From contig NZ_BDHH01000012.1 in the NCBI RefSeq assembly GCF_001748365.1, positions 85,892 to 149,891 on the forward strand: a stretch of 64,000 nt of DNA, read 5' to 3'. The DNA comes from Fusibacter sp. 3D3 (lineage in GTDB: Bacteria > Bacillota > Clostridia > Peptostreptococcales > Acidaminobacteraceae). Under the pieces are notes generated by a model. The model saw nothing but the letters and a program-made list of their open reading frames with translations, did not search any database and had not been told where the DNA came from. Numbering within the stretch: position 1 is the first letter of the stretch; each line of letters opens with the position of its first letter. This document shows positions 1-64,000 of this stretch, one piece after another. Made by a program: the position numbers and the translations under genes.

Positions 1-85
1 CACACGGGGATAGCTTGCTTATGCTGTAGCCGTTAGGCTACTCGAACAAGAAGCCCCCACTTCTTCAAGTGGTGGGAGTATGTCA
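1..85 (+). mobile_element. Right end of an IS200/IS605-type element (omega-RNA-like 3' end)
   Basis: Two consecutive hairpins are visible: GTAGCC-GTTA-GGCTAC (about 25-40) and a C-rich one whose arms are CCCCCACTT and AAGTGGTGGG (about 53-77), followed by GAGTATGTCAC. A terminal pyrimidine/purine-rich hairpin just inside the right boundary is typical of IS200/IS605 elements, where this region also forms the 3' part of the TnpB omega RNA. The transposase or tnpB gene would lie to the left, outside the window. The next bases read directly into an AlkA coding frame, so the element appears to end inside alkA. The exact boundary near base 85 is inferred. Confidence 0.6.
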
Positions 86-568
86 CAGTTTGCTTATACA
101 CTTAAAAAGAGATTCGTTGAAACATATGGCAAATCAATTCTTTTTCAAGAGGAACGCTATTATCTATTTCCAACACCAGAGGTGATTGTAAATCTGAGTG
201 TAGATGATTTAAAAAAGCTTCAATTCACAGGCCGTAAAGCTGAATATGTCATAGGGATTGCAAAATTGTTTTGTCAGGGGGAACTCGGTGAAAAAGAATT
301 GAGAGAAATGGATTACTATGCCGAATTGAAGCGTAAATTTTTGAAAGTGAGAGGTATTGGAAACTGGACAGCGGATTATATCATGCTTAAATGTCTTAAT
401 ATTAACGAAGCATTTCCCATTGCAGATGTAGGCATTCATAATGCACTTAAAGGCATCTTAAATTTAGCTCAAAAGCCAACGATTGAAGCGATTGAAATGA
501 TGTCAAAAGCTTGGGAAGGCAACGAGGCGTACATGACTTTTTATCTATGGAGGTATTTATATGACTGA
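80..568 (+). pseudogene. alkA: 5'-truncated DNA-3-methyladenine glycosylase (AlkA C-terminal half)
   Basis: The 162-residue frame matches the C-terminal HhH-GPD half of AlkA-type base-excision glycosylases, which are normally about 280-300 residues. The helix-hairpin-helix KVRGIGNWTADY and the catalytic aspartate of FPIADVGIHNAL (Asp116 of this frame) are present, but the N-terminal domain is missing. The first codons (ATG TCA C) belong to the right end of the upstream insertion element, and family-like sequence begins at FAYTLKKRFVE. I read this as a gene cut by a transposon. Loss of the N-terminal domain probably inactivates it, although the catalytic core could still be translated. It overlaps ogt by 8 bases, the remnant of an alkylation-repair operon. 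Confidence 0.75.
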
Positions 569-1037
569 TTTTTATAGAGATGAAATGGAAACCCCTTTTG
601 GAATCATAGAAATTATAAGCGAATCACCATATTTACTTAGGATTGATATCCTCAGAACAACAGAGGGTGAAAGACCTATCAATCCCAATGAAATCACAGA
701 AAAGACTAAAAGACAATTGGATGAATATTTTGAAGGCAAACGCGTAGACTTTGACCTACCGCTTTCACCGCAAGGCACTGCATACCAAAAAAAAGTGTGG
801 CAATATTTACTGGAGATTCCTTATGGCGTGACGATATCCTACAAGACATTGGCTTGTTGGACTGGCAATGAAAATGCGTCTAGGGCTGTGGGACATGCCA
901 ATAGTAAAAATCCAATTATGATTGTCATCCCTTGTCACCGTGTGATTGGAAAGAATGGCACTCTAACGGGATATGCAGGAGGCCTTGATGTTAAGCAATG
1001 GCTCATTGAACATGAACAAAAATTTGCCAATCTATAG
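561..1037 (+). CDS. ogt: Methylated-DNA--protein-cysteine methyltransferase
   Basis: This is a 158-residue Ogt/MGMT-type suicide enzyme that transfers the alkyl group from O6-alkylguanine (or O4-alkylthymine) to its own cysteine. The active-site motif IPCHRVIG is intact, with acceptor Cys125, and an HTH-like stretch (KTLACWTGNENASRAVGHA) precedes it, as in the family. The start codon lies inside the end of the alkA remnant (ATG overlapping by 8 bases, with GGAGG-like sequence at 549-554), so the two genes were translationally coupled. With alkA truncated, ogt may now depend on a promoter outside the window or within the insertion element. Confidence 0.93.
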   Translation: MTDFYRDEMETPFGIIEIISESPYLLRIDILRTTEGERPINPNEITEKTKRQLDEYFEGKRVDFDLPLSPQGTAYQKKVWQYLLEIPYGVTISYKTLACWTGNENASRAVGHANSKNPIMIVIPCHRVIGKNGTLTGYAGGLDVKQWLIEHEQKFANL

Positions 1038-1048
1038 AGGCTGTGATA

Positions 1049-1105
1049 ATATCTCCTCAAGGGTTACGAAGTTAGCGAAGCGGACTGAGTATACGCTTTG
1101 ATAAG
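1049..1105 (+). repeat. Partial copy of a dispersed structured repeat
   Basis: The stretch GGGTTACGAAGTTAGCGAAG through CTTTGATAAG is nearly identical to sequence at 14238-14279 and 50670-50717, and to the reverse complement of 35920-35960. It contains an AAGCG/CGCTT stem. Here only the outer arm and the ATCTCCTCAA end of the full repeat are present; the internal hairpins seen in the 147-base copies are missing. Confidence 0.65.
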
Positions 1106-1153
1106 CCGTTGATGATTACTTGATGGCTATAAAATTGAGAATGGAGATTGTTT

Positions 1154-1495
1154 ATGTTTAAATTACCAAATTGCCCTAAATGCAACTGTGAATATACCTA
1201 TGAAATGGGATCGGTTTATGTTTGCCCAGAATGCGCGTATGAATGGGCAATTGAACCCGTAGAGGGTGCTGAAACAGATGAGAAAATAATCAAAGATGCC
1301 AATGGCAATGTTCTATCAGATGGGGACTCTGTTACGGTTATTAAAGATTTAAAAGTTAAAGGGAGTTCATCTGTGCTTAAAATAGGCACAAAGGTTAAAA
1401 ATATTAGACTTGTTGAAGGGGATCACGATATTGATTGTAAAATCGATGGATTTGGTGCTATGAAATTAAAATCGGAATTCGTTAAAAAAATATAA
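1154..1495 (+). CDS. yjdM: YjdM/PhnA-family zinc-ribbon protein
   Basis: The 113-residue protein is a clear YjdM (formerly PhnA) family member. An N-terminal zinc ribbon has two pairs (CPKCNCEY and CPECAYEW, about residues 7-29). It is followed by the strongly conserved [20 protein letters not shown] and a C-terminal beta domain ending [12 protein letters not shown]. The family's old name came from linkage to phosphonate genes, but no phosphonate genes are nearby and the biochemical role is not established. I start at ATG 1154, 7 bases after TGGAGAT; an in-frame TTG at 1148 is less likely. It stands alone. Confidence 0.9.
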
Positions 1496-1620
1496 TCTGT
1501 CCTTCTTTTTGATGCACGTGGAGTGTATTTTGAGACTGGAAAGGGTTAAAAAATAAGAGTGTGAGAAATGGCAGTGATGTGGCTGTGAATTTTGTGATGG
1601 TTGAAACCTAGTGAAATATT

Positions 1621-2305
1621 GGCAAACAAATTTGCGAAGCACAAGGAAACAATGATCGTGCTGAATATGGTAAAGGTTTATTGAAATACCTTTCTGAAAA
1701 ATTGACTGATGAATTTGGAAAAGGCTTTACCATGACAAATTTGAGCGATATGCGTCAGTTTTACATAGCGTTTCCAAATTATCACGCACTGCATGATGAA
1801 TTGAGCTGGACACATTATAGGATACTATTAAAAGTTGAAGATGTAAAAGCAAGACAATTTTATCTTGACGCATGTTCAAAATCCAATTGGAGTACAAGGC
1901 AACTTGAACGTCAGATTAATTCTTTTTATTTTCAACGGCTTTTATCAAGTCAAGATAAGGATAGTGTAAGAAACGAAATTCAAACACTTGAAAAGGGTGT
2001 TGATGTTAAAGACATCCTAAGAGCCCCCTATGTACTTCAATTTTTAGGACTTGAGCAGACTCCGAATCTTTATGAAAAAGACATAGAAAAAGGCTTAATT
2101 GATCATGCTTTACTCTATGAACCAACGCGCCAAGGTGTTACCTAGATTCCAAGAGTCTTTTTCTTCTATGTTCCCGCATCCAAGACAAAGTTCGGTTACA
2201 ATGATGGACAATAGAATATACAGCAATACTGATCTTGCAAACCTGTTGATGGAAGCTGATCAAAAGAAAAATCTTATAGAAGCTGTAACGGCAGCATTAG
2301 TATGA
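1621..2305 (+). pseudogene. Decayed DUF1016 (YhcG/PDDEXK-type) gene
   Basis: From 1621 the frame reads GKQICEAQGNNDRAEYGKGL and continues into 1681-2145 (KYLSEKLTDEFGKGF, LSWTHYRILL, FYLDACSKSNWSTRQLERQI), which is the N-terminal domain of DUF1016 proteins. TAG and TGA stops lie immediately upstream, so the first part is gone. At the family sequence KGLIDH (about 2103) homology ends abruptly: the PDDEXK nuclease domain is absent, and a short unrelated frame ends at 2305. No plausible start with a ribosome binding site exists. Genes of this family often accompany restriction-modification or toxin-antitoxin loci, but no partner survives here. Confidence 0.7.
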
Positions 2306-2310
2306 TAATG

Positions 2311-2352
2311 GCTGTTGCTGATCTAAACAATTAGATTCGCAACAGCTCTTTT
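2311..2352. terminator. Hairpin terminator between convergent units
   Basis: GCTGTTGC (2311-2318) pairs with GCAACAGC (2339-2346), with an inner ATCTAA/TTAGAT stem, followed by TCTTTTA. The EFR1 stop codon lies inside the hairpin. A closely similar hairpin occurs at 50735-50772. Confidence 0.7.
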
Positions 2353-3107
2353 AATGTGATGTTGGGATTCGTATATTGGTAATCGGTTTTGGGCTTCATG
2401 TGCTTAAATCGGATGGCTTCTTCGGGGCAATGATGTAGGCAAGAAAAGCACATCTCACATTTGTGATTCATTTGTGGATAGGTTGAAGATGTAGTAATGT
2501 TATCCACAGGACACACTTTTGAGCATAGACCACAGTTGGTACACTTCGCTTTATCAATATTAAGTTTATTAAATTCGAGGTAAGAAGTACTCAATTTTTG
2601 CATGAAACTACTGACAAGATGTGTGGCGATTTTTTGCGTTGGTAATTTACCTTTTTCATGATTCAGTAAGGACTGAATGGTTTTATCAATTTCGTGATCT
2701 GCATCTGTGAGCATTTGAGGCATTTTTGCCTTAGGTGTTGGGAAGATAATACTATTATCAGGCAGTACAAATGAAAAGGTACTTGAAACGCCGATATGAC
2801 GTGCGTTCAAAATAGAAGTACAATTGGCAAGTGCATTGCCACCACCAGCACCATAATTGGCAATGAGAAATACATAGGGCTGATCTGAGAGTTCGATTTT
2901 TTCAAGAAAACGCTTCACAATTTTAGGGGCATCGTAAAAATAAACGGGAAATACAATACCAATATTTTGTGCGTTTGTCTTTACAGGGCTTTCTAAATTT
3001 AGAGAACCGATGGGGATCAACTTTGAATCTGAAAAAGAATGCGCGATTTTTTTAGCAATATAATAGGTGTTTCCTGTTCCTGAGAAATAGTAGAGTTCTG
3101 TACTCAT
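2331..3107 (-). CDS. EFR1-family flavodoxin-ferredoxin fusion protein
   Basis: The 258-residue protein joins an N-terminal flavodoxin-like domain (LYYFSGTGNTYYIAKKIA, residues about 4-21, FMN phosphate loop) to a C-terminal 2[4Fe-4S] ferredoxin domain with motifs CTNCGLCSKVCP and CEMCFSCLHHCP. This is the EFR1 architecture, thought to shuttle electrons in anaerobes; the partner is unknown. I start at ATG 3107, directly after AACCTCC in reverse (AGGAGG), which removes 21 residues from the longest frame. A 16-base palindrome lies 12 bases upstream of the start and also precedes the adjacent arsR-type gene, so the two are probably co-regulated. Confidence 0.88.
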   Translation of the reverse strand: MSTELYYFSGTGNTYYIAKKIAHSFSDSKLIPIGSLNLESPVKTNAQNIGIVFPVYFYDAPKIVKRFLEKIELSDQPYVFLIANYGAGGGNALANCTSILNARHIGVSSTFSFVLPDNSIIFPTPKAKMPQMLTDADHEIDKTIQSLLNHEKGKLPTQKIATHLVSSFMQKLSTSYLEFNKLNIDKAKCTNCGLCSKVCPVDNITTSSTYPQMNHKCEMCFSCLHHCPEEAIRFKHMKPKTDYQYTNPNITLKELLRI

Positions 3108-3118
3108 ATAACCTCCTT

Positions 3119-3134
3119 GTGCATTTAAATGCAC
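3119..3134. promoter_or_regulatory. Palindromic operator upstream of the EFR1 gene
   Basis: GTGCATTTAAATGCAC is a perfect 16-base palindrome 12 bases upstream of the EFR1 start. It is almost identical to the site at 3608-3623 in front of the ArsR-type regulator, which makes that protein the likely ligand. Confidence 0.7.
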
Positions 3135-3186
3135 GTATAATTTAGAAAATAAAGCGAATAAATCGCTCAATTTTGTAATGCAATGT

Positions 3187-3594
3187 TTAATCTTGTGGAT
3201 CCTCTAAATAATTTTTGTAAGTCAAATGGTGTTCGTATAAATAATCATAAGTGTCATCACAGGTGTTTTTCAGAACAACTTTTATATCTGAAACCACGGC
3301 TTCCATCTTATAGAGAAAAGCCATTCCATCTAATTGATAATAATGATGTCTTGAAATTACGGTAAGAATTAAAAGGCCTTCTTCTTTCATCATTTTAAGA
3401 TGTTTTGAGATCACAGAGCGATCTTGTGGAAAATGCTCCGAAATGGTGCTGATATCAGCAGGCCCGTTTAAAGCCAAAAACTTAATAATTTCCATCCGAA
3501 TATTCTCACCAAGAATCTTGAAAATATCTTGTTGAAAAAGCTTATTCATTTGTTCAGGCGTTATCGCATTTTTTTCACAGTTTTCTCTTTTCAT
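3187..3594 (-). CDS. ArsR-family winged-helix regulator
   Basis: The 135-residue protein has a winged HTH (ILGENIRMEIIKFLALNGPADISTISEHFPQDRSVISKHLKMMKEEGLL, about residues 22-70) in the ArsR pattern. The metal-binding ELCVCDL motif is absent, so it is not a classical arsenic/cadmium sensor. Start chosen at ATG 3594, 14 bases downstream of the operator at 3608-3623; the longer frame would run through that operator. It lies 79 bases upstream of the EFR1 gene on the same strand, and both genes carry the same palindrome, suggesting autoregulation plus control of EFR1. Confidence 0.82.
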   Translation of the reverse strand: MKRENCEKNAITPEQMNKLFQQDIFKILGENIRMEIIKFLALNGPADISTISEHFPQDRSVISKHLKMMKEEGLLILTVISRHHYYQLDGMAFLYKMEAVVSDIKVVLKNTCDDTYDYLYEHHLTYKNYLEDPQD

Positions 3595-3607
3595 AATCGT
3601 ATTATAT

Positions 3608-3623
3608 ATGCATTTATATGCAC
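3608..3623. promoter_or_regulatory. Palindromic operator upstream of the arsR-type gene
   Basis: ATGCATTTATATGCAC matches the EFR1 operator at 14 of 16 positions and is placed the same short distance before a start codon. Confidence 0.68.
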
Positions 3624-3756
3624 GTGTCAATGATTTGTTTTGAATAAGCGGGTTGATTCTATGGATACCCTAAAAGGTTCTTTTTAGAAGGGGATTGTGT
3701 GCTTAAAATTTGTTATAATGATAAAGAAATGTGCATAAACTTGATGAGGTGCGAAG

Positions 3757-4221
3757 ATGAAAGTAGAAAGATTATTAAATATACTCATGTATTTAATCAA
3801 CCGTAAAAAAGTCTCAGCAAATGCCTTAGCAGAACATTTTGACGTTTCTAAACGGACGATTCAAAGAGATATCGATCACTTGACACTTGCAGGGATACCC
3901 ATATATTCGGAGATTGGAAGAGGTGGCGGCTATCAACTAATGGAGCATTTTAAAATGGACAAAAGCTATCTAAATGCATCTGAATCAAATCTTCTTTACA
4001 CTTTTTTAGCAGATATAGAAAGAACGACGCCAAGTGATGAAATTCAAACTACATGTAATAAACTCATGGCACTTTTTCCTAAAGATACAGACAATGATAG
4101 ACTCATTATCCAAATGATGCCCCAATTCAATCAAGAAAATTTTAGTGTGGTGTTTAAACAGTTAACGAAAGCGAGAGCTGAACACTTAAAAGTGACTATT
4201 GCAAAAAGCGCTTCAAAATAA
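3757..4221 (+). CDS. YafY-type HTH regulator lacking most of its WYL domain
   Basis: The N-terminal HTH_11/DeoR-like domain is typical of YafY/WYL regulators (VERLLNILMYLINRKKVSANALAEHFDVSKRTIQRDIDHL, GIPIYSEIGRGGGYQL). Those proteins are usually about 300 residues; this one stops at 154, just where the WYL ligand-binding domain should begin. Either the gene is truncated and binds DNA without sensing, or it is a natural short form. The downstream 110 bases show no continuation of a WYL domain in any frame that I could recognise. Start ATG 3757 follows GAGGTGCGAAG. Confidence 0.72.
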   Translation: MKVERLLNILMYLINRKKVSANALAEHFDVSKRTIQRDIDHLTLAGIPIYSEIGRGGGYQLMEHFKMDKSYLNASESNLLYTFLADIERTTPSDEIQTTCNKLMALFPKDTDNDRLIIQMMPQFNQENFSVVFKQLTKARAEHLKVTIAKSASK

Positions 4222-4338
4222 CATTTGAGCTATTTTAGATACTTCAAGTCATAAAGAGTGACATACAGTTGTCGTCATTTATAAATTAAAATGAATTAAG
4301 AGTCTAAATAGATTCATTATTTTTAAAGGAGAACGATC

Positions 4339-4383
4339 ATGAAAATATGTCAAATATGTTTTGGAGAACTCAAATATGTTTGA
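4339..4383 (+). CDS. Possible 14-residue leader peptide overlapping the DUF3795 start
   Basis: AAAGGAGAACGATC precedes ATG 4339, and the frame encodes MKICQICFGELKYV before TGA 4381-4383. The stop overlaps the ATG (4376) of the next gene. This is the strongest ribosome binding site in the region, so ribosomes finishing the leader could reinitiate at 4376. It may instead be a relic of a longer N-terminus. Confidence 0.35.
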   Translation: MKICQICFGELKYV

Positions 4384-4636
4384 ATCTAGATGTGGTGTGC
4401 GCTGTGATATTTGTGAGCGCAAGGAACAAGTAAACTGTAAAGGGTGCACTAAAATGTCTGCGCCATTTTGGGGTGGAAAATGCGGTGTAAAATCGTGTTG
4501 TGAAGAAAAAGGCCATAATCATTGTGGCGAGTGTGACACGTTCCCATGTGAAATGCTTAGCAACATGGGGGTGGCACAAGGGTTTGATCCGTTACCCAAG
4601 ATTGAGCAGTGTAAAAAATGGAAGTGTGAAAGTTGA
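4376..4636 (+). CDS. DUF3795 cysteine-rich protein
   Basis: The 86-residue protein is rich in cysteine and matches DUF3795: CGVRCDICERKEQVNCKGC near the N-terminus, then CGVKSCCEEKGHNHCGECDTFPCEML. The arrangement suggests metal or iron-sulfur binding, but the function is unknown. I prefer ATG 4376 because GGAG (4363-4366) lies 9 bases upstream; an in-frame TTG at 4361 is a poorer choice. A short upstream frame ends inside the start codon. A rho-independent terminator follows at 4662. Confidence 0.78.
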   Translation: MFESRCGVRCDICERKEQVNCKGCTKMSAPFWGGKCGVKSCCEEKGHNHCGECDTFPCEMLSNMGVAQGFDPLPKIEQCKKWKCES

Positions 4637-4661
4637 AAGACTCTAATCAGTCTTTTGAATA

Positions 4662-4706
4662 AAACCAGACAGTTTAAGCCAATGTGGCATCTGTCTGGTT
4701 TTTATT
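4662..4706 (+). terminator. Rho-independent terminator
   Basis: AAACCAGACAG (4662-4672) pairs with CTGTCTGGTTT (4691-4701) and is followed by TTATTTTTA. Confidence 0.85.
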
Positions 4707-4770
4707 TTTAAAATTGATATAATGAGAAGAAAAGGTCATCATGATTAGAACATAAAATAGGAGTGTTACC

Positions 4771-5427
4771 ATGACAAAAAAGGCAAAAGAAATTAAGATC
4801 AATGTACCTCAAATACCTAAGAGTCTCCATGCAGTCAGTGTAGATGAAATTGGTTTTGAATCAGAAGAACTGATTGAATCCATAGATTGTTTTGAGGGGC
4901 GGTTAGAAAATCAAGAAAAGGATTGTGTCTACATTCGAAAATCTATTTTTAAAGATATTTCATTCAAGGGAACGCGGTTTCATAGACTGGATCTTCAAGA
5001 TGTGATCTTCGAGAATTGTGATTTTTCAAATGTGGATTTTACGGATAGTATTATTCATAAAACGGTTTTTAAGGGCTGCAAGATTACAGGTGCCAATTTT
5101 AGCAATACGACTTTAATGAATGTCAAATTAGAAAATTGTAATGGTAAATATGCCAACTTTAGATTTGCGCAAATTAAAAAATCGGCATTTGAAAATTCGA
5201 ATCTGGACTTATCCGATTATCAAAATGCCGTATTTGATGAAGTGTGGTTAGAAAAAACCAGTTTTAGAGAAAGCCAGTGTTCAGGGGCCAAACTCAACGG
5301 CCTTGATTTTAGAACGTGCGATATAGAAGGCTTAGGTGCTCGAATAGAAGATTTAAAAGGTATTGTTATCACGGCTGTTCAAGCGGTGTCTATTGCTAGA
5401 ATTTTGGGCGTTGTCATCAAAGATTAA
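4771..5427 (+). CDS. Pentapeptide-repeat protein
   Basis: The 218-residue protein carries an A(D/N)LXX-type pentapeptide series over about residues 45-190 (for example FENCDFSNVDFTDS, ANFSNTTLMNVKLENCNG, ANFRFAQIKKSAFENSNL), which folds as a right-handed quadrilateral beta helix. The helix is interrupted near residue 150 and ends in a conserved-looking cap, DLKGIVITAVQAVSIARILG. Its length equals that of Qnr topoisomerase-protection proteins, but I do not see the Qnr N-terminus, so quinolone protection is only a possibility. Monocistronic; RBS AATAGGAGTG before ATG 4771. Confidence 0.82.
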   Translation: MTKKAKEIKINVPQIPKSLHAVSVDEIGFESEELIESIDCFEGRLENQEKDCVYIRKSIFKDISFKGTRFHRLDLQDVIFENCDFSNVDFTDSIIHKTVFKGCKITGANFSNTTLMNVKLENCNGKYANFRFAQIKKSAFENSNLDLSDYQNAVFDEVWLEKTSFRESQCSGAKLNGLDFRTCDIEGLGARIEDLKGIVITAVQAVSIARILGVVIKD

Positions 5428-5485
5428 ATAAGTTGCTATTTTCAATTAGAGATTCCTGAAACATATGAGTCTTATTATGCTGTTC

Positions 5486-6244
5486 TTAAATGTGGATAAG
5501 TTCACCATCAGCTGGAATTATAAACGAGCCCTCTATATTGTCTGAATGTGAGATCAGATAATCTTTTAGATTTGTTCTTGTTGTAAGGCAGTGATTAAGC
5601 GCTTCGAGATGTGTACAAATAAGAGTGGCTTTAGATGCTCTAAGGCGAATCGATTGAACATCTTCCGGTGTCAATGTGATGGGATCGCCCACATTAAAAC
5701 GTGCACCACCAGTAAAAGCAAGAATAAGTTCAGGTTTATAGTCGTCTAGTGTTTGAGCAATTGCATCATAGTAAATGGTATCCCCAGTGAGATATAACGT
5801 CGGTTGATGAGAGCACTTGAGAATATAACCAGAGCTGGTGCCCATAAGATTTGCAATTTCTCCTGTACCATGTTGCCCAGGCACTCTTGTAATTTCAACG
5901 TTGCCAATCGTGATAGAGGTCTCTATGGGATAAAGATTGTGAAAGCCCATGGCTTTAAATTTAGAAGTATCTTGAGGCTGACATATTAAGCCCATGTCTT
6001 TTGGAAGAAGATGCTCTGCATAATCATCAAAATGATCCTGATGGGAATGTGTTACTAGGCAAAAATTGGGAAATTCAATTTGATCAAGTTTTATGGGAAA
6101 ATCAACTCTTGGATTGCGGTACTCATTCGGACTGCTTTGAATGGGTGGCTTATCTTCTTTTGGCGCCAGCATAGGGTCGAGTAAAAAAGTGAAGTCACTG
6201 TAAGTTAACAGGCCAGTGGCATGTCTAAAATGTTTATAAATCAT
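5486..6244 (-). CDS. UlaG-like metallo-beta-lactamase-fold hydrolase
   Basis: The 252-residue protein has the MBL zinc motif THSHQDHFDD, a second histidine in VPGQHGTG, an aspartate ligand in LTGDTIYY and a late histidine in CTHLEALNHC. This is the pattern of the UlaG/YtnP-like soluble hydrolases. Substrate unknown. I start at ATG 6244, preceded by AGGAGG; the longer frame has no binding site. It is divergent from the Lrp-type gene at 6421, separated by about 180 bases. Confidence 0.8.
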   Translation of the reverse strand: MIYKHFRHATGLLTYSDFTFLLDPMLAPKEDKPPIQSSPNEYRNPRVDFPIKLDQIEFPNFCLVTHSHQDHFDDYAEHLLPKDMGLICQPQDTSKFKAMGFHNLYPIETSITIGNVEITRVPGQHGTGEIANLMGTSSGYILKCSHQPTLYLTGDTIYYDAIAQTLDDYKPELILAFTGGARFNVGDPITLTPEDVQSIRLRASKATLICTHLEALNHCLTTRTNLKDYLISHSDNIEGSFIIPADGELIHI

Positions 6245-6420
6245 TCTATTCCTCCTAAGTCGTTGTAAAAGCCTTCTGATTTGATAAAATAAAAGTGTTA
6301 CATAAGTATATTTTATTGTATGATCCGATTCTGATAAAGAGGCTTGTGAAAATGATGAAGGTTGTTTGTTTTCAGAGTGAAAGGATATAAGGTATATAGG
6401 TATGTTGAAAGGATATGAAA

Positions 6421-6834
6421 ATGATATTAGATACCATAGATGAAAAATTGATTGCACTTTTAAGAGAAAATTCGAAATTGAGTTATAAAATATTAGGTGA
6501 AAAGGTTCATATGACAGGTCAAGCTGTGGGACTTCGCGTGAAACGGCTTGAAGATGAAGGCGTCATCAAGCGTTATATGATAGATACAAGTGCTAAAGAA
6601 ATGGGAACGCTGATTGCTTATGTTACCTTGACGATGAAGACTCAGGAACATCAGAAGGTTAAATCATTTGTGATGCAGCATTCTGAAATTATAGAAGCAT
6701 CACGAATCAGTGGAGAAGGCTGTTATCTTTTTAAATGCGAGTTTAAAGATCACGAGTCACTTAATGCATTTTGTGATGGCGTTCTTCTATTTGCAAATTA
6801 TAGAGTCAATATTGCCACGGATCGGATTAAATGA
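6421..6834 (+). CDS. Lrp/AsnC-family transcriptional regulator
   Basis: The 137-residue protein starts with the AsnC HTH (LDTIDEKLIALLRENSKLSYKILGEKVHMTGQAVGLRVKRLEDEGVI) and ends with a RAM effector domain (ISGEGCYLFKCEFKDHESLNAF). An adjacent ATG lies at 6415, but AAAGGAT is 7 bases before 6421, so I use 6421. It is divergent from the UlaG-like hydrolase and 93 bases upstream of the IolW-like oxidoreductase; either could be its target. The amino-acid effector cannot be told from sequence. Confidence 0.87.
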   Translation: MILDTIDEKLIALLRENSKLSYKILGEKVHMTGQAVGLRVKRLEDEGVIKRYMIDTSAKEMGTLIAYVTLTMKTQEHQKVKSFVMQHSEIIEASRISGEGCYLFKCEFKDHESLNAFCDGVLLFANYRVNIATDRIK

Positions 6835-6927
6835 TTAGAGAATGCAGTAGAAATAAATGTGGATAAAAATTTTAGATAAAGACTTTTAGGATAAGGATTC
6901 TTAAGATGAGGAATGGGAGGTAGACAG

Positions 6928-7965
6928 ATGCAAGTATTAAAAGTAGGCATTATAGGATACGGTCTTTCTGGTAGGGTTTTCCATGGCGCGGTCATAAAAG
7001 GCGTGGATGGGTTTGAGGTCACCAAGATCGTCACTTCCGATCCGGTTAAGAAAGCGCAAGCACTTGTAGATTTTCAAGGTGCTGAGGTTGTGGCGTCGGC
7101 TCAGGAAGTTATGGATGATCCTCAGATCGATTTAGTGATCGTGTGCACACCTAATACAAGCCACAAGCCTTTGGCAGAAGAAGCACTTCGCAAGGGCAAA
7201 CATGTGGTGATTGAAAAGCCATTTACAGTGACACTTGAAGATGCTGTTGAACTCATGGTGGTCGCTAAGGAAATGAATAAATGCTTATCCGTGTATCAAA
7301 ATCGTCGATTTGACAGTGATTTTAAAACGTTAAAGCGCGTTATAAATGAAAATAGACTAGGTCGCATAGTAGAATTTGAATCTCATTTTGATCGATTTAG
7401 AAACCAGTTTAAAGGCAATGCTTGGCGAGAAGATGCGCATCCGGGGTCTGGTACATTGTATGACTTGGGATCACATTTAATAGATCAAGCGCTCTGTCTC
7501 TTTGGACTTCCAAATGAAGTTTATGGTGATATAAGATCTCAACGACGTGGGGTTGTTGACGATCAATTCGAAGTGATTTTATATTACGATGAACTCAAAG
7601 TGACTCTAAAGGCAGGGAATTTGGTCAAAGAACCCTGGCCGCGTTATATGCTCATCGGCACAGAGGGAACATTTGTGAAATATGGCTTAGATATACAAGA
7701 GTCTGCATTAAGGGAAGGTGCAATTCCTTCTAAAGGTCAATGGGGTCAGGAACCAGAACCGCTTTATGGTATTTTAAATACGCTAGAGTCAAGAGAGACG
7801 GTTATCAGTGAAAAAGGTGATTATCGTGAGTACTATCAGGCGATTTATGAGTCAATCGTAAACAATGCGCCTCTCCCTGTAACGGCTGAAGAAGGCGCAA
7901 ATGTTATCAAAATTATACAGGCCGCAATTGAGAGTGATCGCCTAAAGCGACGTGTAGAGTTATAA
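6928..7965 (+). CDS. Gfo/Idh/MocA-family oxidoreductase (IolW/YvaA-like)
   Basis: The 345-residue protein has the N-terminal Rossmann motif GIIGYGLSGRVFHG (about residues 6-19) and the family EKP motif (GKHVVIEKPFT), then a C-terminal alpha/beta substrate domain with GTLYDLGSHLIDQ containing the catalytic-type Asp/His pair. It resembles B. subtilis IolW (NADP-dependent scyllo-inositol dehydrogenase) more than other subfamilies I know, including SVYQNRRFDSDF and the GTEGTFVKYGLD segment. No inositol genes are nearby, so the substrate is open. ATG 6928 follows GGGAGG by 7 bases; the ATG at 6913 is rejected. Confidence 0.84.
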   Translation: MQVLKVGIIGYGLSGRVFHGAVIKGVDGFEVTKIVTSDPVKKAQALVDFQGAEVVASAQEVMDDPQIDLVIVCTPNTSHKPLAEEALRKGKHVVIEKPFTVTLEDAVELMVVAKEMNKCLSVYQNRRFDSDFKTLKRVINENRLGRIVEFESHFDRFRNQFKGNAWREDAHPGSGTLYDLGSHLIDQALCLFGLPNEVYGDIRSQRRGVVDDQFEVILYYDELKVTLKAGNLVKEPWPRYMLIGTEGTFVKYGLDIQESALREGAIPSKGQWGQEPEPLYGILNTLESRETVISEKGDYREYYQAIYESIVNNAPLPVTAEEGANVIKIIQAAIESDRLKRRVEL

Positions 7966-7971
7966 AACTAA

Positions 7972-8008
7972 GTTCTATAGAATTTTATAGAATTGAGTTC
8001 TATAGAAC
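7972..8008. terminator. Hairpin between convergent genes
   Basis: GTTCTATAGAA (7972-7982) and TTCTATAGAAC (7998-8008) form an inverted repeat, with a related TTTTATAGAA in the loop. It overlaps the kynU stop codon and could end transcripts from both sides, although it lacks a clear U-run. Confidence 0.45.
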
Positions 8009-9283
8009 CGTAACACGCTTTAATGAGTAACTTTCATATATTTTTTCAATTATAATTTTTTCTAGAATTTCGACCAGATGGTAGACTTCTTCATAGGAAA
8101 CATAAAGTGCTACAGGTGCTAGGCGGATGACATTGGGTTCTCTATAGTCTGGAATGATGTTTAAATCCCTGAGTGCAAGGCTTATACGATAGCCTTCAGG
8201 ATGTTCAAGACAGACATGGCCACCTCTTTGATGATCTGCTCTTGGATTGCCGATGGTATAGCCTAGAGCGGTTAATTTGCTATCGACAAGGGACATGAGA
8301 TAAGCGGTGATATTCAAAGATTTTTCTCTAATGGCGTCCATACCAATCACATTAAATAGATCAAGCATGGCATCCAGTGGCGCCATGGATAAGATATGCG
8401 GTGTACCGAGTAGAAGACCGTTTGCATCATGATCTTGCTCAAAATCATGGCTTAATAGAAATTGTGTGTCGTCTTGATTCCCAAACCACCCTTTTAGGCC
8501 AGCACTGATACCAAAGTGTTTTCGGTTTATATACAGTCCTGCTACGGCACCAGGACCTCCGTTGAGATATTTATAAGAGCACCAGACGGCGAAGTCGGGT
8601 TTGGCCGCTTTAAAGTCATGTGGTACTGCACCAATGGAATGGGCGAGATCCCAACCGATGATGATGCCTTTTTCATGGGCAGCATCGGTTATTTTTTTTA
8701 AGTCAAGAAGTTGAGCGCTGCGATAGAGCACGGCGGGTAATAGAACTAAAGCAACATCCTCTTTAAAAGTGCCTATAATGGTTTCCACGTCTAAGGTACG
8801 ACCATCTTCGCTTTGAATGGTAATTAGAGTTTCATCCACGCGATACCCTAAGAGTTCAATGATGCTTTTAGTGGCGTATATATCAGTGGGAAAATTGAGT
8901 GCATCTACAACGATTTTATATTTTGTGGTTGTGGGTTTATAGAAAGTTGCAAGTGCTTGGTGAATGTTAGAAGTAATACTACCCATAATGGCGATCTCAT
9001 CAGAGTCGGCGTTGAGTAGCGGCGCTAACTTTTCTGCAATGCGCCTAGAATAGTTAAAAAAACGACCATTTTGAGTGCCCCATATTTTAATACCTTCGTG
9101 TTTCCATACATCAAAAGCTTCTAAAAGACCTCTTTCGGCGTCTTTGGAGCAAAGGCCTAGAGAATTACCGTCCATATAGAGTTCACCCTCAGTTATATAA
9201 AAGTGATCTCGAATTTTAAATAGAGGGTCCTCGGCATCTAAACGTTTTGCAAACTCACGATCTGTTTCAAATAGTCTCTTCAT
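8000..9283 (-). CDS. kynU: Kynureninase
   Basis: This 427-residue PLP enzyme cleaves L-kynurenine to anthranilate and L-alanine. Family hallmarks are YMDGNSLGL (residues about 36-44), GWDLAHSIGAVPHDF with the PLP-binding aspartate, and WCSYKYLNGGPGA, where Lys238 is the expected PLP Schiff-base lysine. Full length. The start is ATG 9283 with AGGAGG 6 bases upstream; the in-frame TTG at 9289 abuts that site. No tryptophan dioxygenase or formamidase gene is in the window, so it probably salvages external kynurenine or hydroxykynurenine. A same-strand Lrp-type gene lies upstream, and a 16-base palindrome sits 32 bases before the start. Confidence 0.92.
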   Translation of the reverse strand: MKRLFETDREFAKRLDAEDPLFKIRDHFYITEGELYMDGNSLGLCSKDAERGLLEAFDVWKHEGIKIWGTQNGRFFNYSRRIAEKLAPLLNADSDEIAIMGSITSNIHQALATFYKPTTTKYKIVVDALNFPTDIYATKSIIELLGYRVDETLITIQSEDGRTLDVETIIGTFKEDVALVLLPAVLYRSAQLLDLKKITDAAHEKGIIIGWDLAHSIGAVPHDFKAAKPDFAVWCSYKYLNGGPGAVAGLYINRKHFGISAGLKGWFGNQDDTQFLLSHDFEQDHDANGLLLGTPHILSMAPLDAMLDLFNVIGMDAIREKSLNITAYLMSLVDSKLTALGYTIGNPRADHQRGGHVCLEHPEGYRISLALRDLNIIPDYREPNVIRLAPVALYVSYEEVYHLVEILEKIIIEKIYESYSLKRVTVL

Positions 9284-9314
9284 ATTCAACCTCCTGTTAG
9301 CTATTATCTATAAG

Positions 9315-9330
9315 TTAATGTTAACATTAA
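9315..9330. promoter_or_regulatory. Palindromic candidate operator upstream of kynU
   Basis: TTAATGTTAACATTAA is a perfect 16-base palindrome 32 bases before kynU and about 90 bases after the stop of the Lrp-type gene. It is a plausible Lrp-family site; Lrp proteins favour AT-rich dyads. Confidence 0.5.
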
Positions 9331-9419
9331 AGTCGTGTGATCTACCATACTAAAACGTCTTTATAGAGCTTAAAAAACCGACGTTTTGAATTGCTTTTGT
9401 GTTCAAAAGTTACAAGTCG

Positions 9420-9851
9420 TCAGAGCTTTAAAGGGCGATGTGTAAGCGGTGAGTGGAGTACAACTGAAGTCACCACATGGCACACTTTTGTAAGTTCAGA
9501 TAAAAAGAGGTTCATTTCTTCAATGTTTGGCATACAGGCTTTTGCAAAGTAATTGGTTTTGCCAGTGACACAGTGAATTTCTATGATATAGGGGTTCGCT
9601 TTAAGCTGTTCCACGATTTGGTCACTACTGACTTTAAGATCACTGATGGTCATAAAAAAGACGACGTTTTGGCTCAACTTTTGAGTAGATAATAGTGTTG
9701 TAAATTTATCGATTACACCAGATTCTATGAGTTTTGAAAGCCTTTCGCTGACACTGGGTCTTGAGAGGTTTATTTTTTTTGAGAGTTCTGTGATGGAGAT
9801 TCTAGAATTTTCTTGTAGAAGCCTGAGTATTTCATAATCTAAAGTATCCAT
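9420..9851 (-). CDS. Lrp/AsnC-family regulator, probable kynU regulator
   Basis: The 143-residue protein has an N-terminal AsnC HTH (LDYEILRLLQENSRISITELSKKINLSRPSVSERLSKLIESGVI) and a C-terminal RAM domain including VTGKTNYFAKACMPNIEEMNLFL. I start at ATG 9851 behind GAGGTGATC; a GTG at 9860 overlaps that site. It precedes kynU on the same strand with 136 bases between, similar to Lrp-kynU arrangements in other bacteria, so an aromatic amino acid such as kynurenine or tryptophan is a reasonable effector guess. Confidence 0.86.
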   Translation of the reverse strand: MDTLDYEILRLLQENSRISITELSKKINLSRPSVSERLSKLIESGVIDKFTTLLSTQKLSQNVVFFMTISDLKVSSDQIVEQLKANPYIIEIHCVTGKTNYFAKACMPNIEEMNLFLSELTKVCHVVTSVVLHSPLTHRPLKL

Positions 9852-9887
9852 AATGATCACCTCATTAATATATTTATGAATTGCGAG

Positions 9888-10011
9888 TTAGAGTGTCAAA
9901 ATTCAAAAGCCAAAAGTTGAACAATCACCTACCAGATGATGTCGTTTACGGGGAGTACGCGATACAGCATAGGGTAGAGGGTTTATGCGAAACGGACGTT
10001 CATACTCTAAC
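9888..10011. mobile_element. MITE-like element, copy 1 (TA-flanked)
   Basis: Terminal inverted repeats TTAGAGTGTCAA (9888-9899) and TTCATACTCTAA (10000-10011, reverse complement TTAGAGTATGAA) bound a 124-base segment. Its interior, from CTACCAGATGATGTCG through GCATAGGGTAGAGGG, is about 90 percent identical to 44725-44840. TA at both ends suggests the TA target-site duplication of IS630/Tc1-type transposons. It has no coding capacity. Confidence 0.75.
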
Positions 10012-10103
10012 CGTTGCTCAAATTATATCATTTTATCGATCTGGAAGGAAATTATATAGAGTACTTTTGCTTTTAGATTGTTATAACCTTCAGGTAACCA
10101 TTA

Positions 10104-10196
10104 TTGACATATGCCCATAAAAGAGTACAATAAAATTGTAAAAGGGTATGTTTTGATGACTGTTGAGGCGTATGAGACTATCCGACTCAAAACACA
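10104..10196 (+). promoter_or_regulatory. Promoter and structured leader of the MBL hydrolase gene
   Basis: TTGACA (10104-10109), 16 bases, then TACAAT (10126-10131) form a good sigma-A promoter just outside the MITE. The leader contains GTTTTGA (10150-10156) pairing with TCAAAAC (10187-10193), the arms extendable by TATG/CATA with a bulge. It closes a roughly 30-base loop that does not match any riboswitch consensus I know. Confidence 0.55.
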
Positions 10197-10223
10197 TATT
10201 TTTTATAAAAGAGGAGCCTAATT

Positions 10224-11051
10224 ATGCATATTAAATGTCTGATAGAGAATACAACTCTGTATGATCGTTACGAAGCTGAACATGGTTTAAGTCTTTATAT
10301 TAAAACTGAAAAGCATCATTTATTGTTTGATTTTGGAGCAAGTCCCCTTTTTATAAAAAATGCCAGTCAAATGGATGTGGATTTAGCACAAATTGACTTA
10401 GGCATTCTATCTCATGGACATTATGATCATGGCGGTGGATTGGAGGCATTTTTAAGATTGAATGAAACGGCAAAAATTTGTGTGAATCAGAAGGCTTTTG
10501 AAAAGCATTATTCAAAAAGAACAGAACAGGGTATCGTGAACATAGGTTTAGACAACAAATTAGCAGAAAATAATCAAATTTGTTATATTGGGGGAATGTT
10601 CGAAGTCGATGAAGAAATTCTCATTTTTTCAGATGTTAAGGATCAAAAATTAGTACCGAAGGGCAATCAATCTATGTTCATTGACAGCAAGGATGGCGCC
10701 TATCTTCCAGATGGGTTTTTACATGAGCAAAATTTGATTATTGAAGAAAATGGCAAAACTGTCCTCATAGCGGGTTGTGCTCATAGGGGCATTATTAATA
10801 TTGTAAATCGGTCAGCTGATTATATTGGTAAAATGCCGGATGTAGTCATTGGTGGATTTCATCTTCATAGCAGAGAAGAGAGTCAATGTGAAACAGAAAT
10901 GAGAATTGAACAATTGGGAGGGCTACTTCTTCAAACAGGTGCTCAATATTATACTTGTCATTGTACAGGCGTCAAAGCCTATGAAATTTTAAAAAATATC
11001 ATGGGTGATAAAATGAATTATTTTTCCACAGGTCAAACAATAAATCTATAG
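10224..11051 (+). CDS. MBL-fold hydrolase, dihydropterin-aminobenzene-phosphate-synthase-like
   Basis: The 275-residue protein begins MHIKCLIENTTLYDRYEAEHGLSLYIKTE and carries LLFDFGAS and LSHGHYDHGGGL, the MBL zinc motif of the COG1237 group (often named 7,8-dihydropterin-6-yl-methyl-4-(beta-D-ribofuranosyl)aminobenzene 5'-phosphate synthase). A late GCAHRGIINIV and CHCTG supply the remaining ligands. In bacteria the true substrate is rarely known. RBS AAGAGGAGCC before ATG 10224. A tiny frame (11098) follows. Confidence 0.82.
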   Translation: MHIKCLIENTTLYDRYEAEHGLSLYIKTEKHHLLFDFGASPLFIKNASQMDVDLAQIDLGILSHGHYDHGGGLEAFLRLNETAKICVNQKAFEKHYSKRTEQGIVNIGLDNKLAENNQICYIGGMFEVDEEILIFSDVKDQKLVPKGNQSMFIDSKDGAYLPDGFLHEQNLIIEENGKTVLIAGCAHRGIINIVNRSADYIGKMPDVVIGGFHLHSREESQCETEMRIEQLGGLLLQTGAQYYTCHCTGVKAYEILKNIMGDKMNYFSTGQTINL

Positions 11052-11097
11052 ATCTGATGAGCATAAGAAATGAGACGTGCTCAAAGAAGGTGATAGG

Positions 11098-11184
11098 ATG
11101 GAAATAAATGAAAATATGTTTGGTAATTTAGGCAAAACAAAAGCGGACAGCTGTGATTGCCCGCATATTGTCACCATTTATTAG
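11098..11184 (+). CDS. Candidate 28-residue small protein
   Basis: ATG 11098 follows AAGAAGGTGATAGG, and the frame encodes 28 residues containing NLGKTKADSCDCPHIVTIY before TAG. The CxC-P-H cluster could bind a metal. It lies 47 bases after the MBL gene on the same strand, so it may share its transcript. A hairpin GTTCATAAG-TATC-CTTATGAAC follows at 11193-11214. No family recognised. Confidence 0.35.
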   Translation: MEINENMFGNLGKTKADSCDCPHIVTIY

Positions 11185-11271
11185 ACAAGAGGGTTCATAA
11201 GTATCCTTATGAACAAGCCTAAAGAGATTTGCCTTTTTTAAGGGCGTTTAGCAAGCGTTATCGAGTAAAAC

Positions 11272-12726
11272 CTAAAAATCCATTTTGACGACGTTGCTTG
11301 ATTTCTTGTAGCCATCACATAAATAGGTAATTGCAATATAGTAAGTTTTACCTTTTTCAAATTTAGAAAAATCACCACTACCGTATAAGTCATCTTTGTT
11401 AATGGTGATGCTGTTGTCATCACGATCGGTAATATATTTGAAATAGCCATTATCGGGATACATAGGGGTGGTATCTGTTTGAGATGCCACTACTTTGTAT
11501 CCTTGAAAACAATCTGATTGAGCAATTGTCCACTTAAGTTCAATCGAATCTCCCTTATTTTCTGCTTGGAGCGTCAATGCATTGTCTTGGTTATAATCGT
11601 TATTGCTTGTGCTTGGCGTATTTGGAATAGTGACAGTGATTACGTTGCTAGGGACTTTTTTATCTTTATAGACTGCAGTGATGCTGAAGTAGTACGTCTG
11701 TCCAGCTTCAAACTTGGAAAATTCGTTGCCGTCATATGAAGAACCCGCTTTAATCAATGCTGTGGTATTGTTTTTATCTGTAATCCATAAAGCGTACCCA
11801 TTTTCAGGATAAGCAGGTGTACTGTCTGTTTTAGAAGCCACAACTTTGTAGCCTTCAAAATCTGGGTGCGTTATTTTATCCCATTTTAGAACAACGGCGC
11901 TATTGGTTTTGTTATTGCCATATGCGTTACCATTGCCATATGCGTTACCATTGCCATATGCGTTACCATTACCGTTGTTTCCAGCGCGGTCAAACTCATA
12001 GGAAAGTGTTGTAGCATAATAAGTTGCGTCAGGATTTGTGTTGACATCCTCATCAAAAGTAACTTTCTCCTCGCCATCAAAAGTAATTTTCTCGGCTTTG
12101 ATAACATTCATAAGAAGTGAAGCCGCTTCAGCTCGCGTTAATGATCTCTGAGGATAGAAGTATTTCTGAGTGCCAATCGTTTCTCCGATCATCAAATTGT
12201 TGTTGATTGCAGAAGCGACAAAGACTCTGAGATTGTTGGAGATGCTGTTTTGATCCGCATAGAGAGATAAAACTGCTTCTGTATCCGTATTTTTATCTAG
12301 AGCTTTAATAAGTGCCACTGCCATGTCTTCTCTGACAGAAGCTTCATAGGGTTTGAACGCATAACCTGTAGTGGTTTTATAACCTGTTAAGAAATTCTTT
12401 GAGGCTTCTACATAGGGAATTGCCCAAGTTTCTGTGTTCATGTCTGAAAATGAAGACGTTGCATTTAAATTGATTTGGAGTTTTAAGGCTTTGACCATCA
12501 TCGTCGCAAATTCCACTCGGTTTACTGTGTTGTTCGGTCTAAAGGTACCATCTGGATAGCCACTGATAATCCCATAGGTTTTCATAGTCTTAATAGCGTC
12601 ATAAGCATAATGTGTCGAATTGATATCTGAAAATATGATTTCATCCGTGTTGGTTGTGGCAAAAACTGGGATGCACATAGAAATAGCCAGCACTAAAATG
12701 AGTGCCGATTTAAAAAAAGTTTTCAT
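11272..12726 (-). CDS. Secreted S-layer-homology protein with two FN3-like repeats
   Basis: The 484-residue protein has a signal peptide (MKTFFKSALILVLAISMCIPVFA) and three SLH domains (about residues 30-85, 90-150 and 155-210; for example YGIISGYPDGTFRPNNTVNR). A low-complexity linker with three NGNAYG units follows, then two similar modules of about 95 residues (LKWDKITHPDFEGYKVVASK and LKWTIAQSDCFQGYKVVASQ) that look like fibronectin-type folds. SLH domains anchor proteins to pyruvylated cell-wall polymers, so it should be surface-displayed. Start ATG 12726 follows AAAGGAGGAG. The function of the C-terminal modules is unknown. Confidence 0.85.
   Translation of the reverse strand: MKTFFKSALILVLAISMCIPVFATTNTDEIIFSDINSTHYAYDAIKTMKTYGIISGYPDGTFRPNNTVNRVEFATMMVKALKLQINLNATSSFSDMNTETWAIPYVEASKNFLTGYKTTTGYAFKPYEASVREDMAVALIKALDKNTDTEAVLSLYADQNSISNNLRVFVASAINNNLMIGETIGTQKYFYPQRSLTRAEAASLLMNVIKAEKITFDGEEKVTFDEDVNTNPDATYYATTLSYEFDRAGNNGNGNAYGNGNAYGNGNAYGNNKTNSAVVLKWDKITHPDFEGYKVVASKTDSTPAYPENGYALWITDKNNTTALIKAGSSYDGNEFSKFEAGQTYYFSITAVYKDKKVPSNVITVTIPNTPSTSNNDYNQDNALTLQAENKGDSIELKWTIAQSDCFQGYKVVASQTDTTPMYPDNGYFKYITDRDDNSITINKDDLYGSGDFSKFEKGKTYYIAITYLCDGYKKSSNVVKMDF
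11914..11967. repeat. Three tandem 18-base units inside the SLH gene
   Basis: ATTGCCATATGCGTTACC is repeated three times without mismatch, in frame, encoding the NGNAYG linker. Copy number is likely to vary between strains. Confidence 0.9.
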
Positions 12727-13032
12727 GTTTCTCCTCCTTTGGTATTGCCAGGGGATCATAAGCGCTTGGCAATAATGTATGTTTCTAAATACATTATATC
12801 AGTGGCGAGGTTCATAAAGCGTAAAGTCATCGTAACGTAATCATCGCTTAACACATCTGAAATGAAGCTTGGGCCTACTCAAACCACTGTACTAAGAGGA
12901 TCTGGGCTCATAGTACTAGCAGGTCTCCCAAATTTAAAATCGATGGTTTTGACCGCACGAAATGTCCTGTATCCATTTATTTTTTAGTTTATAATAAAGA
13001 GGACCGGTCAATAAATACAGGAGGTTTCAAAG
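12727..13032. other. Divergent regulatory region of the SLH and AraC-type genes
   Basis: Next to the SLH gene, TTGCCA/TGGCAA (about 12747-12773) and TAATGTAT-N8-ATACATTA (12773-12796) form dyads. The second overlaps a TATAAT read on the minus strand. Next to the AraC-type gene two nested inverted repeats are present: TTGACCG (12949-12955) with CGGTCAA (13005-13011), and TCCTGTATCCATTTATT (12965-12981) with AATAAATACAGGA (13010-13022), with TATAAT between. They could be autoregulatory operators. I see no gene here. Confidence 0.5.
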
Positions 13033-14001
13033 GTGAAATTTTATCTTCAAAAATCAATTGAGTTCATAGACGCTCATATTAGTGACCCTCTTAATCTAGA
13101 CCTAATCGCAGATCATGTTGGATTTTCAAAGTTTTATTTAAACCATATGTTCAACATATACACAGGGCTTTCGATCATGGCGTATGTTAGAAAAAAGAAA
13201 CTGGAGTATGCACTGGATGAACTGAAAACAGATAAGCGCATTGTGGACATTGCACTTGACATTGGTTATGCCTCTGAACGTGCTTTTTCAAGGGCGATTT
13301 ATAACGCTTATGGACATTCTCCAAATTATTTTAGGAAAAAAGAGGTTTTAAAAACAAGGCGTCTAGTGATCTATGATTTGAACTTAAGCGCCAATGAAGA
13401 GCGAATACTTGCGAATTTCCCTCCAGGTTTTGAAACAGTAACACAAAATTTGACTGCGGAAGGTATTAAAAAGATGAAAAAGTATTTAAGTGACGTAAGA
13501 TATGAGCTTATGGATAAAATGGTGGTGTTCAGTGGCACAATGATTGGCAATGAACCAGAAGATGCCATCATAGGGCTTATGAATCAATTTGCAAAAACCT
13601 ATGACATAACACCCCTTAGAGCGTTTGGATTTGATGTTCCTGTTGAAGGTAGCGAGGATGTCACGAGGTTTAGAGGTTATGAATATTGGCTTTCTGTTGA
13701 TGAATCCATGCTAGATAAACTACCAAGTCCAGATGCAACAGAAATTGAATTTGAGGGAACTCAGATTAAGGTCAAGCGCATCCCCGCTTATCGCTATGCA
13801 GCTTTGAGAATTGAAGATCCAATGCTTGATCCCTTTGAGCGCATAGGAACGGGATGGCAATATCTAGTGAGCTGGCTTGAAGATCATGAGTTTAAAGCGC
13901 CTGATTTTGTCAGATGTGATCTGGCAAATTGTCTTGAGGAAGTCAAGGAAATAGGTGGTGTAACCGTTATGGATATTTATGTGCCAGTGGACACGCAATA
14001 A
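13033..14001 (+). CDS. AraC-family regulator with GyrI-like ligand domain
   Basis: The 322-residue protein has two AraC HTHs at the N-terminus (LDLIADHVGFSKFYLNHMFNIYTG and RIVDIALDIGYASERAFSRAIYNAYGHSPNYFRK, residues about 20-110) and a C-terminal GyrI/Rob-like effector domain (about 165-320; VKRIPAYRYAALR, FERIGTGWQYLVSWL). N-terminal HTH plus GyrI resembles Rob/SoxS-like multidrug sensors. It starts with GTG 13033 after AGGAGG. Targets are unknown: no transporter is adjacent, although a MerR-GyrI gene lies 350 bases downstream. Confidence 0.87.
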   Translation: MKFYLQKSIEFIDAHISDPLNLDLIADHVGFSKFYLNHMFNIYTGLSIMAYVRKKKLEYALDELKTDKRIVDIALDIGYASERAFSRAIYNAYGHSPNYFRKKEVLKTRRLVIYDLNLSANEERILANFPPGFETVTQNLTAEGIKKMKKYLSDVRYELMDKMVVFSGTMIGNEPEDAIIGLMNQFAKTYDITPLRAFGFDVPVEGSEDVTRFRGYEYWLSVDESMLDKLPSPDATEIEFEGTQIKVKRIPAYRYAALRIEDPMLDPFERIGTGWQYLVSWLEDHEFKAPDFVRCDLANCLEEVKEIGGVTVMDIYVPVDTQ

Positions 14002-14018
14002 AGACTGTAAAGAAGATA

Positions 14019-14051
14019 GAAACTCCGTTTGTTGTCTGCGAGCGGAGTTTC
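14019..14051 (+). terminator. Hairpin after the AraC-type gene
   Basis: GAAACTCCG (14019-14027) pairs with CGGAGTTTC (14043-14051). It is followed by TGTTGTA rather than a U-run, so termination strength is uncertain. Confidence 0.5.
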
Positions 14052-14132
14052 TGTTGTATACAAGAGATGTTGACATTGTTAGTTTTATTCATCTCATGTA
14101 TAATGACACTAATCACATGTGAAATTCTTCTT

Positions 14133-14279
14133 ATAACACTTGAGGAGATGTCCTCCACTTCTCAAAGTGGGGGTTCATATTCCTAATTCAGTGGGAGTCC
14201 AAACTCCCACTGAATGCAATCCGATAGGATTGTGCAAGTGTTACGAAGGTAGCGAAGCGGACTGAGTATACGCTTTGAT
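14133..14279 (-). repeat. Dispersed structured repeat, full copy 1
   Basis: The reverse complement of this 147-base segment closely matches 35920-36066. It contains three hairpins: CTCCACTTctcAAAGTGGGGG, a perfect TTCAGTGGGAGT/ACTCCCACTGAA pair, and CAATCC-GATA-GGATTG. The outer arm GTTACGAAGGTAGCGAAGCG runs to CTTTGAT, and ends TAACACTTG/CAAGTGTTA are inverted. The C-rich hairpin resembles the omega-RNA-like right end at 1-85, so a non-autonomous IS200/IS605 relative is plausible. It fills the gap between the AraC- and MerR-type genes. Confidence 0.7.
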
Positions 14280-14350
14280 GCGTTAATAAATGAAGCTCAA
14301 AAGCAAACATACATATATTGTAAAATGTGCATAAACAGAAAAGAGGGCAT

Positions 14351-15184
14351 ATGAAAGAGAAGTTTTTAATAGGTGAACTGGCAAAGATGTTTAATATCAG
14401 TACGGACACTTTAAGGCATTATGATCGTATAGGGCTTTTAAAACCAGAATGCGATCCCAATAATGATTACAGATACTATGATATTAGAAGCTTTTTCAAA
14501 CTCAGTCGAATTCTCTTTTTTAAAAATTTAGACATTTCGCTAGAAGAGATTAACCGCTATATGAAACATAAGAATACGAGCAATTTGGTGAGTCTACTCA
14601 AGAAGAAAGAAGACGAAATTGACCATAAGATCAACAGGCTCATGAATCTGAAAAATAAAATCCAGACAAAACTTGAGTTACTTGAAAACATCAACAGCGA
14701 ACTCGATGAAATGAAGATTAAAAGAATCCCCGCAAGACGAGGCATTTTTTTAGACATGAATGATGTGGAGAGTGACTATGAGATCAAGAAAGCGTTTAAG
14801 GCAAACGAACAGTATCTCAAGACCAGCTCGTGGCTGATTGAAGGTCAGATTTATACGTCTCTATCTAAGGAAAATATGGATCAAGGCATTTTTACGAGGT
14901 TTAGATATTTTATTGAAGTCGTTTCTGTGGATTCTGATCAATTATCTCAAACCATTGAAATTCCAGAGCAAGATTGTGCCTGTATCACTTTTGAAGGCCC
15001 TTATTGTGAGATGGCAAAGTACTATGCAGTGCTCACAAGCTGGATTTATGAAAATGGCTATGTCATCGCAGGAGACTCTATTGAAAAGAATATTGTGGAT
15101 TATGATTTTTCGGATTCAGAATATGAATATGTCTCGGAGATACAGATTCCGATAAAAAGTGTGATCGATAATTCAGAAATATAA
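14351..15184 (+). CDS. MerR-family regulator with GyrI-like domain
   Basis: The 277-residue BmrR-like regulator has an N-terminal MerR winged HTH (FLIGELAKMFNISTDTLRHYDRIGLLKPE), a lysine-rich dimerisation coiled coil (about residues 75-125, KKKEDEIDHKINRLMNLKNKI) and a GyrI-like drug-binding domain (IPARRGIF, CACITFEGPYCEMAKYYAVLTSWI, SEYEYVSEIQIPI). ATG 14351 follows AGAGGGC; the upstream in-frame ATG at 14327 has no binding site. The adjacent repeat separates it from any older promoter. The regulated gene is unknown. Confidence 0.85.
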   Translation: MKEKFLIGELAKMFNISTDTLRHYDRIGLLKPECDPNNDYRYYDIRSFFKLSRILFFKNLDISLEEINRYMKHKNTSNLVSLLKKKEDEIDHKINRLMNLKNKIQTKLELLENINSELDEMKIKRIPARRGIFLDMNDVESDYEIKKAFKANEQYLKTSSWLIEGQIYTSLSKENMDQGIFTRFRYFIEVVSVDSDQLSQTIEIPEQDCACITFEGPYCEMAKYYAVLTSWIYENGYVIAGDSIEKNIVDYDFSDSEYEYVSEIQIPIKSVIDNSEI

Positions 15185-15224
15185 CGGTTAGATCAACTTT
15201 CGACAGACAATGATTTTTTCAAAA

Positions 15225-15267
15225 AGTGCGTGTAATCACATCTTAAATAAACAAATGGCCTTATAAT
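15225..15267 (+). promoter_or_regulatory. CRP/FNR-type box and -10 of the pflB promoter
   Basis: AGTGCGTGTAATCACA (15225-15240) keeps the GTG...TCACA half-sites of the CRP/FNR dyad, and TATAAT lies at 15262-15267. With a start near 15274 the dyad centre is at about -41.5, the class II activation position. The regulator encoded third in this operon is the natural candidate. Confidence 0.65.
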
Positions 15268-15288
15268 GAAAGAAAAACGGAGGTCGTT

Positions 15289-17535
15289 ATGACAAATTAT
15301 AAGACGTTTAAGCAAGGCAATTGGTCGGAAAATATAGATGTAAAAAATTTCATCAATCTTAACTATACACCTTATGAGGGCGATGATCAGTTTCTCGCAG
15401 GCAAAAGTGATAAGACAAAAGCGGTATGGCGCGAAGCAGAAGCGCTGATCAAAGAAGAGATTGAAAAGGGCATCATTGGTATCGAAACAAGTCTTTTTTC
15501 AGGGATAAATCAATACAAAGCGGGTTATTTGGACCGTGATAATGAAGTGATCGTAGGCTTTCAAACAGATGAGCCCTTAAAACGTATCATGAACCCCTAT
15601 GGTGGTTTTAGAATGTTAGAATCATCGCTGGAAGCTTACGGCTATGAAATGCCAAGTGATATGTCCAACCATTTTCAGGCGTACAGAAAAACGCATAATC
15701 AAGGCGTGTTTGATGCTTATACAAGTGATATGAAACTTGCCAGAAGTGTGGGGCTCCTTACGGGCCTGCCAGATGCATATGGCCGTGGTCGAATTATCGG
15801 AGATTACAGAAGAATTGCACTATATGGTATAGATGCACTTATTAAGGATAAGCAAAAGGATTTTAAGGCACTGGAAGATGAGATGGCAACTGAAAAAATC
15901 ATCTTATTGAGAGAAGAAATCACTGAGCAAATAAGAGCATTAAAAGAAATTAAAGCGATGGCAAGTGAGTATGGCGTGGATATTTCGGAGCCAGCTCAGA
16001 ATGCTCAACAAGCTGTTCAATTTTTCTACTTTGGCTATTTGGCAGCGGTAAAAGAAAATAACGGTGCAGCAATGTCGCTCGGTAGAAATACCACTTTTTT
16101 AGATATTTACATCGAGCGAGATATCGCTTTAGGCTTATTAGATGAAGTTGGTGCTCAAGAATTGATTGATCAACTGGTGATCAAGCTCAGAATGGCGAGA
16201 CATCTTAGAACGCCAGATTATAACACGCTTTTTGCTGGAGACCCCACTTGGGTTACAGAGTCAATCGGGGGTATGGGTGAAGATGGTAGGACACTTGTCA
16301 CTAAAACAGCCTTTAGATTTTTAAACACACTTACAAATCTAGATCCAGCACCAGAACCAAACATGACAGTGCTTTGGTCAAAGGCATTACCAGAAACTTT
16401 TAAAACTTATTGTGCGAAAATGTCCATTCAAACGGGTGCTATACAGTATGAAAACGATGACCTTATGAGACCGATTTATGGTGATGATTATGGCATTGCC
16501 TGCTGCGTATCCCCAATGAGAATTGGTAAAGAAATGCAATTCTTTGGTGCCAGAGCAAATCTTGGAAAAGCGTTATTATACAGTATTAATCAAGGCTATG
16601 ATGAACTTAAAAAAGACAAGTTGAATGCGCCAATCAAGGTTATAGACGGTATTGAGCCAATCAAAAACGATGTTTTAAACTATGATGAGGTCTATGCTTC
16701 TTATAAAAAAGTGCTTACAAAACTGGCAAGACTTTATGTCAACACCATGAATACCATCCACTTTATGCATGACAAATACGCTTATGAAAAAGGTCAAATG
16801 GCACTTCATGATACGCAGGTAGGGCGCTATATGGCATTTGGCGTAGCAGGTATTTCACTTGTGGCGGATTCGTTAAGTGCGATTAAACATGCGAAAGTTA
16901 CGGCTGTTCGAGATGAAAATGGGATCACGACTGGATTTGATATCCAAGGCGACTACCCAATGTATGGGAACGACGATGATCGAGTTGATCTGATCGCTAA
17001 GGATATTGTCACTTTATTCAGCAATGAAATTCAAAAGCATAAGACTTATAGAGAGTCTTCTCAGACAATGTCTGTCCTGACAATCACTTCAAATGTGGTC
17101 TATGGTAAAAAAACAGGTGCAACACCAGATGGTCGATTGAAAGGGGAACCTTTTGCACCAGGGGCGAATCCGATGCACGGTAGAGATCACATGGGTGCAC
17201 TTGCATCCCTTAATACGGTGGCAAAACTGCCTTTTGAGAACATCTGTCAAGATGGTATTTCAAACACATTTTCTATTGTGCCTGCGGCTCTTGGCAGAAC
17301 GGAAGATGTGAAGTATAAAAACTTATACAGTATACTGGATGGCTATTTTACAAAAGGTGCATTTCACCTCAATGTAAATGTGCTATCGAGAGAATTACTC
17401 ATAGATGCAATGAACAACCCTAGTAAATATCCAACGTTAACCATCCGTGTTTCAGGATATGCAGTACACTTTAACCGCTTGACAAAAGAGCAAAAGGAAG
17501 AAGTCATCAACCGTACTTTCCACGATCGGATGTAG
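15289..17535 (+). CDS. pflB: Formate C-acetyltransferase (pyruvate formate-lyase)
   Basis: The 748-residue glycyl-radical enzyme converts pyruvate and CoA to acetyl-CoA and formate. The two catalytic cysteines are in IACCVSPM (Cys405-Cys406), and the radical glycine is Gly723 in [12 protein letters not shown] near the C-terminus. Length and both motifs fit PflB rather than diol-dehydratase-type relatives. RBS GGAGGTCGTT before ATG 15289. The activase gene begins 18 bases after the stop, followed by an FNR-like regulator, giving a compact pfl operon. As a radical enzyme it is oxygen-sensitive, which fits FNR-type control. Confidence 0.97.
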
Positions 17536-17553
17536 ATGAAAGAGGGGTGCCCT

Positions 17554-18387
17554 ATGAAAACGACGAAAGAAGGTTTGCAAATCGAACTGGATTTAAATAA
17601 CCATCACAATAGAGAGGTTTACAACACTGAAATTAGCGGTAGCCTCCATTCTATTGAAACCATGGGACTTGTGGATGGACCCGGCATTCGGACGCTCTTT
17701 TTTCTTCAAGGATGCCCGCTTAAATGTCAATATTGTCACAATCCAGATTCACAGCATTTTATGGGTTCAAAGCATATTACAGTGGCAGAAGTTGTTGAAA
17801 TTGCAAATCGATATCGAGAGTATTATGAGGCTTCAGGTGGCGGCGTGACCTTCTCTGGAGGGGAACCTTTAATGCAAGGGGCTTTCTTGGCAAAAGCCTT
17901 AAAAGCCCTTAAAGATCAAGGGATCACCACTTGCGTGGACACCTCTGGATATGGCGTTAAAAAATATTATGCAGATATTTTGAGATACACGGATACACTT
18001 TTATTGGATATCAAGCATGTGACGGATGAACAGCATTTAAAATTGACAGGCAGAAATATGTCTGGTATTTTAAGCTTTATAGAAGCGCTTAAAGAAAATC
18101 GCTTTAAAGGCAATGTGGTGATCCGTCATGTGATGGTTCCAGGAGAGACGGATCATGTGAAGCATATGGAGCGCTTGCTTGAACTCATAGCACCCATTGA
18201 GAAAAACATTGAAAAAATAGAGATTTTACCGTATCATAAGAGTGGGATTGAAAAATATTCTCAATTAGGGTGGACATATGAACTTGAAAATGTCCCAGCT
18301 ATGGATCCGGCGGTGGCAAGTGAATTTGAAGTGCTGATTAATCAGAAATTAAAAGTACGTCAGAAGTTGAAAAAAGCCGTTTCCTAA
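17554..18387 (+). CDS. pflA: Pyruvate formate-lyase-activating enzyme (radical SAM)
   Basis: The 277-residue radical-SAM protein has the CX3CX2C cluster motif CPLKCQYCHNPD (Cys54, Cys58, Cys61) and the glycine-rich GGGVTFSGGEPLMQ that binds SAM. It generates the glycyl radical on PflB. The start at ATG 17554 follows GAGGGG by 6 bases; an earlier in-frame ATG at 17536, abutting the pflB stop, would add six residues. The N-terminus is about 20-25 residues longer than E. coli PflA. It is co-transcribed with pflB. Confidence 0.95.
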   Translation: MKTTKEGLQIELDLNNHHNREVYNTEISGSLHSIETMGLVDGPGIRTLFFLQGCPLKCQYCHNPDSQHFMGSKHITVAEVVEIANRYREYYEASGGGVTFSGGEPLMQGAFLAKALKALKDQGITTCVDTSGYGVKKYYADILRYTDTLLLDIKHVTDEQHLKLTGRNMSGILSFIEALKENRFKGNVVIRHVMVPGETDHVKHMERLLELIAPIEKNIEKIEILPYHKSGIEKYSQLGWTYELENVPAMDPAVASEFEVLINQKLKVRQKLKKAVS

Positions 18388-18415
18388 TGAAACTTATGAT
18401 AAAGATAGGATAAAT

Positions 18416-19138
18416 ATGGAAAAGATTATTCGATGCAATCGTGTCAATTGTATAAAATGTGGCAAGATGCTCTGCATTAACAATATCCCTTTGCTGTCGT
18501 CATTGACGGATGAGGAAGCAAGGCTTATCTCGCAAGGGGTTTCAAGTGATGCCTATAAAAAAGGCGATGTGATTTTTGCACAAGGTCAAAAAGCCAATAA
18601 ACTGTACATTATTTGTTCAGGCAAAATGAAGATTTTTAAGAATTCACTTGATGGTAAAGAACAAATTTTATATATCCTGTCAGCAGGGGATTTTATCGGT
18701 GCCTTTAACTTGTTAAAAGAAGATGAATTTGATTTTAATGCAGTGGCGATTGAAGATACTCAAATCAGCACACTTGAGAAAGCAGAATTTGATAAAATCG
18801 TCATTACGAATCCTCAAATTACGCTTAAAATATTTGAAAAAGCTTATGAACGGATCATTAAGGCAGAGGCCTTAGTAGAAAGGCTTTCGAGCAAGAGTCC
18901 AGATGCTAAAATCGCAGGCTTACTCATCGATTTAGTGGAAGACTTTGGTCATAAAACTGAAAAGGGCATTTTACTGGAGCTGTCTATTAGTCGTGAAGAA
19001 ATGGGAAGCTATGCAGGAATCACACGTGAGACGATGTCTAGAAAACTTCAACTCTTTCAAGAATTGGGCTTAATCCAGCTTGAAGGGGTCAAGAAAATTC
19101 TGATTTATGATGTCAATAAACTCAAGACGATGATATAA
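18416..19138 (+). CDS. Crp/Fnr-family regulator with N-terminal cysteine cluster
   Basis: The 240-residue protein has an N-terminal cluster of cysteines (Cys7, Cys12, Cys15, Cys20: RCNRVNCIKCGKMLC), a cyclic-nucleotide-like beta roll (GDVIFAQGQKANKLYIICSG, DGKEQILYILSAGDFIGAF) and a Crp HTH (ISREEMGSYAGITRETMSRKLQLFQELGLI). The cysteine cluster suggests an iron-sulfur oxygen or NO sensor, like FNR, although spacing differs from E. coli FNR. It lies 28 bases after pflA in the same operon and probably acts at the box at 15225-15240. A paralogue with the same CX2CGX3C pattern is at 43962-44678. Confidence 0.88.
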   Translation: MEKIIRCNRVNCIKCGKMLCINNIPLLSSLTDEEARLISQGVSSDAYKKGDVIFAQGQKANKLYIICSGKMKIFKNSLDGKEQILYILSAGDFIGAFNLLKEDEFDFNAVAIEDTQISTLEKAEFDKIVITNPQITLKIFEKAYERIIKAEALVERLSSKSPDAKIAGLLIDLVEDFGHKTEKGILLELSISREEMGSYAGITRETMSRKLQLFQELGLIQLEGVKKILIYDVNKLKTMI

Positions 19139-19180
19139 ATAAAAGAAATGGGGTACTAGTTTCTAAAGGAGGATTTAACA

Positions 19181-20197
19181 ATGGATCAAGTATTTTTAAA
19201 AATGAGTCCGTTGGGTTTCGTCTGGGAAACTCAGGACCCTTTTTTATATTGTGTGCACCATAGAGATGAATATCCCGAGGGCAATTCATCCCTTGGACCC
19301 AAAGCTTCTCTTGAAGGGCGAATTCTAGGCGAGGACTTTGATGAACGCAATCCGTGGAAGATGTATCATGGTAGAAATGTACCAGGATTTCCAGAACATC
19401 CCCATCGTGGTTTTGAAACGGTCACAATCGTTCTTGAAGGCCATGTAGATCATTTTGATTCGGCGGGCGCATCTGGTAGATATGGTGATGGTGACGTTCA
19501 GTGGATGACAGCGGGAAGCGGTCTCCAACATGCGGAGATGTTCCCTTTGATCAAAGAAGACGATCAAAATCCGCTTCACTTGTTTCAAATTTGGCTCAAC
19601 TTGCCGAAGAAAGATAAATTTGTTGAGCCACACTATAAAATGCTTTGGCATGAGACCATTCCTAAAATTAAAAAAGTCGATGAAAGTGGCAATACATCTG
19701 AAATTATTTTAATTGCAGGCACATTTGACGGCGAGGTGGCAGTAAGTCCAACGCCAGATTCTTGGGCGGCAAAACCAGATCATAATCTCTCCATTTGGAT
19801 TGTGAAGATGGATGCTGACGCGAAATTAATAATTGAAAACAGCTCAGAAACCATTAACCGAAGTCTATATCTCTATAAAGGGCATGAACTTATGGTGAAT
19901 GAGTCCGTCCTTAAATCGAATCATTGTGGCCATCTAAAACCGTTAGAAACCATTGAAATTCAAAATGGTAAGGAAGCTTCCGAATGGCTGTTGCTTCAAA
20001 GTGAGCCGATCAACGAACCCGTGGTTCAGTATGGACCGTTTGTCATGAATACGGAACAAGAAATACAAGAGGCGTATCGGGATTATCGCAATACGCGATT
20101 TGGCGGCTGGCCATGGGAAAGACCTGATCCTGTGCACTCTAAAACCACACCTAGGTTTGCAAAATATGCAAATGGCATTGAACAATTTCCAAAATAG
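19181..20197 (+). CDS. Pirin-family protein
   Basis: The 338-residue bicupin protein carries the pirin metal-binding segments PEHPHRGFETVTIVLEGHVDHFDSAG (His/His/Glu ligands) and SGLQHAEMFP. Bacterial pirins can act as quercetinases or modulate pyruvate metabolism enzymes; neither can be assigned here, though the position right after a pfl operon is suggestive. RBS AAAGGAGG before ATG 19181. It lies 43 bases after the FNR-like gene and ends before a terminator at 20218. Confidence 0.88.
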   Translation: MDQVFLKMSPLGFVWETQDPFLYCVHHRDEYPEGNSSLGPKASLEGRILGEDFDERNPWKMYHGRNVPGFPEHPHRGFETVTIVLEGHVDHFDSAGASGRYGDGDVQWMTAGSGLQHAEMFPLIKEDDQNPLHLFQIWLNLPKKDKFVEPHYKMLWHETIPKIKKVDESGNTSEIILIAGTFDGEVAVSPTPDSWAAKPDHNLSIWIVKMDADAKLIIENSSETINRSLYLYKGHELMVNESVLKSNHCGHLKPLETIEIQNGKEASEWLLLQSEPINEPVVQYGPFVMNTEQEIQEAYRDYRNTRFGGWPWERPDPVHSKTTPRFAKYANGIEQFPK

Positions 20198-20556
20198 GTT
20201 AAATCTCAAAATCCCAAAATCCCATGTATGAGGGCGCGATGTAAGAAAGCGTTGATACGTGGGATTGTTTTTATCCACAAATACGGTGGATAAATTGTGG
20301 ATAATCGAAAAAACAAAGTATATACATTGTATAATATGTTGTTGACTGAACACGTGAAGTCTTGTATTTACAGTGATTTCACAACCTTTTGAAGCGTCTA
20401 TTGCTCATTTTGTGCATTTTTATGAACAAGATTTGTTTTAGTGGTTTCAAGGTTATGTGAATAGCAGATTTCCATACTGAGAGGTGCACTGGTAATCCCT
20501 AATTTTGTATACTAAAAACGCTATTGAACTCGAGGATGTTATCTGGTAGATATTTG
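20198..20556. other. Terminator, DnaA-box cluster, then featureless DNA
   Basis: AATCCCATGTAT (20218-20229) pairs with ATACGTGGGATT (20255-20266), followed by GTTTTTAT, as the pirin terminator. Right behind it are the DnaA boxes described separately. From about 20310 to the IS630 remnant I see AT-rich sequence with a TATAAT (about 20331) but no gene. Confidence 0.6.
20271..20304. promoter_or_regulatory. Cluster of DnaA boxes
   Basis: A perfect DnaA box TTATCCACA (20271-20279) faces a perfect inverted box TGTGGATAA (20296-20304), with a one-mismatch box GGTGGATAA (20285-20293) between them. This intergenic arrangement could bind DnaA. No replication genes are nearby, so it is more likely a titration or regulatory cluster than an origin. 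Confidence 0.5.
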
Positions 20557-21337
20557 ATGAAAAATAAAATTTTAGTTTCATTAGTTGATAAAAACAGTCC
20601 TGAAATGCAACAACTTAAGAAAGCAATAAAGGACAATGATAGTAAGCACATGCACATCCGTTATATGGTTATTTTCAATCATCTGGAGGGTTACACAAAC
20701 AAAGCAATTGCCAAAACTCAAAACCTTGTTGGACATACGGTTGGAACTTACGTTAAAGCATACAACCAAAACGGTCTTGAGGGTCTTCCTTGGGTAGAAG
20801 TACTGGTAAACCTAAGTTTCTTAATGACGATCAAGAAAAAAAGCTATTTGAAGTAGTCACAACCAAAACACCTAACGAAGTGGGATTTGAAAACAGAAAG
20901 AATTGGGATTGCAATTTGATTGCTCATTGGATTTTGAATACTTATGGCGTAAAGCTTTTAGGAATACTAGACTATGAAACTGGGCGAATAATCTGCAGCG
21001 AAGAAGAGCGCTATGATGTTCATCCCTTTCTTCGATTCTTGTGAAAAGTTATGCAAAATTATCCTACTGGAAAAATTGTGATGATCCTTGATAATTCAAG
21101 GATTCATCATGCAAAACTACTGCACCCATTCTTGGAAAAGCATGCAGATAGGCTGACTTTAATGTACTTCCCCCTATAGTCTACAATCGAATTTAATCAA
21201 GGGACTCAGGGGGTGGTTAAAAAACGACAGGATCAACAATGCGTTTTTATCCATCTGTTCAAGCCATCAAATTAGTTGTTAGAGCGTTTATTAAGCGTGT
21301 GAATACAACTCCAGATGCAGTAATTCAAAGATTGTAA
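20557..21337 (+). pseudogene. Decayed IS630-family transposase
   Basis: From ATG 20557 the frame encodes the IS630 HTH region (IRYMVIFNHLEGYTNKAIAKTQ, HTVGTYVKAYNQNGLEGL). A frameshift near 20790 moves to KPKFLNDDQEKKLFEVV...HWILNTYGV. That segment is joined directly to KLLGILDYETGRII, which in intact transposases lies about 100 residues further on, so there is an internal deletion. Another shift follows at about 21043, after which the DDE region (VMILDNSRIHHAKLLHPFLEKH) and the C-terminus (LKNDRINNAF, RVNTTPDAVIQRL) are readable only in pieces. It cannot make an active transposase. Clear terminal inverted repeats were not found. Confidence 0.8.
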
Positions 21338-21684
21338 TTTAAATTGTAATAACATTATCACGATTTATGTAGTTATTTGACAAAAATAACAAAATTAATT
21401 TTTAATTCCATCTGATGTAAATTATTATTCGCGATTTATATAGGTGATTTTTAAATGAACTGAATGTTATGTTCTTCATAACAACTTTACTCTAGCAGTT
21501 ATATATAAGCGCGTAATTTCATATAAGAACGAAAGAAAAATAAAAAACCATAAGCCAATTAGAATTACTTTGGTTTATGGTTTTCTATGTAATAGTTTGC
21601 AGCCCGCAGCAAGACTCGGGTAGATTGACTAAGTTAATAAAAAAATATTTTGAATACATTTCTATATGAACCTGAATTTTACAA
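21338..21684. other. AT-rich spacer with a terminator for the minus-strand peptide gene
   Basis: AAAACCATAAGCCAA (21543-21557) pairs with TTGGTTTATGGTTTT (21570-21584). Read on the minus strand it is followed by TTTTTTATTTTT, so it should end transcripts from the peptide gene at 21685-21786. The rest shows nothing recognisable. Confidence 0.55.
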
Positions 21685-21786
21685 TTATCTTTTGCTTTTT
21701 AAAAAATTTACAATTAGATAGATAATTCCTAATAATAAAGCAGTGTTAATTATTTGAAAAATAATAGTAGCCCAAAATGCCTCCAT
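21685..21786 (-). CDS. 33-residue single-span membrane peptide, copy 1
   Basis: A strong AAAGGAGGT site precedes ATG 21786. The frame encodes a 33-residue peptide with a hydrophobic core FQIINTALLLGIIYLIVNF and basic tail LKSKR, so it should insert with the tail inside. The same 33-residue design, with identical INTALLLGI and FLKSK, is encoded at 35332-35433. It stands alone, divergent from a secreted-protein gene (98 bases apart), with its own terminator. The function is unknown: a small membrane modulator or a type I toxin are options, but no antisense RNA promoter was established. Confidence 0.65.
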   Translation of the reverse strand: MEAFWATIIFQIINTALLLGIIYLIVNFLKSKR

Positions 21787-21884
21787 TATACAAACCTCCT
21801 TTAAGTTGACATATCTCTTAACAAGAGTATAATATAAATTGTGAGCTTTGTACATAGATTATATTTGATTCAAGGAGGATCAAA

Positions 21885-22451
21885 ATGAAAAAAATATTAA
21901 TATGTTTTTTATTGATTTTAACTCTTTCGGTTCCAGGCTTTGCTGATGGAAATAGCAGTACGGAAGTCATTGACACAAGTGCAATTAACCTAGAGAGAAT
22001 CAATTTCTTGCCAGATGGTGTGACACCTATTGAAATCAATTCACAAAAAGAATTTGATGAATTTGTTAAAAAAGCAACTGCAGAAACATATACCAATAGC
22101 AAAAGTGTGATTAAAATCATTCCTAGGCTATATTCTGGATCAAGTACTAGCGTTTCTGTAAGTACATCTAAGCTTATGGGTGGTGTTATTTATTTAAATT
22201 TAAATGCAGTAATTGACGTTTATATCAATGGCAGTTTTGGACAAATAAATGGGTATAACGCATGGACCTCTTTGACTGGATATACGGTAGGGACCACATG
22301 GACAGAAAATTATATTAAGCCTAACATTTCAGCTGATAAACAATCGATAACTCTAACTTCATATGGAACACTCAAGCACTATCTTCTTATTAGTGGGGTT
22401 GTGGAAATGTGGAGTGAAGACACGAACATTTCTTTATCTTATCATTTATAG
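21885..22451 (+). CDS. Secreted protein of unknown function
   Basis: The 188-residue protein starts with a clean signal peptide (MKKILICFLLILTLSVPGFA-D). The mature part has no cysteine, is rich in Ser/Thr/Asn and beta-prone (LYSGSSTSVSVSTSKLMGGV, YLNLNAVIDVYINGSFGQIN), and ends TNISLSYHL. The pattern suggests a small beta-sandwich exported protein; I do not recognise a family. RBS AAGGAGG before ATG 21885. Monocistronic with a terminator at 22514. It is divergent from the 33-residue membrane peptide. Confidence 0.75.
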   Translation: MKKILICFLLILTLSVPGFADGNSSTEVIDTSAINLERINFLPDGVTPIEINSQKEFDEFVKKATAETYTNSKSVIKIIPRLYSGSSTSVSVSTSKLMGGVIYLNLNAVIDVYINGSFGQINGYNAWTSLTGYTVGTTWTENYIKPNISADKQSITLTSYGTLKHYLLISGVVEMWSEDTNISLSYHL

Positions 22452-22513
22452 TCAAAACTATTTAAAAAGTATAACTTAAGAAATATAATTTAAAAAACAA
22501 AGTTTACATATTT

Positions 22514-22540
22514 AGCACCCTAAAATAAGGGTGCTTTTTA
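22514..22540 (+). terminator. Rho-independent terminator
   Basis: AGCACCC (22514-22520) pairs with GGGTGCT (22529-22535), followed by TTTTATAATT. Confidence 0.88.
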
Positions 22541-22691
22541 TAATTAGAACACTTTGCACAATAAAAAATTCAGGGTATAGGGACGTTAACAAAAAAGTTT
22601 CACAATTGAAATAGTATGAAATCTTTTTAGTGCTATAATAAGTGCTATAAATGGAAGTGCCATTTAATTTTTAAATGAAAGGATGTTAAAG

Positions 22692-23822
22692 ATGAGACAA
22701 GATGAAAGCAAAAAATATTTTATGATCAAGAAGTCTTTGGTTCTGTTCTTGGTTTTTATGTTGCCTTTATCAGCCTTTATGGGCGGCATATTAGGCGCAG
22801 GTTTCGTGACAAAATCAGAACCTCAAGGCGCAAGTGTGGTAACAGATTTGAATTTAACACCTATGAAAGTCAGCAGTATCGCGTTAGAAGGGGGTATCCC
22901 TGCTGTGGCAAAGACGGCAATGCCATCGGTAGTTGGCGTAGCCACAACTTCAATTCATGAAGATTGGTATTATGGCACATATAAAGGCGAAAGCGTTGGA
23001 ACTGGCGTTATTGTCGACGAAAGAGGCTATATTCTTACGAATTCTCATGTGGTGAACGATGGTAATGCAGAGGCAGTAAAGGTATTGCTCTATGATGGTA
23101 CTTCAAAAAACGCGGAAATTCTTTGGAATGATGCCGTTTTAGATTTAGCCGTATTGAAAATTGAAGGCAAAAATCTGCCCGTGGCATCTCTAGGCAATTC
23201 GGATGATATCGTAGTAGGTGAAACGGCGATCGCCATAGGCAATCCGCTGGGCTTAACTTTTGAAAGAAGTGTCACTGCGGGCATTATCAGTGGCCTCGAG
23301 CGCACAATACCCGTAAATGAAAACTATAATATTGAAGGATTAGTACAAACAGATGCTTCTATTAATCCTGGAAATAGTGGCGGACCACTGCTCAACATTA
23401 AAGGAGAGGTCATAGGGATCAATACGGCTAAAGTACAATCGGGTGAGGGCCTTGGTTTTGCAATTCCCATCAATATTGCAAAGCCTATTGTAGATGAGTT
23501 TATTATGAAAGGTGAATTTACTAAAGTTTATCTAGGGATTAAGGGCGTAAACGTGTATCAATATATAAGGACTTATGGCAATGACTTAGGCACTGAAACA
23601 GGTGTTTATGTCTATGATGTCGTAAGTGATTCCCCAGCAAACTACGGTGGTATTATTTCTGGTGATGTGATCGTAAGCATTGGTGATACGCCTATAAATA
23701 CAATTACCAAGTTGACGAGACAGTTATACAGTTATAGACCTGATGATGTCGTGCATGTAAAAGTCATTAGAGAAGGGAAACCGGTCGACTTGAAAGTGAT
23801 TTTAAAAGGGGAACCACGCTAA
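22692..23822 (+). CDS. HtrA/DegP-like membrane-anchored serine protease
   Basis: The 376-residue S1C protease has an N-terminal membrane anchor (KKSLVLFLVFMLPLSAFMGG), a trypsin-like domain with His119 (LTNSHVVND), Asp151 (AVLDLAVLKI) and Ser229 (NPGNSGGPLL), and one C-terminal PDZ domain (about residues 280-370; DSPANYGGIISGDVIVSIGD). It degrades misfolded exported proteins at the cell surface. ATG 22692 has AAAGGATG at a proper distance; the ATG at 22683 does not. No CtsR/CIRCE or CssR-type site was recognised upstream. Monocistronic with a strong bidirectional terminator. Confidence 0.92.
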   Translation: MRQDESKKYFMIKKSLVLFLVFMLPLSAFMGGILGAGFVTKSEPQGASVVTDLNLTPMKVSSIALEGGIPAVAKTAMPSVVGVATTSIHEDWYYGTYKGESVGTGVIVDERGYILTNSHVVNDGNAEAVKVLLYDGTSKNAEILWNDAVLDLAVLKIEGKNLPVASLGNSDDIVVGETAIAIGNPLGLTFERSVTAGIISGLERTIPVNENYNIEGLVQTDASINPGNSGGPLLNIKGEVIGINTAKVQSGEGLGFAIPINIAKPIVDEFIMKGEFTKVYLGIKGVNVYQYIRTYGNDLGTETGVYVYDVVSDSPANYGGIISGDVIVSIGDTPINTITKLTRQLYSYRPDDVVHVKVIREGKPVDLKVILKGEPR

Positions 23823-23835
23823 AGGCGTTTAAAAT

Positions 23836-23889
23836 TAAAGGTGTTTATTTTAGGTAAGATTTGGATTAAGACCTAAAAGAACACCTTTA
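23836..23889. terminator. Long bidirectional terminator
   Basis: TAAAGGTGTTTATTTTAGGT (23836-23855) pairs with ACCTAAAAGAACACCTTTA (23871-23889), with A/T tracts on both sides. Confidence 0.8.
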
Positions 23890-23932
23890 GTTTATACATA
23901 AGCATTAATTATGCGTCGTCTAGATTAAACTG

Positions 23933-24125
23933 CTAGCCAATTCCAAACTTATCGATGAGGTTGCCATATAATTTACTCCAGAAGGTTTCTTGAAGAGGCA
24001 TTTGGATCTGGTGGCATGTCACCATAGAACATGCATTTTGGTTTTTCAGAACTAAAAACTTCAGCATAATATTCTGAAGCTTCTTTTGATGTGCCTTGGA
24101 AATTTAAATATGCAATTACGGCCAT
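23933..24125 (-). pseudogene. VOC/PhnB-like glyoxalase-fold gene with internal deletion
   Basis: From ATG 24125 (AAAGGAGAT site) the frame reads MAVIAYLNFQGTSKEASEYYAEVF and FYGDMPPDP, the N-terminus of PhnB-type VOC proteins (normally about 140 residues). It then loses the frame, and a second frame gives TFWSKLYGNLIDKFGIGW, the family C-terminus, ending at the TAG at 23933. About 80 central residues are missing. The gene is a deletion remnant that should be inactive. Confidence 0.8.
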
Positions 24126-24645
24126 GTTGTATCTCCTTTCAAATCGTGTTCTTAAATGCATTTGATTATAGGTCAGTAAAAAAATGATTATGCTTATATT
24201 ATACCGAAGACTTTAAATTTAAAATATATACATTCAAAATGAAAGATATGAATAATTGCATTGCAAAATACAAATATGCAATCTTGTATAATATCCTAAT
24301 GGGGATCAAATGCTTAAAAATACGCTGACAGCATGTATATAGCATTTTCAATGTGTTTAATACTTAACAAAGTTTTTGAAAAATGTCTTTAAGGGACAAA
24401 CACAAAAAAACAAATGATAAAAAATGCATTCTAATGACTAAATATGTATCAAAAATGTATTGATATTTGCAAGAGAACGATATATAATATTCAAAATTAT
24501 CGAAATTTTTAGAAAATAGCGTATGGTATTCAAAGTAATTTCATCTGTTACTTTTGAGGAGAGTGAAGAGGTCTCTAATTTTTGAACCTTTTTGCACTGT
24601 ATACTGTATACGAAACGAATGTTTAGAGTTTAGGGGGTATTATTT
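24126..24645 (+). promoter_or_regulatory. gltB promoter and leader with a GTATACTGTATAC palindrome
   Basis: TTGATA (24460-24465), exactly 17 bases, and TATAAT (24483-24488) make a near-consensus promoter, giving a leader of about 150 bases. GTATACTGTATAC (24599-24611), a 13-base dyad of the GT-N-AC kind bound by many GntR/FadR-type proteins, sits 35 bases before the gltB start. It is well downstream of the promoter, so it could act as a roadblock. The 330 bases further upstream show no gene. Confidence 0.6.
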
Positions 24646-27600
24646 ATGAAATCAGTGGGGTTACCTGACCAACAGGGTTTATATCGTCCAGAGTTTGAAA
24701 AGGACAATTGTGGTGTCGGATTTGTGGCAAATATCAACGGCGATAAGAGCCATACGATTGTCAAGAAAGGTGTAGAAGTACTTGTCAATATGACGCATAG
24801 AGGTGCATCGGGATCAGATCCCAACACAGGTGATGGTGCGGGCATCATGTTCCAAATACCACATGAGTTCTTTGAAGGTATTTGTGAAGACAAGGGCATA
24901 GAACTTCCAAGAAGAGGTCTTTATGCGGTGGGGATGGTATTTTTACCAAAATCACCTGCGATCAGATATCAGTGTGAAGGCATATTAGAGCGCATTGTCA
25001 TAGAAGAAGGCGCTTCAGTCCTCGGCTGGAGAACGGTGCCTACAGATAACAGAATGATCGGTGAAACAGCTCGTGGCACTGAGCCGAATATCAGACAAGT
25101 TTTTATAGGCCTTGGCAACCTTGAAAACCTAGAACTTTTTAAACAAAAGCTCTATATGATTCGAAAACGGACAGAAAACGAGGTTAAGACACTCGTCAAA
25201 AAAGGGACTGAATATTTTTATATCTGCAGTATGTCCAGTGACACGATTGTTTACAAAGGGCTTCTTTTGCCCGATCAGATTGGACCGTATTTCATAGATT
25301 TACAGGATGTGAATTTTAAAAGTGCCATTGCACTGGTGCATTCAAGATTTAGTACCAATACTTTTCCAACGTGGGATTTGGCGCATCCGTATAGATATGT
25401 GGCACATAATGGTGAAATTAATACCATTAGAGGCAATCGAAACTGGATGAACGCCAGAGAAGGGGTGTTAAAATCCAGTGTTTATGGTGCTGATTTCTCA
25501 AAGGTATTTCCGATTATAACGCCAAACGGCAGTGATTCGGCATCGCTTGACAATGTTTTTGAACTGCTTGTAAAACATGGAAATAGTAATGCAAAAGCCA
25601 TGATGACGCTCATACCAGAGGCATGGGAGAATGATCAAACTATGAATGCTGAGCTCAAGGCCTTTTATGAAACAAACGGTTCATTAATTGAACCATGGGA
25701 TGGGCCAGCAGCTGTATTCTTCTGTGATGGCATTCAGGTTGGGGCAACACTTGACCGCAATGGTCTTAGACCTGCTAAATACGTCATTACTAAAGGTGGT
25801 CTAATGGTCATGGCATCTGAACTTGGGGTTCTAAAATTCCGACCAGAAGACGTGCTTGAAAAGGGGAGATTAGAGCCTGGCAAGATGATGATCGTAGACA
25901 CGGAAAAGGGCATGCTCTTTAAAAACGATGAGATCAAAGCTTCTGTTTTTTCGAAATATGCATATGAGGATATATTGAAAAAGGCTAAAGTTTGCTTGAG
26001 TGATCTCCCTGAAAATAAAGAAAACTACGTCCTCAGAGATGAAAACTTACTGGAGAAGCAAGCTGCCTTTGCCTACACCCTTGAAGATGTCAATCATGTG
26101 ATCAAAGCCATGGCAGAGACTGGTAAGGAGCCACTTGGCTCCATGGGGAATGATGCACCGCTTGCCGTTTTATCAGACCAGACGCAGACTTTTTTTGCTT
26201 ATTTTAGACAGCTGTTTGCACAGGTGACCAACCCACCGATTGATCCGATTAGAGAAAAAATAGTCATGTCGCTCATGAACTATATGGGAACGGAGTCAAG
26301 CTTTTTGGATGAAGCACCTAATTTTATGCCTTTTATCAGTCTAAAGACGCCTGTATTATCCAATGCTGAAACGCGCAAGATAAAAGCGCTCAGAAATGCA
26401 CATTTTAATGCCACCAAGATTCCAATCACTTTTAAAGCAGACGAAGGCGTAGAGGGTTTTAAAAAAGCGTTAACTTTAATTTGCGAGAGGGCGTCAAGGC
26501 GTGTAAATGAAGGCTACAACCTACTTATTTTAAGCGATAAGAAAGTAGATGGTTATGAAGCGGCCATACCGAGTCTCTTGGCTGTATCAGCAGTACATCA
26601 TCATCTCATTCATCAGAAGACTAGAACTAAAATATCAATCATCGTAGAAGCGGGAGATGTGAGAGAAACCACACACGTGGCACTTTTGATAGGCTATGGG
26701 GCAAGTGCAGTAAATCCATATCTCGCAATAGAAACGGCAAAAAATCTTGTAACGCAAGGCTTAGTCAAGGGCGTTACGGCAGAAGAAGCAGGTTATAATC
26801 TGATCAATTCACTTTCAAATGGTCTTCTTAAAATCTTATCCAAGATGGGCATTTGTACAGTACAATCTTATCAAGGTGCGCAAATATTTGAAGCCTTGGG
26901 ACTCTGCGATAGTTTGGTAGAGCGCTATTTTCCTGGAACGCCTACGAGTATAGGAGGCTTGGGGATAGAAGAAATAGCGCGTGAGACACTTGAGACCCAT
27001 GCTAAGGCATTTAATAGGCTTAGAAAACCCAGCTATGAACTTGAAATTGGAGGACAGCATGTGTGGCGTAGAGGTGGTGAGAGACATCTCTTTAATCCAG
27101 AGACGATCTATCTTCTACAGCAGGCCACGAGACAGGATGACTATGATCTTTACAAGCAATATGCATCGAAGATAAACGATCAATCCAAAGGCTTATTCAC
27201 CTTGAGAGGTCTATTTGAACTCAAGGGGACTAGGGCCTCAGTGCCACTTGAAGAGGTTGAACCGGTAAGCGAAATTATAAAGCGGTTTTGCACGGGTGCT
27301 ATGTCTTTCGGATCATTGAGTCAAGAAGTACATGAGACGATTGCCATCGCCATGAACCGATTGGGTGCTAGGAGTAACAGTGGTGAAGGCGGCGAGGATG
27401 ATGCACGTTATGAAGTAGATTCAAGTGGTAATGATAAGAGAAGCGCTACAAAGCAAATTGCTTCTGCGCGTTTTGGTGTCAATACGAATTACATCATGCA
27501 TGCTGATGAGCTCCAGATCAAAGTAGCTCAGGGCGCAAAACCCGGTGAAGGGGGGCATTTGCCAGGCAGTAAAGTCACTGTTCACATCGCAAAAGTGAGA

Positions 27601-29193
27601 CATTCTACTCCGGGCATTGATTTAATATCACCACCTCCACACCATGATATTTACTCGATTGAAGATTTGGCACAGCTTATTTATGATTTAAAATCAACCA
27701 ATCCCAAAGCTCGAATTAGTGTTAAATTGGTTTCTGAAGTGGGCATTGGGACCATTGCAGCGGGTGTGGCCAAAGCACATGCGGATATGATTGTCATCAG
27801 TGGTCACGATGGTGGCACCGGTGCATCCCCTTTATCTTCAATTAAGACAGCAGGTACGCCATGGGAGATTGGCCTTTCAGAAACACATCAAGTTCTTTTG
27901 CTCAATAATTTGAGAAGTCGCGTTAGACTTCAAACGGATGGGCAACTCAAGACGGGACGCGATGTGGTTGTAGCCACACTGCTCGGTGCAGAGGAATTTG
28001 GATTTGCGACGACGGCACTTGTGATTATGGGTTGCACAATGCTCAGACATTGTAATAAAAACAATTGTGATCTCGGCATTGCGACACAAGATCCAGAACT
28101 CAGAAAACATTTTTCTGGAAAACCAGAGCATTTAATGAATTTCATGCGTTTCATCGCACGTGAAACGCGTGAAATCATGGCAGAACTTGGCTTTAGAAAT
28201 ATAGATGAAATGGTGGGGCATATCGATGTCATCCATGTGAACAAAGAGATTAATCACTGGAAAGCAAAACATTTAAACTTCGATAAAATTTTATATAAAC
28301 CGGATATGCCGCTGAGAATGAAACCCTACTGTGTGAAAGCCCAAGAACATGGTATTGAAAACAGCTTTGATCATAAACTGATCGAAATTTCAAAAAATGC
28401 AATTAAGCATAAAAGAGCTGTTAAAGGTGCCTTTGAGATTAAAAATACGCACCGATCGGTAGGCGCAATGCTATCGGGTAAAATTGTCAATGCACACGGT
28501 GCTGCAGGCCTTGATGAAGATACCATTCATTTGACATTCTATGGATCAGCTGGACAGAGCTTCGGTGCATTTGGAGCAAAGGGACTCACGATGATTCTTG
28601 AAGGTGAAGCCAATGACTATGTAGGCAAGGGCCTATCAGGGGCTAAAATCATCGTAAAACCCCCTAAAAATTCGACGTTTGATGCAGGAAACACTTACAT
28701 TGCAGGGAATACGCTCTTATATGGTGCAACAGATGGTGAGGTTTATATCAATGGCTGTGTAGGCGAGCGGTTTGCTGTTAGAAATAGTGGTGCCACTGCT
28801 ATTGTTGAAGGTATTGGCAACCATGGGCTAGAATATATGACAGGTGGTACGGTGATTATTTTGGGCAATACGGGCAAGAACTTTGCAGCAGGAATGTCTG
28901 GTGGTGAGGCTTTTGTTTATGATCCAGATCAAACGCTAAAAATGAAATGTAATCTTGAGATGGTGAAAATCTATGAACTTGGAGATGCAGAACAAGAAAG
29001 AGTCAAACAGTTGATTAGGAAGCACTATCTATATACGGATTCAAAAAGGGCGCTTGAAGTTTTAGACAACTGGAACGCGTGCGTAAAAGATTTCAAACAA
29101 GTCGTTTCGCCGATCTATAAACAAATTCTTGAAAAACAAAAGAATCAAAGTTCAGAAGACACTAAAACATCTAAACTTGAAGCCATTTCATAA
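24646..29193 (+). CDS. gltB: Glutamate synthase large subunit
   Basis: The 1515-residue enzyme converts 2-oxoglutarate and glutamine to two glutamates. Cys22 (DNCGVGFVA) is the expected N-terminal nucleophile after removal of a 21-residue propeptide. The class II amidotransferase domain spans about 22-430, the central domain about 450-740 and the FMN-binding synthase domain about 830-1200 (GEGGHLPGSKV, SGHDGGTGASPL). A 3Fe-4S motif GCTMLRHCNKNNC lies near 1130, followed by the GXGXG beta-helix. Full length. RBS GGGGGT before ATG 24646; gltD follows after 14 bases. Confidence 0.97.
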   Translation: MKSVGLPDQQGLYRPEFEKDNCGVGFVANINGDKSHTIVKKGVEVLVNMTHRGASGSDPNTGDGAGIMFQIPHEFFEGICEDKGIELPRRGLYAVGMVFLPKSPAIRYQCEGILERIVIEEGASVLGWRTVPTDNRMIGETARGTEPNIRQVFIGLGNLENLELFKQKLYMIRKRTENEVKTLVKKGTEYFYICSMSSDTIVYKGLLLPDQIGPYFIDLQDVNFKSAIALVHSRFSTNTFPTWDLAHPYRYVAHNGEINTIRGNRNWMNAREGVLKSSVYGADFSKVFPIITPNGSDSASLDNVFELLVKHGNSNAKAMMTLIPEAWENDQTMNAELKAFYETNGSLIEPWDGPAAVFFCDGIQVGATLDRNGLRPAKYVITKGGLMVMASELGVLKFRPEDVLEKGRLEPGKMMIVDTEKGMLFKNDEIKASVFSKYAYEDILKKAKVCLSDLPENKENYVLRDENLLEKQAAFAYTLEDVNHVIKAMAETGKEPLGSMGNDAPLAVLSDQTQTFFAYFRQLFAQVTNPPIDPIREKIVMSLMNYMGTESSFLDEAPNFMPFISLKTPVLSNAETRKIKALRNAHFNATKIPITFKADEGVEGFKKALTLICERASRRVNEGYNLLILSDKKVDGYEAAIPSLLAVSAVHHHLIHQKTRTKISIIVEAGDVRETTHVALLIGYGASAVNPYLAIETAKNLVTQGLVKGVTAEEAGYNLINSLSNGLLKILSKMGICTVQSYQGAQIFEALGLCDSLVERYFPGTPTSIGGLGIEEIARETLETHAKAFNRLRKPSYELEIGGQHVWRRGGERHLFNPETIYLLQQATRQDDYDLYKQYASKINDQSKGLFTLRGLFELKGTRASVPLEEVEPVSEIIKRFCTGAMSFGSLSQEVHETIAIAMNRLGARSNSGEGGEDDARYEVDSSGNDKRSATKQIASARFGVNTNYIMHADELQIKVAQGAKPGEGGHLPGSKVTVHIAKVRHSTPGIDLISPPPHHDIYSIEDLAQLIYDLKSTNPKARISVKLVSEVGIGTIAAGVAKAHADMIVISGHDGGTGASPLSSIKTAGTPWEIGLSETHQVLLLNNLRSRVRLQTDGQLKTGRDVVVATLLGAEEFGFATTALVIMGCTMLRHCNKNNCDLGIATQDPELRKHFSGKPEHLMNFMRFIARETREIMAELGFRNIDEMVGHIDVIHVNKEINHWKAKHLNFDKILYKPDMPLRMKPYCVKAQEHGIENSFDHKLIEISKNAIKHKRAVKGAFEIKNTHRSVGAMLSGKIVNAHGAAGLDEDTIHLTFYGSAGQSFGAFGAKGLTMILEGEANDYVGKGLSGAKIIVKPPKNSTFDAGNTYIAGNTLLYGATDGEVYINGCVGERFAVRNSGATAIVEGIGNHGLEYMTGGTVIILGNTGKNFAAGMSGGEAFVYDPDQTLKMKCNLEMVKIYELGDAEQERVKQLIRKHYLYTDSKRALEVLDNWNACVKDFKQVVSPIYKQILEKQKNQSSEDTKTSKLEAIS

Positions 29194-29207
29194 AAAGGGG
29201 GAGACAA

Positions 29208-30635
29208 ATGAAAGATATCATGCTTTTTAATGAAGAAAATCGTAAAAATTTCAAATTAAGACCTGTCTCTCAAAGACTTAAAGACAATAGAAGTGTCTAT
29301 AAACCGCTTGATGAGGCGATCATGGCAGTACAAGCTGGAAGATGTATGACTTGTGGCACGACATTTTGCAGTTTTGGGTGTCCACTGGGTAATCTGATTT
29401 CGTATTGGAATGAGATGTCAGAAGCTTTAGACTGGAAACATGCCTATGACATGCTCAGTAGAACCAGTAATTTTCCTGAATTTACTTCAAGGGTATGCCC
29501 TGCTCTTTGTGAGGCGTCCTGTAATTTAGGGGTTAATCACGAACCCGTGTCCATAAGAGAAGTTGAATATACGATCATTGAACATGCTTTTAAGGCGGGG
29601 TGGGTAATGCCAAGAATTCCGAAGATGAAAACAGGCAAGAAGATTGCCATCATAGGTTCGGGACCAGCGGGACTTGCCGCTGCAGACGAACTCACTGCTG
29701 TAGGGCATGACTGTGTGGTATTTGAACGTAACGCTGAACCAGGGGGACTTATGCGTTACGGGATTCCAAACTTTAAACTTGAAAAAGAAGTGATTGATCG
29801 CCGAATTGATGTGATGAAAGCGGCAGGGGTGTCTTTTCAAATGAACACTTGTGTCGGGGAGGATGTCCTGCCTAATGCTTTGCTAAAAGACTATGACGTA
29901 TTGGTGCTCACTGGAGGATCGACCATTCCAAGAGACTTAAATGTGGAGGGGCGAGATCTTAAAGGCGTATACTATGCTGTAGACTATCTTGAAAACCATA
30001 CCAAGAGGCTTCATGATGTGGATACAGAGGGCACCGCAATTGATGCCCAGGACAAAAATGTCTTGGTAATCGGTGGAGGTGATACGGGTTCTGACTGCAT
30101 CGGCACGGCGAATAGACAAGGTGCAAAATCTGTATACCAGATCGAAATTATGCCAAAGCCACCTATGGAAAGAGATGCGTCAACACCTTGGCCGCTTTAT
30201 CCAAGGCTGCACAAAGAAACGTCTTCACACAAAGAAGGCTGTATTCAAAATTGGGAGATCAATACGAAGCAGATTTTGGGTGAGGAAAATGTGGAAAAAG
30301 TGGTTCTTGAGCGCATTGAATGGGTGAATGAAAATGGTCGTATGATCATGAAACCCATTGAAGATAGTGCATTTACTTTGGAAATTGACATGATTTTACT
30401 TGCCATGGGATTTGTTTCACCACAATATGAAGGGATGGTGGCATCTCTTGGACTGGCACTGGATTCTAGGGGGAATCTTTTGACAGATGAAAAATACCAA
30501 ACTTCGGTGGAAGGTGTATTCTCTGCGGGGGATATGCGAAGTGGACAATCATTAGTCGTAAGGGCTATAAAAGAAGGTCGGGAAGTTGCAAAACATGTGG
30601 ATGAATATCTCATGGGGGAAAGTTTTATTAAATAG
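29208..30635 (+). CDS. gltD: Glutamate synthase small subunit (NADPH-dependent)
   Basis: The 475-residue GltD feeds electrons from NADPH through FAD and 4Fe-4S clusters to GltB. The N-terminal cysteine-rich part has CMTCGTTFCSFGCPLGN and CPALCEASCNLG. Two dinucleotide folds follow: FAD GSGPAGLAAADEL (about residue 150) and NADPH GGGDTGSDCIG (about 290), then the FAD-closing segment GVFSAGDMRSGQSLVV. It is co-transcribed with gltB with 14 bases between. RBS AAAGGGGGAG. Confidence 0.96.
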   Translation: MKDIMLFNEENRKNFKLRPVSQRLKDNRSVYKPLDEAIMAVQAGRCMTCGTTFCSFGCPLGNLISYWNEMSEALDWKHAYDMLSRTSNFPEFTSRVCPALCEASCNLGVNHEPVSIREVEYTIIEHAFKAGWVMPRIPKMKTGKKIAIIGSGPAGLAAADELTAVGHDCVVFERNAEPGGLMRYGIPNFKLEKEVIDRRIDVMKAAGVSFQMNTCVGEDVLPNALLKDYDVLVLTGGSTIPRDLNVEGRDLKGVYYAVDYLENHTKRLHDVDTEGTAIDAQDKNVLVIGGGDTGSDCIGTANRQGAKSVYQIEIMPKPPMERDASTPWPLYPRLHKETSSHKEGCIQNWEINTKQILGEENVEKVVLERIEWVNENGRMIMKPIEDSAFTLEIDMILLAMGFVSPQYEGMVASLGLALDSRGNLLTDEKYQTSVEGVFSAGDMRSGQSLVVRAIKEGREVAKHVDEYLMGESFIK

Positions 30636-30724
30636 GGTTATAAAATAGATAAGGAAAAGAGAAACAGTCAGTATGCTATGGGGGTAGTGTACAGGCTGTT
30701 TTTTGAGAAAGTTAGAGCTGGCGC

Positions 30725-30779
30725 TTGAAAAATGTACTTGTATATGATATTCTGAAATCGGACGATCGAAAATCGTCCG
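30725..30779 (+). promoter_or_regulatory. Promoter with operator-like hairpin at the transcript start
   Basis: TTGAAA (30725-30730), 17 bases, TATTCT (30748-30753) form a promoter. At the expected transcription start lies a perfect inverted repeat, CGGACGAT (30759-30766) and ATCGTCCG (30772-30779). It could be an operator for the product of the following gene or a 5' mRNA hairpin. Confidence 0.6.
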
Positions 30780-30798
30780 TAATCGGAGGTCGATTTTT

Positions 30799-32115
30799 AT
30801 GTTTTTAGAGGGCGAAAACAAGAGTGTTGAGTACAAATTAGAATATTCTAAAACAATTTTAAAAACAGTATGTGCATTTGCTAATTTTCATGATGGTATA
30901 ATCGTACTGGGCATAAGGGATGACGGCACAATTGTCGGTGTTGATAAGATCGATGAAATAAAACTCAATATAGAAAATGCTATAAATGATGCTATTATTC
31001 CAAAACCATATTATGAATTTGAAGTTCATTTAGTAAAAGCTTTAAAATTACTCGTCATTAGGGTCTATAAAGGCGATTATACACCCTATACGTACCAAAA
31101 TAAAGCGTATATGCGAAGAGATACTTCGACAGTTCAGGTTGATGCTACTATGAATCAAAATTTGATTCTTGCTGGTCGAAATCTAGGGTTTGAAGATTTA
31201 ATTTCAGCAGAGCAAAGCTTAACGTTTGATTACTTTAAGCAATTGATGAGAAAACAGCTTAAGATAACAACTTTGTCAGAGGATCTCTTAAAAACATTGG
31301 GGTTGATTGATAATAACCAATATAACAACGCAGCAGCACTAATTTCTGATGAAAATCCTTTGAAGAGTTCTGTTGTTCAATTGATAGCATTTTCAGATGC
31401 GACAGTGAATAGAATTAAAGATAAAGCAACTCTTGATTCGTATTCTTTGCTACAGCAGTTTGACAAATGTATGTCTTTTTATAGAAAACACATCAATATG
31501 GGCGAAATCATAGATTCTGCATACAGAAAGACTGTTGAAGATGTTCCGATAATTGCCTATAGAGAAGCCGTTGCAAATATGCTTGTCCATAGAGATTATT
31601 CTGTTGCTGTAGATGCTAGAATTGAAATATTTTCAGATAGAATAGAAGTTATATCTCCAGGAGGATTGCCAATAGGCTTGCTGAATGAAGAATTTATTGA
31701 AGGGAGAATATCAAAGGCAAGAAATCGTAAGATTGCTGATCTGTTTTTACGGCTTAAAATTATTGAGAAACTTGCAACAGGTATTCGTCGTATTAAAGAA
31801 CAGTATATGGACCAAGATGTTAAACCACAGTTTTTGACCAGTGAAAATGCTGTTGTTATCATATTACCTTTTATGAAACAATCAAAGAAAGCGCATTTCA
31901 ACGTTTCATTTGTAAAAGAAGATAGCTTTGAGGGGAAAGAAAATGAGATTTATCGCATCATAAGACAGAATCCAATGATTAAACGCGTGACGATTCAAAG
32001 CCTTATTAATCTTGAAAAATCTCAAACGATTGAATTGATCAATAAACTTAGAGCAGCTGGTAAAATTATAAAAGTTGGAAATGGGCCCGCCACAGGATAT
32101 AAAATTTTAGAGTGA
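30799..32115 (+). CDS. AlbA_2 (Schlafen-like) / HATPase_c_4 putative regulator
   Basis: The 438-residue protein has an N-terminal AlbA_2 domain (EGENKSVEYKLEYSKTILKTVCAFANFHDGIIVLGI, residues 4-130) and a GHKL-type ATPase C-terminal domain (AVANMLVHRDYSV, ARIEIFSDRIEVISPGGLP, about 255-370). A winged-helix tail follows (NEIYRIIRQNPMIKRVTIQSLINLEKSQTIELIN). Such proteins are annotated as ATP-binding transcriptional regulators and are often found on accessory DNA; their ligand is unknown. RBS CGGAGGTCG before ATG 30799. A self-complementary element lies on its promoter, so autoregulation is likely. Monocistronic. Confidence 0.85.
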   Translation: MFLEGENKSVEYKLEYSKTILKTVCAFANFHDGIIVLGIRDDGTIVGVDKIDEIKLNIENAINDAIIPKPYYEFEVHLVKALKLLVIRVYKGDYTPYTYQNKAYMRRDTSTVQVDATMNQNLILAGRNLGFEDLISAEQSLTFDYFKQLMRKQLKITTLSEDLLKTLGLIDNNQYNNAAALISDENPLKSSVVQLIAFSDATVNRIKDKATLDSYSLLQQFDKCMSFYRKHINMGEIIDSAYRKTVEDVPIIAYREAVANMLVHRDYSVAVDARIEIFSDRIEVISPGGLPIGLLNEEFIEGRISKARNRKIADLFLRLKIIEKLATGIRRIKEQYMDQDVKPQFLTSENAVVIILPFMKQSKKAHFNVSFVKEDSFEGKENEIYRIIRQNPMIKRVTIQSLINLEKSQTIELINKLRAAGKIIKVGNGPATGYKILE

Positions 32116-32514
32116 GCAGTATTATCTGCCGGAAGCAACCGAACGATATCCAATCGACCGGAAGTAGCCGAGACAGGTATCGTTTAAGGAACGATTATGC
32201 CACTGTATGATTTTACGAAACCCAATTGCATAAGCCAATAGAAAAAGTGTTATTTCAACACAGTTTTACGACTGTTATTCTGAAAAAAGTTGATTACATT
32301 TTAATTTCATATTAAAGCAAAAAAAGTTGTAACGCTTATGTTACAGCTTTTTTTATTTGATACAGTACCCGCATAGGGGATGACTGTAAACAAAATGCTC
32401 CAATTTAAACACTTTCATATTGTGCGGGAGGTCATAAAAACTTGGCATTGTCTTTGCAATTATAAAAGGTACCTGGCATTAAAAAAAATAGTTGGGAATT
32501 TACAGGAGGGCGTT
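32116..32514 (+). promoter_or_regulatory. Sigma-54 promoter and upstream activator site of the symporter operon
   Basis: TGGCAT-TGTCT-TTGCA (32443-32458) has the -24/-12 spacing of sigma-54 promoters. TGTAAC-GCTTAT-GTTACA (32328-32345), a perfect dyad, lies about 105 bases upstream and recurs as TGTAAC-AAATAT-GTTATA before the gene at 39196. Because A- and T-tracts flank the first copy, it could also terminate transcripts. Closer to the preceding gene, AACGATATCC pairs with GGTATCGTT (about 32146-32187). Confidence 0.75.
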
Positions 32515-32970
32515 ATGGAGATAGGTAAGAACAGAACCGGTATTGTTTTGGCGATCACTGTACTTTGGGTCTTGATTACGATTTGTGGTTGGACTGGGCG
32601 ATGGTTTGAGGGGTTGCTCATGGGGGTCTTGTTGATGTTATTGCATATGATGATGGGGGCAGCGCAAAATGGCAAGCTTGATAGGAAACTCTTTATGTAT
32701 CCGTTGTTGACGTGGTTTGTGGTTTGGATCGCAGGATTTTTCTTTTCAAAGTATTATTCAGATTTATTTTTAAACATGGCACCGACTTTTAAGATTTTAG
32801 GTTTCCATCCTTCGTTTGCAGCGATTATCTTAGCTTACTGGATCGGTGGAGTATTGACATTGACACTGGGCCTTGTTAAGTTTGATGCGCTTTGGCTCTC
32901 GGATGAAAATTGGGATGCCTTTAAGCGAAAAATGGATCAATTAAATCAAAAGGAGGGTGCACATGAGTAG
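32515..32970 (+). CDS. Small membrane subunit partnered with the symporter
   Basis: The 151-residue protein has about four hydrophobic spans (GIVLAITVLWVLITICGW, LLMGVLLMLLHMMMGA, LLTWFVVWIAGFFFS, AAIILAYWIGGVLTLTLGLV) and a charged cytoplasmic tail. I do not recognise the family. It ends 8 bases inside the symporter gene, like the small subunits that accompany some sodium/solute symporters (DUF4212-ActP, YhdT-PanF). ATG 32515 follows ACAGGAGGGCG; the longer frame would run back through the -12/-24 promoter and is rejected. Confidence 0.72.
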   Translation: MEIGKNRTGIVLAITVLWVLITICGWTGRWFEGLLMGVLLMLLHMMMGAAQNGKLDRKLFMYPLLTWFVVWIAGFFFSKYYSDLFLNMAPTFKILGFHPSFAAIILAYWIGGVLTLTLGLVKFDALWLSDENWDAFKRKMDQLNQKEGAHE

Positions 32971-34489
32971 TAGTGTAAAATGGTTGGTTGTTATTTTTTC
33001 ATTTGGCATGATTTTAGTCTCGTTTTTAATCGGGTGGGCTGCGAAGAAAAAAGCATCAGATGCGCAATCCTTCTTTGGTGGTACAGCATTATTTGGACCT
33101 GTAACCGTAGGGTTATCCACTGTGGCAGCAGTGGCAAGTGCTTTTGCAGTGGTGGGCGTACCAGGGCTTGTGTATTCGTTCGGGAATACAATGAATCTTT
33201 GGATGCTCTCATCCTGTGCTTTTGCGATGGCCTATCTCGCCATTGGAAAGAAAATAAGAGCAATGGCGGAAGTGGGGCCTATTGCAAGTTTGGGTGACAT
33301 TGCTGATCTGAGATATGACAATCATCGTGGGATAAAAGCGCTTCTTTCGATGGTATTGTTCATAGGGGCCATTGCCTATTTAGCCTCACAAATCAGTGCT
33401 TGCTCGGCATTGTTTGGCCATTTACTCGGTTGGGACCCATATGTGGCGGGCTTTATCATCTTTGGGATCTTGACGCTTTATACGACACTTTCGGGTGAAG
33501 TGGGCGGCGTTTTAACACAAGCTTTCCAAGGCTTTATCATGGTGCTTGCGGGTCTTATCATGATCGTAGCATTTTTTGTAATGACAGGTGGATTTGGTGC
33601 CGTGGTTGATGTGGTGTCCATGACGCCAAGTACAACAGCAGTGGTTGATGGCGCAGAAGTTGTGAAGAATTTTTCGCCGAACTCAATGAATGGGTGGGGT
33701 GCACTTCCCGGATCGATTGCCATGACTTGGATGATCATACCGATTATAGGCACCATGGGACAACCGCAAGTCTTAACGAGAATGTATGCGCTTAAAAATC
33801 CTAAAGATATGCCAAAACTCGGTCTTTATGCAGCACTTGGACATATGGTTGTTGGATTCTTTGCAGTGACAATGGGCTATGCAGCACTTTACCTAGTAGG
33901 AAAGGGACTGATACCGCCGATTGCCAATGCAGATAATGCGATCTTCGCAGTGGCAGATTATGTAGGCGTCTATGCACAACTCTTCGTCTATGCAGCGATA
34001 TTAGCGGCGTCTATGTCTACAGCAAGTATGTTCTTGACACTTTCTGCGAATATTCTTTCTAGGGACTTGCCAAGTGCGTTTGGCTTTAAGCTAGAACATA
34101 AAAAGCAAATGAACCTCTCCAGAGGTGTTACGGTCATCATAGGTATTTTGTCCATCATGTTTGCACTTTCCAGTGGTGAAGCGGTAGCGATACTCGGAAC
34201 CTTTGGATGGGGAACGCTCATGTCTGCTACTTTCCCAACTTTTATCATCGGGTTAACATGGAAGGGGGCAAGCAGTGAAGGTGTCTTCGCAGGGCTTATA
34301 ACAGCATTTGTGACGAACATCGGAGCGCTACTTATGACAAGTAACGGTTTTAAATGGCCAGGTGGCATGCCTTGGTATGTAAATGTTATCACGCTTTCGA
34401 TCGTGGTTACGGTGGTGGTATCGCTCTTTACAAAATCTTGTAAAGATGAAAATCTAGACAAGCGTGTGGATGCGGTAATTGAATTATAA
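32963..34489 (+). CDS. Sodium:solute symporter (SSS family)
   Basis: The 508-residue membrane protein has about 13 spans and SSS features: the N-terminal helix followed by KKASDAQSFFGGTALFGP, GLSTVAAVASAFAVVGVPG, and GQPQVLTRMYALKNPKDM, the conserved cytoplasmic arginine region. SSS proteins couple sodium entry to uptake of organic acids, sugars or amino acids; overall shape favours a carboxylate carrier, but the substrate is inferred only from context. ATG 32963 has AGGAGGG 6 bases upstream. It is in an operon with the small membrane subunit and a flavin reductase. Confidence 0.88.
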   Translation: MSSSVKWLVVIFSFGMILVSFLIGWAAKKKASDAQSFFGGTALFGPVTVGLSTVAAVASAFAVVGVPGLVYSFGNTMNLWMLSSCAFAMAYLAIGKKIRAMAEVGPIASLGDIADLRYDNHRGIKALLSMVLFIGAIAYLASQISACSALFGHLLGWDPYVAGFIIFGILTLYTTLSGEVGGVLTQAFQGFIMVLAGLIMIVAFFVMTGGFGAVVDVVSMTPSTTAVVDGAEVVKNFSPNSMNGWGALPGSIAMTWMIIPIIGTMGQPQVLTRMYALKNPKDMPKLGLYAALGHMVVGFFAVTMGYAALYLVGKGLIPPIANADNAIFAVADYVGVYAQLFVYAAILAASMSTASMFLTLSANILSRDLPSAFGFKLEHKKQMNLSRGVTVIIGILSIMFALSSGEAVAILGTFGWGTLMSATFPTFIIGLTWKGASSEGVFAGLITAFVTNIGALLMTSNGFKWPGGMPWYVNVITLSIVVTVVVSLFTKSCKDENLDKRVDAVIEL

Positions 34490-34500
34490 TGGAGGCATAA

Positions 34501-35112
34501 ATGAAAGTTGTTGGCATATGTGGTAGTCCTCGCGAGGGGAATACCGAGTATTATATTAAGACGGTTTTAGAAAGTCTTAATAGTAAGGGGCATGAGACGC
34601 TGTTTATCCCCTTAAAAAATATGAAAATAGAGCAGTGTGAAGGGTGTTACGGCTGTGTGAAAGCACATCAATGTGTGGTGGAGGATGATTTTCAAGCAGT
34701 GTTTAAACACCTCATGGAGGCAGATGCCATCGTTGTGGGAAGTCCTGTTTATAACGGTTCGATCACCCCTAGATTGAAAGCGTTATTAGATCGAGCGGGT
34801 TTTTCAGCAAGATGGATGAAGAATGAACTCAGTACGCAAAATGGCAAATATGACTGGGGCCAAATGGTCTTTTCGCGTAAACTTTTTGCACCCATCACGG
34901 TGGCAAGAAAGACAGGTCAAACCTTTGCCTTATCTCAATTGACCCTTTGGGCACAAGTGAATGATCTCATCACAGTAGGTTCGAATTATTGGAATGTAGG
35001 CACTGCGGGTACTTCTGGAAGTGTCAACGCCAGTGAAGATGCAGAAGGCCTCAGTATCATGGCACATTTGGCTGAGAATATTGACTTTTTGCTGACAAAA
35101 ATTAAGGCATAA
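34501..35112 (+). CDS. NADPH-dependent FMN reductase / flavodoxin-like protein
   Basis: The 203-residue protein has the flavodoxin-fold phosphate loop GICGSPREGNTEYYI (residues 5-19) and a cysteine pair in CEGCYGCVKAHQC, the hallmark of iron-sulfur-flavoprotein-like reductases. AIVVGSPVYNGSITPRLKALLDR is the second FMN loop. It starts 11 bases after the symporter stop (RBS ATGGAGGC) and ends before a strong terminator, so it is the last gene of the sigma-54 operon. It may reduce the imported compound or supply flavin electrons. Confidence 0.85.
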   Translation: MKVVGICGSPREGNTEYYIKTVLESLNSKGHETLFIPLKNMKIEQCEGCYGCVKAHQCVVEDDFQAVFKHLMEADAIVVGSPVYNGSITPRLKALLDRAGFSARWMKNELSTQNGKYDWGQMVFSRKLFAPITVARKTGQTFALSQLTLWAQVNDLITVGSNYWNVGTAGTSGSVNASEDAEGLSIMAHLAENIDFLLTKIKA

Positions 35113-35202
35113 CAAATGCAATTTAAGCAATAAGCGCAACTCATCGCAAAAGAAAATAACACTTTAATGTGACGTAAAATCCCTAAATTTTAACGTTATT
35201 AA

Positions 35203-35248
35203 AAAAGACGCTGAGCAGTTATAAAACTGAGGAGCGTCTTTTTTTTTA
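35203..35248. terminator. Bidirectional terminator
   Basis: AAAAGACGCT and AGCGTCTTTT, with an inner CAGTT/AACTG stem, are followed by TTTTTTT on the plus strand and AAAAAA upstream. It ends the symporter operon and also the minus-strand peptide gene at 35332-35433. Confidence 0.85.
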
Positions 35249-35331
35249 AAAATTTAAATTTTGGATAGGTATCGCTACGATCAAGTAATGTCCCCCTCGA
35301 AGGCAACATCTCATGCATTCAAATTTAAGAA

Positions 35332-35433
35332 TTACTTTTTGCTTTTTAAAAATTTTATAATTAAATAAAGAATTCCCAACAATAGAGCTGTATTAATGAG
35401 TTGAAAAATAAAAGTAATCGAAAAAAAATTCAT
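35332..35433 (-). CDS. 33-residue single-span membrane peptide, copy 2
   Basis: ATG 35433 follows AAAGGGGGTTTGTGAA. The 33-residue product has the core FQLINTALLLGILYLIIKF and the tail LKSKK, matching copy 1 (21685-21786) at most positions, with the same length and the same terminator-flanked, stand-alone minus-strand layout. N-terminal residues differ (NFFSITFI against EAFWATII), so the conserved part is the membrane core and basic tail. This argues for selection on the peptide rather than chance. Confidence 0.65.
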   Translation of the reverse strand: MNFFSITFIFQLINTALLLGILYLIIKFLKSKK

Positions 35434-35544
35434 TTCACAAACCCCCTTTGAGTTATAAAAAACGAAAAAATCTCTAACCAATCATAGATGTGTAAAGAAA
35501 TGAATAACATATCTATAAAATATAAGCATTCCAAAAATCATTAA

Positions 35545-35725
35545 CTAGGTCTCAAAATATGCTGAAAAAGGTTTTACTAAATAGTCTAATCCAACCTCAG
35601 CGCCAGATTGTATGAACATTATAAATAGAATCAAATTAAAAGCAATCGTAAGTATAATGGACGCGATGAATAGCTTTTTAATCCAACTTTAACTGAAGAT
35701 AGTGTAATTTTGTAAGATACCTCAT
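35545..35725 (-). pseudogene. Frameshifted small membrane-protein ORF
   Basis: ATG 35725 behind GAGGCG opens a frame (MRYLTKLHYLQLKLD) that stops at 35678. The neighbouring frame continues without interruption as IKKLFIASIILTIAFNLILF and on to YLVKPFSAYFET, with the TAG at 35545. A single base shift would give a protein of about 63 residues with one transmembrane span. It may be a decayed gene, a sequencing slip or a frameshift signal. Confidence 0.4.
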
Positions 35726-35919
35726 ATTTAATGCGCCTCAAATTTTTTTCGCTACGTATAATGAGTACGTCATATAACCTAGATTCCACGGTAAATTTTA
35801 CATCCATATAGAGCTGAATTTATGAAGAACCTAGGTGCATTATATCATACAATAAAACTGTTTCAACTTACTGTGGCCTAATTGGAACAAAAAACGTCCG
35901 AATTGGAACAAAGTTGTGT

Positions 35920-36066
35920 TCAAAGCGTATACTCAGTCCGCTTCGCTACCTTCGTAACCCCCTTGCAATCCTATCGGATTGCATCCATTGGGAGTTTGGA
36001 CTCACAATGGATTAAGAATAGGAACCCCCACTTTAAGAAGTGGGGGACATCTCCTCAAAGGTTATG
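35920..36066 (+). repeat. Dispersed structured repeat, full copy 2
   Basis: This is the reverse-complement counterpart of 14133-14279. In this orientation it runs from the outer arm CAAAGCGTATACTCAGTCCG through GCAATCC-TATC-GGATTGC and a long imperfect hairpin (CCATTGGGAGT/ACTCACAATGG). It ends with GAACCCCCACTTTAAGAAGT and GGGGGACATCTCC. The last hairpin closely resembles the IS200/IS605-type right end at 1-85, giving a likely transcription-sense orientation. Confidence 0.7.
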
Positions 36067-36314
36067 CCAATACCCCAACTTAAATTGGGGTGTGTATTTT
36101 AAATTTATTTGATACAATTATTTTGCATGAAAATTGAAATTAAATGGCTGTAAATAGTAACGCTATAACAAGTCAACAATGCTATTTGAAATATATAATA
36201 CAAAAACAGGTTCTTTATGGAGGTGAGATAAGATAAGCTTTTCAACAAAAATTTGATATCTTTTTCATGCAGATAGAGCTTATGATGCTTAAATATTTTT
36301 TTAAGGAGGAAAGT

Positions 36315-36722
36315 ATGTTTAAAAAGAAACTCAGTTTAATTTTATTGGTAATGTGCATATTAGGAATAGGTACAACAAATGTTTTTGCGGCTTCTTCTGG
36401 ATATTCTTTTTATATGGAACACCGAATGGTGGATGGGAAAGCGAATGGAGAATTTCACTATTTGGACGAAGGAAATGTTATAATATCTGGAACAGGGGCT
36501 ATTGTCGGAGGCGTATCAACGTTACCAAAACGCAATGTATATTTTACATTGGTGAAAGACGGATTTTTTGATAGAGAAATAGGAACAGTTGTAGGAGATG
36601 AAGAAGGTAATGTTTACGCAGGATGTGGGAGCATTTACACGGGTAAATATTACTTGAAAATTTGGATAACAGAGGAAGATGGCTACTACCGATCGGGATG
36701 GGGACAGGTGTATAATAATTAA
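36315..36722 (+). CDS. Small secreted protein of unknown function
   Basis: The 135-residue protein has a signal peptide (FKKKLSLILLVMCILGIGTTNVFA-A). The mature 110 residues are beta-prone and glycine/tyrosine-rich (GYSFYMEHRMVDGKANGEFH, VISGTGAIVGGVSTLPKRNV), with a single cysteine in YAGCGSIYTGKYYLKIW. No family recognised. RBS AAGGAGGAAAGT before ATG 36315. The VanZ-like gene follows after 2 bases, so the two are co-transcribed. Confidence 0.72.
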   Translation: MFKKKLSLILLVMCILGIGTTNVFAASSGYSFYMEHRMVDGKANGEFHYLDEGNVIISGTGAIVGGVSTLPKRNVYFTLVKDGFFDREIGTVVGDEEGNVYAGCGSIYTGKYYLKIWITEEDGYYRSGWGQVYNN

Positions 36723-36724
36723 AA

Positions 36725-37330
36725 ATGATAATAAATATGAACATACCAATAGCAATTATTCTCTCTATGCCAATAATAGGATATATTTTTTATAACGTTT
36801 TTATTTTAAAAGATAAAGAATATTTTAAATATATTTTTATGGGAATATTTATGATGTATATTTTGGGCTTATTAAAATATTCAATAATGCCTATATATAT
36901 CAACTCTACAATTGCTCAAGAAATTCATAAAACACAGTCAACAAGTGGAAATATAATAAACAACATGAATCTAATACCATTTTTTAAAGGATTTAGCTTT
37001 AAAGATTTTTTCTTAAATGTAATAATGACTTTTCCAATGGGTTTTTTACTCCCCTGTATAAATAAAAAAAATATATCTCAAATAATAAAATATGGGATAA
37101 TATTAGGCCTAGGAATTGAAATAATTCAGATTTTGCTTGGATTTATTCAAGGTTTTACATTTAGAAATATAAACATCAATGACAGTATAGCAAATGTTTT
37201 GGGTGTTTTTTTAGGATACTTGATATTGACAATGTTTGTACAAACGTATATTCAGGTTTTCAAAAATAGTAAAAACAAATTAGTAATTTCTTTGCTAAAT
37301 TATTTAGAGACTAAATATATCAGGCATTAA
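36725..37330 (+). CDS. VanZ-like membrane protein
   Basis: The 201-residue protein has about five spans and the VanZ pattern NNMNLIPFFKG, then DFFLNVIMTFPMGFLLP and GLGIEIIQILLGFIQGFTFRNININDSIANVLGVFLGY. The Glu in IEIIQ and the Asp in NDSIANVLG are the conserved polar residues. VanZ-type proteins are linked to teicoplanin or lipoglycopeptide tolerance and other envelope roles. It has no ribosome binding site of its own and starts 2 bases after the secreted-protein stop, suggesting translational coupling. It is very AT-rich. Confidence 0.8.
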   Translation: MIINMNIPIAIILSMPIIGYIFYNVFILKDKEYFKYIFMGIFMMYILGLLKYSIMPIYINSTIAQEIHKTQSTSGNIINNMNLIPFFKGFSFKDFFLNVIMTFPMGFLLPCINKKNISQIIKYGIILGLGIEIIQILLGFIQGFTFRNININDSIANVLGVFLGYLILTMFVQTYIQVFKNSKNKLVISLLNYLETKYIRH

Positions 37331-37452
37331 ATGAATGCGTTAAAAATCTCACGAAGACTATTATGCTACACGTTTTTGTTGTTTTTACGCGTTATAATAT
37401 TTTTAGATTGCTCAAATAGGATTATGACGTTCGACACTCTAACTAAACATAT

Positions 37453-37490
37453 AAAGCCCCTAAATATTTATTTTTTAGGGGCTTTAATTT
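37453..37490. terminator. Rho-independent terminator
   Basis: AAAGCCCCTAAA (37453-37464) pairs with TTTAGGGGCTTT (37474-37485), followed by AATTTTTAA. Confidence 0.85.
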
Positions 37491-37575
37491 TTAATTAGAC
37501 GTTGATTAGAAAACAAGTTTGTGAGCCTATTCATTATGAATTAGATTGTATCAAACACAAATGTCTATCATGCCA

Positions 37576-38988
37576 CTATTTCTTGATTTTCCTATACAGC
37601 GTCATCCTCTGAATACCCAAGACATCTGCTGTTTTCGACTTATTGTTATCACAAAGCTTCAAGGTGTCTTCTATAATTTGGAGTTCAATTTCCTTCATGA
37701 TGTTGGTGAGTGTGCTCTTGTTCTCCAAGATGTCATTTGGATCATAGTGATCCACATAGAAATGATATCTGGCTTCAAGAATATCTTGCGGAATGAGATC
37801 GAATCCAATTTCTGAGCCTTCTGCGATGACCATGAGTCTGTAGACGATATTTTTAAGCTCTCGGATGTTACCAGGCCATGTGTAACCACTTAAGATTTTA
37901 AGGGCCTCTTTTGAAAAGGTTTTATAGATGCCGTTTTTCTGGTAAAAGAGTGATTTAAAATGTTCAATCAAAAGCGGGATGTCCTCTGAGCGTTCTCTAA
38001 GGGATGGAATGTTGAGGTTAAGGACGTTTAGGCGGTAGTAGAGATCAGACCTAAAAATCTTATTTTCAATTTTATCGAGCAGGTCTACGTTTGTGGCTGC
38101 AATGACGCGGACATCTATTTCTTTGGATTCACTGCTGCCTATTTTCTCGATTTGATTTTCCTGTAAAACACGAAGCAGCTTGGATTGCATGATGGGCGGT
38201 AAATCGCCTATTTCATCTAAAAAGATGGTCCCACCATTTGCAATTTCAAATTTGCCCAGCTTGCCGTTTTTATGAGCCCCTGTAAACGATCCAGGTTCAT
38301 AACCGAAGAGTTCGGATTCCAGCAAGGTATCTGGTATGGCTGCACAATTGATACAGACAAAGGGTTTATTTGCTCTTTGACTTGCGCTGTGAATTGCATG
38401 TGCAAAGAGTTCTTTGCCCACACCGCTTTCTCCGGTGATGAGCACAGGCAGTTCAGTCTTAGAAAATGATTTGGCACGCTGCTTAAAGTGTTGGATGAGT
38501 TTGGATTTGGCAATGATGTCGTCAAAGGTATACTTAGGCACTAGATTAGGAGAAGTGGTTTCAATGATCGTTCTGTAGTCCGGTCTGATTTTATTGATGA
38601 TTGAATGTCTGATTTTGCATTCAATACTATCAGGGGGGAGATGTGAGGGCACAATAATACCAGCACAACCGATGATCCGGTCACCGTCGTAGATAGGAAT
38701 CCGGTCTACAATGGCTTCTTTGCCAGATTTAAAGCGATGACGTTTGCCGATTTCGGGAATCCCCGTTTGCATGACAATGGGAAATCGTGTGGTATTGTCG
38801 ATGTCGATGAGACTTTGACCTACCACATCTTTAAGTGGCAACTCAAGAAACTCTAAAAAGGCTTTGTTCATCACTAAAATCGTGCAGTTGTGATCGACAA
38901 AGTTGATCGGCAAAGAGAGTTCGTTAAATAAACTTTCGGGAATATTTTCCATAAATTTATCAAGCTTCTGATTGTGAGGGTATGTCAC
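37576..38988 (-). CDS. Sigma-54-dependent enhancer-binding protein with PAS domain
   Basis: The 470-residue regulator has an N-terminal PAS domain (about residues 20-115), an AAA+ domain with Walker A GESGVGKE (186-193), the sigma-54 contact loop GSFTGA (233-238) and Walker B GGTIFLDEIG (252-261). It ends in a Fis-type HTH (NKSKTADVLGIQRMTLYRKI). It should bind the dyad TGTAAC-N6-GTTACA found before both sigma-54 promoters of this window, and respond through PAS to a small molecule. GTG start 38988 follows AAGGTGAT. It is divergent from the KAS III-like gene, the usual place for a dedicated regulator. Confidence 0.92.
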   Translation of the reverse strand: MTYPHNQKLDKFMENIPESLFNELSLPINFVDHNCTILVMNKAFLEFLELPLKDVVGQSLIDIDNTTRFPIVMQTGIPEIGKRHRFKSGKEAIVDRIPIYDGDRIIGCAGIIVPSHLPPDSIECKIRHSIINKIRPDYRTIIETTSPNLVPKYTFDDIIAKSKLIQHFKQRAKSFSKTELPVLITGESGVGKELFAHAIHSASQRANKPFVCINCAAIPDTLLESELFGYEPGSFTGAHKNGKLGKFEIANGGTIFLDEIGDLPPIMQSKLLRVLQENQIEKIGSSESKEIDVRVIAATNVDLLDKIENKIFRSDLYYRLNVLNLNIPSLRERSEDIPLLIEHFKSLFYQKNGIYKTFSKEALKILSGYTWPGNIRELKNIVYRLMVIAEGSEIGFDLIPQDILEARYHFYVDHYDPNDILENKSTLTNIMKEIELQIIEDTLKLCDNNKSKTADVLGIQRMTLYRKIKK

Positions 38989-39048
38989 CTTATAATCACC
39001 TTCCCTTCATTTTCCTTCATTATATCATTGTAATGCACGCTTGAGAAC

Positions 39049-39066
39049 TGTAACAAATATGTTATA
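39049..39066. promoter_or_regulatory. Upstream activator site for the sigma-54 regulator
   Basis: TGTAAC-AAATAT-GTTATA matches the dyad at 32328-32345 in 11 of 12 arm bases and lies about 90 bases upstream of the -24 element at 39148. It is also close to the regulator's own start, allowing autoregulation. Confidence 0.7.
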
Positions 39067-39147
39067 TGTATCAATATGAAAACATGCTGTAATTAAGTAC
39101 TATTAATCACTTTAGCGATTTACAAGCCTTTGGTGATATCTATTCTT

Positions 39148-39163
39148 TGGCAACAAAATTGCA
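39148..39163 (+). promoter_or_regulatory. Sigma-54 (-24/-12) promoter
   Basis: TGGCAA-CAAAA-TTGCA fits the TGGCAC-N5-TTGCW consensus with correct spacing and lies 33 bases before the KAS III-like start codon. Confidence 0.82.
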
Positions 39164-39195
39164 GTATATAAAGTCAGATGAAGGAGGTAATCATT

Positions 39196-40224
39196 ATGAA
39201 TCAAACTCAAATAGGTATAGTGGATTTTGAAGTATACTTGCCAGAAGAAAAAATTACAGCAGAAGCACTTAGTGAACTGGTGAACATTCCTGCAGAAGTA
39301 CTGCGAAATAAAATGGGCATTAGCGAAAAACACGTGGGTGGTCCAGAAGATCATTCGGCGATGATGGCAACTAAGGCTTCACAGAAGTTACTTGAAAAGA
39401 CAAATACAGATGCAAAAGACTTGGACATGATCTTATTTGCTGGAGAAACGTATTGTGAATATGTCTGTTGGACAGCAGCTATAAAAATACAGAATGTCTT
39501 GGGTGCAGATAATGCATATGCATGGGACATGGGATTTAGATGTGCAGGTACACCGCTGGCACTTAAGGTGGCAAAAGATATGATGATTGCAGATGAATCG
39601 CTTAAAACGGTGCTTATAGCGGGAGGGAACACCAATGCGTACCTCATCGACTATAAAGATCGAAATCAATCCTTTATGTTCGATATGTCTCCTGCTGGTA
39701 TTGCTGTTTTACTAAAGAAAGATCACGATGAAAATATTATTTTGGAAACGGGTGTTATCACCGACGCCGTATTTTGTGATGATGTCATTGGCAAGTGGGG
39801 GGGATCGCTGTATCCAATCGACGCAGAAATTGCTGCGGATCCAGAAAAGCTTAGAAAAGCCAAACTCATTCATATGCCTGATCCTGAAGGCATGAAAAAA
39901 AGACTTGGGGAACGTTCGATGCCGGGCTTTTTAGGAGCTGTCAACCTTGCTAAATCAAAGTCTAAATTAGACAGACCTATTGATTTTATTGGCATAACGC
40001 ACATTAATCCCAAAGCACATGATGCTATTTTAGAAGGGCTTTCTCTTGAAAAATCTCAAAGTGTCTATTTATCGGATGATGGTCACTGTGGTCATGTGGA
40101 TCAGTTCTTAGCACTGAAATATGGTCTGGAGCAAAACAAGGTTAAGGATGGGAGCATCGTGGCCATGTTGGGGGCTGGTACTGGATATGCCTTTGCTTGT
40201 TCTTTGATTAAGTGGGGGAAATGA
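39196..40224 (+). CDS. KAS III / thiolase-fold acyl-CoA enzyme
   Basis: The 342-residue protein matches the 3-oxoacyl-ACP synthase III superfamily: nucleophile Cys116 in GFRCAGTPL, His269 in GITHINPKAHD, and His297/His300 in DGHCGHVDQF, where KAS III normally has Asn and HMG-CoA synthase a His. It is followed directly by a CoA-transferase and controlled by sigma-54, so a catabolic role in acyl-CoA condensation or cleavage is more likely than fatty-acid synthesis; no fab genes are present. ATG 39196 follows AAGGAGGTAATC. The exact reaction is unknown. Confidence 0.8.
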   Translation: MNQTQIGIVDFEVYLPEEKITAEALSELVNIPAEVLRNKMGISEKHVGGPEDHSAMMATKASQKLLEKTNTDAKDLDMILFAGETYCEYVCWTAAIKIQNVLGADNAYAWDMGFRCAGTPLALKVAKDMMIADESLKTVLIAGGNTNAYLIDYKDRNQSFMFDMSPAGIAVLLKKDHDENIILETGVITDAVFCDDVIGKWGGSLYPIDAEIAADPEKLRKAKLIHMPDPEGMKKRLGERSMPGFLGAVNLAKSKSKLDRPIDFIGITHINPKAHDAILEGLSLEKSQSVYLSDDGHCGHVDQFLALKYGLEQNKVKDGSIVAMLGAGTGYAFACSLIKWGK

Positions 40225-40226
40225 GT

Positions 40227-41558
40227 ATGGAAAAATTAGCGCAATTATACCGTGAGAAGGTAAGCACTTTAGAATCATTTTTAGATCATTTCAAAGATCA
40301 AGATTTTATCGTGGTGGGTTTAGGCGGTAGTGAGCCCATGCCTTTAATGAACGAACTGCATAAATTATACGATAAGGGCATAAGAGGCTGTGAACTCTCT
40401 AATACCTTGCCCATGGGCGATTATCCACTTTTTAACGACCCGAAATACAGTGAAAGTGTGCGTGTGAATGGTTGGTTTTATACGGGACCCCTTAGGAAAA
40501 ATCATCCCAAAGGACATCTTTCGTTCCAGCCTCAACATCTGCACCGCGCACTGGATAAAAGGTTAGTGGCCATGACAGGAAGACGCAAAGTCTTAATGAC
40601 CACTGCTGCAAGTATGGACGAACACGGTTATTTTAGTCTTTCCATCGGCAACACTTATGAGATGCAACTCATTAGAACGGGTGAGGTCGAAGTGATTTTA
40701 GAGGTATCATCGCACTTTCCAAGGACATTTGGCGATAATCAAGTTCATTTATCGGATGTGGCAGTGATCGTGGAGACGGATCGCAAGCCTCCACTTTTAC
40801 CAGTTGCAGATTGCTCAGAAAAAGATGAAGCTATAGGAAAGTATATCAGTGAGCTCATAGAAGATGGTTCTACGATACAGCTAGGCATTGGTGGCATTCC
40901 AAACGCTGTTGCCAAGGCGCTTGTTGGCAAAAAAAATCTAGGGATTCATACGGAGATGTTCACTGATGGCATGATTGATTTGCTGGAATCTGGTGCAGTG
41001 AACAACAAGCATAAAACCCTTTATCCAGACAAGACAATTTGTACTTTTGCACTGGGTACAGAAAGGCTCTATCAATACCTTCACAACAATCCAAGCGTTT
41101 GGTTTATGCCAGGCAGATGGACGAATGAGCCTCATGTGATTAAACAAAATGATAACATGGTCTCTATCAATACGACGATAGAAATCGATCTCACTGGTCA
41201 GTGTTGTTCAGAAAGTATGGGTTATCAACAATTTTCGGGTACGGGTGGTCAAGCGGATACTGCAATAGGGGCGCAATACTCAAAAAATGGGAAATCCTTT
41301 ATAACGCTCTATTCCACCGCAATGGTGAAACAACCTGATGGCTCAAGAAAGTGTGTGAGTAAAATCGTACCGACTCTTAAAGAGGGGGCAGTGGTAACGC
41401 TCTCGAGGAATGATGTGGATTATGTGGTTACGGAGTTTGGTGTGGCTGAATTAAGAGGGCAGACTATAGGAGAACGTGCAAAAAGGCTCATTGCAATTGC
41501 ACATCCCGATTTTAGAGATGCATTACAGCAAGCAATAAAAGCGTATCAATTTTATTGA
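40227..41558 (+). CDS. Acetyl-CoA hydrolase/CoA-transferase family protein
   Basis: The 443-residue protein belongs to the Cat1/4-hydroxybutyrate CoA-transferase group. GIGGIPNAVAKAL is a CoA-binding loop, Glu243 in GIHTEMFTDGM is the expected covalent-thioester glutamate, and GYQQFSGTGGQADTAIGAQYS and VVTEFGVAELRGQ are family signatures. It swaps CoA between an acyl-CoA and acetate or another acid. The start at 40227 has GGGGG 8 bases upstream; an ATG at 40221 overlaps the previous stop. It shares the sigma-54 transcript with the KAS III-like gene. Confidence 0.88.
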   Translation: MEKLAQLYREKVSTLESFLDHFKDQDFIVVGLGGSEPMPLMNELHKLYDKGIRGCELSNTLPMGDYPLFNDPKYSESVRVNGWFYTGPLRKNHPKGHLSFQPQHLHRALDKRLVAMTGRRKVLMTTAASMDEHGYFSLSIGNTYEMQLIRTGEVEVILEVSSHFPRTFGDNQVHLSDVAVIVETDRKPPLLPVADCSEKDEAIGKYISELIEDGSTIQLGIGGIPNAVAKALVGKKNLGIHTEMFTDGMIDLLESGAVNNKHKTLYPDKTICTFALGTERLYQYLHNNPSVWFMPGRWTNEPHVIKQNDNMVSINTTIEIDLTGQCCSESMGYQQFSGTGGQADTAIGAQYSKNGKSFITLYSTAMVKQPDGSRKCVSKIVPTLKEGAVVTLSRNDVDYVVTEFGVAELRGQTIGERAKRLIAIAHPDFRDALQQAIKAYQFY

Positions 41559-41592
41559 AAGGAATAAGGGTTAATCCCACATCAATAAAATA

Positions 41593-41668
41593 AAAAGCGC
41601 TGATGACTTACTTAAAAGGGTTTCTAAAATAGGAGCTGTATAAGTAAGGGATCAGCGCTTTTGGTTTA
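41593..41668. terminator. Long terminator after the CoA-transferase gene
   Basis: AAAAGCGCTGAT (41593-41604) pairs with ATCAGCGCTTTT (41651-41662), and inner ACTTACTTA pairs with TAAGTAAG (41641-41648). It overlaps the end of the minus-strand gene at 41652. Confidence 0.78.
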
Positions 41669-41846
41669 TTTTTTTAAAAATATAATGATTTAATCCAAGT
41701 AATATAAAGACGATTATAGAACATAATAAAATATTTATATAAAATTCACGATCGCTCTTTGTATCTAGACCATGAACCCAACTCAATCCTAATACAACAA
41801 TGAATCCAGAGATAATTTTTTGCACTACAAACTTTTTTGTTCTCAT
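41652..41846 (-). CDS. Small two-span membrane protein
   Basis: The 64-residue protein has two hydrophobic spans (VVQKIISGFIVVLGLSWVHG and INILLCSIIVFILLGLNHYI) and a basic tail KKINQKR. A GGAAGGAA site precedes ATG 41846. No family recognised. It lies downstream of the MFS transporter gene on the same strand (52-base gap), so it may share its transcript. Confidence 0.6.
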   Translation of the reverse strand: MRTKKFVVQKIISGFIVVLGLSWVHGLDTKSDREFYINILLCSIIVFILLGLNHYIFKKINQKR

Positions 41847-41898
41847 AAAGAGTTCCTTCCTTTAAATTTATAGGATTGAGTTAAAATTAATGTTAAAG

Positions 41899-43161
41899 TT
41901 AAAGACTCTTAGAAGGCTTCCGAATGAAGATTGACATCATCGCTCCCATAATAGAAAGACAAGCCATGGCGATAAAAGCAGGGACGTAACCGCCAGTAAG
42001 GTCAAATGAGAGTCCGAATGGAATCGTCCCAAAGGCTGACCCGACAACAGTGAATACAGTGGCTGCCCCCCGAATACTGCCAAGATGCAATCTGCCAAAG
42101 TACTTCACCCAAATCACATTGATGGTTAAATTTTGAACATTTGAAATGAGGCCATAGATTAAAATAAAAATACAAGCCATCATAAAATTATGGACAAAGA
42201 GCATATAGATCAAATCAAGACCTATGAGGATAGAAGTAATGGTGAGAATATGCCTTGAACGGTATCTATCTATGACAGCGCTTGCCACAATGGGCATAAA
42301 AAATCCAGGAATTGCCACAAGTCCAATGACGATTGCCGTCATTGTGGGATCTACATTTTTAGTTTTCATAATAGAGAAAAAGTGAAACATCATGCCGGTA
42401 CTAATCAGTGGTGTCAACATTGAAATCGCACCAATGAACCAAAAAGATTTAGTTTTTATAGCTTCGTTAAGATGAAAAGATTCTTGGGCCATTTTTTTTA
42501 GCTCTGCATGAATCTCTTTTTGATCTTTTGCTTTCTGATTATCTTGAAGCAATCCGATATCTTCGGGTTTATTGATGATAAAAAAGGAGACAAGAGGTAC
42601 AAAGATAAATAGCAGAAGTACACTCCATCCGCGCCACGCTACTTGCCAGCTGTAATGAGTGATCATGAACGTGTTGATTGTAGGTGCAATCATGTTGCCA
42701 ATCATGTTACCGTAAGCCATTAGGCTGAGCGACAATGCACGATTTTTATCAAACCATTGAGGAATGAGTGCTCCAGGGACTAAAGTAAGAGAACCTTGAC
42801 CGAAAAATCTCAATAAAAAGAAGCCCACAAAGATCATTACAGTATTGACAATAAAGCTATTAAAAAGACATGCTATAGACAGCATTAATCCTGATATAAC
42901 TAACATACGCCTTTGACCAAAACGGTCAACAGCTTTTCCCATAAAAATGATTAGAGCACCAGATAAAAGGGTTGCAAAGGTGTAGAGTGTAGAAAGCATT
43001 GTTCTGGAATAGTCAAAATCCAATACATAGGAGTTGATGTATGCTGAAATGGAATAAGTTTGACCAGGAGAAGAGAAGAAGGTGCTCAGCGCTGACATGA
43101 GCAAAACAATCCAGCCATAATAAAAGTACTTGTTAATTTTTAGTGCAAATTTGTTTCTCAA
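41899..43161 (-). CDS. MFS transporter
   Basis: The 420-residue protein has 12 predicted spans and the MFS loop signature GKAVDRFGQRRMLVISG between helices 2 and 3. It resembles oxalate:formate antiporter-like or monocarboxylate MFS carriers, with a long central loop (about residues 195-230). The best start is TTG 43161, 7 bases after AGGAAGGAT; the longer frame up to 43203 lacks a site. The substrate is unknown, though a monocarboxylate would suit the neighbouring acyl-CoA genes. Confidence 0.85.
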   Translation of the reverse strand: MRNKFALKINKYFYYGWIVLLMSALSTFFSSPGQTYSISAYINSYVLDFDYSRTMLSTLYTFATLLSGALIIFMGKAVDRFGQRRMLVISGLMLSIACLFNSFIVNTVMIFVGFFLLRFFGQGSLTLVPGALIPQWFDKNRALSLSLMAYGNMIGNMIAPTINTFMITHYSWQVAWRGWSVLLLFIFVPLVSFFIINKPEDIGLLQDNQKAKDQKEIHAELKKMAQESFHLNEAIKTKSFWFIGAISMLTPLISTGMMFHFFSIMKTKNVDPTMTAIVIGLVAIPGFFMPIVASAVIDRYRSRHILTITSILIGLDLIYMLFVHNFMMACIFILIYGLISNVQNLTINVIWVKYFGRLHLGSIRGAATVFTVVGSAFGTIPFGLSFDLTGGYVPAFIAMACLSIMGAMMSIFIRKPSKSL

Positions 43162-43395
43162 ATTAAAATCCTTCCTAATTAAATATTGTATTGCAACATA
43201 CATTCTAACACATATTATTTTGATTTACTCGTATTTTTAAATTTTTTTTATTGATCAGATGTGAAAAATAACTTTAAAGAGCATCTCAAAGAAGAGTTGA
43301 CTTATAGGAGCCAAATCTTAAATAAAATCAATATATGCTTGAAAATTTCTTTAATGGATATAAACAAAATAGCATTGAAGAAAAGAGGTGACATC

Positions 43396-43881
43396 ATGAG
43401 ATTTTACGATTTTGAAGCGGTAACAATTGATGGCGAAAAGGTGAGTATGAAGGCCTATGAGGGGAAAATCGTGGTGGTAGTGAACACGGCGAGTAAATGT
43501 GGATTTACACCTCAATACCAAGAACTTGAAAAAATATACAAGCAATATGGTCCGGAAAAGATTGTGATCTTGGGGTTTCCGTGTGATCAATTTGCGCATC
43601 AGGAGCCAGGCTCTAATGCAGATATCAAAAACTTTTGCGAAATCAATTATGGTGTTACGTTTCCCTTGTTTGATAAAGTGGATGTCAAAGGCGATGATGC
43701 TCATCCGCTGTTTAAGTATCTTTCGAAGGAAAAAAGCTCGCTTTTGGGATCCGAAATCAAATGGAATTTCACTAAATTTTTGATTGATCCAAGTGGAAAT
43801 GTCGTTAAGCGATATGCGCCCTCAGCATCTCCAGAAAAAATGATTTCAGCAATTGAGAAGTTATTACAACCTAAAGTATAA
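43396..43881 (+). CDS. Glutathione peroxidase-family thiol peroxidase
   Basis: The 161-residue protein has the Gpx motifs VVNTASKCGFTPQY (peroxidatic Cys35, cysteine rather than selenocysteine), LGFPCDQFAHQEPG (Gln and the likely resolving cysteine) and IKWNFTKFLID (Trp, Asn). Bacterial Cys-Gpx usually uses thioredoxin to reduce peroxides. ATG 43396 follows AAGAGGTGACATC; the earlier GTG at 43261 has no site. It is followed by a bidirectional terminator and lies beside an FNR-like regulator and ric/fprA, a stress-defence neighbourhood. Confidence 0.92.
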   Translation: MRFYDFEAVTIDGEKVSMKAYEGKIVVVVNTASKCGFTPQYQELEKIYKQYGPEKIVILGFPCDQFAHQEPGSNADIKNFCEINYGVTFPLFDKVDVKGDDAHPLFKYLSKEKSSLLGSEIKWNFTKFLIDPSGNVVKRYAPSASPEKMISAIEKLLQPKV

Positions 43882-43942
43882 AACAATCCATCTATTATTA
43901 AGGATTAATGTGATCCTGACAATAGATGGATTGTTTTATGCC
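43880..43942. terminator. Bidirectional terminator
   Basis: AAACAATCCATCTATT (43881-43896) pairs with AATAGATGGATTGTTTT (43921-43937), with an inner AGGAT/ATCCT stem. It serves the convergent gpx and Crp/Fnr genes. Confidence 0.88.
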
Positions 43943-43961
43943 AGTTTGAGTGGGTTGTTCC

Positions 43962-44678
43962 TTAGAGATCAAAATAGTCATTTGACTTGATCATTATGGT
44001 TTTTTGATCTATAAAATCAATAAGGCCATTTGCGTTTAGACTAGAGAGTTTACGGCTAATGGTTTCTCTAGTGACACCTACAAAATTTGCCATGTCTTCA
44101 CGTGTTAAAGCAAGTGTCAAAACGATGCCTTCTGGCGTGATTTTTCCGCTTTGTTTACAGAGCCTTTGAATCAAAAATTTTAAGCGCACATCTGCATCAG
44201 ATGAAGAAATTGCCGTAACGAGGTTTTCTAAAGAAGTAATTTTTTCATGGGCAGACTCGAGAATCGAAAACATCATTTCAGGATTTTCTTTTAAATAAGA
44301 GTCAAAGCGGTCTTTTGGGATCGTACAGAGATGACAGGGTTTAATAGTGATTAAGTTATAAGGTGCAGTTTCACGTTTTAAGAGTGAGAGTTCACCAATG
44401 CTATCGCCTTCGTTTAGAATGTACAGAATTTGCTCTTTGCCATCTTCACCGAATGTACTCGCCTTTAGTCCCCCAGAGTTAATAATGTATAAGCGTTCAA
44501 AAGTATCGCCTTGATTCAAGACGACATCTCCTTTTTTATAATGCTTGCGCTCTATTAAAGTCAATAGGGTTTGCAACTGCAGATCATCCATATTAGAAAA
44601 TAAGGATACTTTTCTTGCGCATAATTTATGACCACAAGTGGCACATCCATTTTGAGGTACAATTTTAAAGGGTGTCAT
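43962..44678 (-). CDS. Crp/Fnr-family regulator with cysteine motif (second FNR-like)
   Basis: The 238-residue protein begins with GCATCGHKLC (Cys12, Cys15, Cys20), followed by a cNMP-like roll (GDVVLNQGDTFERLYIINSGG, EGDSIGELSLL) and a Crp HTH (LTREDMANFVGVTRETISRKLSSLNANGLI). The CX2CGX3C pattern is shared with the pfl-linked regulator (18416-19138). The position next to gpx, ric and fprA suggests an NO- or redox-sensing regulator of that set, likely acting at 44892-44907. ATG 44678 has GGAGC 7 bases upstream. Confidence 0.86.
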   Translation of the reverse strand: MTPFKIVPQNGCATCGHKLCARKVSLFSNMDDLQLQTLLTLIERKHYKKGDVVLNQGDTFERLYIINSGGLKASTFGEDGKEQILYILNEGDSIGELSLLKRETAPYNLITIKPCHLCTIPKDRFDSYLKENPEMMFSILESAHEKITSLENLVTAISSSDADVRLKFLIQRLCKQSGKITPEGIVLTLALTREDMANFVGVTRETISRKLSSLNANGLIDFIDQKTIMIKSNDYFDL

Positions 44679-44724
44679 ATCCAGCTCCTTTCGATGCAAT
44701 AGGTTCTTTATAATTATATCATGT

Positions 44725-44840
44725 TTAAGGTGTCAAATCTAAAAGTTGAGCATCCCACTACCATATGATGTCGTTTACGGGGAGTACGCAATACAGCATA
44801 GGATAGAGGGGGGATGCGAAACTGACTTTTGACACCCTAA
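44725..44840. mobile_element. MITE-like element, copy 2 (TA-flanked)
   Basis: TTAAGGTGTCAAA (44725-44737) and TTTTGACACCCTAA (44827-44840) are terminal inverted repeats with one mismatch over 13 bases. The 116-base interior shares ATGATGTCGTTTACGGGGAG and adjoining sequence with copy 1 at 9888-10011. TA at both edges indicates a Tc1/IS630-like target duplication. It sits between divergent promoters, 50 bases before the CRP/FNR-type box of ric. Confidence 0.78.
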
Positions 44841-44891
44841 CCATCATTTGCGTCCGCTTAAACTTTAAAAATATAATCAAAGTTTTAAAAG

Positions 44892-44934
44892 TGTGAGGTC
44901 AATCACAGGTTTAAAAAGAGAGAAGGCGTATAGT
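44892..44934 (+). promoter_or_regulatory. CRP/FNR-type box and -10 of the ric promoter
   Basis: TGTGAGGTCAATCACA (44892-44907) is a perfect TGTGA-N6-TCACA dyad. TATAGT (44929-44934) is the likely -10, giving a dyad centre at about -41.5, the class II position. The divergent cysteine-bearing Crp/Fnr protein is the obvious candidate activator. Confidence 0.75.
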
Positions 44935-44989
44935 AAAGACAAGAACAGCAGAAAATAAGAGCAAGATTATAAAAATTTAGGAGGCGCAT

Positions 44990-45661
44990 ATGAAAACTTT
45001 TAATTATGAACAAACCATTGGAGATAGTGTTACACATTACCCGCAGTTGGTGAAAGTCTATATGAAGTATCATGTAGATTTTTGTTGTGGGGGTCATCGA
45101 ACTGTTAAAGAAGCCATTGAAACAGATTGTGGTCGTATCAGTGAAAAGATAAATACTGAACTTTTGAATACGCTTGATCAGTTTGAAAAAGAAGATCAAC
45201 TCATGATGGGTGAGCTCAGTAGCGAGGCTTTGATTAATAGAATTGTGACCATGCATCATGCTTATCTTCGTGAAGAATTGCCTTTAATATCAGAGTTGCT
45301 CTTCAAGCTATTAAACGTGCATGGAGAGAGACACCCAGAATTGTATGAAATTCACAAGACGTTTGGGCAGTTAAAGATGGCACTTGAAGCACATTTAGTG
45401 AAAGAAGAAGTGAAACTATTTCCTAAGATCATTTCAGAAGATACTGATGTAAAAGCATTGATACTGGAACTTGAAGCAGAACACGATGGTGCTGGAGAGG
45501 CACTTCACAAATTGACAGATTTGACAGATCATTTTACATTACCCGAGAATGCCTGTACAACTTATGCACTTACTTATGAAAAATTAAAAGCTTTAGTGGC
45601 AGATATGTATATGCACGTGCACGTTGAAAATAATATCCTTTTTAAAAGGCTGACAGATTAA
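44990..45661 (+). CDS. ric: Iron-sulfur cluster repair di-iron protein
   Basis: The 223-residue ScdA/YtfE/Ric-type protein has an N-terminal ScdA domain (QTIGDSVTHYPQLVKVYMKYHVDFCCGGHRTVKEA) and a hemerythrin-like four-helix bundle with di-iron ligands in TMHHAYLREELP, ALEAHLVKEEVKLFP, AEHDGAGEAL and MYMHVHVENNILF. It helps restore iron-sulfur clusters damaged by NO or peroxide. RBS AGGAGGCG before ATG 44990. The flavodiiron gene follows 136 bases later on the same strand. Confidence 0.93.
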   Translation: MKTFNYEQTIGDSVTHYPQLVKVYMKYHVDFCCGGHRTVKEAIETDCGRISEKINTELLNTLDQFEKEDQLMMGELSSEALINRIVTMHHAYLREELPLISELLFKLLNVHGERHPELYEIHKTFGQLKMALEAHLVKEEVKLFPKIISEDTDVKALILELEAEHDGAGEALHKLTDLTDHFTLPENACTTYALTYEKLKALVADMYMHVHVENNILFKRLTD

Positions 45662-45690
45662 AAAGCACATTAAAAAGCAGATTGAAGAGG

Positions 45691-45780
45691 GCCTCTATTA
45701 TTAAGTGCTTAGAGGCTATGCTATTGAGGTATGAATATACTGAGGTATGAATATACTGAGGTATGAATATACTGAGGTAT
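45691..45780 (+). repeat. Hairpin and 3.5 tandem 16-base units between ric and fprA
   Basis: GCCTCTA (45691-45697) pairs with TAGAGGC (45710-45716). Then TGAGGTATGAATATAC is repeated three times exactly (45725-45772), plus a half unit to 45780, ending 16 bases before the fprA start. The repeats supply several AGG-like sites and TATAC boxes and could change expression by slippage. Confidence 0.85.
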
Positions 45781-45796
45781 TGAGAGGAGAAAGTGT

Positions 45797-46981
45797 ATGT
45801 TTAAAATAAATGAAAAAATAACTTGGGTGGGTAAAATTGACTGGGAACTTAAAAAATTTCATGGCGAAGAGTACTCCACGCATAGAGGGTCGTCATACAA
45901 TTCGTATTTGATTCAAGATGAAAAAGTCGCTTTAATCGACACGGTTTGGATGCCTTTTTCAAAAGAATATGTCAGTCATTTAGAATCCGTAATCGACCTT
46001 AATAAAATTGATTACATCATAGCCAATCATGCAGAGGTTGATCATAGTGGTGCTCTGCCAGAGCTCATGAAACTCATTCCCAATACGCCGATTTACTGCA
46101 CTAAAAATGGTGTTAAATCTTTAAAAGGTCATTATCATCAAGATTGGAATTTCGTTGAAGTTAAGACAGGGGACACCTTGGATTTAGGTTCAGGAAAACT
46201 GGTTTTTATTGAAGCCCCGATGCTCCACTGGCCAGATAGTATGTTTTCATATTATACAGCGGATTCGATTTTATTTAGCAACGACGCTTTTGGTCAACAT
46301 TATGCTTCTGAGTTTATGTATAATGATTTAGTGGATCAAGGAGAACTCTATCAAGAGGCGCTTAAATACTACGCTAATATTTTAACGCCATTTAGCCCAC
46401 TTGTGATTAAAAAGATTCATGAGATCCTTGGGTTAAATGTCCCTGTGAGCATGATTTGTACCTCTCATGGTGTCATTTGGCGGGATAATCCAACGCAGAT
46501 TGTAGAACAATATCTGAAATGGGCGGACAATTATCAAGAGCATCAAGTGACGATACTCTACGATACCATGTGGAATGCCACTCGAACCATGGCTGAAGGC
46601 ATAGCAGCGGGCATTAAGGCAGTTGATCCGACTTTAAATATCAAACTTTTCAATGTGAGCAAAGCAGATAAAAATGACGTGATTGCTGAAGTCTTCAAAG
46701 CAAAACTCATTGTGGCAGGGTCATCTACGATCAACAAGGGAATATTATCAGCAATGGCTTCAACCCTTGAAATCATAAAAGGGCTAAAATTTAAGAATAA
46801 AAAAGCAGCTGGATTTGGGAGTTATGGCTGGAGTGGAGAATCCCCTAAAATTATGACTGAAGAACTCAAAAAATGTGGATTTGAAATATTAGAAGAGGGT
46901 CTAAGCATTCTGTGGAAGCCCGATGAAGACGCGATTAAGAGTTGTGAATCTTTTGGGAAATCATTGGCTGAAAAATTATAA
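45797..46981 (+). CDS. fprA: Flavodiiron protein (FprA-type)
   Basis: The 394-residue A-type flavoprotein has an N-terminal MBL-fold di-iron domain with ligand motif NHAEVDHSG and later LLW-like HWPDSMFSY, FSNDAFGQH and CTSHGVIW. A C-terminal flavodoxin domain follows (VTILYDTMWNATRTMAEGIAAG, AGSSTINKGIL). It reduces NO to N2O or O2 to water using reduced rubredoxin or F420-like donors. No rubredoxin domain is fused. RBS GAGAGGAGAAAG before ATG 45797. With ric it forms an NO/O2 defence pair. Confidence 0.94.
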   Translation: MFKINEKITWVGKIDWELKKFHGEEYSTHRGSSYNSYLIQDEKVALIDTVWMPFSKEYVSHLESVIDLNKIDYIIANHAEVDHSGALPELMKLIPNTPIYCTKNGVKSLKGHYHQDWNFVEVKTGDTLDLGSGKLVFIEAPMLHWPDSMFSYYTADSILFSNDAFGQHYASEFMYNDLVDQGELYQEALKYYANILTPFSPLVIKKIHEILGLNVPVSMICTSHGVIWRDNPTQIVEQYLKWADNYQEHQVTILYDTMWNATRTMAEGIAAGIKAVDPTLNIKLFNVSKADKNDVIAEVFKAKLIVAGSSTINKGILSAMASTLEIIKGLKFKNKKAAGFGSYGWSGESPKIMTEELKKCGFEILEEGLSILWKPDEDAIKSCESFGKSLAEKL

Positions 46982-46993
46982 TTGTTTTTTCTC

Positions 46994-47290
46994 TTGACGG
47001 TATAAAGATATAAAATTATGATGAGAGTGTATATAAGAAGAACTGAAAGGTGGTATGCCATCCGGCTTTGCTTGATGCTTAATAATCGAAAAGTGTAAGA
47101 AGAGCATGGAGATGAACGCAAAAATCTTAAACTCAATAGAAGTGGAACGACCGTGGTCTATTAAACATTAGACTGGGTTGATTTGTGATTCCATTTTTAT
47201 TCAGAAAGATTTTGAGTTTAGATCTCCAGCTTTAGGCATAGAATAAATTGCTGAGGCGTTATAGATCTAATCTATAGCGCTTTTTTAATT
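46994..47290 (+). ncRNA. Orphan leader or small RNA with its own promoter and terminator
   Basis: TTGACG (46994-46999), 17 bases, TATGAT (47017-47022) form a promoter. A strong terminator, GCGTTATAGAT (47256-47266) with ATCTATAGCGC (47270-47280) plus TTTTTT, ends the transcript before the methyltransferase gene. The roughly 255-base RNA has no good ORF. Either it is a stand-alone sRNA, or a riboswitch-like attenuator controlling the gene at 47326. I could not match a known class. Confidence 0.5.
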
Positions 47291-47325
47291 AGGCCTCCAT
47301 AGAGAGGCTGAGAAAGGCATTTGCA

Positions 47326-48195
47326 ATGTTAGATAAAAAGAATATTACAAAAGAAAGCATCACCTTTGAAGCTCTGGCTTCTAAATTAAATAGGCCAAAA
47401 CTTTATGAAGAGGGTGATCTGCATATTTGGAAAGACGCACATATATCGATGGGCATGTTAGAAGCTCATTTGTCAAAATCAACGGATGCGGCAAGTCGAA
47501 ATGATGATTTTATGGATGCCTCTGTGGACTGGATTATTCAAATTGCACCTGTGACTGCTTTCCCAAAGTTACTCGATTTAGGTTGTGGACCAGGCCTTTA
47601 TTCAGAGCGTTTCAGAAAAAAAGGATATGAGGTCACTGGCGTAGATTTTTCAGAGCGTTCTATTCAGTATGCACGTGAACAGAGTGTTATAAAAGGGTTA
47701 GAGATTGATTATCTGTGTGCGGATTATTTATATGTGAATATAGAGGCGCAATTTGATGTCATTACACTGATTTATTGTGATTTTGGCGCTTTAAAAGTAG
47801 AGGCGCAGCTTAAATTGCTTGATAATATCGACAGATGGCTCAAACCAGGGGGCAAGCTCATCTTTGATGTTTTGACGAAACATCAATTTGAAGATCAAGG
47901 TGATACCGCTGTTTGGCATTTACAAGAGAAATCAGGTTATTGGAAACCAAATCCTTATATTTGTATGGCGCAACAGTTTGATTATGAGGGAGATATCAAA
48001 CTCTTTCAGTATCTTGTGATGGATGCACATGAAAAAATGAGCTTGGCGAGGGTCTGGACGCATTATTTTTCAAAAGGAAGTATTAGAGAACGGCTTGGTG
48101 CATTTGCCTATAACCAAATGGACTTTTATTCAGATGTTGCAGGGAAGCCGTTTGAAGAAACTTCTAAGACCATGTGTATGGTGATCGAAAAATAA
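47326..48195 (+). CDS. Class I SAM-dependent methyltransferase
   Basis: The 289-residue protein has motif I LLDLGCGPGLYSERF (about residues 84-98), the acidic strand VTGVDFSERSIQYAR and motif IV-like FDVITLIYCDFGAL, followed by LKPGGKLIFDVLT. The N-terminal extension of about 60 residues and the C-terminal beta region suggest a small-molecule methyltransferase; the substrate is unknown. ATG 47326 follows GAGAAAGGC. It is separated from the upstream RNA terminator by only 36 bases, so attenuation could set its expression. Confidence 0.84.
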   Translation: MLDKKNITKESITFEALASKLNRPKLYEEGDLHIWKDAHISMGMLEAHLSKSTDAASRNDDFMDASVDWIIQIAPVTAFPKLLDLGCGPGLYSERFRKKGYEVTGVDFSERSIQYAREQSVIKGLEIDYLCADYLYVNIEAQFDVITLIYCDFGALKVEAQLKLLDNIDRWLKPGGKLIFDVLTKHQFEDQGDTAVWHLQEKSGYWKPNPYICMAQQFDYEGDIKLFQYLVMDAHEKMSLARVWTHYFSKGSIRERLGAFAYNQMDFYSDVAGKPFEETSKTMCMVIEK

Positions 48196-48353
48196 TTAAA
48201 TTTTTTAGAAGAGCGAAACGGATTATAAGAAAGTCATTTATCTTACAAAAAAAATGTAAGCCAGATGACAAAAAAACGATGAGATGATAACAGCTTTTTT
48301 TCACAAATTACAATAAAGTAATAATAACCGCAGGGGAAAAGGAGGAACGTTTT

Positions 48354-49037
48354 ATGTTAAAGCTCATCGGCATTTTAATTATTGTTATTGGTTTTATTAA
48401 GAAGTATGATACTTTGGCTGTGGTCATCACAGCAGGTATTGCAACTGGTCTTGTTGGGGGAATGGATTTGATGCAAATCTTCGATGTGATTGGCACCTCA
48501 TTTGTTAAGACGAGATATATGTCACTCTTTTTGCTGACATTACCAGTTATTGGAATACTGGAGCGTTACGGTTTAAGGGAGCAAGCGGCGAATTTAATTT
48601 CTTCTATGAAGAAAGTGACAGCAGGTAGTGTGCTCTCGATCTACACATTGATTCGGTTAATCGCAGGCGCGCTTTCAGTGCGATTAGGAGGTCATGTACA
48701 ATTTATCAGACCACTGATTAATCCAATGGCATTTGGTGCTGCCCAAAATAACAATCCAATGGTAGGTGAAGCTGAAGAGGAAATTATTAAAGGGCATGCA
48801 GCAGCATCAGAGAACTACGGCAACTTCTTTGGACAAAATCTATTTGTTGCATCAGCAGGTGTATTGCTTATCGTGGGGACTTTAGAAGAACTGGGAACCA
48901 CAGCAAATCCGCTTGATGTTGCCAAAGCTTCTATTCCAATTGCAATCATTGCTTTTATTTATTCGGGCATCTCTTATTGGAAATTGGATCAAAAGTTATC
49001 TGCTAAGTCTAAACCTGTTTCAGAGAAGGGAGTGTGA
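48354..49037 (+). CDS. DUF969 membrane protein (putative transporter subunit)
   Basis: The 227-residue protein with about six hydrophobic segments matches DUF969 (LIGILIIVIGFIKKYDTLAVV, GIATGLVGGMDLMQIFDVIG, LSVRLGGHVQFIRPLINPMA). DUF969 and DUF979 always occur together and look like halves of one permease. RBS AAAGGAGGAACG before ATG 48354. Here they precede pyroglutamyl peptidase, so 5-oxoproline or pyroglutamyl-peptide transport is an attractive inference. Confidence 0.85.
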   Translation: MLKLIGILIIVIGFIKKYDTLAVVITAGIATGLVGGMDLMQIFDVIGTSFVKTRYMSLFLLTLPVIGILERYGLREQAANLISSMKKVTAGSVLSIYTLIRLIAGALSVRLGGHVQFIRPLINPMAFGAAQNNNPMVGEAEEEIIKGHAAASENYGNFFGQNLFVASAGVLLIVGTLEELGTTANPLDVAKASIPIAIIAFIYSGISYWKLDQKLSAKSKPVSEKGV

Positions 49038-49960
49038 TGGTCATGAAAGATATGTTGCTTGAAATTATGTACGTCCTCTGTGGACTTGTTGCAATTGTAA
49101 CAGCTGTTTATGCAATTAATGATAAGGCACATCCTTCTGCAAAAATTACGGCATTATTTTGGACGCTTTTAGGAATCGTATTTATCTTTGGACAGTATAT
49201 GCCAGGGTACATTTCAGGTATAATATTAGTGGTTATGGCGCTCCTTGCGGCGACTAAAAAAGTCACTTTTGGTTCGCTTAAGAATTCAGAAGAACAGTTT
49301 AGACAAGAAAAAGCCAAGACGATTCAGAATAAACTTTTTATTCCAGCACTGGCGATTGGTGTGGTGGCTTTTTTAGTTGCACAGTTTGTGCCCTCATTGG
49401 GAGCGCTTGTGGGACTTGGAATCGCAGCATTTATCGCCACTATTTTAGGGGTTATTTTCACGAAAGCGACGGTATCCGAGTTAAGTTATGATGGGAGTAG
49501 ATTGTTACAGCAGGTAGGCCCATCCAGTATTTTACCACAACTTTTAGCAGCACTGGGTGCACTCTTCACAGCAGCAGGCGTTGGAGAAGTGATTTCAGGC
49601 GGTATTGGCAGTGTAATTACAGATGATAGTAAATTACTTGCAGTTGTTGCATATTGTGCAGGGATGATGATCTTTACAATGATCATGGGCAATGCGTTTG
49701 CGGCATTTGCAGTTATCACAGCGGGTATTGGTGTACCGTTTGTCATGTCCCAAGGGGCAGATCCTGCAATTGCAGGTGCACTTGCACTGACTGCGGGGTA
49801 CTGTGGCACACTGCTTACGCCTATGGCAGCGAATTTTAATATTGTTCCAGCCGCAGTGCTTGAAACGAAGAATCCTTACAGAGTTATCATTGCACAAGCA
49901 CCAATAGCGTTATCACTTTGGGTAACACATGTGGCACTTATGTATTTTCTAGCATTCTAG
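49037..49960 (+). CDS. DUF979 membrane protein (putative transporter subunit)
   Basis: The 307-residue protein with about eight spans matches DUF979 (VGPSSILPQLLAALGALFTA, AGVGEVISGGIGSVITDDSK, MAANFNIVPAAVLETKNPY). The start ATG 49037 shares a base with the DUF969 stop (TGATG), a sign of tight translational coupling. With DUF969 it should form a two-component permease. pcp follows after 48 bases. Confidence 0.86.
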   Translation: MVMKDMLLEIMYVLCGLVAIVTAVYAINDKAHPSAKITALFWTLLGIVFIFGQYMPGYISGIILVVMALLAATKKVTFGSLKNSEEQFRQEKAKTIQNKLFIPALAIGVVAFLVAQFVPSLGALVGLGIAAFIATILGVIFTKATVSELSYDGSRLLQQVGPSSILPQLLAALGALFTAAGVGEVISGGIGSVITDDSKLLAVVAYCAGMMIFTMIMGNAFAAFAVITAGIGVPFVMSQGADPAIAGALALTAGYCGTLLTPMAANFNIVPAAVLETKNPYRVIIAQAPIALSLWVTHVALMYFLAF

Positions 49961-50008
49961 AGATTAATGACACCGTAAATTAGACATCATTTCAGAAAGG
50001 ACTTAAAA

Positions 50009-50650
50009 ATGAAAGTATTGATCACAGGGTTTAACCCTTTTGGTGGTGAAAGTAAAAATCCAGCGTATGAAGCTGTGAAGCTGCTCCCAGATGCATTTGA
50101 GGGAATCGAACTCGTTAAGGCTGAAATCCCAACAGCGTTTTATAAATCCATCGAGGTTTTAAAAAGTGCCGTTGAAAGAGAAAAGCCTGAAGTTGTGATT
50201 TGCGTCGGACAAGCTGGCGGTAGATTCACAGTAAGTGTTGAACGTGTTGCCATTAATCTTGATGATGCGAGAATTCCAGACAATGGCGGAAATCAACCTG
50301 TAGATCAAGCGATTGTTGAGGGGGGGCCTGCTGCCTATTTTAGCACATTGCCCATCAAGGCAATTGCAAATGCCATCAGAGCTGGTGGTGTACCTGCTGC
50401 CATATCTAATTCGGCGGGAACTTATGTATGCAATCATATTATGTATGGTCTTATGCACATGATCAGCACAGAGTTTCCCGAGATCAAGGGAGGCTTCATA
50501 CATGTCCCATTCTTAGAAGAACAAGTACTGGATAAACCCAATATGCCTTCTATGGGGCTTGAAAGCATTTCGAAAGCGCTTGGCATCGCAGTGAAAACGG
50601 CGTGTGAAGTGGATATAGATTTGAAACAAACGGAGGGGACAATCTGTTAG
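50009..50650 (+). CDS. pcp: Pyroglutamyl-peptidase I
   Basis: The 213-residue C15 cysteine peptidase removes N-terminal pyroglutamate from peptides. Family signatures are ITGFNPFGGESKNPAYEAV at the N-terminus, the catalytic glutamate in ICVGQAGGRFTVSVERVAIN, and the active cysteine Cys141 in NSAGTYVCNHIMYGLMH with the following catalytic histidine in GGFIHVPF. Length is normal. The partner DUF969-DUF979 genes suggest a salvage module for 5-oxoproline-containing peptides. RBS AGAAAGGAC before ATG 50009. Confidence 0.95.
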   Translation: MKVLITGFNPFGGESKNPAYEAVKLLPDAFEGIELVKAEIPTAFYKSIEVLKSAVEREKPEVVICVGQAGGRFTVSVERVAINLDDARIPDNGGNQPVDQAIVEGGPAAYFSTLPIKAIANAIRAGGVPAAISNSAGTYVCNHIMYGLMHMISTEFPEIKGGFIHVPFLEEQVLDKPNMPSMGLESISKALGIAVKTACEVDIDLKQTEGTIC

Positions 50651-50655
50651 TTAAA

Positions 50656-50717
50656 TCGATAGGATTGCGCAAGGGTTACGAAGGTAGAGCATCGGACTGA
50701 GTATTTGCGCTTTGATA
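50656..50717 (+). repeat. Partial copy of the dispersed structured repeat
   Basis: GATAGGATTGCGCAAGGGTT and the following ACGAAGGTAG, CGGACTGAGTATTTGCGCTT and TGATAAG match the outer arm of the 147-base repeat at 14133-14279, with a few changes. Like the 1049-1105 copy it lies just downstream of a gene stop. Confidence 0.65.
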
Positions 50718-50734
50718 AGAAAGAAACAAAAGAG

Positions 50735-50783
50735 GCTGTTGCAATCGTCTAGGTGACTAGATTTGCAACAGCTTCTTTTGTTT
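50735..50783. terminator. Bidirectional terminator after pcp
   Basis: GCTGTTGCAA (50735-50744) pairs with TTGCAACAGC (50763-50772), followed by TTCTTTTGTTT. It is closely related in sequence to the hairpin at 2311-2346. Confidence 0.8.
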
Positions 50784-50797
50784 AAAACATTAGCCTC

Positions 50798-52150
50798 CTA
50801 TTTGTATATAAATGTGATTCTCAGCGGCGCTTGATCCAAGGGGACAACGTTTTTATGGTTTTGTCGTTCCGGTGTTCGATCTGTATTTTGGTCGTATTGC
50901 CCAACATATGCAAGTCCAGTTTTATCGTAAACGATTAGATAGAGGCTACTTTTATACTGCTCCTTATAAAATGCAATCGCTAGACGGTCATGAGCGTAGG
51001 TCATCTGCATGCGATCAAAGGGCATATAAGCCATATTTACAATTTCAGGGAAATTTTCAGACATTTGAAGTTCATAATGTCGATCGGCTGTTTTTGAGAG
51101 TAAGTAAAAGCGCTGATCTGAAAAATACGCCACTAAAAAATCGCCAAATGATTTGATTTCAGAAAAGGATACATCAGGGGATGCCTTTGTGATTTCTGTT
51201 TTTTGGATCAATGTCATCGAATCTTGGTCAATTACGGAGAGCATTATCACATCATTTTCTTCTGTAATCAAAAGCAAAGTCTGATCTTCAACATCTTGCA
51301 TGAGGCTAAGAGCCCTGACGGTTTCATTTTCAAAAGTGTAGACACAGTTCATGTGTGTAAGATTCGGTTCTGAAATACCGCCTACCTTTTGAAATGGGAG
51401 GAAGTGAATCCCCGATACTTTATGAGGCAACACCATAGAATTGCCGTTGTGTTCGTCATAGGATTTAATAATATAGTAGTATCCTGAACTGGATAAGAGG
51501 GACTCTGCGTAAAGTGAAATACTACCTGAAATACTTTGGGTATCAATGGTAGTAAGCTGTCCGGTACTACTTTTAGTCACGGAAACGTCAAGCATATGGC
51601 GTTTGGGAACTGGTATTTGAAAATAATTCGTGACAATATGCGCCGTATGCGTTTTATTATCGAAACCGTTTGGCGTATCGACATCCATCGATAGAGGATA
51701 AAAAGCGTAGTAGTCACTTAGCAAGACCGTTTCAGTTCTCATCTCACCATTTGGCGTACGAGTGGCAACATCTGCGGCAGGTTTTAGAGCAAGGCTTTGT
51801 TCTGCTTCGAGATCAAGGCCGTTTCCGCTCATACCAAAATCAATATTGGAAGATAACATCATTTGAGGGGGGCTAGTCCTTTCGGCATTTTTTCTTGCCT
51901 GAGAAAAAGTAAACGCTGTTGTAAGTTCTAGAGGGTCTTCTGTCGTGAATTGTGTCTCCCAAAAAAGATGATTCGCATAATGTGTCAAGCTCTCTATCGT
52001 GATGCCTGTTGCAGCGGACTTATCACCGAATAGCGTGGTTTCCTTAATTTCAATAGCAGTCTTGTAGCCGTTAACCCAAGTATTTGCACTATATAGCGTT
52101 CCAACAGACAAGGTTAATAAAAAAAACATTAAAAATAGACTTTTCCGCAT
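50798..52150 (-). CDS. Exported protein encoded with an ABC transporter
   Basis: The 450-residue protein has a signal peptide (MRKSLFLMFFLLTLSVGTLYSA) and no lipobox. The mature protein is beta-rich with no cysteine cluster; the C-terminal half (LMQDVEDQTLLLITEENDVI, FGDFLVAYFSDQRFYLLSKT) looks like propeller-type repeats. No family recognised. It is the last gene of a GntR-permease-permease-ATPase operon (14 bases after the ATPase stop), so it probably works outside the membrane with that transporter. RBS AAAGGATTT before ATG 52150. Confidence 0.7.
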   Translation of the reverse strand: MRKSLFLMFFLLTLSVGTLYSANTWVNGYKTAIEIKETTLFGDKSAATGITIESLTHYANHLFWETQFTTEDPLELTTAFTFSQARKNAERTSPPQMMLSSNIDFGMSGNGLDLEAEQSLALKPAADVATRTPNGEMRTETVLLSDYYAFYPLSMDVDTPNGFDNKTHTAHIVTNYFQIPVPKRHMLDVSVTKSSTGQLTTIDTQSISGSISLYAESLLSSSGYYYIIKSYDEHNGNSMVLPHKVSGIHFLPFQKVGGISEPNLTHMNCVYTFENETVRALSLMQDVEDQTLLLITEENDVIMLSVIDQDSMTLIQKTEITKASPDVSFSEIKSFGDFLVAYFSDQRFYLLSKTADRHYELQMSENFPEIVNMAYMPFDRMQMTYAHDRLAIAFYKEQYKSSLYLIVYDKTGLAYVGQYDQNTDRTPERQNHKNVVPLDQAPLRITFIYK

Positions 52151-52164
52151 GGTAAATCCTTTCT

Positions 52165-52896
52165 TTAGCGTTCATCGGTTAAATCAGAAAGTGCTTTGAC
52201 CACGCGATCTGATTTATACTGGTAGGTTTCTTTTACAATATCTATAAGTGTCTTTCCAGAATCCTCTAGAGCTTCTATAGAGATATCTCCGACGATTTCA
52301 CCTTTACGAATCAAGATAGCTCGACCGATAATCTGCTCGACTTCTTCAAGGAGATGTGTGGAGAGGAGAACAGTCTCTGTGGGTTCCAAAATGCCCAATA
52401 AAACTTTATAAAAATCTGCTCTGTTAAAGACATCATTGCCAGCAAAGGGTTCATCCATCAATATATAGTCAGCACCTTGACAGAGTGCCAAAATAACTTC
52501 AAATTGATTTTTTTGACCAACTGAAAAATGACGGATCGCTTTGTGCGTGGGGAGTTCGAAAAAAGTCATAAGGCCATTGAAGCGTTTTTCACGAAAGGTT
52601 GGAAAATGAAGTTCGTAAAACGCTTTATGTGCTGAAGCCGTTAAATTTGGGAAGAAAGAATGCTCACAAGTTGCAAAGGAAAGACGTGCAATGTTTTTTC
52701 GGCTGATGGGATGCCCATCTAATGTAATCTGGCCTTTATAGTTTAAAAAGCCGAGAATACATTTCATCAAAGTCGTTTTACCTGCGCCATTTTCACCGAA
52801 AAGACCAATGATTTCACCTCTTGGAAGCGTTAATGTAGCCTGTTTAAGTGCTCGGTAACCCTTATAATTTTTACTTACATCATTTATCTCTAACAT
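52165..52896 (-). CDS. ABC transporter ATP-binding protein (YtrB-like)
   Basis: The 243-residue ATPase has Walker A LFGENGAGKTT (about residues 30-40), the signature as HFSVGQKNQFEV (Ser-Val-Gly-Gln instead of LSGGQ), Walker B YILMDEPFAGND and the switch histidine in LLSTHLLEEV. The degenerate signature is seen in YtrB/CcmA-like exporters. ATG 52896 follows TAGGAGTATAACG and lies 3 bases after the permease stop. It is driven by the GntR-controlled promoter at 54550-54578. Confidence 0.86.
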   Translation of the reverse strand: MLEINDVSKNYKGYRALKQATLTLPRGEIIGLFGENGAGKTTLMKCILGFLNYKGQITLDGHPISRKNIARLSFATCEHSFFPNLTASAHKAFYELHFPTFREKRFNGLMTFFELPTHKAIRHFSVGQKNQFEVILALCQGADYILMDEPFAGNDVFNRADFYKVLLGILEPTETVLLSTHLLEEVEQIIGRAILIRKGEIVGDISIEALEDSGKTLIDIVKETYQYKSDRVVKALSDLTDER

Positions 52897-52898
52897 CG

Positions 52899-53405
52899 TT
52901 ATACTCCTAAATAGATATGCCATAGTTTATGCCACTGATTTGGTGTCATACAAGCTTCTGGGGTAACCCAAAAATAAATTCCAAAATAGAAGAGCAATAG
53001 AAACAGTGCCATGAGTATGGCCGTTAGTACTGAAAAAAGAGGAAGTGATACGCATCGTTTCAAAAGCGCCCAACGGTTGGGAAGCCTTCGCATCAGGTAA
53101 ATACTCTTGCTATCTTGATAGTGATAGAAGTAATGGTATATAACCAGTGCAATCATACAGAGTGAAACGATGAAAAACCCTATTAAATGTTGCCCCAATA
53201 CCTCGACAAAATCAGGCATAAACGCCCCTTTTATGAGTACGCGTTTTTGATTGATCGTGGTAAAGAGCGCATGATAGTAATTTGAAAGTGAAAAAAGAAA
53301 ACCAAAGCTATAGAGCGTGCTTATACAAAGGCCAATGCATATCCACTTCATCTCTTGTCTGTAGTCAATACCCATAGGGGTGTAATCGCCTATCTTAACA
53401 GTCAT
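52899..53405 (-). CDS. ABC transporter membrane protein, second subunit
   Basis: The 168-residue protein has about four spans (WICIGLCISTLYSFGFLFSL, LIGFFIVSLCMIALVIYHYF, LPLFSVLTAILMALFLLLFY). The start codon ATG 53405 lies 11 bases inside the preceding permease gene, with GGGGTG at 7 bases. It is likely half of the permease for the ATPase encoded next; no family recognised beyond the context of YtrC/YtrD-like proteins. Confidence 0.68.
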   Translation of the reverse strand: MTVKIGDYTPMGIDYRQEMKWICIGLCISTLYSFGFLFSLSNYYHALFTTINQKRVLIKGAFMPDFVEVLGQHLIGFFIVSLCMIALVIYHYFYHYQDSKSIYLMRRLPNRWALLKRCVSLPLFSVLTAILMALFLLLFYFGIYFWVTPEACMTPNQWHKLWHIYLGV

Positions 53406-54114
53406 GACAGTCACCCCACCAAATTTTATAGAAGGCATAGATTGAAACCGATAAAGTGACGATTATAAGAAAAAGATCGGCACCAAAATCGCCCATGTCC
53501 TGAGAAAAGCTTAGAAAGGTCAGAGCAGCCAAAACGACGATTGAAATGCCTTTTTTGTCTCGCCTTTGGTTGAGTGAAAAAGAAGCAGAAGTGATCCCAA
53601 GTGCAAATATCATGGCGCCATTTCGTACCCATCGACTGCCTTCTTCTAAAGGTAGAAGACTATGTAGAAATGGATTTTGGTAGAAGGCAAGGAAAAGGGT
53701 TTGATTATGCCAATACAGGGGATCTGTGATACGCGTATATTGATAACATAAAAATAAAAGAATGAGCAATTGGAGGGCCCAAAATATAAGGAAACATCCC
53801 ATGTGATAGAGGGACCATAGCGAAACAATCGTCTTCTCGTGAACAGGAAGTCTCTTTATACTATATCGAATCTTGCTCCCAGAAGTCTCAAACCCCACCA
53901 TACTCAAAATAAAGCATAGAGCAAGAAAACCGATACCACTGATGAGTGGAATGTGACTTTCGGTGATGAAAGTTTCCAGAGTATAGAGATTCTCAGAATT
54001 TGATAACTTAACAAAAGCTAAGATTTCAGCTGCAGTCATCAAAAATAGGAGTCCGATTACTTTATAAAGGGTGCTTCTTGATGCAATCATTAATACCGAT
54101 AAATATTTTTTCAT
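53395..54114 (-). CDS. ABC transporter membrane protein, first subunit
   Basis: The 239-residue protein has about six spans (VIGLLFLMTAAEILAFV, GIGFLALCFILSMVGFET, HMGCFLIFWALQLLILLFLC, then two near the C-terminus). The segment KIRYSIKRLPVHEKTIVSLW is the usual cytoplasmic loop of ABC-2-like permeases. ATG 54114 follows AAGGAGCGC, 16 bases after the GntR-gene stop. It overlaps the next permease by 11 bases. Confidence 0.7.
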   Translation of the reverse strand: MKKYLSVLMIASRSTLYKVIGLLFLMTAAEILAFVKLSNSENLYTLETFITESHIPLISGIGFLALCFILSMVGFETSGSKIRYSIKRLPVHEKTIVSLWSLYHMGCFLIFWALQLLILLFLCYQYTRITDPLYWHNQTLFLAFYQNPFLHSLLPLEEGSRWVRNGAMIFALGITSASFSLNQRRDKKGISIVVLAALTFLSFSQDMGDFGADLFLIIVTLSVSIYAFYKIWWGDCHDC

Positions 54115-54130
54115 TTTAGCGCTCCTTGTT

Positions 54131-54502
54131 TCAGTCCCAAACTTTTGATAGCAATTCAATGGCTTCCTCTTTGGAAACCCCCATTTGTTTCATAGCGATA
54201 GCCAGTGACTTGGCATCGCCTTCAAGCTGTTGAGATCGAATATCTGTGATTTGAATATCGGTGAGGGTTACATAGCTTTTTGCACCCGAATGAGACGTGA
54301 TGATGCATTCTGCCTCCAACTGGCGATAAGCTTTTTGGATCGTATTAGGGTTTACACCCAATAGTGCAGACAGCATACGTCTAGAGGGCATTTCGTCTTG
54401 ATTTTGAATAATCCCTGCTATAATCCCATGCTTGATATGTCTTGTAATTTGGGTGTAGATGGGACTTCCCTCTTCAATTGTAAAGTGATCAAATGAAATC
54501 AT
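54131..54502 (-). CDS. GntR-family regulator, YtrA subfamily
   Basis: The 123-residue protein is short, as in the YtrA subfamily: a winged HTH (SPIYTQITRHIKHGIIAGII, EMPSRRMLSALLGVNPNTIQKAYRQLEAE) and only a small helical C-terminal dimerisation part (AIAMKQMGVSKEEAIELLSKVWD). It is first in an operon of two permeases, an ATPase and an exported protein, and two dyads overlap the promoter directly upstream, so it is almost surely its repressor. In B. subtilis the homologous ytr operon responds to cell-wall antibiotics; the ligand here is unknown. Confidence 0.9.
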   Translation of the reverse strand: MISFDHFTIEEGSPIYTQITRHIKHGIIAGIIQNQDEMPSRRMLSALLGVNPNTIQKAYRQLEAECIITSHSGAKSYVTLTDIQITDIRSQQLEGDAKSLAIAMKQMGVSKEEAIELLSKVWD

Positions 54503-54518
54503 GGGTCAACCTTTCAAA

Positions 54519-54578
54519 CTGTATTATCGCATTAATACGGTATAACTGTATTATACTAGCGATACGGTTTAGTGTCAA
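54519..54578 (-). promoter_or_regulatory. GntR-controlled promoter with two operators
   Basis: On the minus strand, TTGACA (54578-54573), exactly 17 bases and TATAAT (54555-54550) form a full-consensus promoter. CTGTAT-N10-ATACGG (54546-54567) overlaps it, and CTGTATTA-N6-TAATACGG (54519-54540) covers the start of the transcript. Both share GTAT/ATAC arms, as expected for a YtrA-type repressor. Confidence 0.82.
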
Positions 54579-54663
54579 GCATTATTAAGATTCAAAATTC
54601 AATGATTCAAAACCCTTGTGAATGTGATATGATATTAAAAATTAGATTAGATGAGGTGATTCA

Positions 54664-55344
54664 ATGTATCGAGAACTATTTGATCCTATTAATCAGGAAA
54701 TGATGACCAATTACTTTGCAGAGATACTTGCACCTAAGGGCATGATTAAAACATTTAAGAAAAATACATGGATTGACCCTTTAGATGCAGAGTATGTCTA
54801 TATTGTGCTTTCAGGCGAATGTCGTCAAGGCCTCGTAAGCATGGATGGCAGTGAGAGAACCTTTTTTAGACTTACACGGGGGACTATATTTGGAGAAATG
54901 GATTATTTTGACGGTGATCGGACCTGTGAGATCACTTACGTCACTCAAAAAGCAGAGGTCAGTATTGTATCAAGGGCAGTTTTAGAGGCAGCACTTGAGG
55001 AAACGCCTAGAATTTATCGTTATTTTATACACTCGATCGCACGCAAGTATAGATTGCTGATGCTTCAAATTGCAGATGCGAGATTTAACGACTCCATAGG
55101 GATCATTGCCAGTGCCATCTTGAGGATTGGCTCTATGCAAGAAGGTTGTGATCTCATAGAGAGAACTCGAATTGAGCATCAGTATACGCACGAGGACCTT
55201 GCCAACAATTTGGGACTTAGTCGTCCAACGGTGACCAGCAGTCTTGGTTACTTAAAGGATAAGGGGCTTATTTCTATTGAAGATCGGCATATTATCATTG
55301 AAAAGATTGAGGAAATGCGTGCGCTTACGAATCATTATTGGTAG
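54664..55344 (+). CDS. Crp/Fnr-family regulator without N-terminal cysteines
   Basis: The 226-residue protein has a cNMP-like roll (YIVLSGECRQGLVSMDGSER, RGTIFGEMDYFDG) and a Crp HTH (YTHEDLANNLGLSRPTVTSSLGYLKDKGLI). Only isolated cysteines are present, so it is not an FNR-type cluster sensor. It has two cysteines (Cys54-like in GECRQ and Cys in RTCEIT) but no obvious cAMP-binding RxS pair. Target unknown. RBS TGAGGTGATTC before ATG 54664. It is divergent from the GntR-ABC operon and monocistronic. Confidence 0.82.
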   Translation: MYRELFDPINQEMMTNYFAEILAPKGMIKTFKKNTWIDPLDAEYVYIVLSGECRQGLVSMDGSERTFFRLTRGTIFGEMDYFDGDRTCEITYVTQKAEVSIVSRAVLEAALEETPRIYRYFIHSIARKYRLLMLQIADARFNDSIGIIASAILRIGSMQEGCDLIERTRIEHQYTHEDLANNLGLSRPTVTSSLGYLKDKGLISIEDRHIIIEKIEEMRALTNHYW

Positions 55345-55358
55345 AAGTGATATTACTA

Positions 55359-55871
55359 TTAAGTATCGAACTCATAATAGTATAAGACATTATTATCAGT
55401 GTCAAACAGAGCTAATGTAAAATTAAATGAACCTCTATCAAAAATATTTTTGGAATCATGAATGATATTTATGTCATTAAATCGATCTATAAATAGCCAA
55501 TAGCCATTTTCTATAGTTGGTATGCCAACGTCTTCCGCTAATTTATAACTATATGTTAGACCATTTCGCTCGCCGCCATACATGAGTAGTTCTAAATCAA
55601 GTGCAAGAGGCAATTTGTTCCAAGACTTGTTGTTTTTAATATCCTCCAGTAGATTTTTTCTGCTCTTTTCATCGAAGTTCACAGTAACTAGTAATTCGCC
55701 ATCGCCATGAAATCCACCATGTGTATCAACAAGATTATATTCAAGATTATCAGGGAAGCTAATTCTTAAATCTTTAGAGATGTAATCTATATTTGATTTA
55801 TGTGAGCAACTAAATAAGGCACAAATACAGCCAATGATGAATAAACCCTTTAATACTTTTAATCGTTTCAT
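55359..55871 (-). CDS. Lipoprotein of unknown function
   Basis: The 170-residue protein has a lipobox-type signal (LKGLFIIGCICALFSC-S), giving a lipid-anchored mature protein. The mature part (SKDLRISFPDNLEYNLVDTHGG, TVNFDEKSRKNLLEDI, YYYEFDT) recalls small immunity-like or YfhG-like lipoproteins but I do not recognise a family. ATG 55871 is used; the TTG at 55877 is an alternative. It starts 3 bases after the stop of the Xre gene, so it belongs to the DUF2975-Xre operon. Confidence 0.7.
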   Translation of the reverse strand: MKRLKVLKGLFIIGCICALFSCSHKSNIDYISKDLRISFPDNLEYNLVDTHGGFHGDGELLVTVNFDEKSRKNLLEDIKNNKSWNKLPLALDLELLMYGGERNGLTYSYKLAEDVGIPTIENGYWLFIDRFNDINIIHDSKNIFDRGSFNFTLALFDTDNNVLYYYEFDT

Positions 55872-55873
55872 TT

Positions 55874-56092
55874 TCAATTCGCCTCTTTTTTATATTCCAG
55901 TAGATCTCCAGGCTGACAGTCAAGTGCAGCGCAAAGTTTCGCCAAAGTGGAAATTTTTAGAGCCTTAGCTTTGCCATTTTTTAAAATAGAAATGTTGGCA
56001 ATCGTGATACCTACGCGTTCCGCTAATTCGGTGACGCTCATTTTGCGCTTGGCAAGCATAACATCAATGTTGAAAATAATTTCATCGTTCAT
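55874..56092 (-). CDS. Xre-family HTH regulator (YozG-like)
   Basis: The 72-residue protein is a single Cro/CI-type HTH (IFNIDVMLAKRKMSVTELAERVGITIANISILKNGKAKALKI) followed by STLAKLCAALDCQPGDLLEY, the YozG/DUF2975-partner pattern. RBS GAGGAGGCC before ATG 56092. It lies 10 bases after the DUF2975 gene stop and is part of that common two-gene unit. Confidence 0.88.
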   Translation of the reverse strand: MNDEIIFNIDVMLAKRKMSVTELAERVGITIANISILKNGKAKALKISTLAKLCAALDCQPGDLLEYKKEAN

Positions 56093-56102
56093 ATTGGCCT
56101 CC

Positions 56103-56582
56103 TCATATGGTTAGATCGCTTTGTTCTTGAAGGTCTGCAGCTTTTCTTATAAGATGGGATAGCGTGGCTGAAACTGCTGATATTGCAATTCCAATGATTA
56201 ATAAAATTAGAGCGATCAGCACAAACCCTGGGTGGTTCATGTTTAGGAGCAAAAACACGATATTCATCACAAAGAAGAATCCTGTGTCTGCAACGGCGAG
56301 TACAGCGACCCATTTTAATAGTTTTGCGTTTTCAGTTGAAAAAGAGTGGTCGTCTCTTATATTTTTAGAGATTTTCCAGCCAAAGGCTAAGGCAATATAA
56401 CACGGAACTGCCGTGATCATGATCAGGATTAACCAAGGCCAATAACTGAATGCAAACTCTGGGTAATTTGCCACCATAGCTTGTCCAAGTGACGGTACAA
56501 TCCATGCATAGACGAGTAAACCACATAGACCAACAATAACGATAATTAGATTTAGCCATTTCGATAGCGATAATTGATTCAT
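56103..56582 (-). CDS. DUF2975 membrane protein
   Basis: The 159-residue protein has four hydrophobic spans (LIIVIVGLCGLLVYAWIVP, WPWLILIMITAVPCYIALAF, VAVLAVADTGFFFVMNIVFLL, FVLIALILLIIGIAISAVSA) and a central NIRDDHSFSTENAKLLKW, the DUF2975 signature loop. These proteins pair with a YozG-type Xre regulator; function unknown. ATG 56582 follows AAAGGAGCC. It is divergent from the MerR-fusion gene across a perfect 37-base palindrome. Confidence 0.85.
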   Translation of the reverse strand: MNQLSLSKWLNLIIVIVGLCGLLVYAWIVPSLGQAMVANYPEFAFSYWPWLILIMITAVPCYIALAFGWKISKNIRDDHSFSTENAKLLKWVAVLAVADTGFFFVMNIVFLLLNMNHPGFVLIALILLIIGIAISAVSATLSHLIRKAADLQEQSDLTI

Positions 56583-56658
56583 AAAGGCTCCTTTCATTTT
56601 GGGGGATCATAAGATTGCCACTAGTTACTTTGATTATACGGATCCATACACAAAATGT

Positions 56659-56695
56659 CAACAAACATTTATCGTATAACGATAAATGTTTGTTG
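56659..56695. promoter_or_regulatory. Perfect 37-base palindrome between divergent genes
   Basis: CAACAAACATTTATCGT, then ATA, then its exact reverse complement ACGATAAATGTTTGTTG. It lies 76 bases before the DUF2975 start and 26 bases before the MerR-fusion start, without a following U-run, so an operator is more likely than a terminator. Confidence 0.72.
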
Positions 56696-56721
56696 TTTAA
56701 CTTTATAAAGGAGGACATGAA

Positions 56722-57579
56722 ATGGAAATTAGTCAAGTATCTGAACGGTTCAAGATAAAAGCACATACTTTGAGATATTATGAAAGTATTGGATTGATTC
56801 AAAACATAGAGAGAGATGCATCGGGAAAAAGGGCTTATTCAGAAAAGGATTTAGTCTGGCTTGATATGATCATGAGATTAAGAGCGACGGGTATGCCAAT
56901 AGAAAAGATGAAGACATATGCAAGACCGGTACTAGATTTAAAGTCCAAGGAAATTGCTGTGGTAGCAGCTTTAACCGCAATTGGCACCGCTGAACCTCAG
57001 TTAAAGGTACATATAAATGGGGCTTTAAATGTGGGATGTAGCATCAATGAAGTTAAAGAAGTAATGCTTCAAATGTCTGGATATTCAAGATTTCCAAGCA
57101 CAATCAACGCAATGAATGCTTTAAAAGAAGTTTTGGAGGCTCGTAAAAAACAAGGGATTCAAGATAAAGAAGGCGCATTGGCGACTAAAACATGTTCAGA
57201 ACCGGATCGGTTTAAGCAAGGTAGTAAAATGCTTGCTGTTTTAGATGAAGCGCAACTGGCAATACTTGAAAGTACTTACAATGACTTTGCCCCCGATCTC
57301 GTCAAATTAGTGGTGAATAGTTATGCAGATGTGATATCAAGAGATAACTTAGACTTAAGATATAGACAAATCGCAACGATAGCAGCACTTACAGCCTTGG
57401 GAAATGCAAAACCACAACTGAAATTTCACATAAAAGCGGGCCTCAATATAGGCCTTTCAAAAGAAGAAATCACAGAAATTATGTACTTGATGACCGTTTA
57501 CACTGGTTTCCCTTCCGCCATAAACGGCATAAATGCTCTAAAAGAAGTCGCCAATGTTCAAGGCGCTGTTGCAAAATAG
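56722..57579 (+). CDS. MerR HTH fused to tandem carboxymuconolactone-decarboxylase domains
   Basis: The 285-residue chimera has residues 1-66 as a MerR winged HTH (ISQVSERFKIKAHTLRYYES, RLRATGMPIEKMKTYA). From about residue 67 it reads RPVLDLKSKEIAVVAALTAI, the start of a gamma-CMD/AhpD-like unit (to about 140) followed by a second, complete CMD unit (about 175-280; LDLRYRQIATIAALTALGNA). The first CMD unit lacks its N-terminal helix and the MerR lacks its dimerisation coil. The joint at Tyr-Ala-Arg is sequence both parents typically share, so a deletion fused a merR gene to its CMD neighbour. RBS AAAGGAGGAC before ATG 56722. Confidence 0.8.
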   Translation: MEISQVSERFKIKAHTLRYYESIGLIQNIERDASGKRAYSEKDLVWLDMIMRLRATGMPIEKMKTYARPVLDLKSKEIAVVAALTAIGTAEPQLKVHINGALNVGCSINEVKEVMLQMSGYSRFPSTINAMNALKEVLEARKKQGIQDKEGALATKTCSEPDRFKQGSKMLAVLDEAQLAILESTYNDFAPDLVKLVVNSYADVISRDNLDLRYRQIATIAALTALGNAKPQLKFHIKAGLNIGLSKEEITEIMYLMTVYTGFPSAINGINALKEVANVQGAVAK

Positions 57580-57591
57580 CCTTAACTTAAG

Positions 57592-57638
57592 AATGACTAT
57601 AACAATCTAAAAATGGATTGCTATAGTCATTTTTTTTT
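57592..57638 (+). terminator. Rho-independent terminator
   Basis: AATGACTATA pairs with TATAGTCATT, with an inner CAATC/GATTG stem, and is followed by nine T residues (57630-57638). Confidence 0.88.
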
Positions 57639-57656
57639 AAAATCGAAATGGAGTAC

Positions 57657-57687
57657 TTGACTTTAACCTTAGGGGAACCTTTAGACT
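57657..57687 (+). promoter_or_regulatory. MerR-type promoter with 19-base spacer
   Basis: TTGACT (57657-57662) and TAGACT (57682-57687) are 19 bases apart, the stretched spacing of MerR-activated promoters. The spacer holds the dyad TTAACCTTAGGGGAA (57663-57677, two mismatched pairs). It drives the ABC operon whose third gene is a MerR regulator. Confidence 0.75.
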
Positions 57688-57707
57688 TAAAGTGAGAGGT
57701 GATAAAT

Positions 57708-58460
57708 ATGAGCAAAATAGCACTTGAAGTAAAGGGTCTTGTAAAGCAATACAAGGATTTAACCGCTGTGAATGATCTTGATTTAAAGGTGGAAGCAGGC
57801 AAAATATATGGTCTTTTAGGACCAAATGGTGCGGGAAAATCCACGACAATTGACTGTGTTTTAGGCATGAAACCCTATCTAAAAGGTGAAATCACGGTTT
57901 TAGGGTTATCGCCAACAAAAGATAGAAAAAAGCTCTATCAACGTGTAGGCGTTCAATTTCAATCTAGTTTTTATCCAGAGCGCATTAAAGTTTATGAAAT
58001 ATGTGAAATGATTTCGGCACTATATAAAAGTCCAGATGATTGGCGTGGGTTGCTCAAGCAATTCAATTTAGAAGCAAAATCCAGACATTATGTGGCTTCA
58101 CTTTCAGGTGGAGAAAGGCAGAAACTGTCTGTTTTACTGGCACTGATTCAGAAACCTGAAATGGTATTTTTAGATGAGCTCACCACGGGACTTGATCCTA
58201 AGGCCAGACGTGAAGTTTGGACACTGTTAAAAAAACTGAATCAAAACGGCTTGACGATCTTTCTAACATCGCATTATATGGATGAAGTCATGGCACTTTG
58301 TGATGAAGTGAATATTATCAATCATGGGGTTTCGGTGGCCTCGGGTACGCCACAAGATATTATTGCACTTTCAGGCATGCAGAATTTAGAAGAAGCTTAT
58401 TTGTATTTTATCGATGAGAAGGAGATGATTCATGGTGAAGTCGCTTTTGATATTTTATAA
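57708..58460 (+). CDS. ABC exporter ATP-binding protein
   Basis: The 250-residue DrrA/CcmA-type ATPase has Walker A GLLGPNGAGKST, Q-loop VGVQFQSSFYPE, signature SLSGGERQKLSV, Walker B MVFLDELTTGLDP (Glu followed by Leu, where Pro is usual) and the switch histidine in FLTSHYMDEV. It pairs with the ABC-2 permease whose start lies 29 bases inside this gene. ATG 57708 follows GAGAGGTGATAA. The substrate is probably a drug or peptide because the operon is under a MerR-GyrI regulator. Confidence 0.92.
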   Translation: MSKIALEVKGLVKQYKDLTAVNDLDLKVEAGKIYGLLGPNGAGKSTTIDCVLGMKPYLKGEITVLGLSPTKDRKKLYQRVGVQFQSSFYPERIKVYEICEMISALYKSPDDWRGLLKQFNLEAKSRHYVASLSGGERQKLSVLLALIQKPEMVFLDELTTGLDPKARREVWTLLKKLNQNGLTIFLTSHYMDEVMALCDEVNIINHGVSVASGTPQDIIALSGMQNLEEAYLYFIDEKEMIHGEVAFDIL

Positions 58461-59187
58461 AACAGAATTTAAACTTGCATTTAGAGAATTTTCGGGTGTC
58501 CTCTTTGGAATTTTTCTCCCCATTGGCATTATGCTTTTACTGGGCATACTCTATGGGGATAAACTCGCTTATGAAAACGCACCTTATACGCTTTTGCAGC
58601 AATCTGTTGCAGCGGTACTGACTGTAGGCATCTGCGCAACGGGGCTCATGGGGGTCCCTTTAACACTTTCGGGATACAGAGAAAAGAAAATATTAAAAAG
58701 ATTCAAAGCATCGCCTGCATCGCCACTACTATTGATTTTAGCGCAATTTCTCAATAATATGACCTATGCGATTATTTCAAGTGTGGCAGTGGTGGGCATA
58801 GCGGTTTTCGGTTTTGGTTATAGAATGATTGGCAATCCGGTTTTGTTTATATTGTCCTATGGGTTACTCATGGTGGCAATCTATGCCATTGGCGCTATGA
58901 TTGCAAGTATAGCCAAATCTGAAAAAATCGCTAATATGCTGTGTACGCTTTTCTATTTTCCCATGTTCTTTTTATCGGGTGCGACGATTCCCTACGAACT
59001 CATGCCAAAGGGGCTTCGGTTTTTCGCAGACATTATGCCGCTGACACAAGGCATAAAACTTTTGAAAGCGACTTCTTTGGGTGAATGGCAAACAGATTCT
59101 ATGAATGCAATTTGGATTTTGATTTTTACTGCGATTTTGGGTATGATTATAGCAGTAAGAACTTTTAAATACGAATATGAATCTTAA
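58432..59187 (+). CDS. ABC-2 type permease
   Basis: The 251-residue permease has six spans and the ABC-2 signature segments FREFSGVLFGIFLPIGIMLL, GVPLTLSGYREKKILKRFKASPASPLLLI and ANMLCTLFYFPMFFLSGATIPYELMPKGL. It overlaps the ATPase gene by 29 bases (RBS GAAGGAGATGATTC, ATG 58432) and is followed by the MerR gene after 20 bases. It exports an unknown substrate. Confidence 0.9.
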   Translation: MVKSLLIFYKTEFKLAFREFSGVLFGIFLPIGIMLLLGILYGDKLAYENAPYTLLQQSVAAVLTVGICATGLMGVPLTLSGYREKKILKRFKASPASPLLLILAQFLNNMTYAIISSVAVVGIAVFGFGYRMIGNPVLFILSYGLLMVAIYAIGAMIASIAKSEKIANMLCTLFYFPMFFLSGATIPYELMPKGLRFFADIMPLTQGIKLLKATSLGEWQTDSMNAIWILIFTAILGMIIAVRTFKYEYES

Positions 59188-59207
59188 GCCGATAAGGATG
59201 TGTGCCC

Positions 59208-60017
59208 ATGTTTCAAATTGGACTATTTTCAAAGATGAATCGAGTTACCACCAAGACGTTGAGACACTATGATGAGATAGGCCTTCTAAAACCTGCTTTT
59301 GTGGATCAACAGACGGGTTATCGCTATTATGGCAGTGCAGAACTGCTCAGGCTCAATAAAATCATTGCGCTTAAACAATTAGGACTTAGTCTTCAAGAGA
59401 TTCAAGAGTTGATAGATCAACAGAAGGGCATAGATGTTTTTTTAACACTTAAGGAAAAGGAAATTGAGATTAAGATTAAAGAAGAAACTTCTAAGCTCAG
59501 TCGGCTTCAAAATTATTCGAGGTATTTAAGAGGAGAGCAGAATATGAATTATTCACCTGTAATCAAAGCGTTACCAGAAGTGATTGTGGCTTCTATGCGG
59601 TTAATCGCTCCTAATTATGAGTCTTACTTTGATATTATTCCTAAAATGGGAGAAGAAATGAGAGAAAAGGGTGCCGTATGTGCAGTACCAGAGTATTGCT
59701 TCAATATTTATCATGATGGCGAGTACAAAGAAAGTGAGATTGATTTAGAAGTTTGTGAAGCTGTTGTGGCGTACTGTGAAGATTCTGAAAAAGTTAAGTA
59801 TAAGAAGATAGATGCCGTGGAAAATGCCTTATGTGTGATGCATAAGGGCCCATATACTACACTACCCGATGCGTATGCATTTGCTTTTTCATGGATAGAG
59901 ACGAATGCGTATGTGGTGGGAGGGTTGCCGCGTGAGTCTTATATTGACGGTATTTGGAATAAGGAAGACGAAAATGAATGGCTTACTGAACTTCAAATTC
60001 CGGTGAAAAAAATATAA
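59208..60017 (+). CDS. MerR-family regulator with GyrI-like domain
   Basis: The 269-residue BmrR-like protein has a MerR HTH (FQIGLFSKMNRVTTKTLRHYDEIGLLKPAF), a coiled coil (KEKEIEIKIKEETSKLSRLQ) and a C-terminal GyrI-like domain (EVIVASMRLIAPNYESYFDIIP, CVMHKGPYTTLPDAYAFAFSWI, WLTELQIPV). It should bind a hydrophobic cation or similar drug and activate the ABC operon from the 19-base-spacer promoter at 57657. ATG 59208 has AAGGATG 8 bases upstream; GTG 59202 is the alternative. Confidence 0.9.
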   Translation: MFQIGLFSKMNRVTTKTLRHYDEIGLLKPAFVDQQTGYRYYGSAELLRLNKIIALKQLGLSLQEIQELIDQQKGIDVFLTLKEKEIEIKIKEETSKLSRLQNYSRYLRGEQNMNYSPVIKALPEVIVASMRLIAPNYESYFDIIPKMGEEMREKGAVCAVPEYCFNIYHDGEYKESEIDLEVCEAVVAYCEDSEKVKYKKIDAVENALCVMHKGPYTTLPDAYAFAFSWIETNAYVVGGLPRESYIDGIWNKEDENEWLTELQIPVKKI

Positions 60018-60036
60018 AGGCATATAAAATAAATGA

Positions 60037-60077
60037 AACAAAGGGATGAAGATTTAAACCTTCATCCCTTTGTTTTT
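60037..60077. terminator. Rho-independent terminator
   Basis: AACAAAGGGATGAA (60037-60050) pairs with TTCATCCCTTTGTT (60061-60074), followed by TTTAA and preceded by an A/T-rich tract. It separates the convergent MerR and SLH genes. Confidence 0.88.
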
Positions 60078-60135
60078 AATGATAGCATTGGTGTGGCTTA
60101 TCTTGATTGAATCAAGTGCTATTTTAGAAAGTGCT

Positions 60136-63100
60136 TTATTGGATTAAGAGCAGATTGTAGAGGAGTTCTGCCATTTCAGCTCTTGTCGCTAATGCTTTTG
60201 GTTCAATCATGCCATTATGGTCTGAAGCTAAACCTCTTTCTACAAAAGTCTTTGTAGGCATGAATGCATAAGATGCAACTGTGGAGGTGTCACTAAATTG
60301 GGTGATAGCAATTGTCGGTGTTTTTTCAGGTAATTCATTCAGTGTGCCAAGTGCATTGTAAAGCAGTGTGAACATATCTTGTCTGCTGATGGATGCATTT
60401 GGTGCATACTTATTATCGCCTACCCCACTTGCAATGCCAAGGCGTCTAGCGGTTGCAAGATAATTTGTATAGTACGTGTTACCCGCATCTGCAAAATTGT
60501 TTGTGGCATTTGCATCTGGTGATATACCATAAGCATTCATCATAAGGACGATAAATTGCCCTCTTGTTAGGGATGCATTTGGACTAAACGTGGTTTCTGA
60601 TGTACCCGCGGTGATGCCACGAGCAGCAAGGTTTGATATGGCATTATAATATGGACTTGAGGTATTGACATCTGTAAAAGTTTTTTTGTTGTAACCGATC
60701 ATATAAGTGGAGAAATGCGTTGTCATAAAGTCGACTGTGCCAGTAGAAGCATTGTAATTACCTCTTATCGGTTGAAGCATACCAGTGTCATCTACATAGT
60801 ATACGACGACTGCATTTTGGTCTTCTCCGGATTGAAGTGTATACGGCACGCTTATTTCAGCACTACCTGCGCCAAATGAAGCAATTTTTTTCTCGCCGAC
60901 ATTGACCGAAAAGTCATAGACAGGTCTGTCGCTGACAGCATCACGCATCTCATTTGAAAGCGTCTTTGGATCAACTTTAGAAATATTTATACTGACGTCA
61001 CCTTCTGCAGCTGAATTGTTGATATGCTTCACAGCTTCTTGATTAAATTTAAGAGCGCCGACATTTGTGCTGACTTTCATTTCAGCTTTAGTCTCTGTGG
61101 CAATCTTATTGAAGGACTCCTTAGTGATGACCACTTCAACTGTATTTTCCTTTTGAGTGGTATCCATTTTAATTTCAATGACAGATTTTTTACCTGCTGT
61201 CTCCGCTTTTTTTGCACCTGCGATGAGGTCTGTGGCGGTGGTGTCTGAAATGGATGCCTTGATGTGATCTGGTGATTGCGTTTTACCTGTCACAGTTGTT
61301 GAAGTTGTTGTAGTCTCAGTGTTAGAGACATCTTCTGTCTTAGAACTTGTCTGTGTGTTGGTATTAGGACCAGTGCTTGTACCTGTATTTGTGTTGGTGG
61401 GTTTATCATCTTTATCGTCCTTTGAGGCGCCACCAGAACTATTGTCTAAAACGATATCAGCTCTATCGCGTATGCGAATACGTGCGCCCTCGGTGTCGAT
61501 GGATGAGAGTCCAGTTGCAACGATGCTTGAGCCAACAGCTAAGTTTTCGATGGTCTTCGTACTGGTAATATAACCATCGATGAAAATGCGACAGATTGTG
61601 TTAGAGCTGTCTTTAATATAAATGCTCTCAACAACACCGTTAGGGGTGGTTATGGAAGTAACCGTGCCATTTACGGTGACTAAACTGCCTAAATGACTGC
61701 CATCTTTAGCTTGTGCAGTTGTCAAGTGAATAGGGGTTGGCAATGTTTTTAGGGTTTCATCGATCACTTTTATTTTTTCTACAGCAATTTGTTGTTCGCC
61801 GTTGTAAGAGCTTGTTTTACCTGTAATTTCTACAGTTTGACCTGCCCTAATGTTTTCAGAAACGGGGAAGGCATTGATACCTGCAGTGCTGTCCTGAACA
61901 TAGATACAATCGAAGAATGCAGTGTTTTTATCGTATGCAGAAGCATTAGAGGTTGCGATTCCGCGAATGGTGAAAGACTCTCCTTCAAGAGCAGCTTGAA
62001 CCTTTGAAATATCTGTAATGAGTTGTGGATTAACTTTTTGGATCACATTTTCTAAAATGGTGTAGTTGCTATACTGAGGTGTGGCATAACTATCCATTGT
62101 CGCTTGAATTTCAAAATTACTCATAAATGCAGATCCAGCCACGATAACGGTAGAATTAACACCGCCACTATGTGTAACCGTTTCTGAAGCTGCTACGAGG
62201 TATTTATTGTCGTACTTTGGAACGGATACACCATCAATGCCAGTTGTACCATCTTTATCATCGTCTGAAGAGTAGCTGGTTTCAAAAGCAAATACCATTG
62301 GGCTCACACTAGATGATAATATTTCACTTGGCTTACCTTCTGCGCCCACAGCATATATTGTGGAACCTCCATAATTGGAGTAGACTTGCTCTGCTGGTTT
62401 AACACCAGATAAGAAAGGATTCGACAGATCATAATTGGTAAGGTACAGTCTTTGCGCCTGACCCCCATTTTGTACATCATCTTTGATTTCATCATCAGAG
62501 ACGCGGAGGGTTGAGCCAAGAGCAGCTAACAGTTTATTTTGCTGTGCTGACATTTGATCATCTGCAGGCAAAGTGTACGTGGTACCATCCGAATACTTTG
62601 TATAGCCTTCATAGTAGTCGCCCCATCCCGTGATAATGACGGTTTTACCTGATTTTGAAAATTCGGAAATTGCCGTTATTTCAGCATCAGTGTAGTTTTT
62701 GTAGCCCAATAAAAAGGCAGTACCATTTCGACGTGTGGGCGGTGTTAAAACGAGCATTTCGTATTTTGGATTTTTTGTAGCTTCAATTAAGGCTTCGCTT
62801 GTGCGGAGTTCAACGACACGGACGTTATAATCGACGGCCATGTTGGTGAAATTCCCCATGCTGTCTTTGTAATTTCCATCTACATACTCGTTGTAATGAC
62901 TGGCATCAATGCCCACGTAAACAAGATTTTCACTTGCACGGACATTAAGGTCAACATTAGAGGTAAATGTTTTTTCTTGTCCGTTTATTGTGAAAGTTGC
63001 GGTGGTTGTTAGCAACGTATTGCCAGCGGCAGCTGGGGTGTAATCAAACGCATGTGTTGCTGTGCCTGCTGAAACGATTTCTTTGTTAAGGTTTTCAGTA

Positions 63101-64000
63101 TAAAGGACTGTATCACCTTGAGCATACTGAATGGAGTTAAGCGTTACAGCACTTTTTTCATTATTAAAGAGTGTGGTGGTGAGTTTAAGCGGTTCTCCTG
63201 TAATGGGCATTTTAGTTTCTGTATTGACAGAACTGATGCCAACAAGTGGTGCTTGTCCAATCCAAACTGGTGCGGTTACAGCAATATTTTTGTCTGCTTG
63301 AGTAACGCGGACATAGTAATAACCTTGAACAGCGGGTAGTTCGAAAGCCCAATTGGCAACATTGCTCGTGAAAGTTTGACTTTTTGCAACACGACCACTA
63401 TTGGTGATGACTTCTATCTTTGAAATGGTGTCTGTTAAATCTTGATCGTCAATGTCGATGGCAAACTTTAAAGGTGTCGTCGGAATTTCACTGATAATAC
63501 TGCCCATCATAAGGTCGTTAACTGTATAATTGATATTGAGATTTTTATCTTCTGTTGTATAGACAGACATATTCTTAAGACCAGTGAGCAACCCATCATC
63601 ATTGAAATTATCAGTGATGATGACGGTACGACAAGTGTTCGCATTACCCCAATTGCCTTTGTGGTTATCTTGGTTATTTGTAGGGGCAACATGCCACCCT
63701 TTATCAAGTGCTTTGGTGTATTCACTGTAGCTCGGGAAATAACCGCCAGAGTTGATCGCACCTTCACCGTTACCGATTTCAACAGCGACCATTTTGTTAT
63801 CATATGCGGGTGACCAGTAAGCAAAATCAGAAAATGTACCAAATGTTTTTCCAGGGTGGTTAAATTGTGATAAGTTTGCAAGTGGATCTGTATTTTGAAT
63901 TAAGGTTTCGTAGTATGCTTTCATGCCAGCATCGTTAGTCTTGCTGTTAAGCGATGTGTTGTTACGGCTCACAAGACCTGTTGAATTGAAAGTATTGATA
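60136..64000 (-). CDS. Large SLH-anchored PHP/CehA-McbA-type surface protein, N-terminus outside window
   Basis: The frame is open to the window edge, so the 5' end is missing (at least 1287 residues present). The N-terminal part resembles CehA/McbA PHP metallohydrolases (FNHPGKTFGTFSDFAYWSPA, VEIGNGEGA, APTNNQDNHKGNWG). Next come beta-sandwich modules (about residues 160-350), a DUF4350/GATase-like segment (YEMLVLTPPTRR, SGKTVIITGWGDY) and an OB-fold pair (FTIRGIATSNASAY, GSLVTVNGTVTSI). A Thr/Asn-rich linker follows, and three SLH domains (GITAGTSETTFSPNASLTRG and two more) end the protein. It is a cell-wall-anchored hydrolase, perhaps acting on nucleic acids or phosphoesters. Confidence 0.82.
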   Translation of the reverse strand, partial: INTFNSTGLVSRNNTSLNSKTNDAGMKAYYETLIQNTDPLANLSQFNHPGKTFGTFSDFAYWSPAYDNKMVAVEIGNGEGAINSGGYFPSYSEYTKALDKGWHVAPTNNQDNHKGNWGNANTCRTVIITDNFNDDGLLTGLKNMSVYTTEDKNLNINYTVNDLMMGSIISEIPTTPLKFAIDIDDQDLTDTISKIEVITNSGRVAKSQTFTSNVANWAFELPAVQGYYYVRVTQADKNIAVTAPVWIGQAPLVGISSVNTETKMPITGEPLKLTTTLFNNEKSAVTLNSIQYAQGDTVLYTENLNKEIVSAGTATHAFDYTPAAAGNTLLTTTATFTINGQEKTFTSNVDLNVRASENLVYVGIDASHYNEYVDGNYKDSMGNFTNMAVDYNVRVVELRTSEALIEATKNPKYEMLVLTPPTRRNGTAFLLGYKNYTDAEITAISEFSKSGKTVIITGWGDYYEGYTKYSDGTTYTLPADDQMSAQQNKLLAALGSTLRVSDDEIKDDVQNGGQAQRLYLTNYDLSNPFLSGVKPAEQVYSNYGGSTIYAVGAEGKPSEILSSSVSPMVFAFETSYSSDDDKDGTTGIDGVSVPKYDNKYLVAASETVTHSGGVNSTVIVAGSAFMSNFEIQATMDSYATPQYSNYTILENVIQKVNPQLITDISKVQAALEGESFTIRGIATSNASAYDKNTAFFDCIYVQDSTAGINAFPVSENIRAGQTVEITGKTSSYNGEQQIAVEKIKVIDETLKTLPTPIHLTTAQAKDGSHLGSLVTVNGTVTSITTPNGVVESIYIKDSSNTICRIFIDGYITSTKTIENLAVGSSIVATGLSSIDTEGARIRIRDRADIVLDNSSGGASKDDKDDKPTNTNTGTSTGPNTNTQTSSKTEDVSNTETTTTSTTVTGKTQSPDHIKASISDTTATDLIAGAKKAETAGKKSVIEIKMDTTQKENTVEVVITKESFNKIATETKAEMKVSTNVGALKFNQEAVKHINNSAAEGDVSINISKVDPKTLSNEMRDAVSDRPVYDFSVNVGEKKIASFGAGSAEISVPYTLQSGEDQNAVVVYYVDDTGMLQPIRGNYNASTGTVDFMTTHFSTYMIGYNKKTFTDVNTSSPYYNAISNLAARGITAGTSETTFSPNASLTRGQFIVLMMNAYGISPDANATNNFADAGNTYYTNYLATARRLGIASGVGDNKYAPNASISRQDMFTLLYNALGTLNELPEKTPTIAITQFSDTSTVASYAFMPTKTFVERGLASDHNGMIEPKALATRAEMAELLYNLLLIQ

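Follow-up and report, generated by a model that had tools for sequence, protein, structure and literature searches.

MerR proteins form dimers mainly through the coiled coil of their dimerisation helices, and bind in long promoter spacers (excerpted text of PMC9909328). In B. subtilis, the carboxymuconolactone decarboxylase (CMD) gene yraC is upregulated by AdhR, according to excerpts of PMC4776306 and PMC11577753. Within the NmlR/AdhR clade, the cysteine that is Cys54 in NmlR of H. influenzae is described as absolutely conserved (excerpt of PMC4776306).

The window analysed here is a stretch of 64,000 nucleotides from Fusibacter sp. 3D3, in which a MerR DNA-binding head is joined to a truncated two-domain CMD. 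The reference for the comparison was a locus (L010) of Fusibacter ferrireducens Q10-2 (genome G001), a member of the same genus. The genome of the window is designated G000.

The fusion ORF and its domains

The features of the fusion, in window coordinates, were as follows.

56708 to 56714, + strand: ribosome-binding site aaggagg, read by eye, inherited from merR and identical in L010
56722 to 57579, + strand: fusion ORF of 285 aa, encoding a MerR winged HTH followed by a truncated two-domain CMD
56722 to 56922, + strand: MerR DNA-binding head (residues 1-67) without the dimerisation helix; Pfam MerR_1 at residues 1-66
56917 to 57156, + strand: remnant of CMD domain 1, with the first two helices gone and the change G123R
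57205 to 57552, + strand: CMD domain 2, complete (residues 162-277)

The N-terminal winged HTH typical of the MerR family was complete in the fusion, with a MerR_1 (PF13411) match of 59.3 bits at residues 1-66 against a cut-off of 21.6. PF09278 gave no Pfam match in the fusion, though it matched at 46-103 in the L010 MerR. The dimerisation helix of the family was missing, its stretch falling within the 307-bp gap described below.

The two CMD stretches together scored 103.4 bits in Pfam (PF02627, cut-off 23). Domain 1 was partial, covering profile positions 15-84 of 84, and domain 2 covered all of positions 1-84. The frame stayed open for 218 codons beyond the joint, with zero frameshifts and zero stops. 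The original prediction of a MerR-CMD chimera was borne out in this respect: one open ORF encoded a MerR head and then a truncated CMD, without the dimerisation helix.

Among the NCBIfam regulators, the NmlR/AdhR group (NF041849) was the best match for both the fusion head and the L010 MerR. The scores were 59.7 and 89.7, respectively, below the 175-bit cut-off of this equivalog. The position of the clade cysteine was occupied by arginine in the window, in L010 and in four other loci described below (L011-L013 and L054). Membership in the NmlR group was rejected on the absence of the Cys54 equivalent and the score below the cut-off. The dimerisation helix of NmlR/AdhR-type regulators was also gone in the fusion.

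On the enzyme side, the fusion differed from two-domain CMD proteins in that a MerR head replaced the first two helices of domain 1. PDB 4g9q, a two-domain CMD, was the best fold match of the AlphaFold model of the intact L010 CMD (pLDDT 93.3, pTM 0.92), and also of the weak model of the fusion. The latter was built on a shallow alignment (pTM 0.69; best pLDDT 80.1, the other four 57-67), and was too weak to support any claim about the joint. Both the fusion (93.9 bits) and the intact L010 CMD (113.9 bits) scored below the PcaC equivalog cut-off of 155.7 bits.

In the 5.11-Mb genome G000, the only full-length match to the fusion gene was the gene itself. Three other places matched the MerR head alone, at 35-40% identity. 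The sole other CMD-like place found in this genome was a 77-aa open frame with a CMD match (G000:C32:21406-21546).

Intact merR-CMD pairs in relatives

The original prediction attributed the chimera to a deletion that joined merR to a neighbouring CMD gene, and proposed a search for separate pairs in relatives. The search found them. L010 shared the neighbourhood and flanking genes of the window, but its merR and CMD were intact and overlapping. There, merR occupied 4001-4375, and the two-domain CMD ORF ran from 4311; its likely start, judged by comparison with L012, was 4359.

Intact pairs, each on one strand, were also present in three Clostridium genomes (L011-L013) and in L054 (genome G599), and the two genes overlapped in the three Clostridium genomes as in L010. 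The intact pairs in F. ferrireducens, Clostridium and L054 indicated that separate genes are the ancestral state.

Altogether, 14 distinct loci among those fetched had merR and CMD side by side, in the same orientation or divergent. The pairs in Fusibacter, Clostridium and others had the order and strand of the fusion's presumed ancestor, and the close group shared an operator. They consisted of two genes, overlapping in the close group, whereas the fusion was one chimeric ORF without that operator.

Three loci with a two-domain CMD of 54-63% identity (L025, L026 and L053) had no merR match alongside within the stretch fetched. In the third genome of the genus (G002), the MerR and CMD matches were weak only, and lay on different contigs. 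At L031 (G219:C1:1359879-1360085) the query had a CMD-like match of 62% identity, interrupted by three stops, which is perhaps another decayed CMD gene.

A 307-bp deletion at the joint

56917 to 56923, + strand: joint of the deletion, TATGCAA; the L010 counterparts are an upstream copy, TATTCAA (4196-4202), and a downstream copy, TATGCAA (4503-4509), offset by 307 bp

On the 5' side of the joint, the window aligned to the L010 merR up to 4202, and on the 3' side to the L010 CMD from 4503. The 307 bp between these points were absent from the window. The joint matched the upstream copy in L010 at 6/7 nt and the downstream copy at 7/7 nt, the two flanks having 6/7 nt in common. Of 112,200 pairs of 7-mers lying 150-450 bp apart in L010, 410 (0.37%) matched that well, a figure that holds for one register and carries no correction for the choice among registers. 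A short shared sequence had been predicted as the probable mediator of the deletion, and this 7-nt near-repeat agreed with that proposal.

In the protein, the joint corresponded to Tyr66-Ala67-Arg68 of the fusion. At this position the three Clostridium MerR proteins had Tyr-Ala and L010 had Tyr-Ser. This suggested that the ancestral repeat may have been perfect.

The deletion took out the helix by which MerR dimerises, the overlap of the two genes and CMD residues 1-48. In the model of the intact L010 CMD, helices were predicted at 6-32 and 34-48, and the lost residues would be the first two helices of domain 1.

A second gap and the lost MerR operator

56696 to 56704, approximate site, no strand: second gap, where 208 bp of L010 including the MerR operator are absent; from the palindrome core to the start codon there are 52 bp here versus 260 bp in L010

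The left breakpoint of this gap could not be placed exactly. The deletion picture of the original prediction was supported for the joint, but it had overlooked this second, upstream gap and the operator lost with it.

The sequence CTTAAAG-N4-CTTTAAG preceded merR, with 0 mismatches, in 5/5 close intact pairs (L005/L010, L011, L012, L013 and L054). We take this operator to resemble that of AdhR. In the close pairs it was flanked by a TTGACT and a TATNNT hexamer 19 bp apart (spacing counted by eye). In L010 the operator lay at 3947-3977, and its counterparts stood upstream of the merR genes of L011, L012, L013 and L054, whose products lack the NmlR cysteine. In nine more distant merR-CMD loci the best sites had 2-6 mismatches to the core, which marked the core as a feature of the close group.

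The longer pattern TTGACTTAAAGN4CTTTAAGT had exactly one perfect site in G001, which was the one before merR. In G000 no site was found within 2 mismatches; the best had 3 mismatches, with 4 matches versus 7 for a reversed-pattern control. A search of G000 with the core only gave six sites, one of them with a single mismatch and the others with 2, near the control numbers. No operator in a 19-20-bp promoter spacer, the arrangement of the MerR family, stood before the fusion. As far as can be told from these sequences, the main target of this MerR would be its own operon, now gone.

The palindrome and the divergent DUF2975-HTH operon

56659 to 56695, no strand: perfect palindrome of 37 bp, with 17-bp arms and a 3-nt centre; core TATCGTATAACGATA at 56670-56684
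56633 to 56661, - strand: sigma-70-type promoter, 12/12, TTGACA-17-TATAAT, facing the DUF2975 gene; the -35 overlaps the palindrome edge by 3 bp
56103 to 56597, - strand: DUF2975 gene (Pfam), divergent neighbour of the fusion
55874 to 56092, - strand: small HTH regulator of 72 aa, encoded second in the DUF2975 operon; the palindrome probably belongs to it

The palindrome had been put forward as a regulatory site of the fusion. This claim did not hold. The core fitted TATYGN5CRATA, a motif conserved before DUF2975-HTH operons, and the edge of the palindrome overlapped the -35 of the divergent DUF2975 promoter. The core pattern matched once in the whole of G000, at the palindrome itself. L010 had a degenerate version beside its own DUF2975 gene.

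Of 29 relative loci fetched, two (L087 and L089), in which no upstream ORF was found, were dropped; the motif was present in 23/27 of the rest. Pfam classed the upstream ORF as DUF2975 in 26 of these 27; the remaining locus, L083, was among the four that lacked the motif. TATYGN5CRATA thus stood upstream of the first gene in 23/26 relative operons beginning with a Pfam-classed DUF2975 gene, and also in the window and L010; three of the loci counted (L098-L100) were near-identical members of one genus. The chance expectation, from mononucleotide shuffles of the 29 sequences, was 0.03.

The pattern was picked after inspection of sequences, so 20 loci outside its definition served as a held-out test. 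In only 8/20 of them did tblastn, at E up to 1, match a DUF2975 gene, and distance to the HTH gene was therefore used instead: the motif lay 480-680 bp upstream of it in 13/20, a count by position relative to the HTH gene, whatever the family of the upstream gene. In 6 of the 8 loci with a DUF2975 match, the motif lay at most 200 bp upstream of it. The held-out loci held 21 occurrences in 61,849 bases. The relative loci considered for the motif span L083-L131.

The most plausible role of the palindrome is that of an operator for the small HTH protein encoded in the DUF2975 operon. As the fusion's own operator it was rejected, its core being a conserved element of DUF2975-HTH operons. Among the open-licence PMC papers listed for DUF2975, no description of the motif was found. 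For other workers, this conserved operator-like motif before DUF2975-HTH operons of the class may have more use than the fusion itself.

Spread of the fusion

A search with the fusion protein covered 3 genomes of the genus, 41 of the family, 391 of the class and 398 of the phylum. In each set the fusion was seen in one genome, G000, and no other protein combined the head with CMD. Matches were taken at E 1e-8 for the genus, 1e-10 for the family and 1e-14 for class and phylum. The class and phylum sets were samples of larger groups with at most six candidates scored per genome, and the four samples overlapped, at least in G000. Wide occurrence, which would have argued against a recent accident, was not seen.

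Among the MerR-head matches listed, the surrounding open frames were at most 165 aa long. Two CMD frames whose BLAST match started inside the head region (L033 and L057) and two long CMD frames (L035 and L014) were rejected as fusions, as Pfam showed only CMD in them. Among the open-licence PMC papers listed for MerR with CMD and for such fusions, titles and abstract openings mentioned no MerR-CMD fusion.

Origin and likely fate of the fusion

We consider it likely that the fused gene is a recent, non-adaptive, lineage-specific remnant. At best it would yield a CMD in small amounts, with a second domain that perhaps still folds. Judging from the relatives' sequences, the ancestor would have been a merR-CMD operon, in which MerR acted on its own promoter by way of CTTAAAG-N4-CTTTAAG, located in a spacer of 19 bp. 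Comparison with L010 shows that a 307-bp deletion across the 7-nt near-repeat fused the head to the enzyme in frame; lost with it were the dimerisation helix of MerR, the stretch shared by the two genes, and the start of CMD domain 1 with its first two helices. The 208-bp gap upstream, arising before or after it, removed the merR promoter-operator and left the fusion just behind the DUF2975 operator-promoter.

We would hardly expect the product to work as a MerR regulator: the coil for dimer formation is missing, and the genome offers no good cognate site. Of the two options originally offered, a recent accident is favoured, and a new one-component sensor is not, the operator and the dimerisation helix being gone. 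Residual activity of CMD domain 2 is possible, in view of the open frame and the lack of excess decay.

The ancestral arrangement, intact within the same genus, makes this a clear and directly readable case of a chimeric gene arising through microhomology deletion. We rate it as ordinary but instructive: an open frame with two good domain matches can be a by-product, and the telling evidence was the loss of operator and coil.

Possible constraint on the CMD part

A working CMD enzyme, in which domain 2 stays folded and active while the MerR head is tolerated as a leader, is rather unlikely. Domain 2 was a full-length Pfam match. Between the window and L010, the CMD had pN 0.083 and pS 0.496, a pN/pS of about 0.15-0.17, and their divergence looks still constrained. 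The window CMD was no farther from the Clostridium copies than that of L010 (e.g. 100 versus 112 nonsynonymous differences to L012). That G000 gave no further CMD place besides the 77-aa frame noted above also speaks for this reading. Against it stood the weak model of the fusion, the lack of a recognised + strand promoter-like site upstream of the fusion, and a domain 1 that lacks two helices and carries G123R.

In the alignment of 22 rows, all 21 apart from the window had Gly at the position of G123R. With conservation set at 95% or more of these 21 rows, 14 columns qualified; the window departed at this one, and at none in domain 2. Eight of the 21 other rows departed at one or two conserved columns (range 0 to 2), and L010 had its own derived changes, including C106S. 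G123R was therefore rejected as proof of decay, other rows departing at conserved columns as often. We read the CMD data as showing neither decay nor selection after fusion; continued selection and a too recent deletion would both fit.

A mosaic pattern around the head

The MerR head differed from that of L010 at 4/67 residues. The block between the two gaps (56701-56923) was 95% identical to L010, compared with 84% for the CMD and 74% (73/99) for the intergenic stretch on the DUF2975 side. The head had a pS of 0.153 versus 0.48-0.50 for the CMD (Fisher p 9e-5), and no low-pS head was seen in the three Clostridium pairs.

These values fit an origin by one recombination event, in which a head fragment like that of F. 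ferrireducens was joined illegitimately at both ends, bringing fusion and operator loss together. Homology-facilitated illegitimate recombination with 3-10 bp segments has been described for other bacteria (excerpt of PMC6382021). This origin, which is compatible with the other readings, we regard as improbable. The gene at 55362-55877 was also unusually close to L010 (pS 0.196; the other eight genes compared, 0.45-0.59) without such a gap. This suggested that the low divergence may be unrelated mosaicism, and two ordinary deletions suffice. The two low-pS patches, 55362-55877 and 56701-56923, make recombination between Fusibacter lineages likely. Conservation of the head was not accepted as evidence that the fusion is under selection, because synonymous sites were low too and the neighbouring gene without a gap was alike.

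Improbable readings: a new regulator or an artefact

CMD proteins form oligomers, and PDB entry 2af7 (CMD) holds 9 chains. Such a body could present paired MerR heads to DNA, and the head was complete and little changed from L010, both points in favour of a new one-component regulator. Such a regulator is nevertheless very improbable. The coiled-coil dimerisation helix, the main MerR dimer contact in the excerpt of PMC9909328, was deleted, no promoter-type cognate operator stood within 2 mismatches in G000, no promoter was recognised, the palindrome core belonged to another kind of operon, and the fusion was found in one genome only. A more specific version, that the fusion is expressed under the DUF2975-HTH operator as a CMD oligomer whose MerR heads bind DNA outside the usual MerR dimer geometry, soon after birth by one microhomology deletion, would be similarly far-fetched.

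An assembly or contamination artefact is scarcely credible: the genome is a single draft of 57 contigs, but gene order followed L010, the flanking blocks were 84-85% identical to it on both sides (74% further left), the joint was internal to a contig that has at least 149,891 bases, and assemblers are not misled by repeats as short as 7 nt. Downstream of the fusion, an ABC transporter pair and then a MerR-GyrI regulator occupied 57699-60017, and L010 kept the same order.
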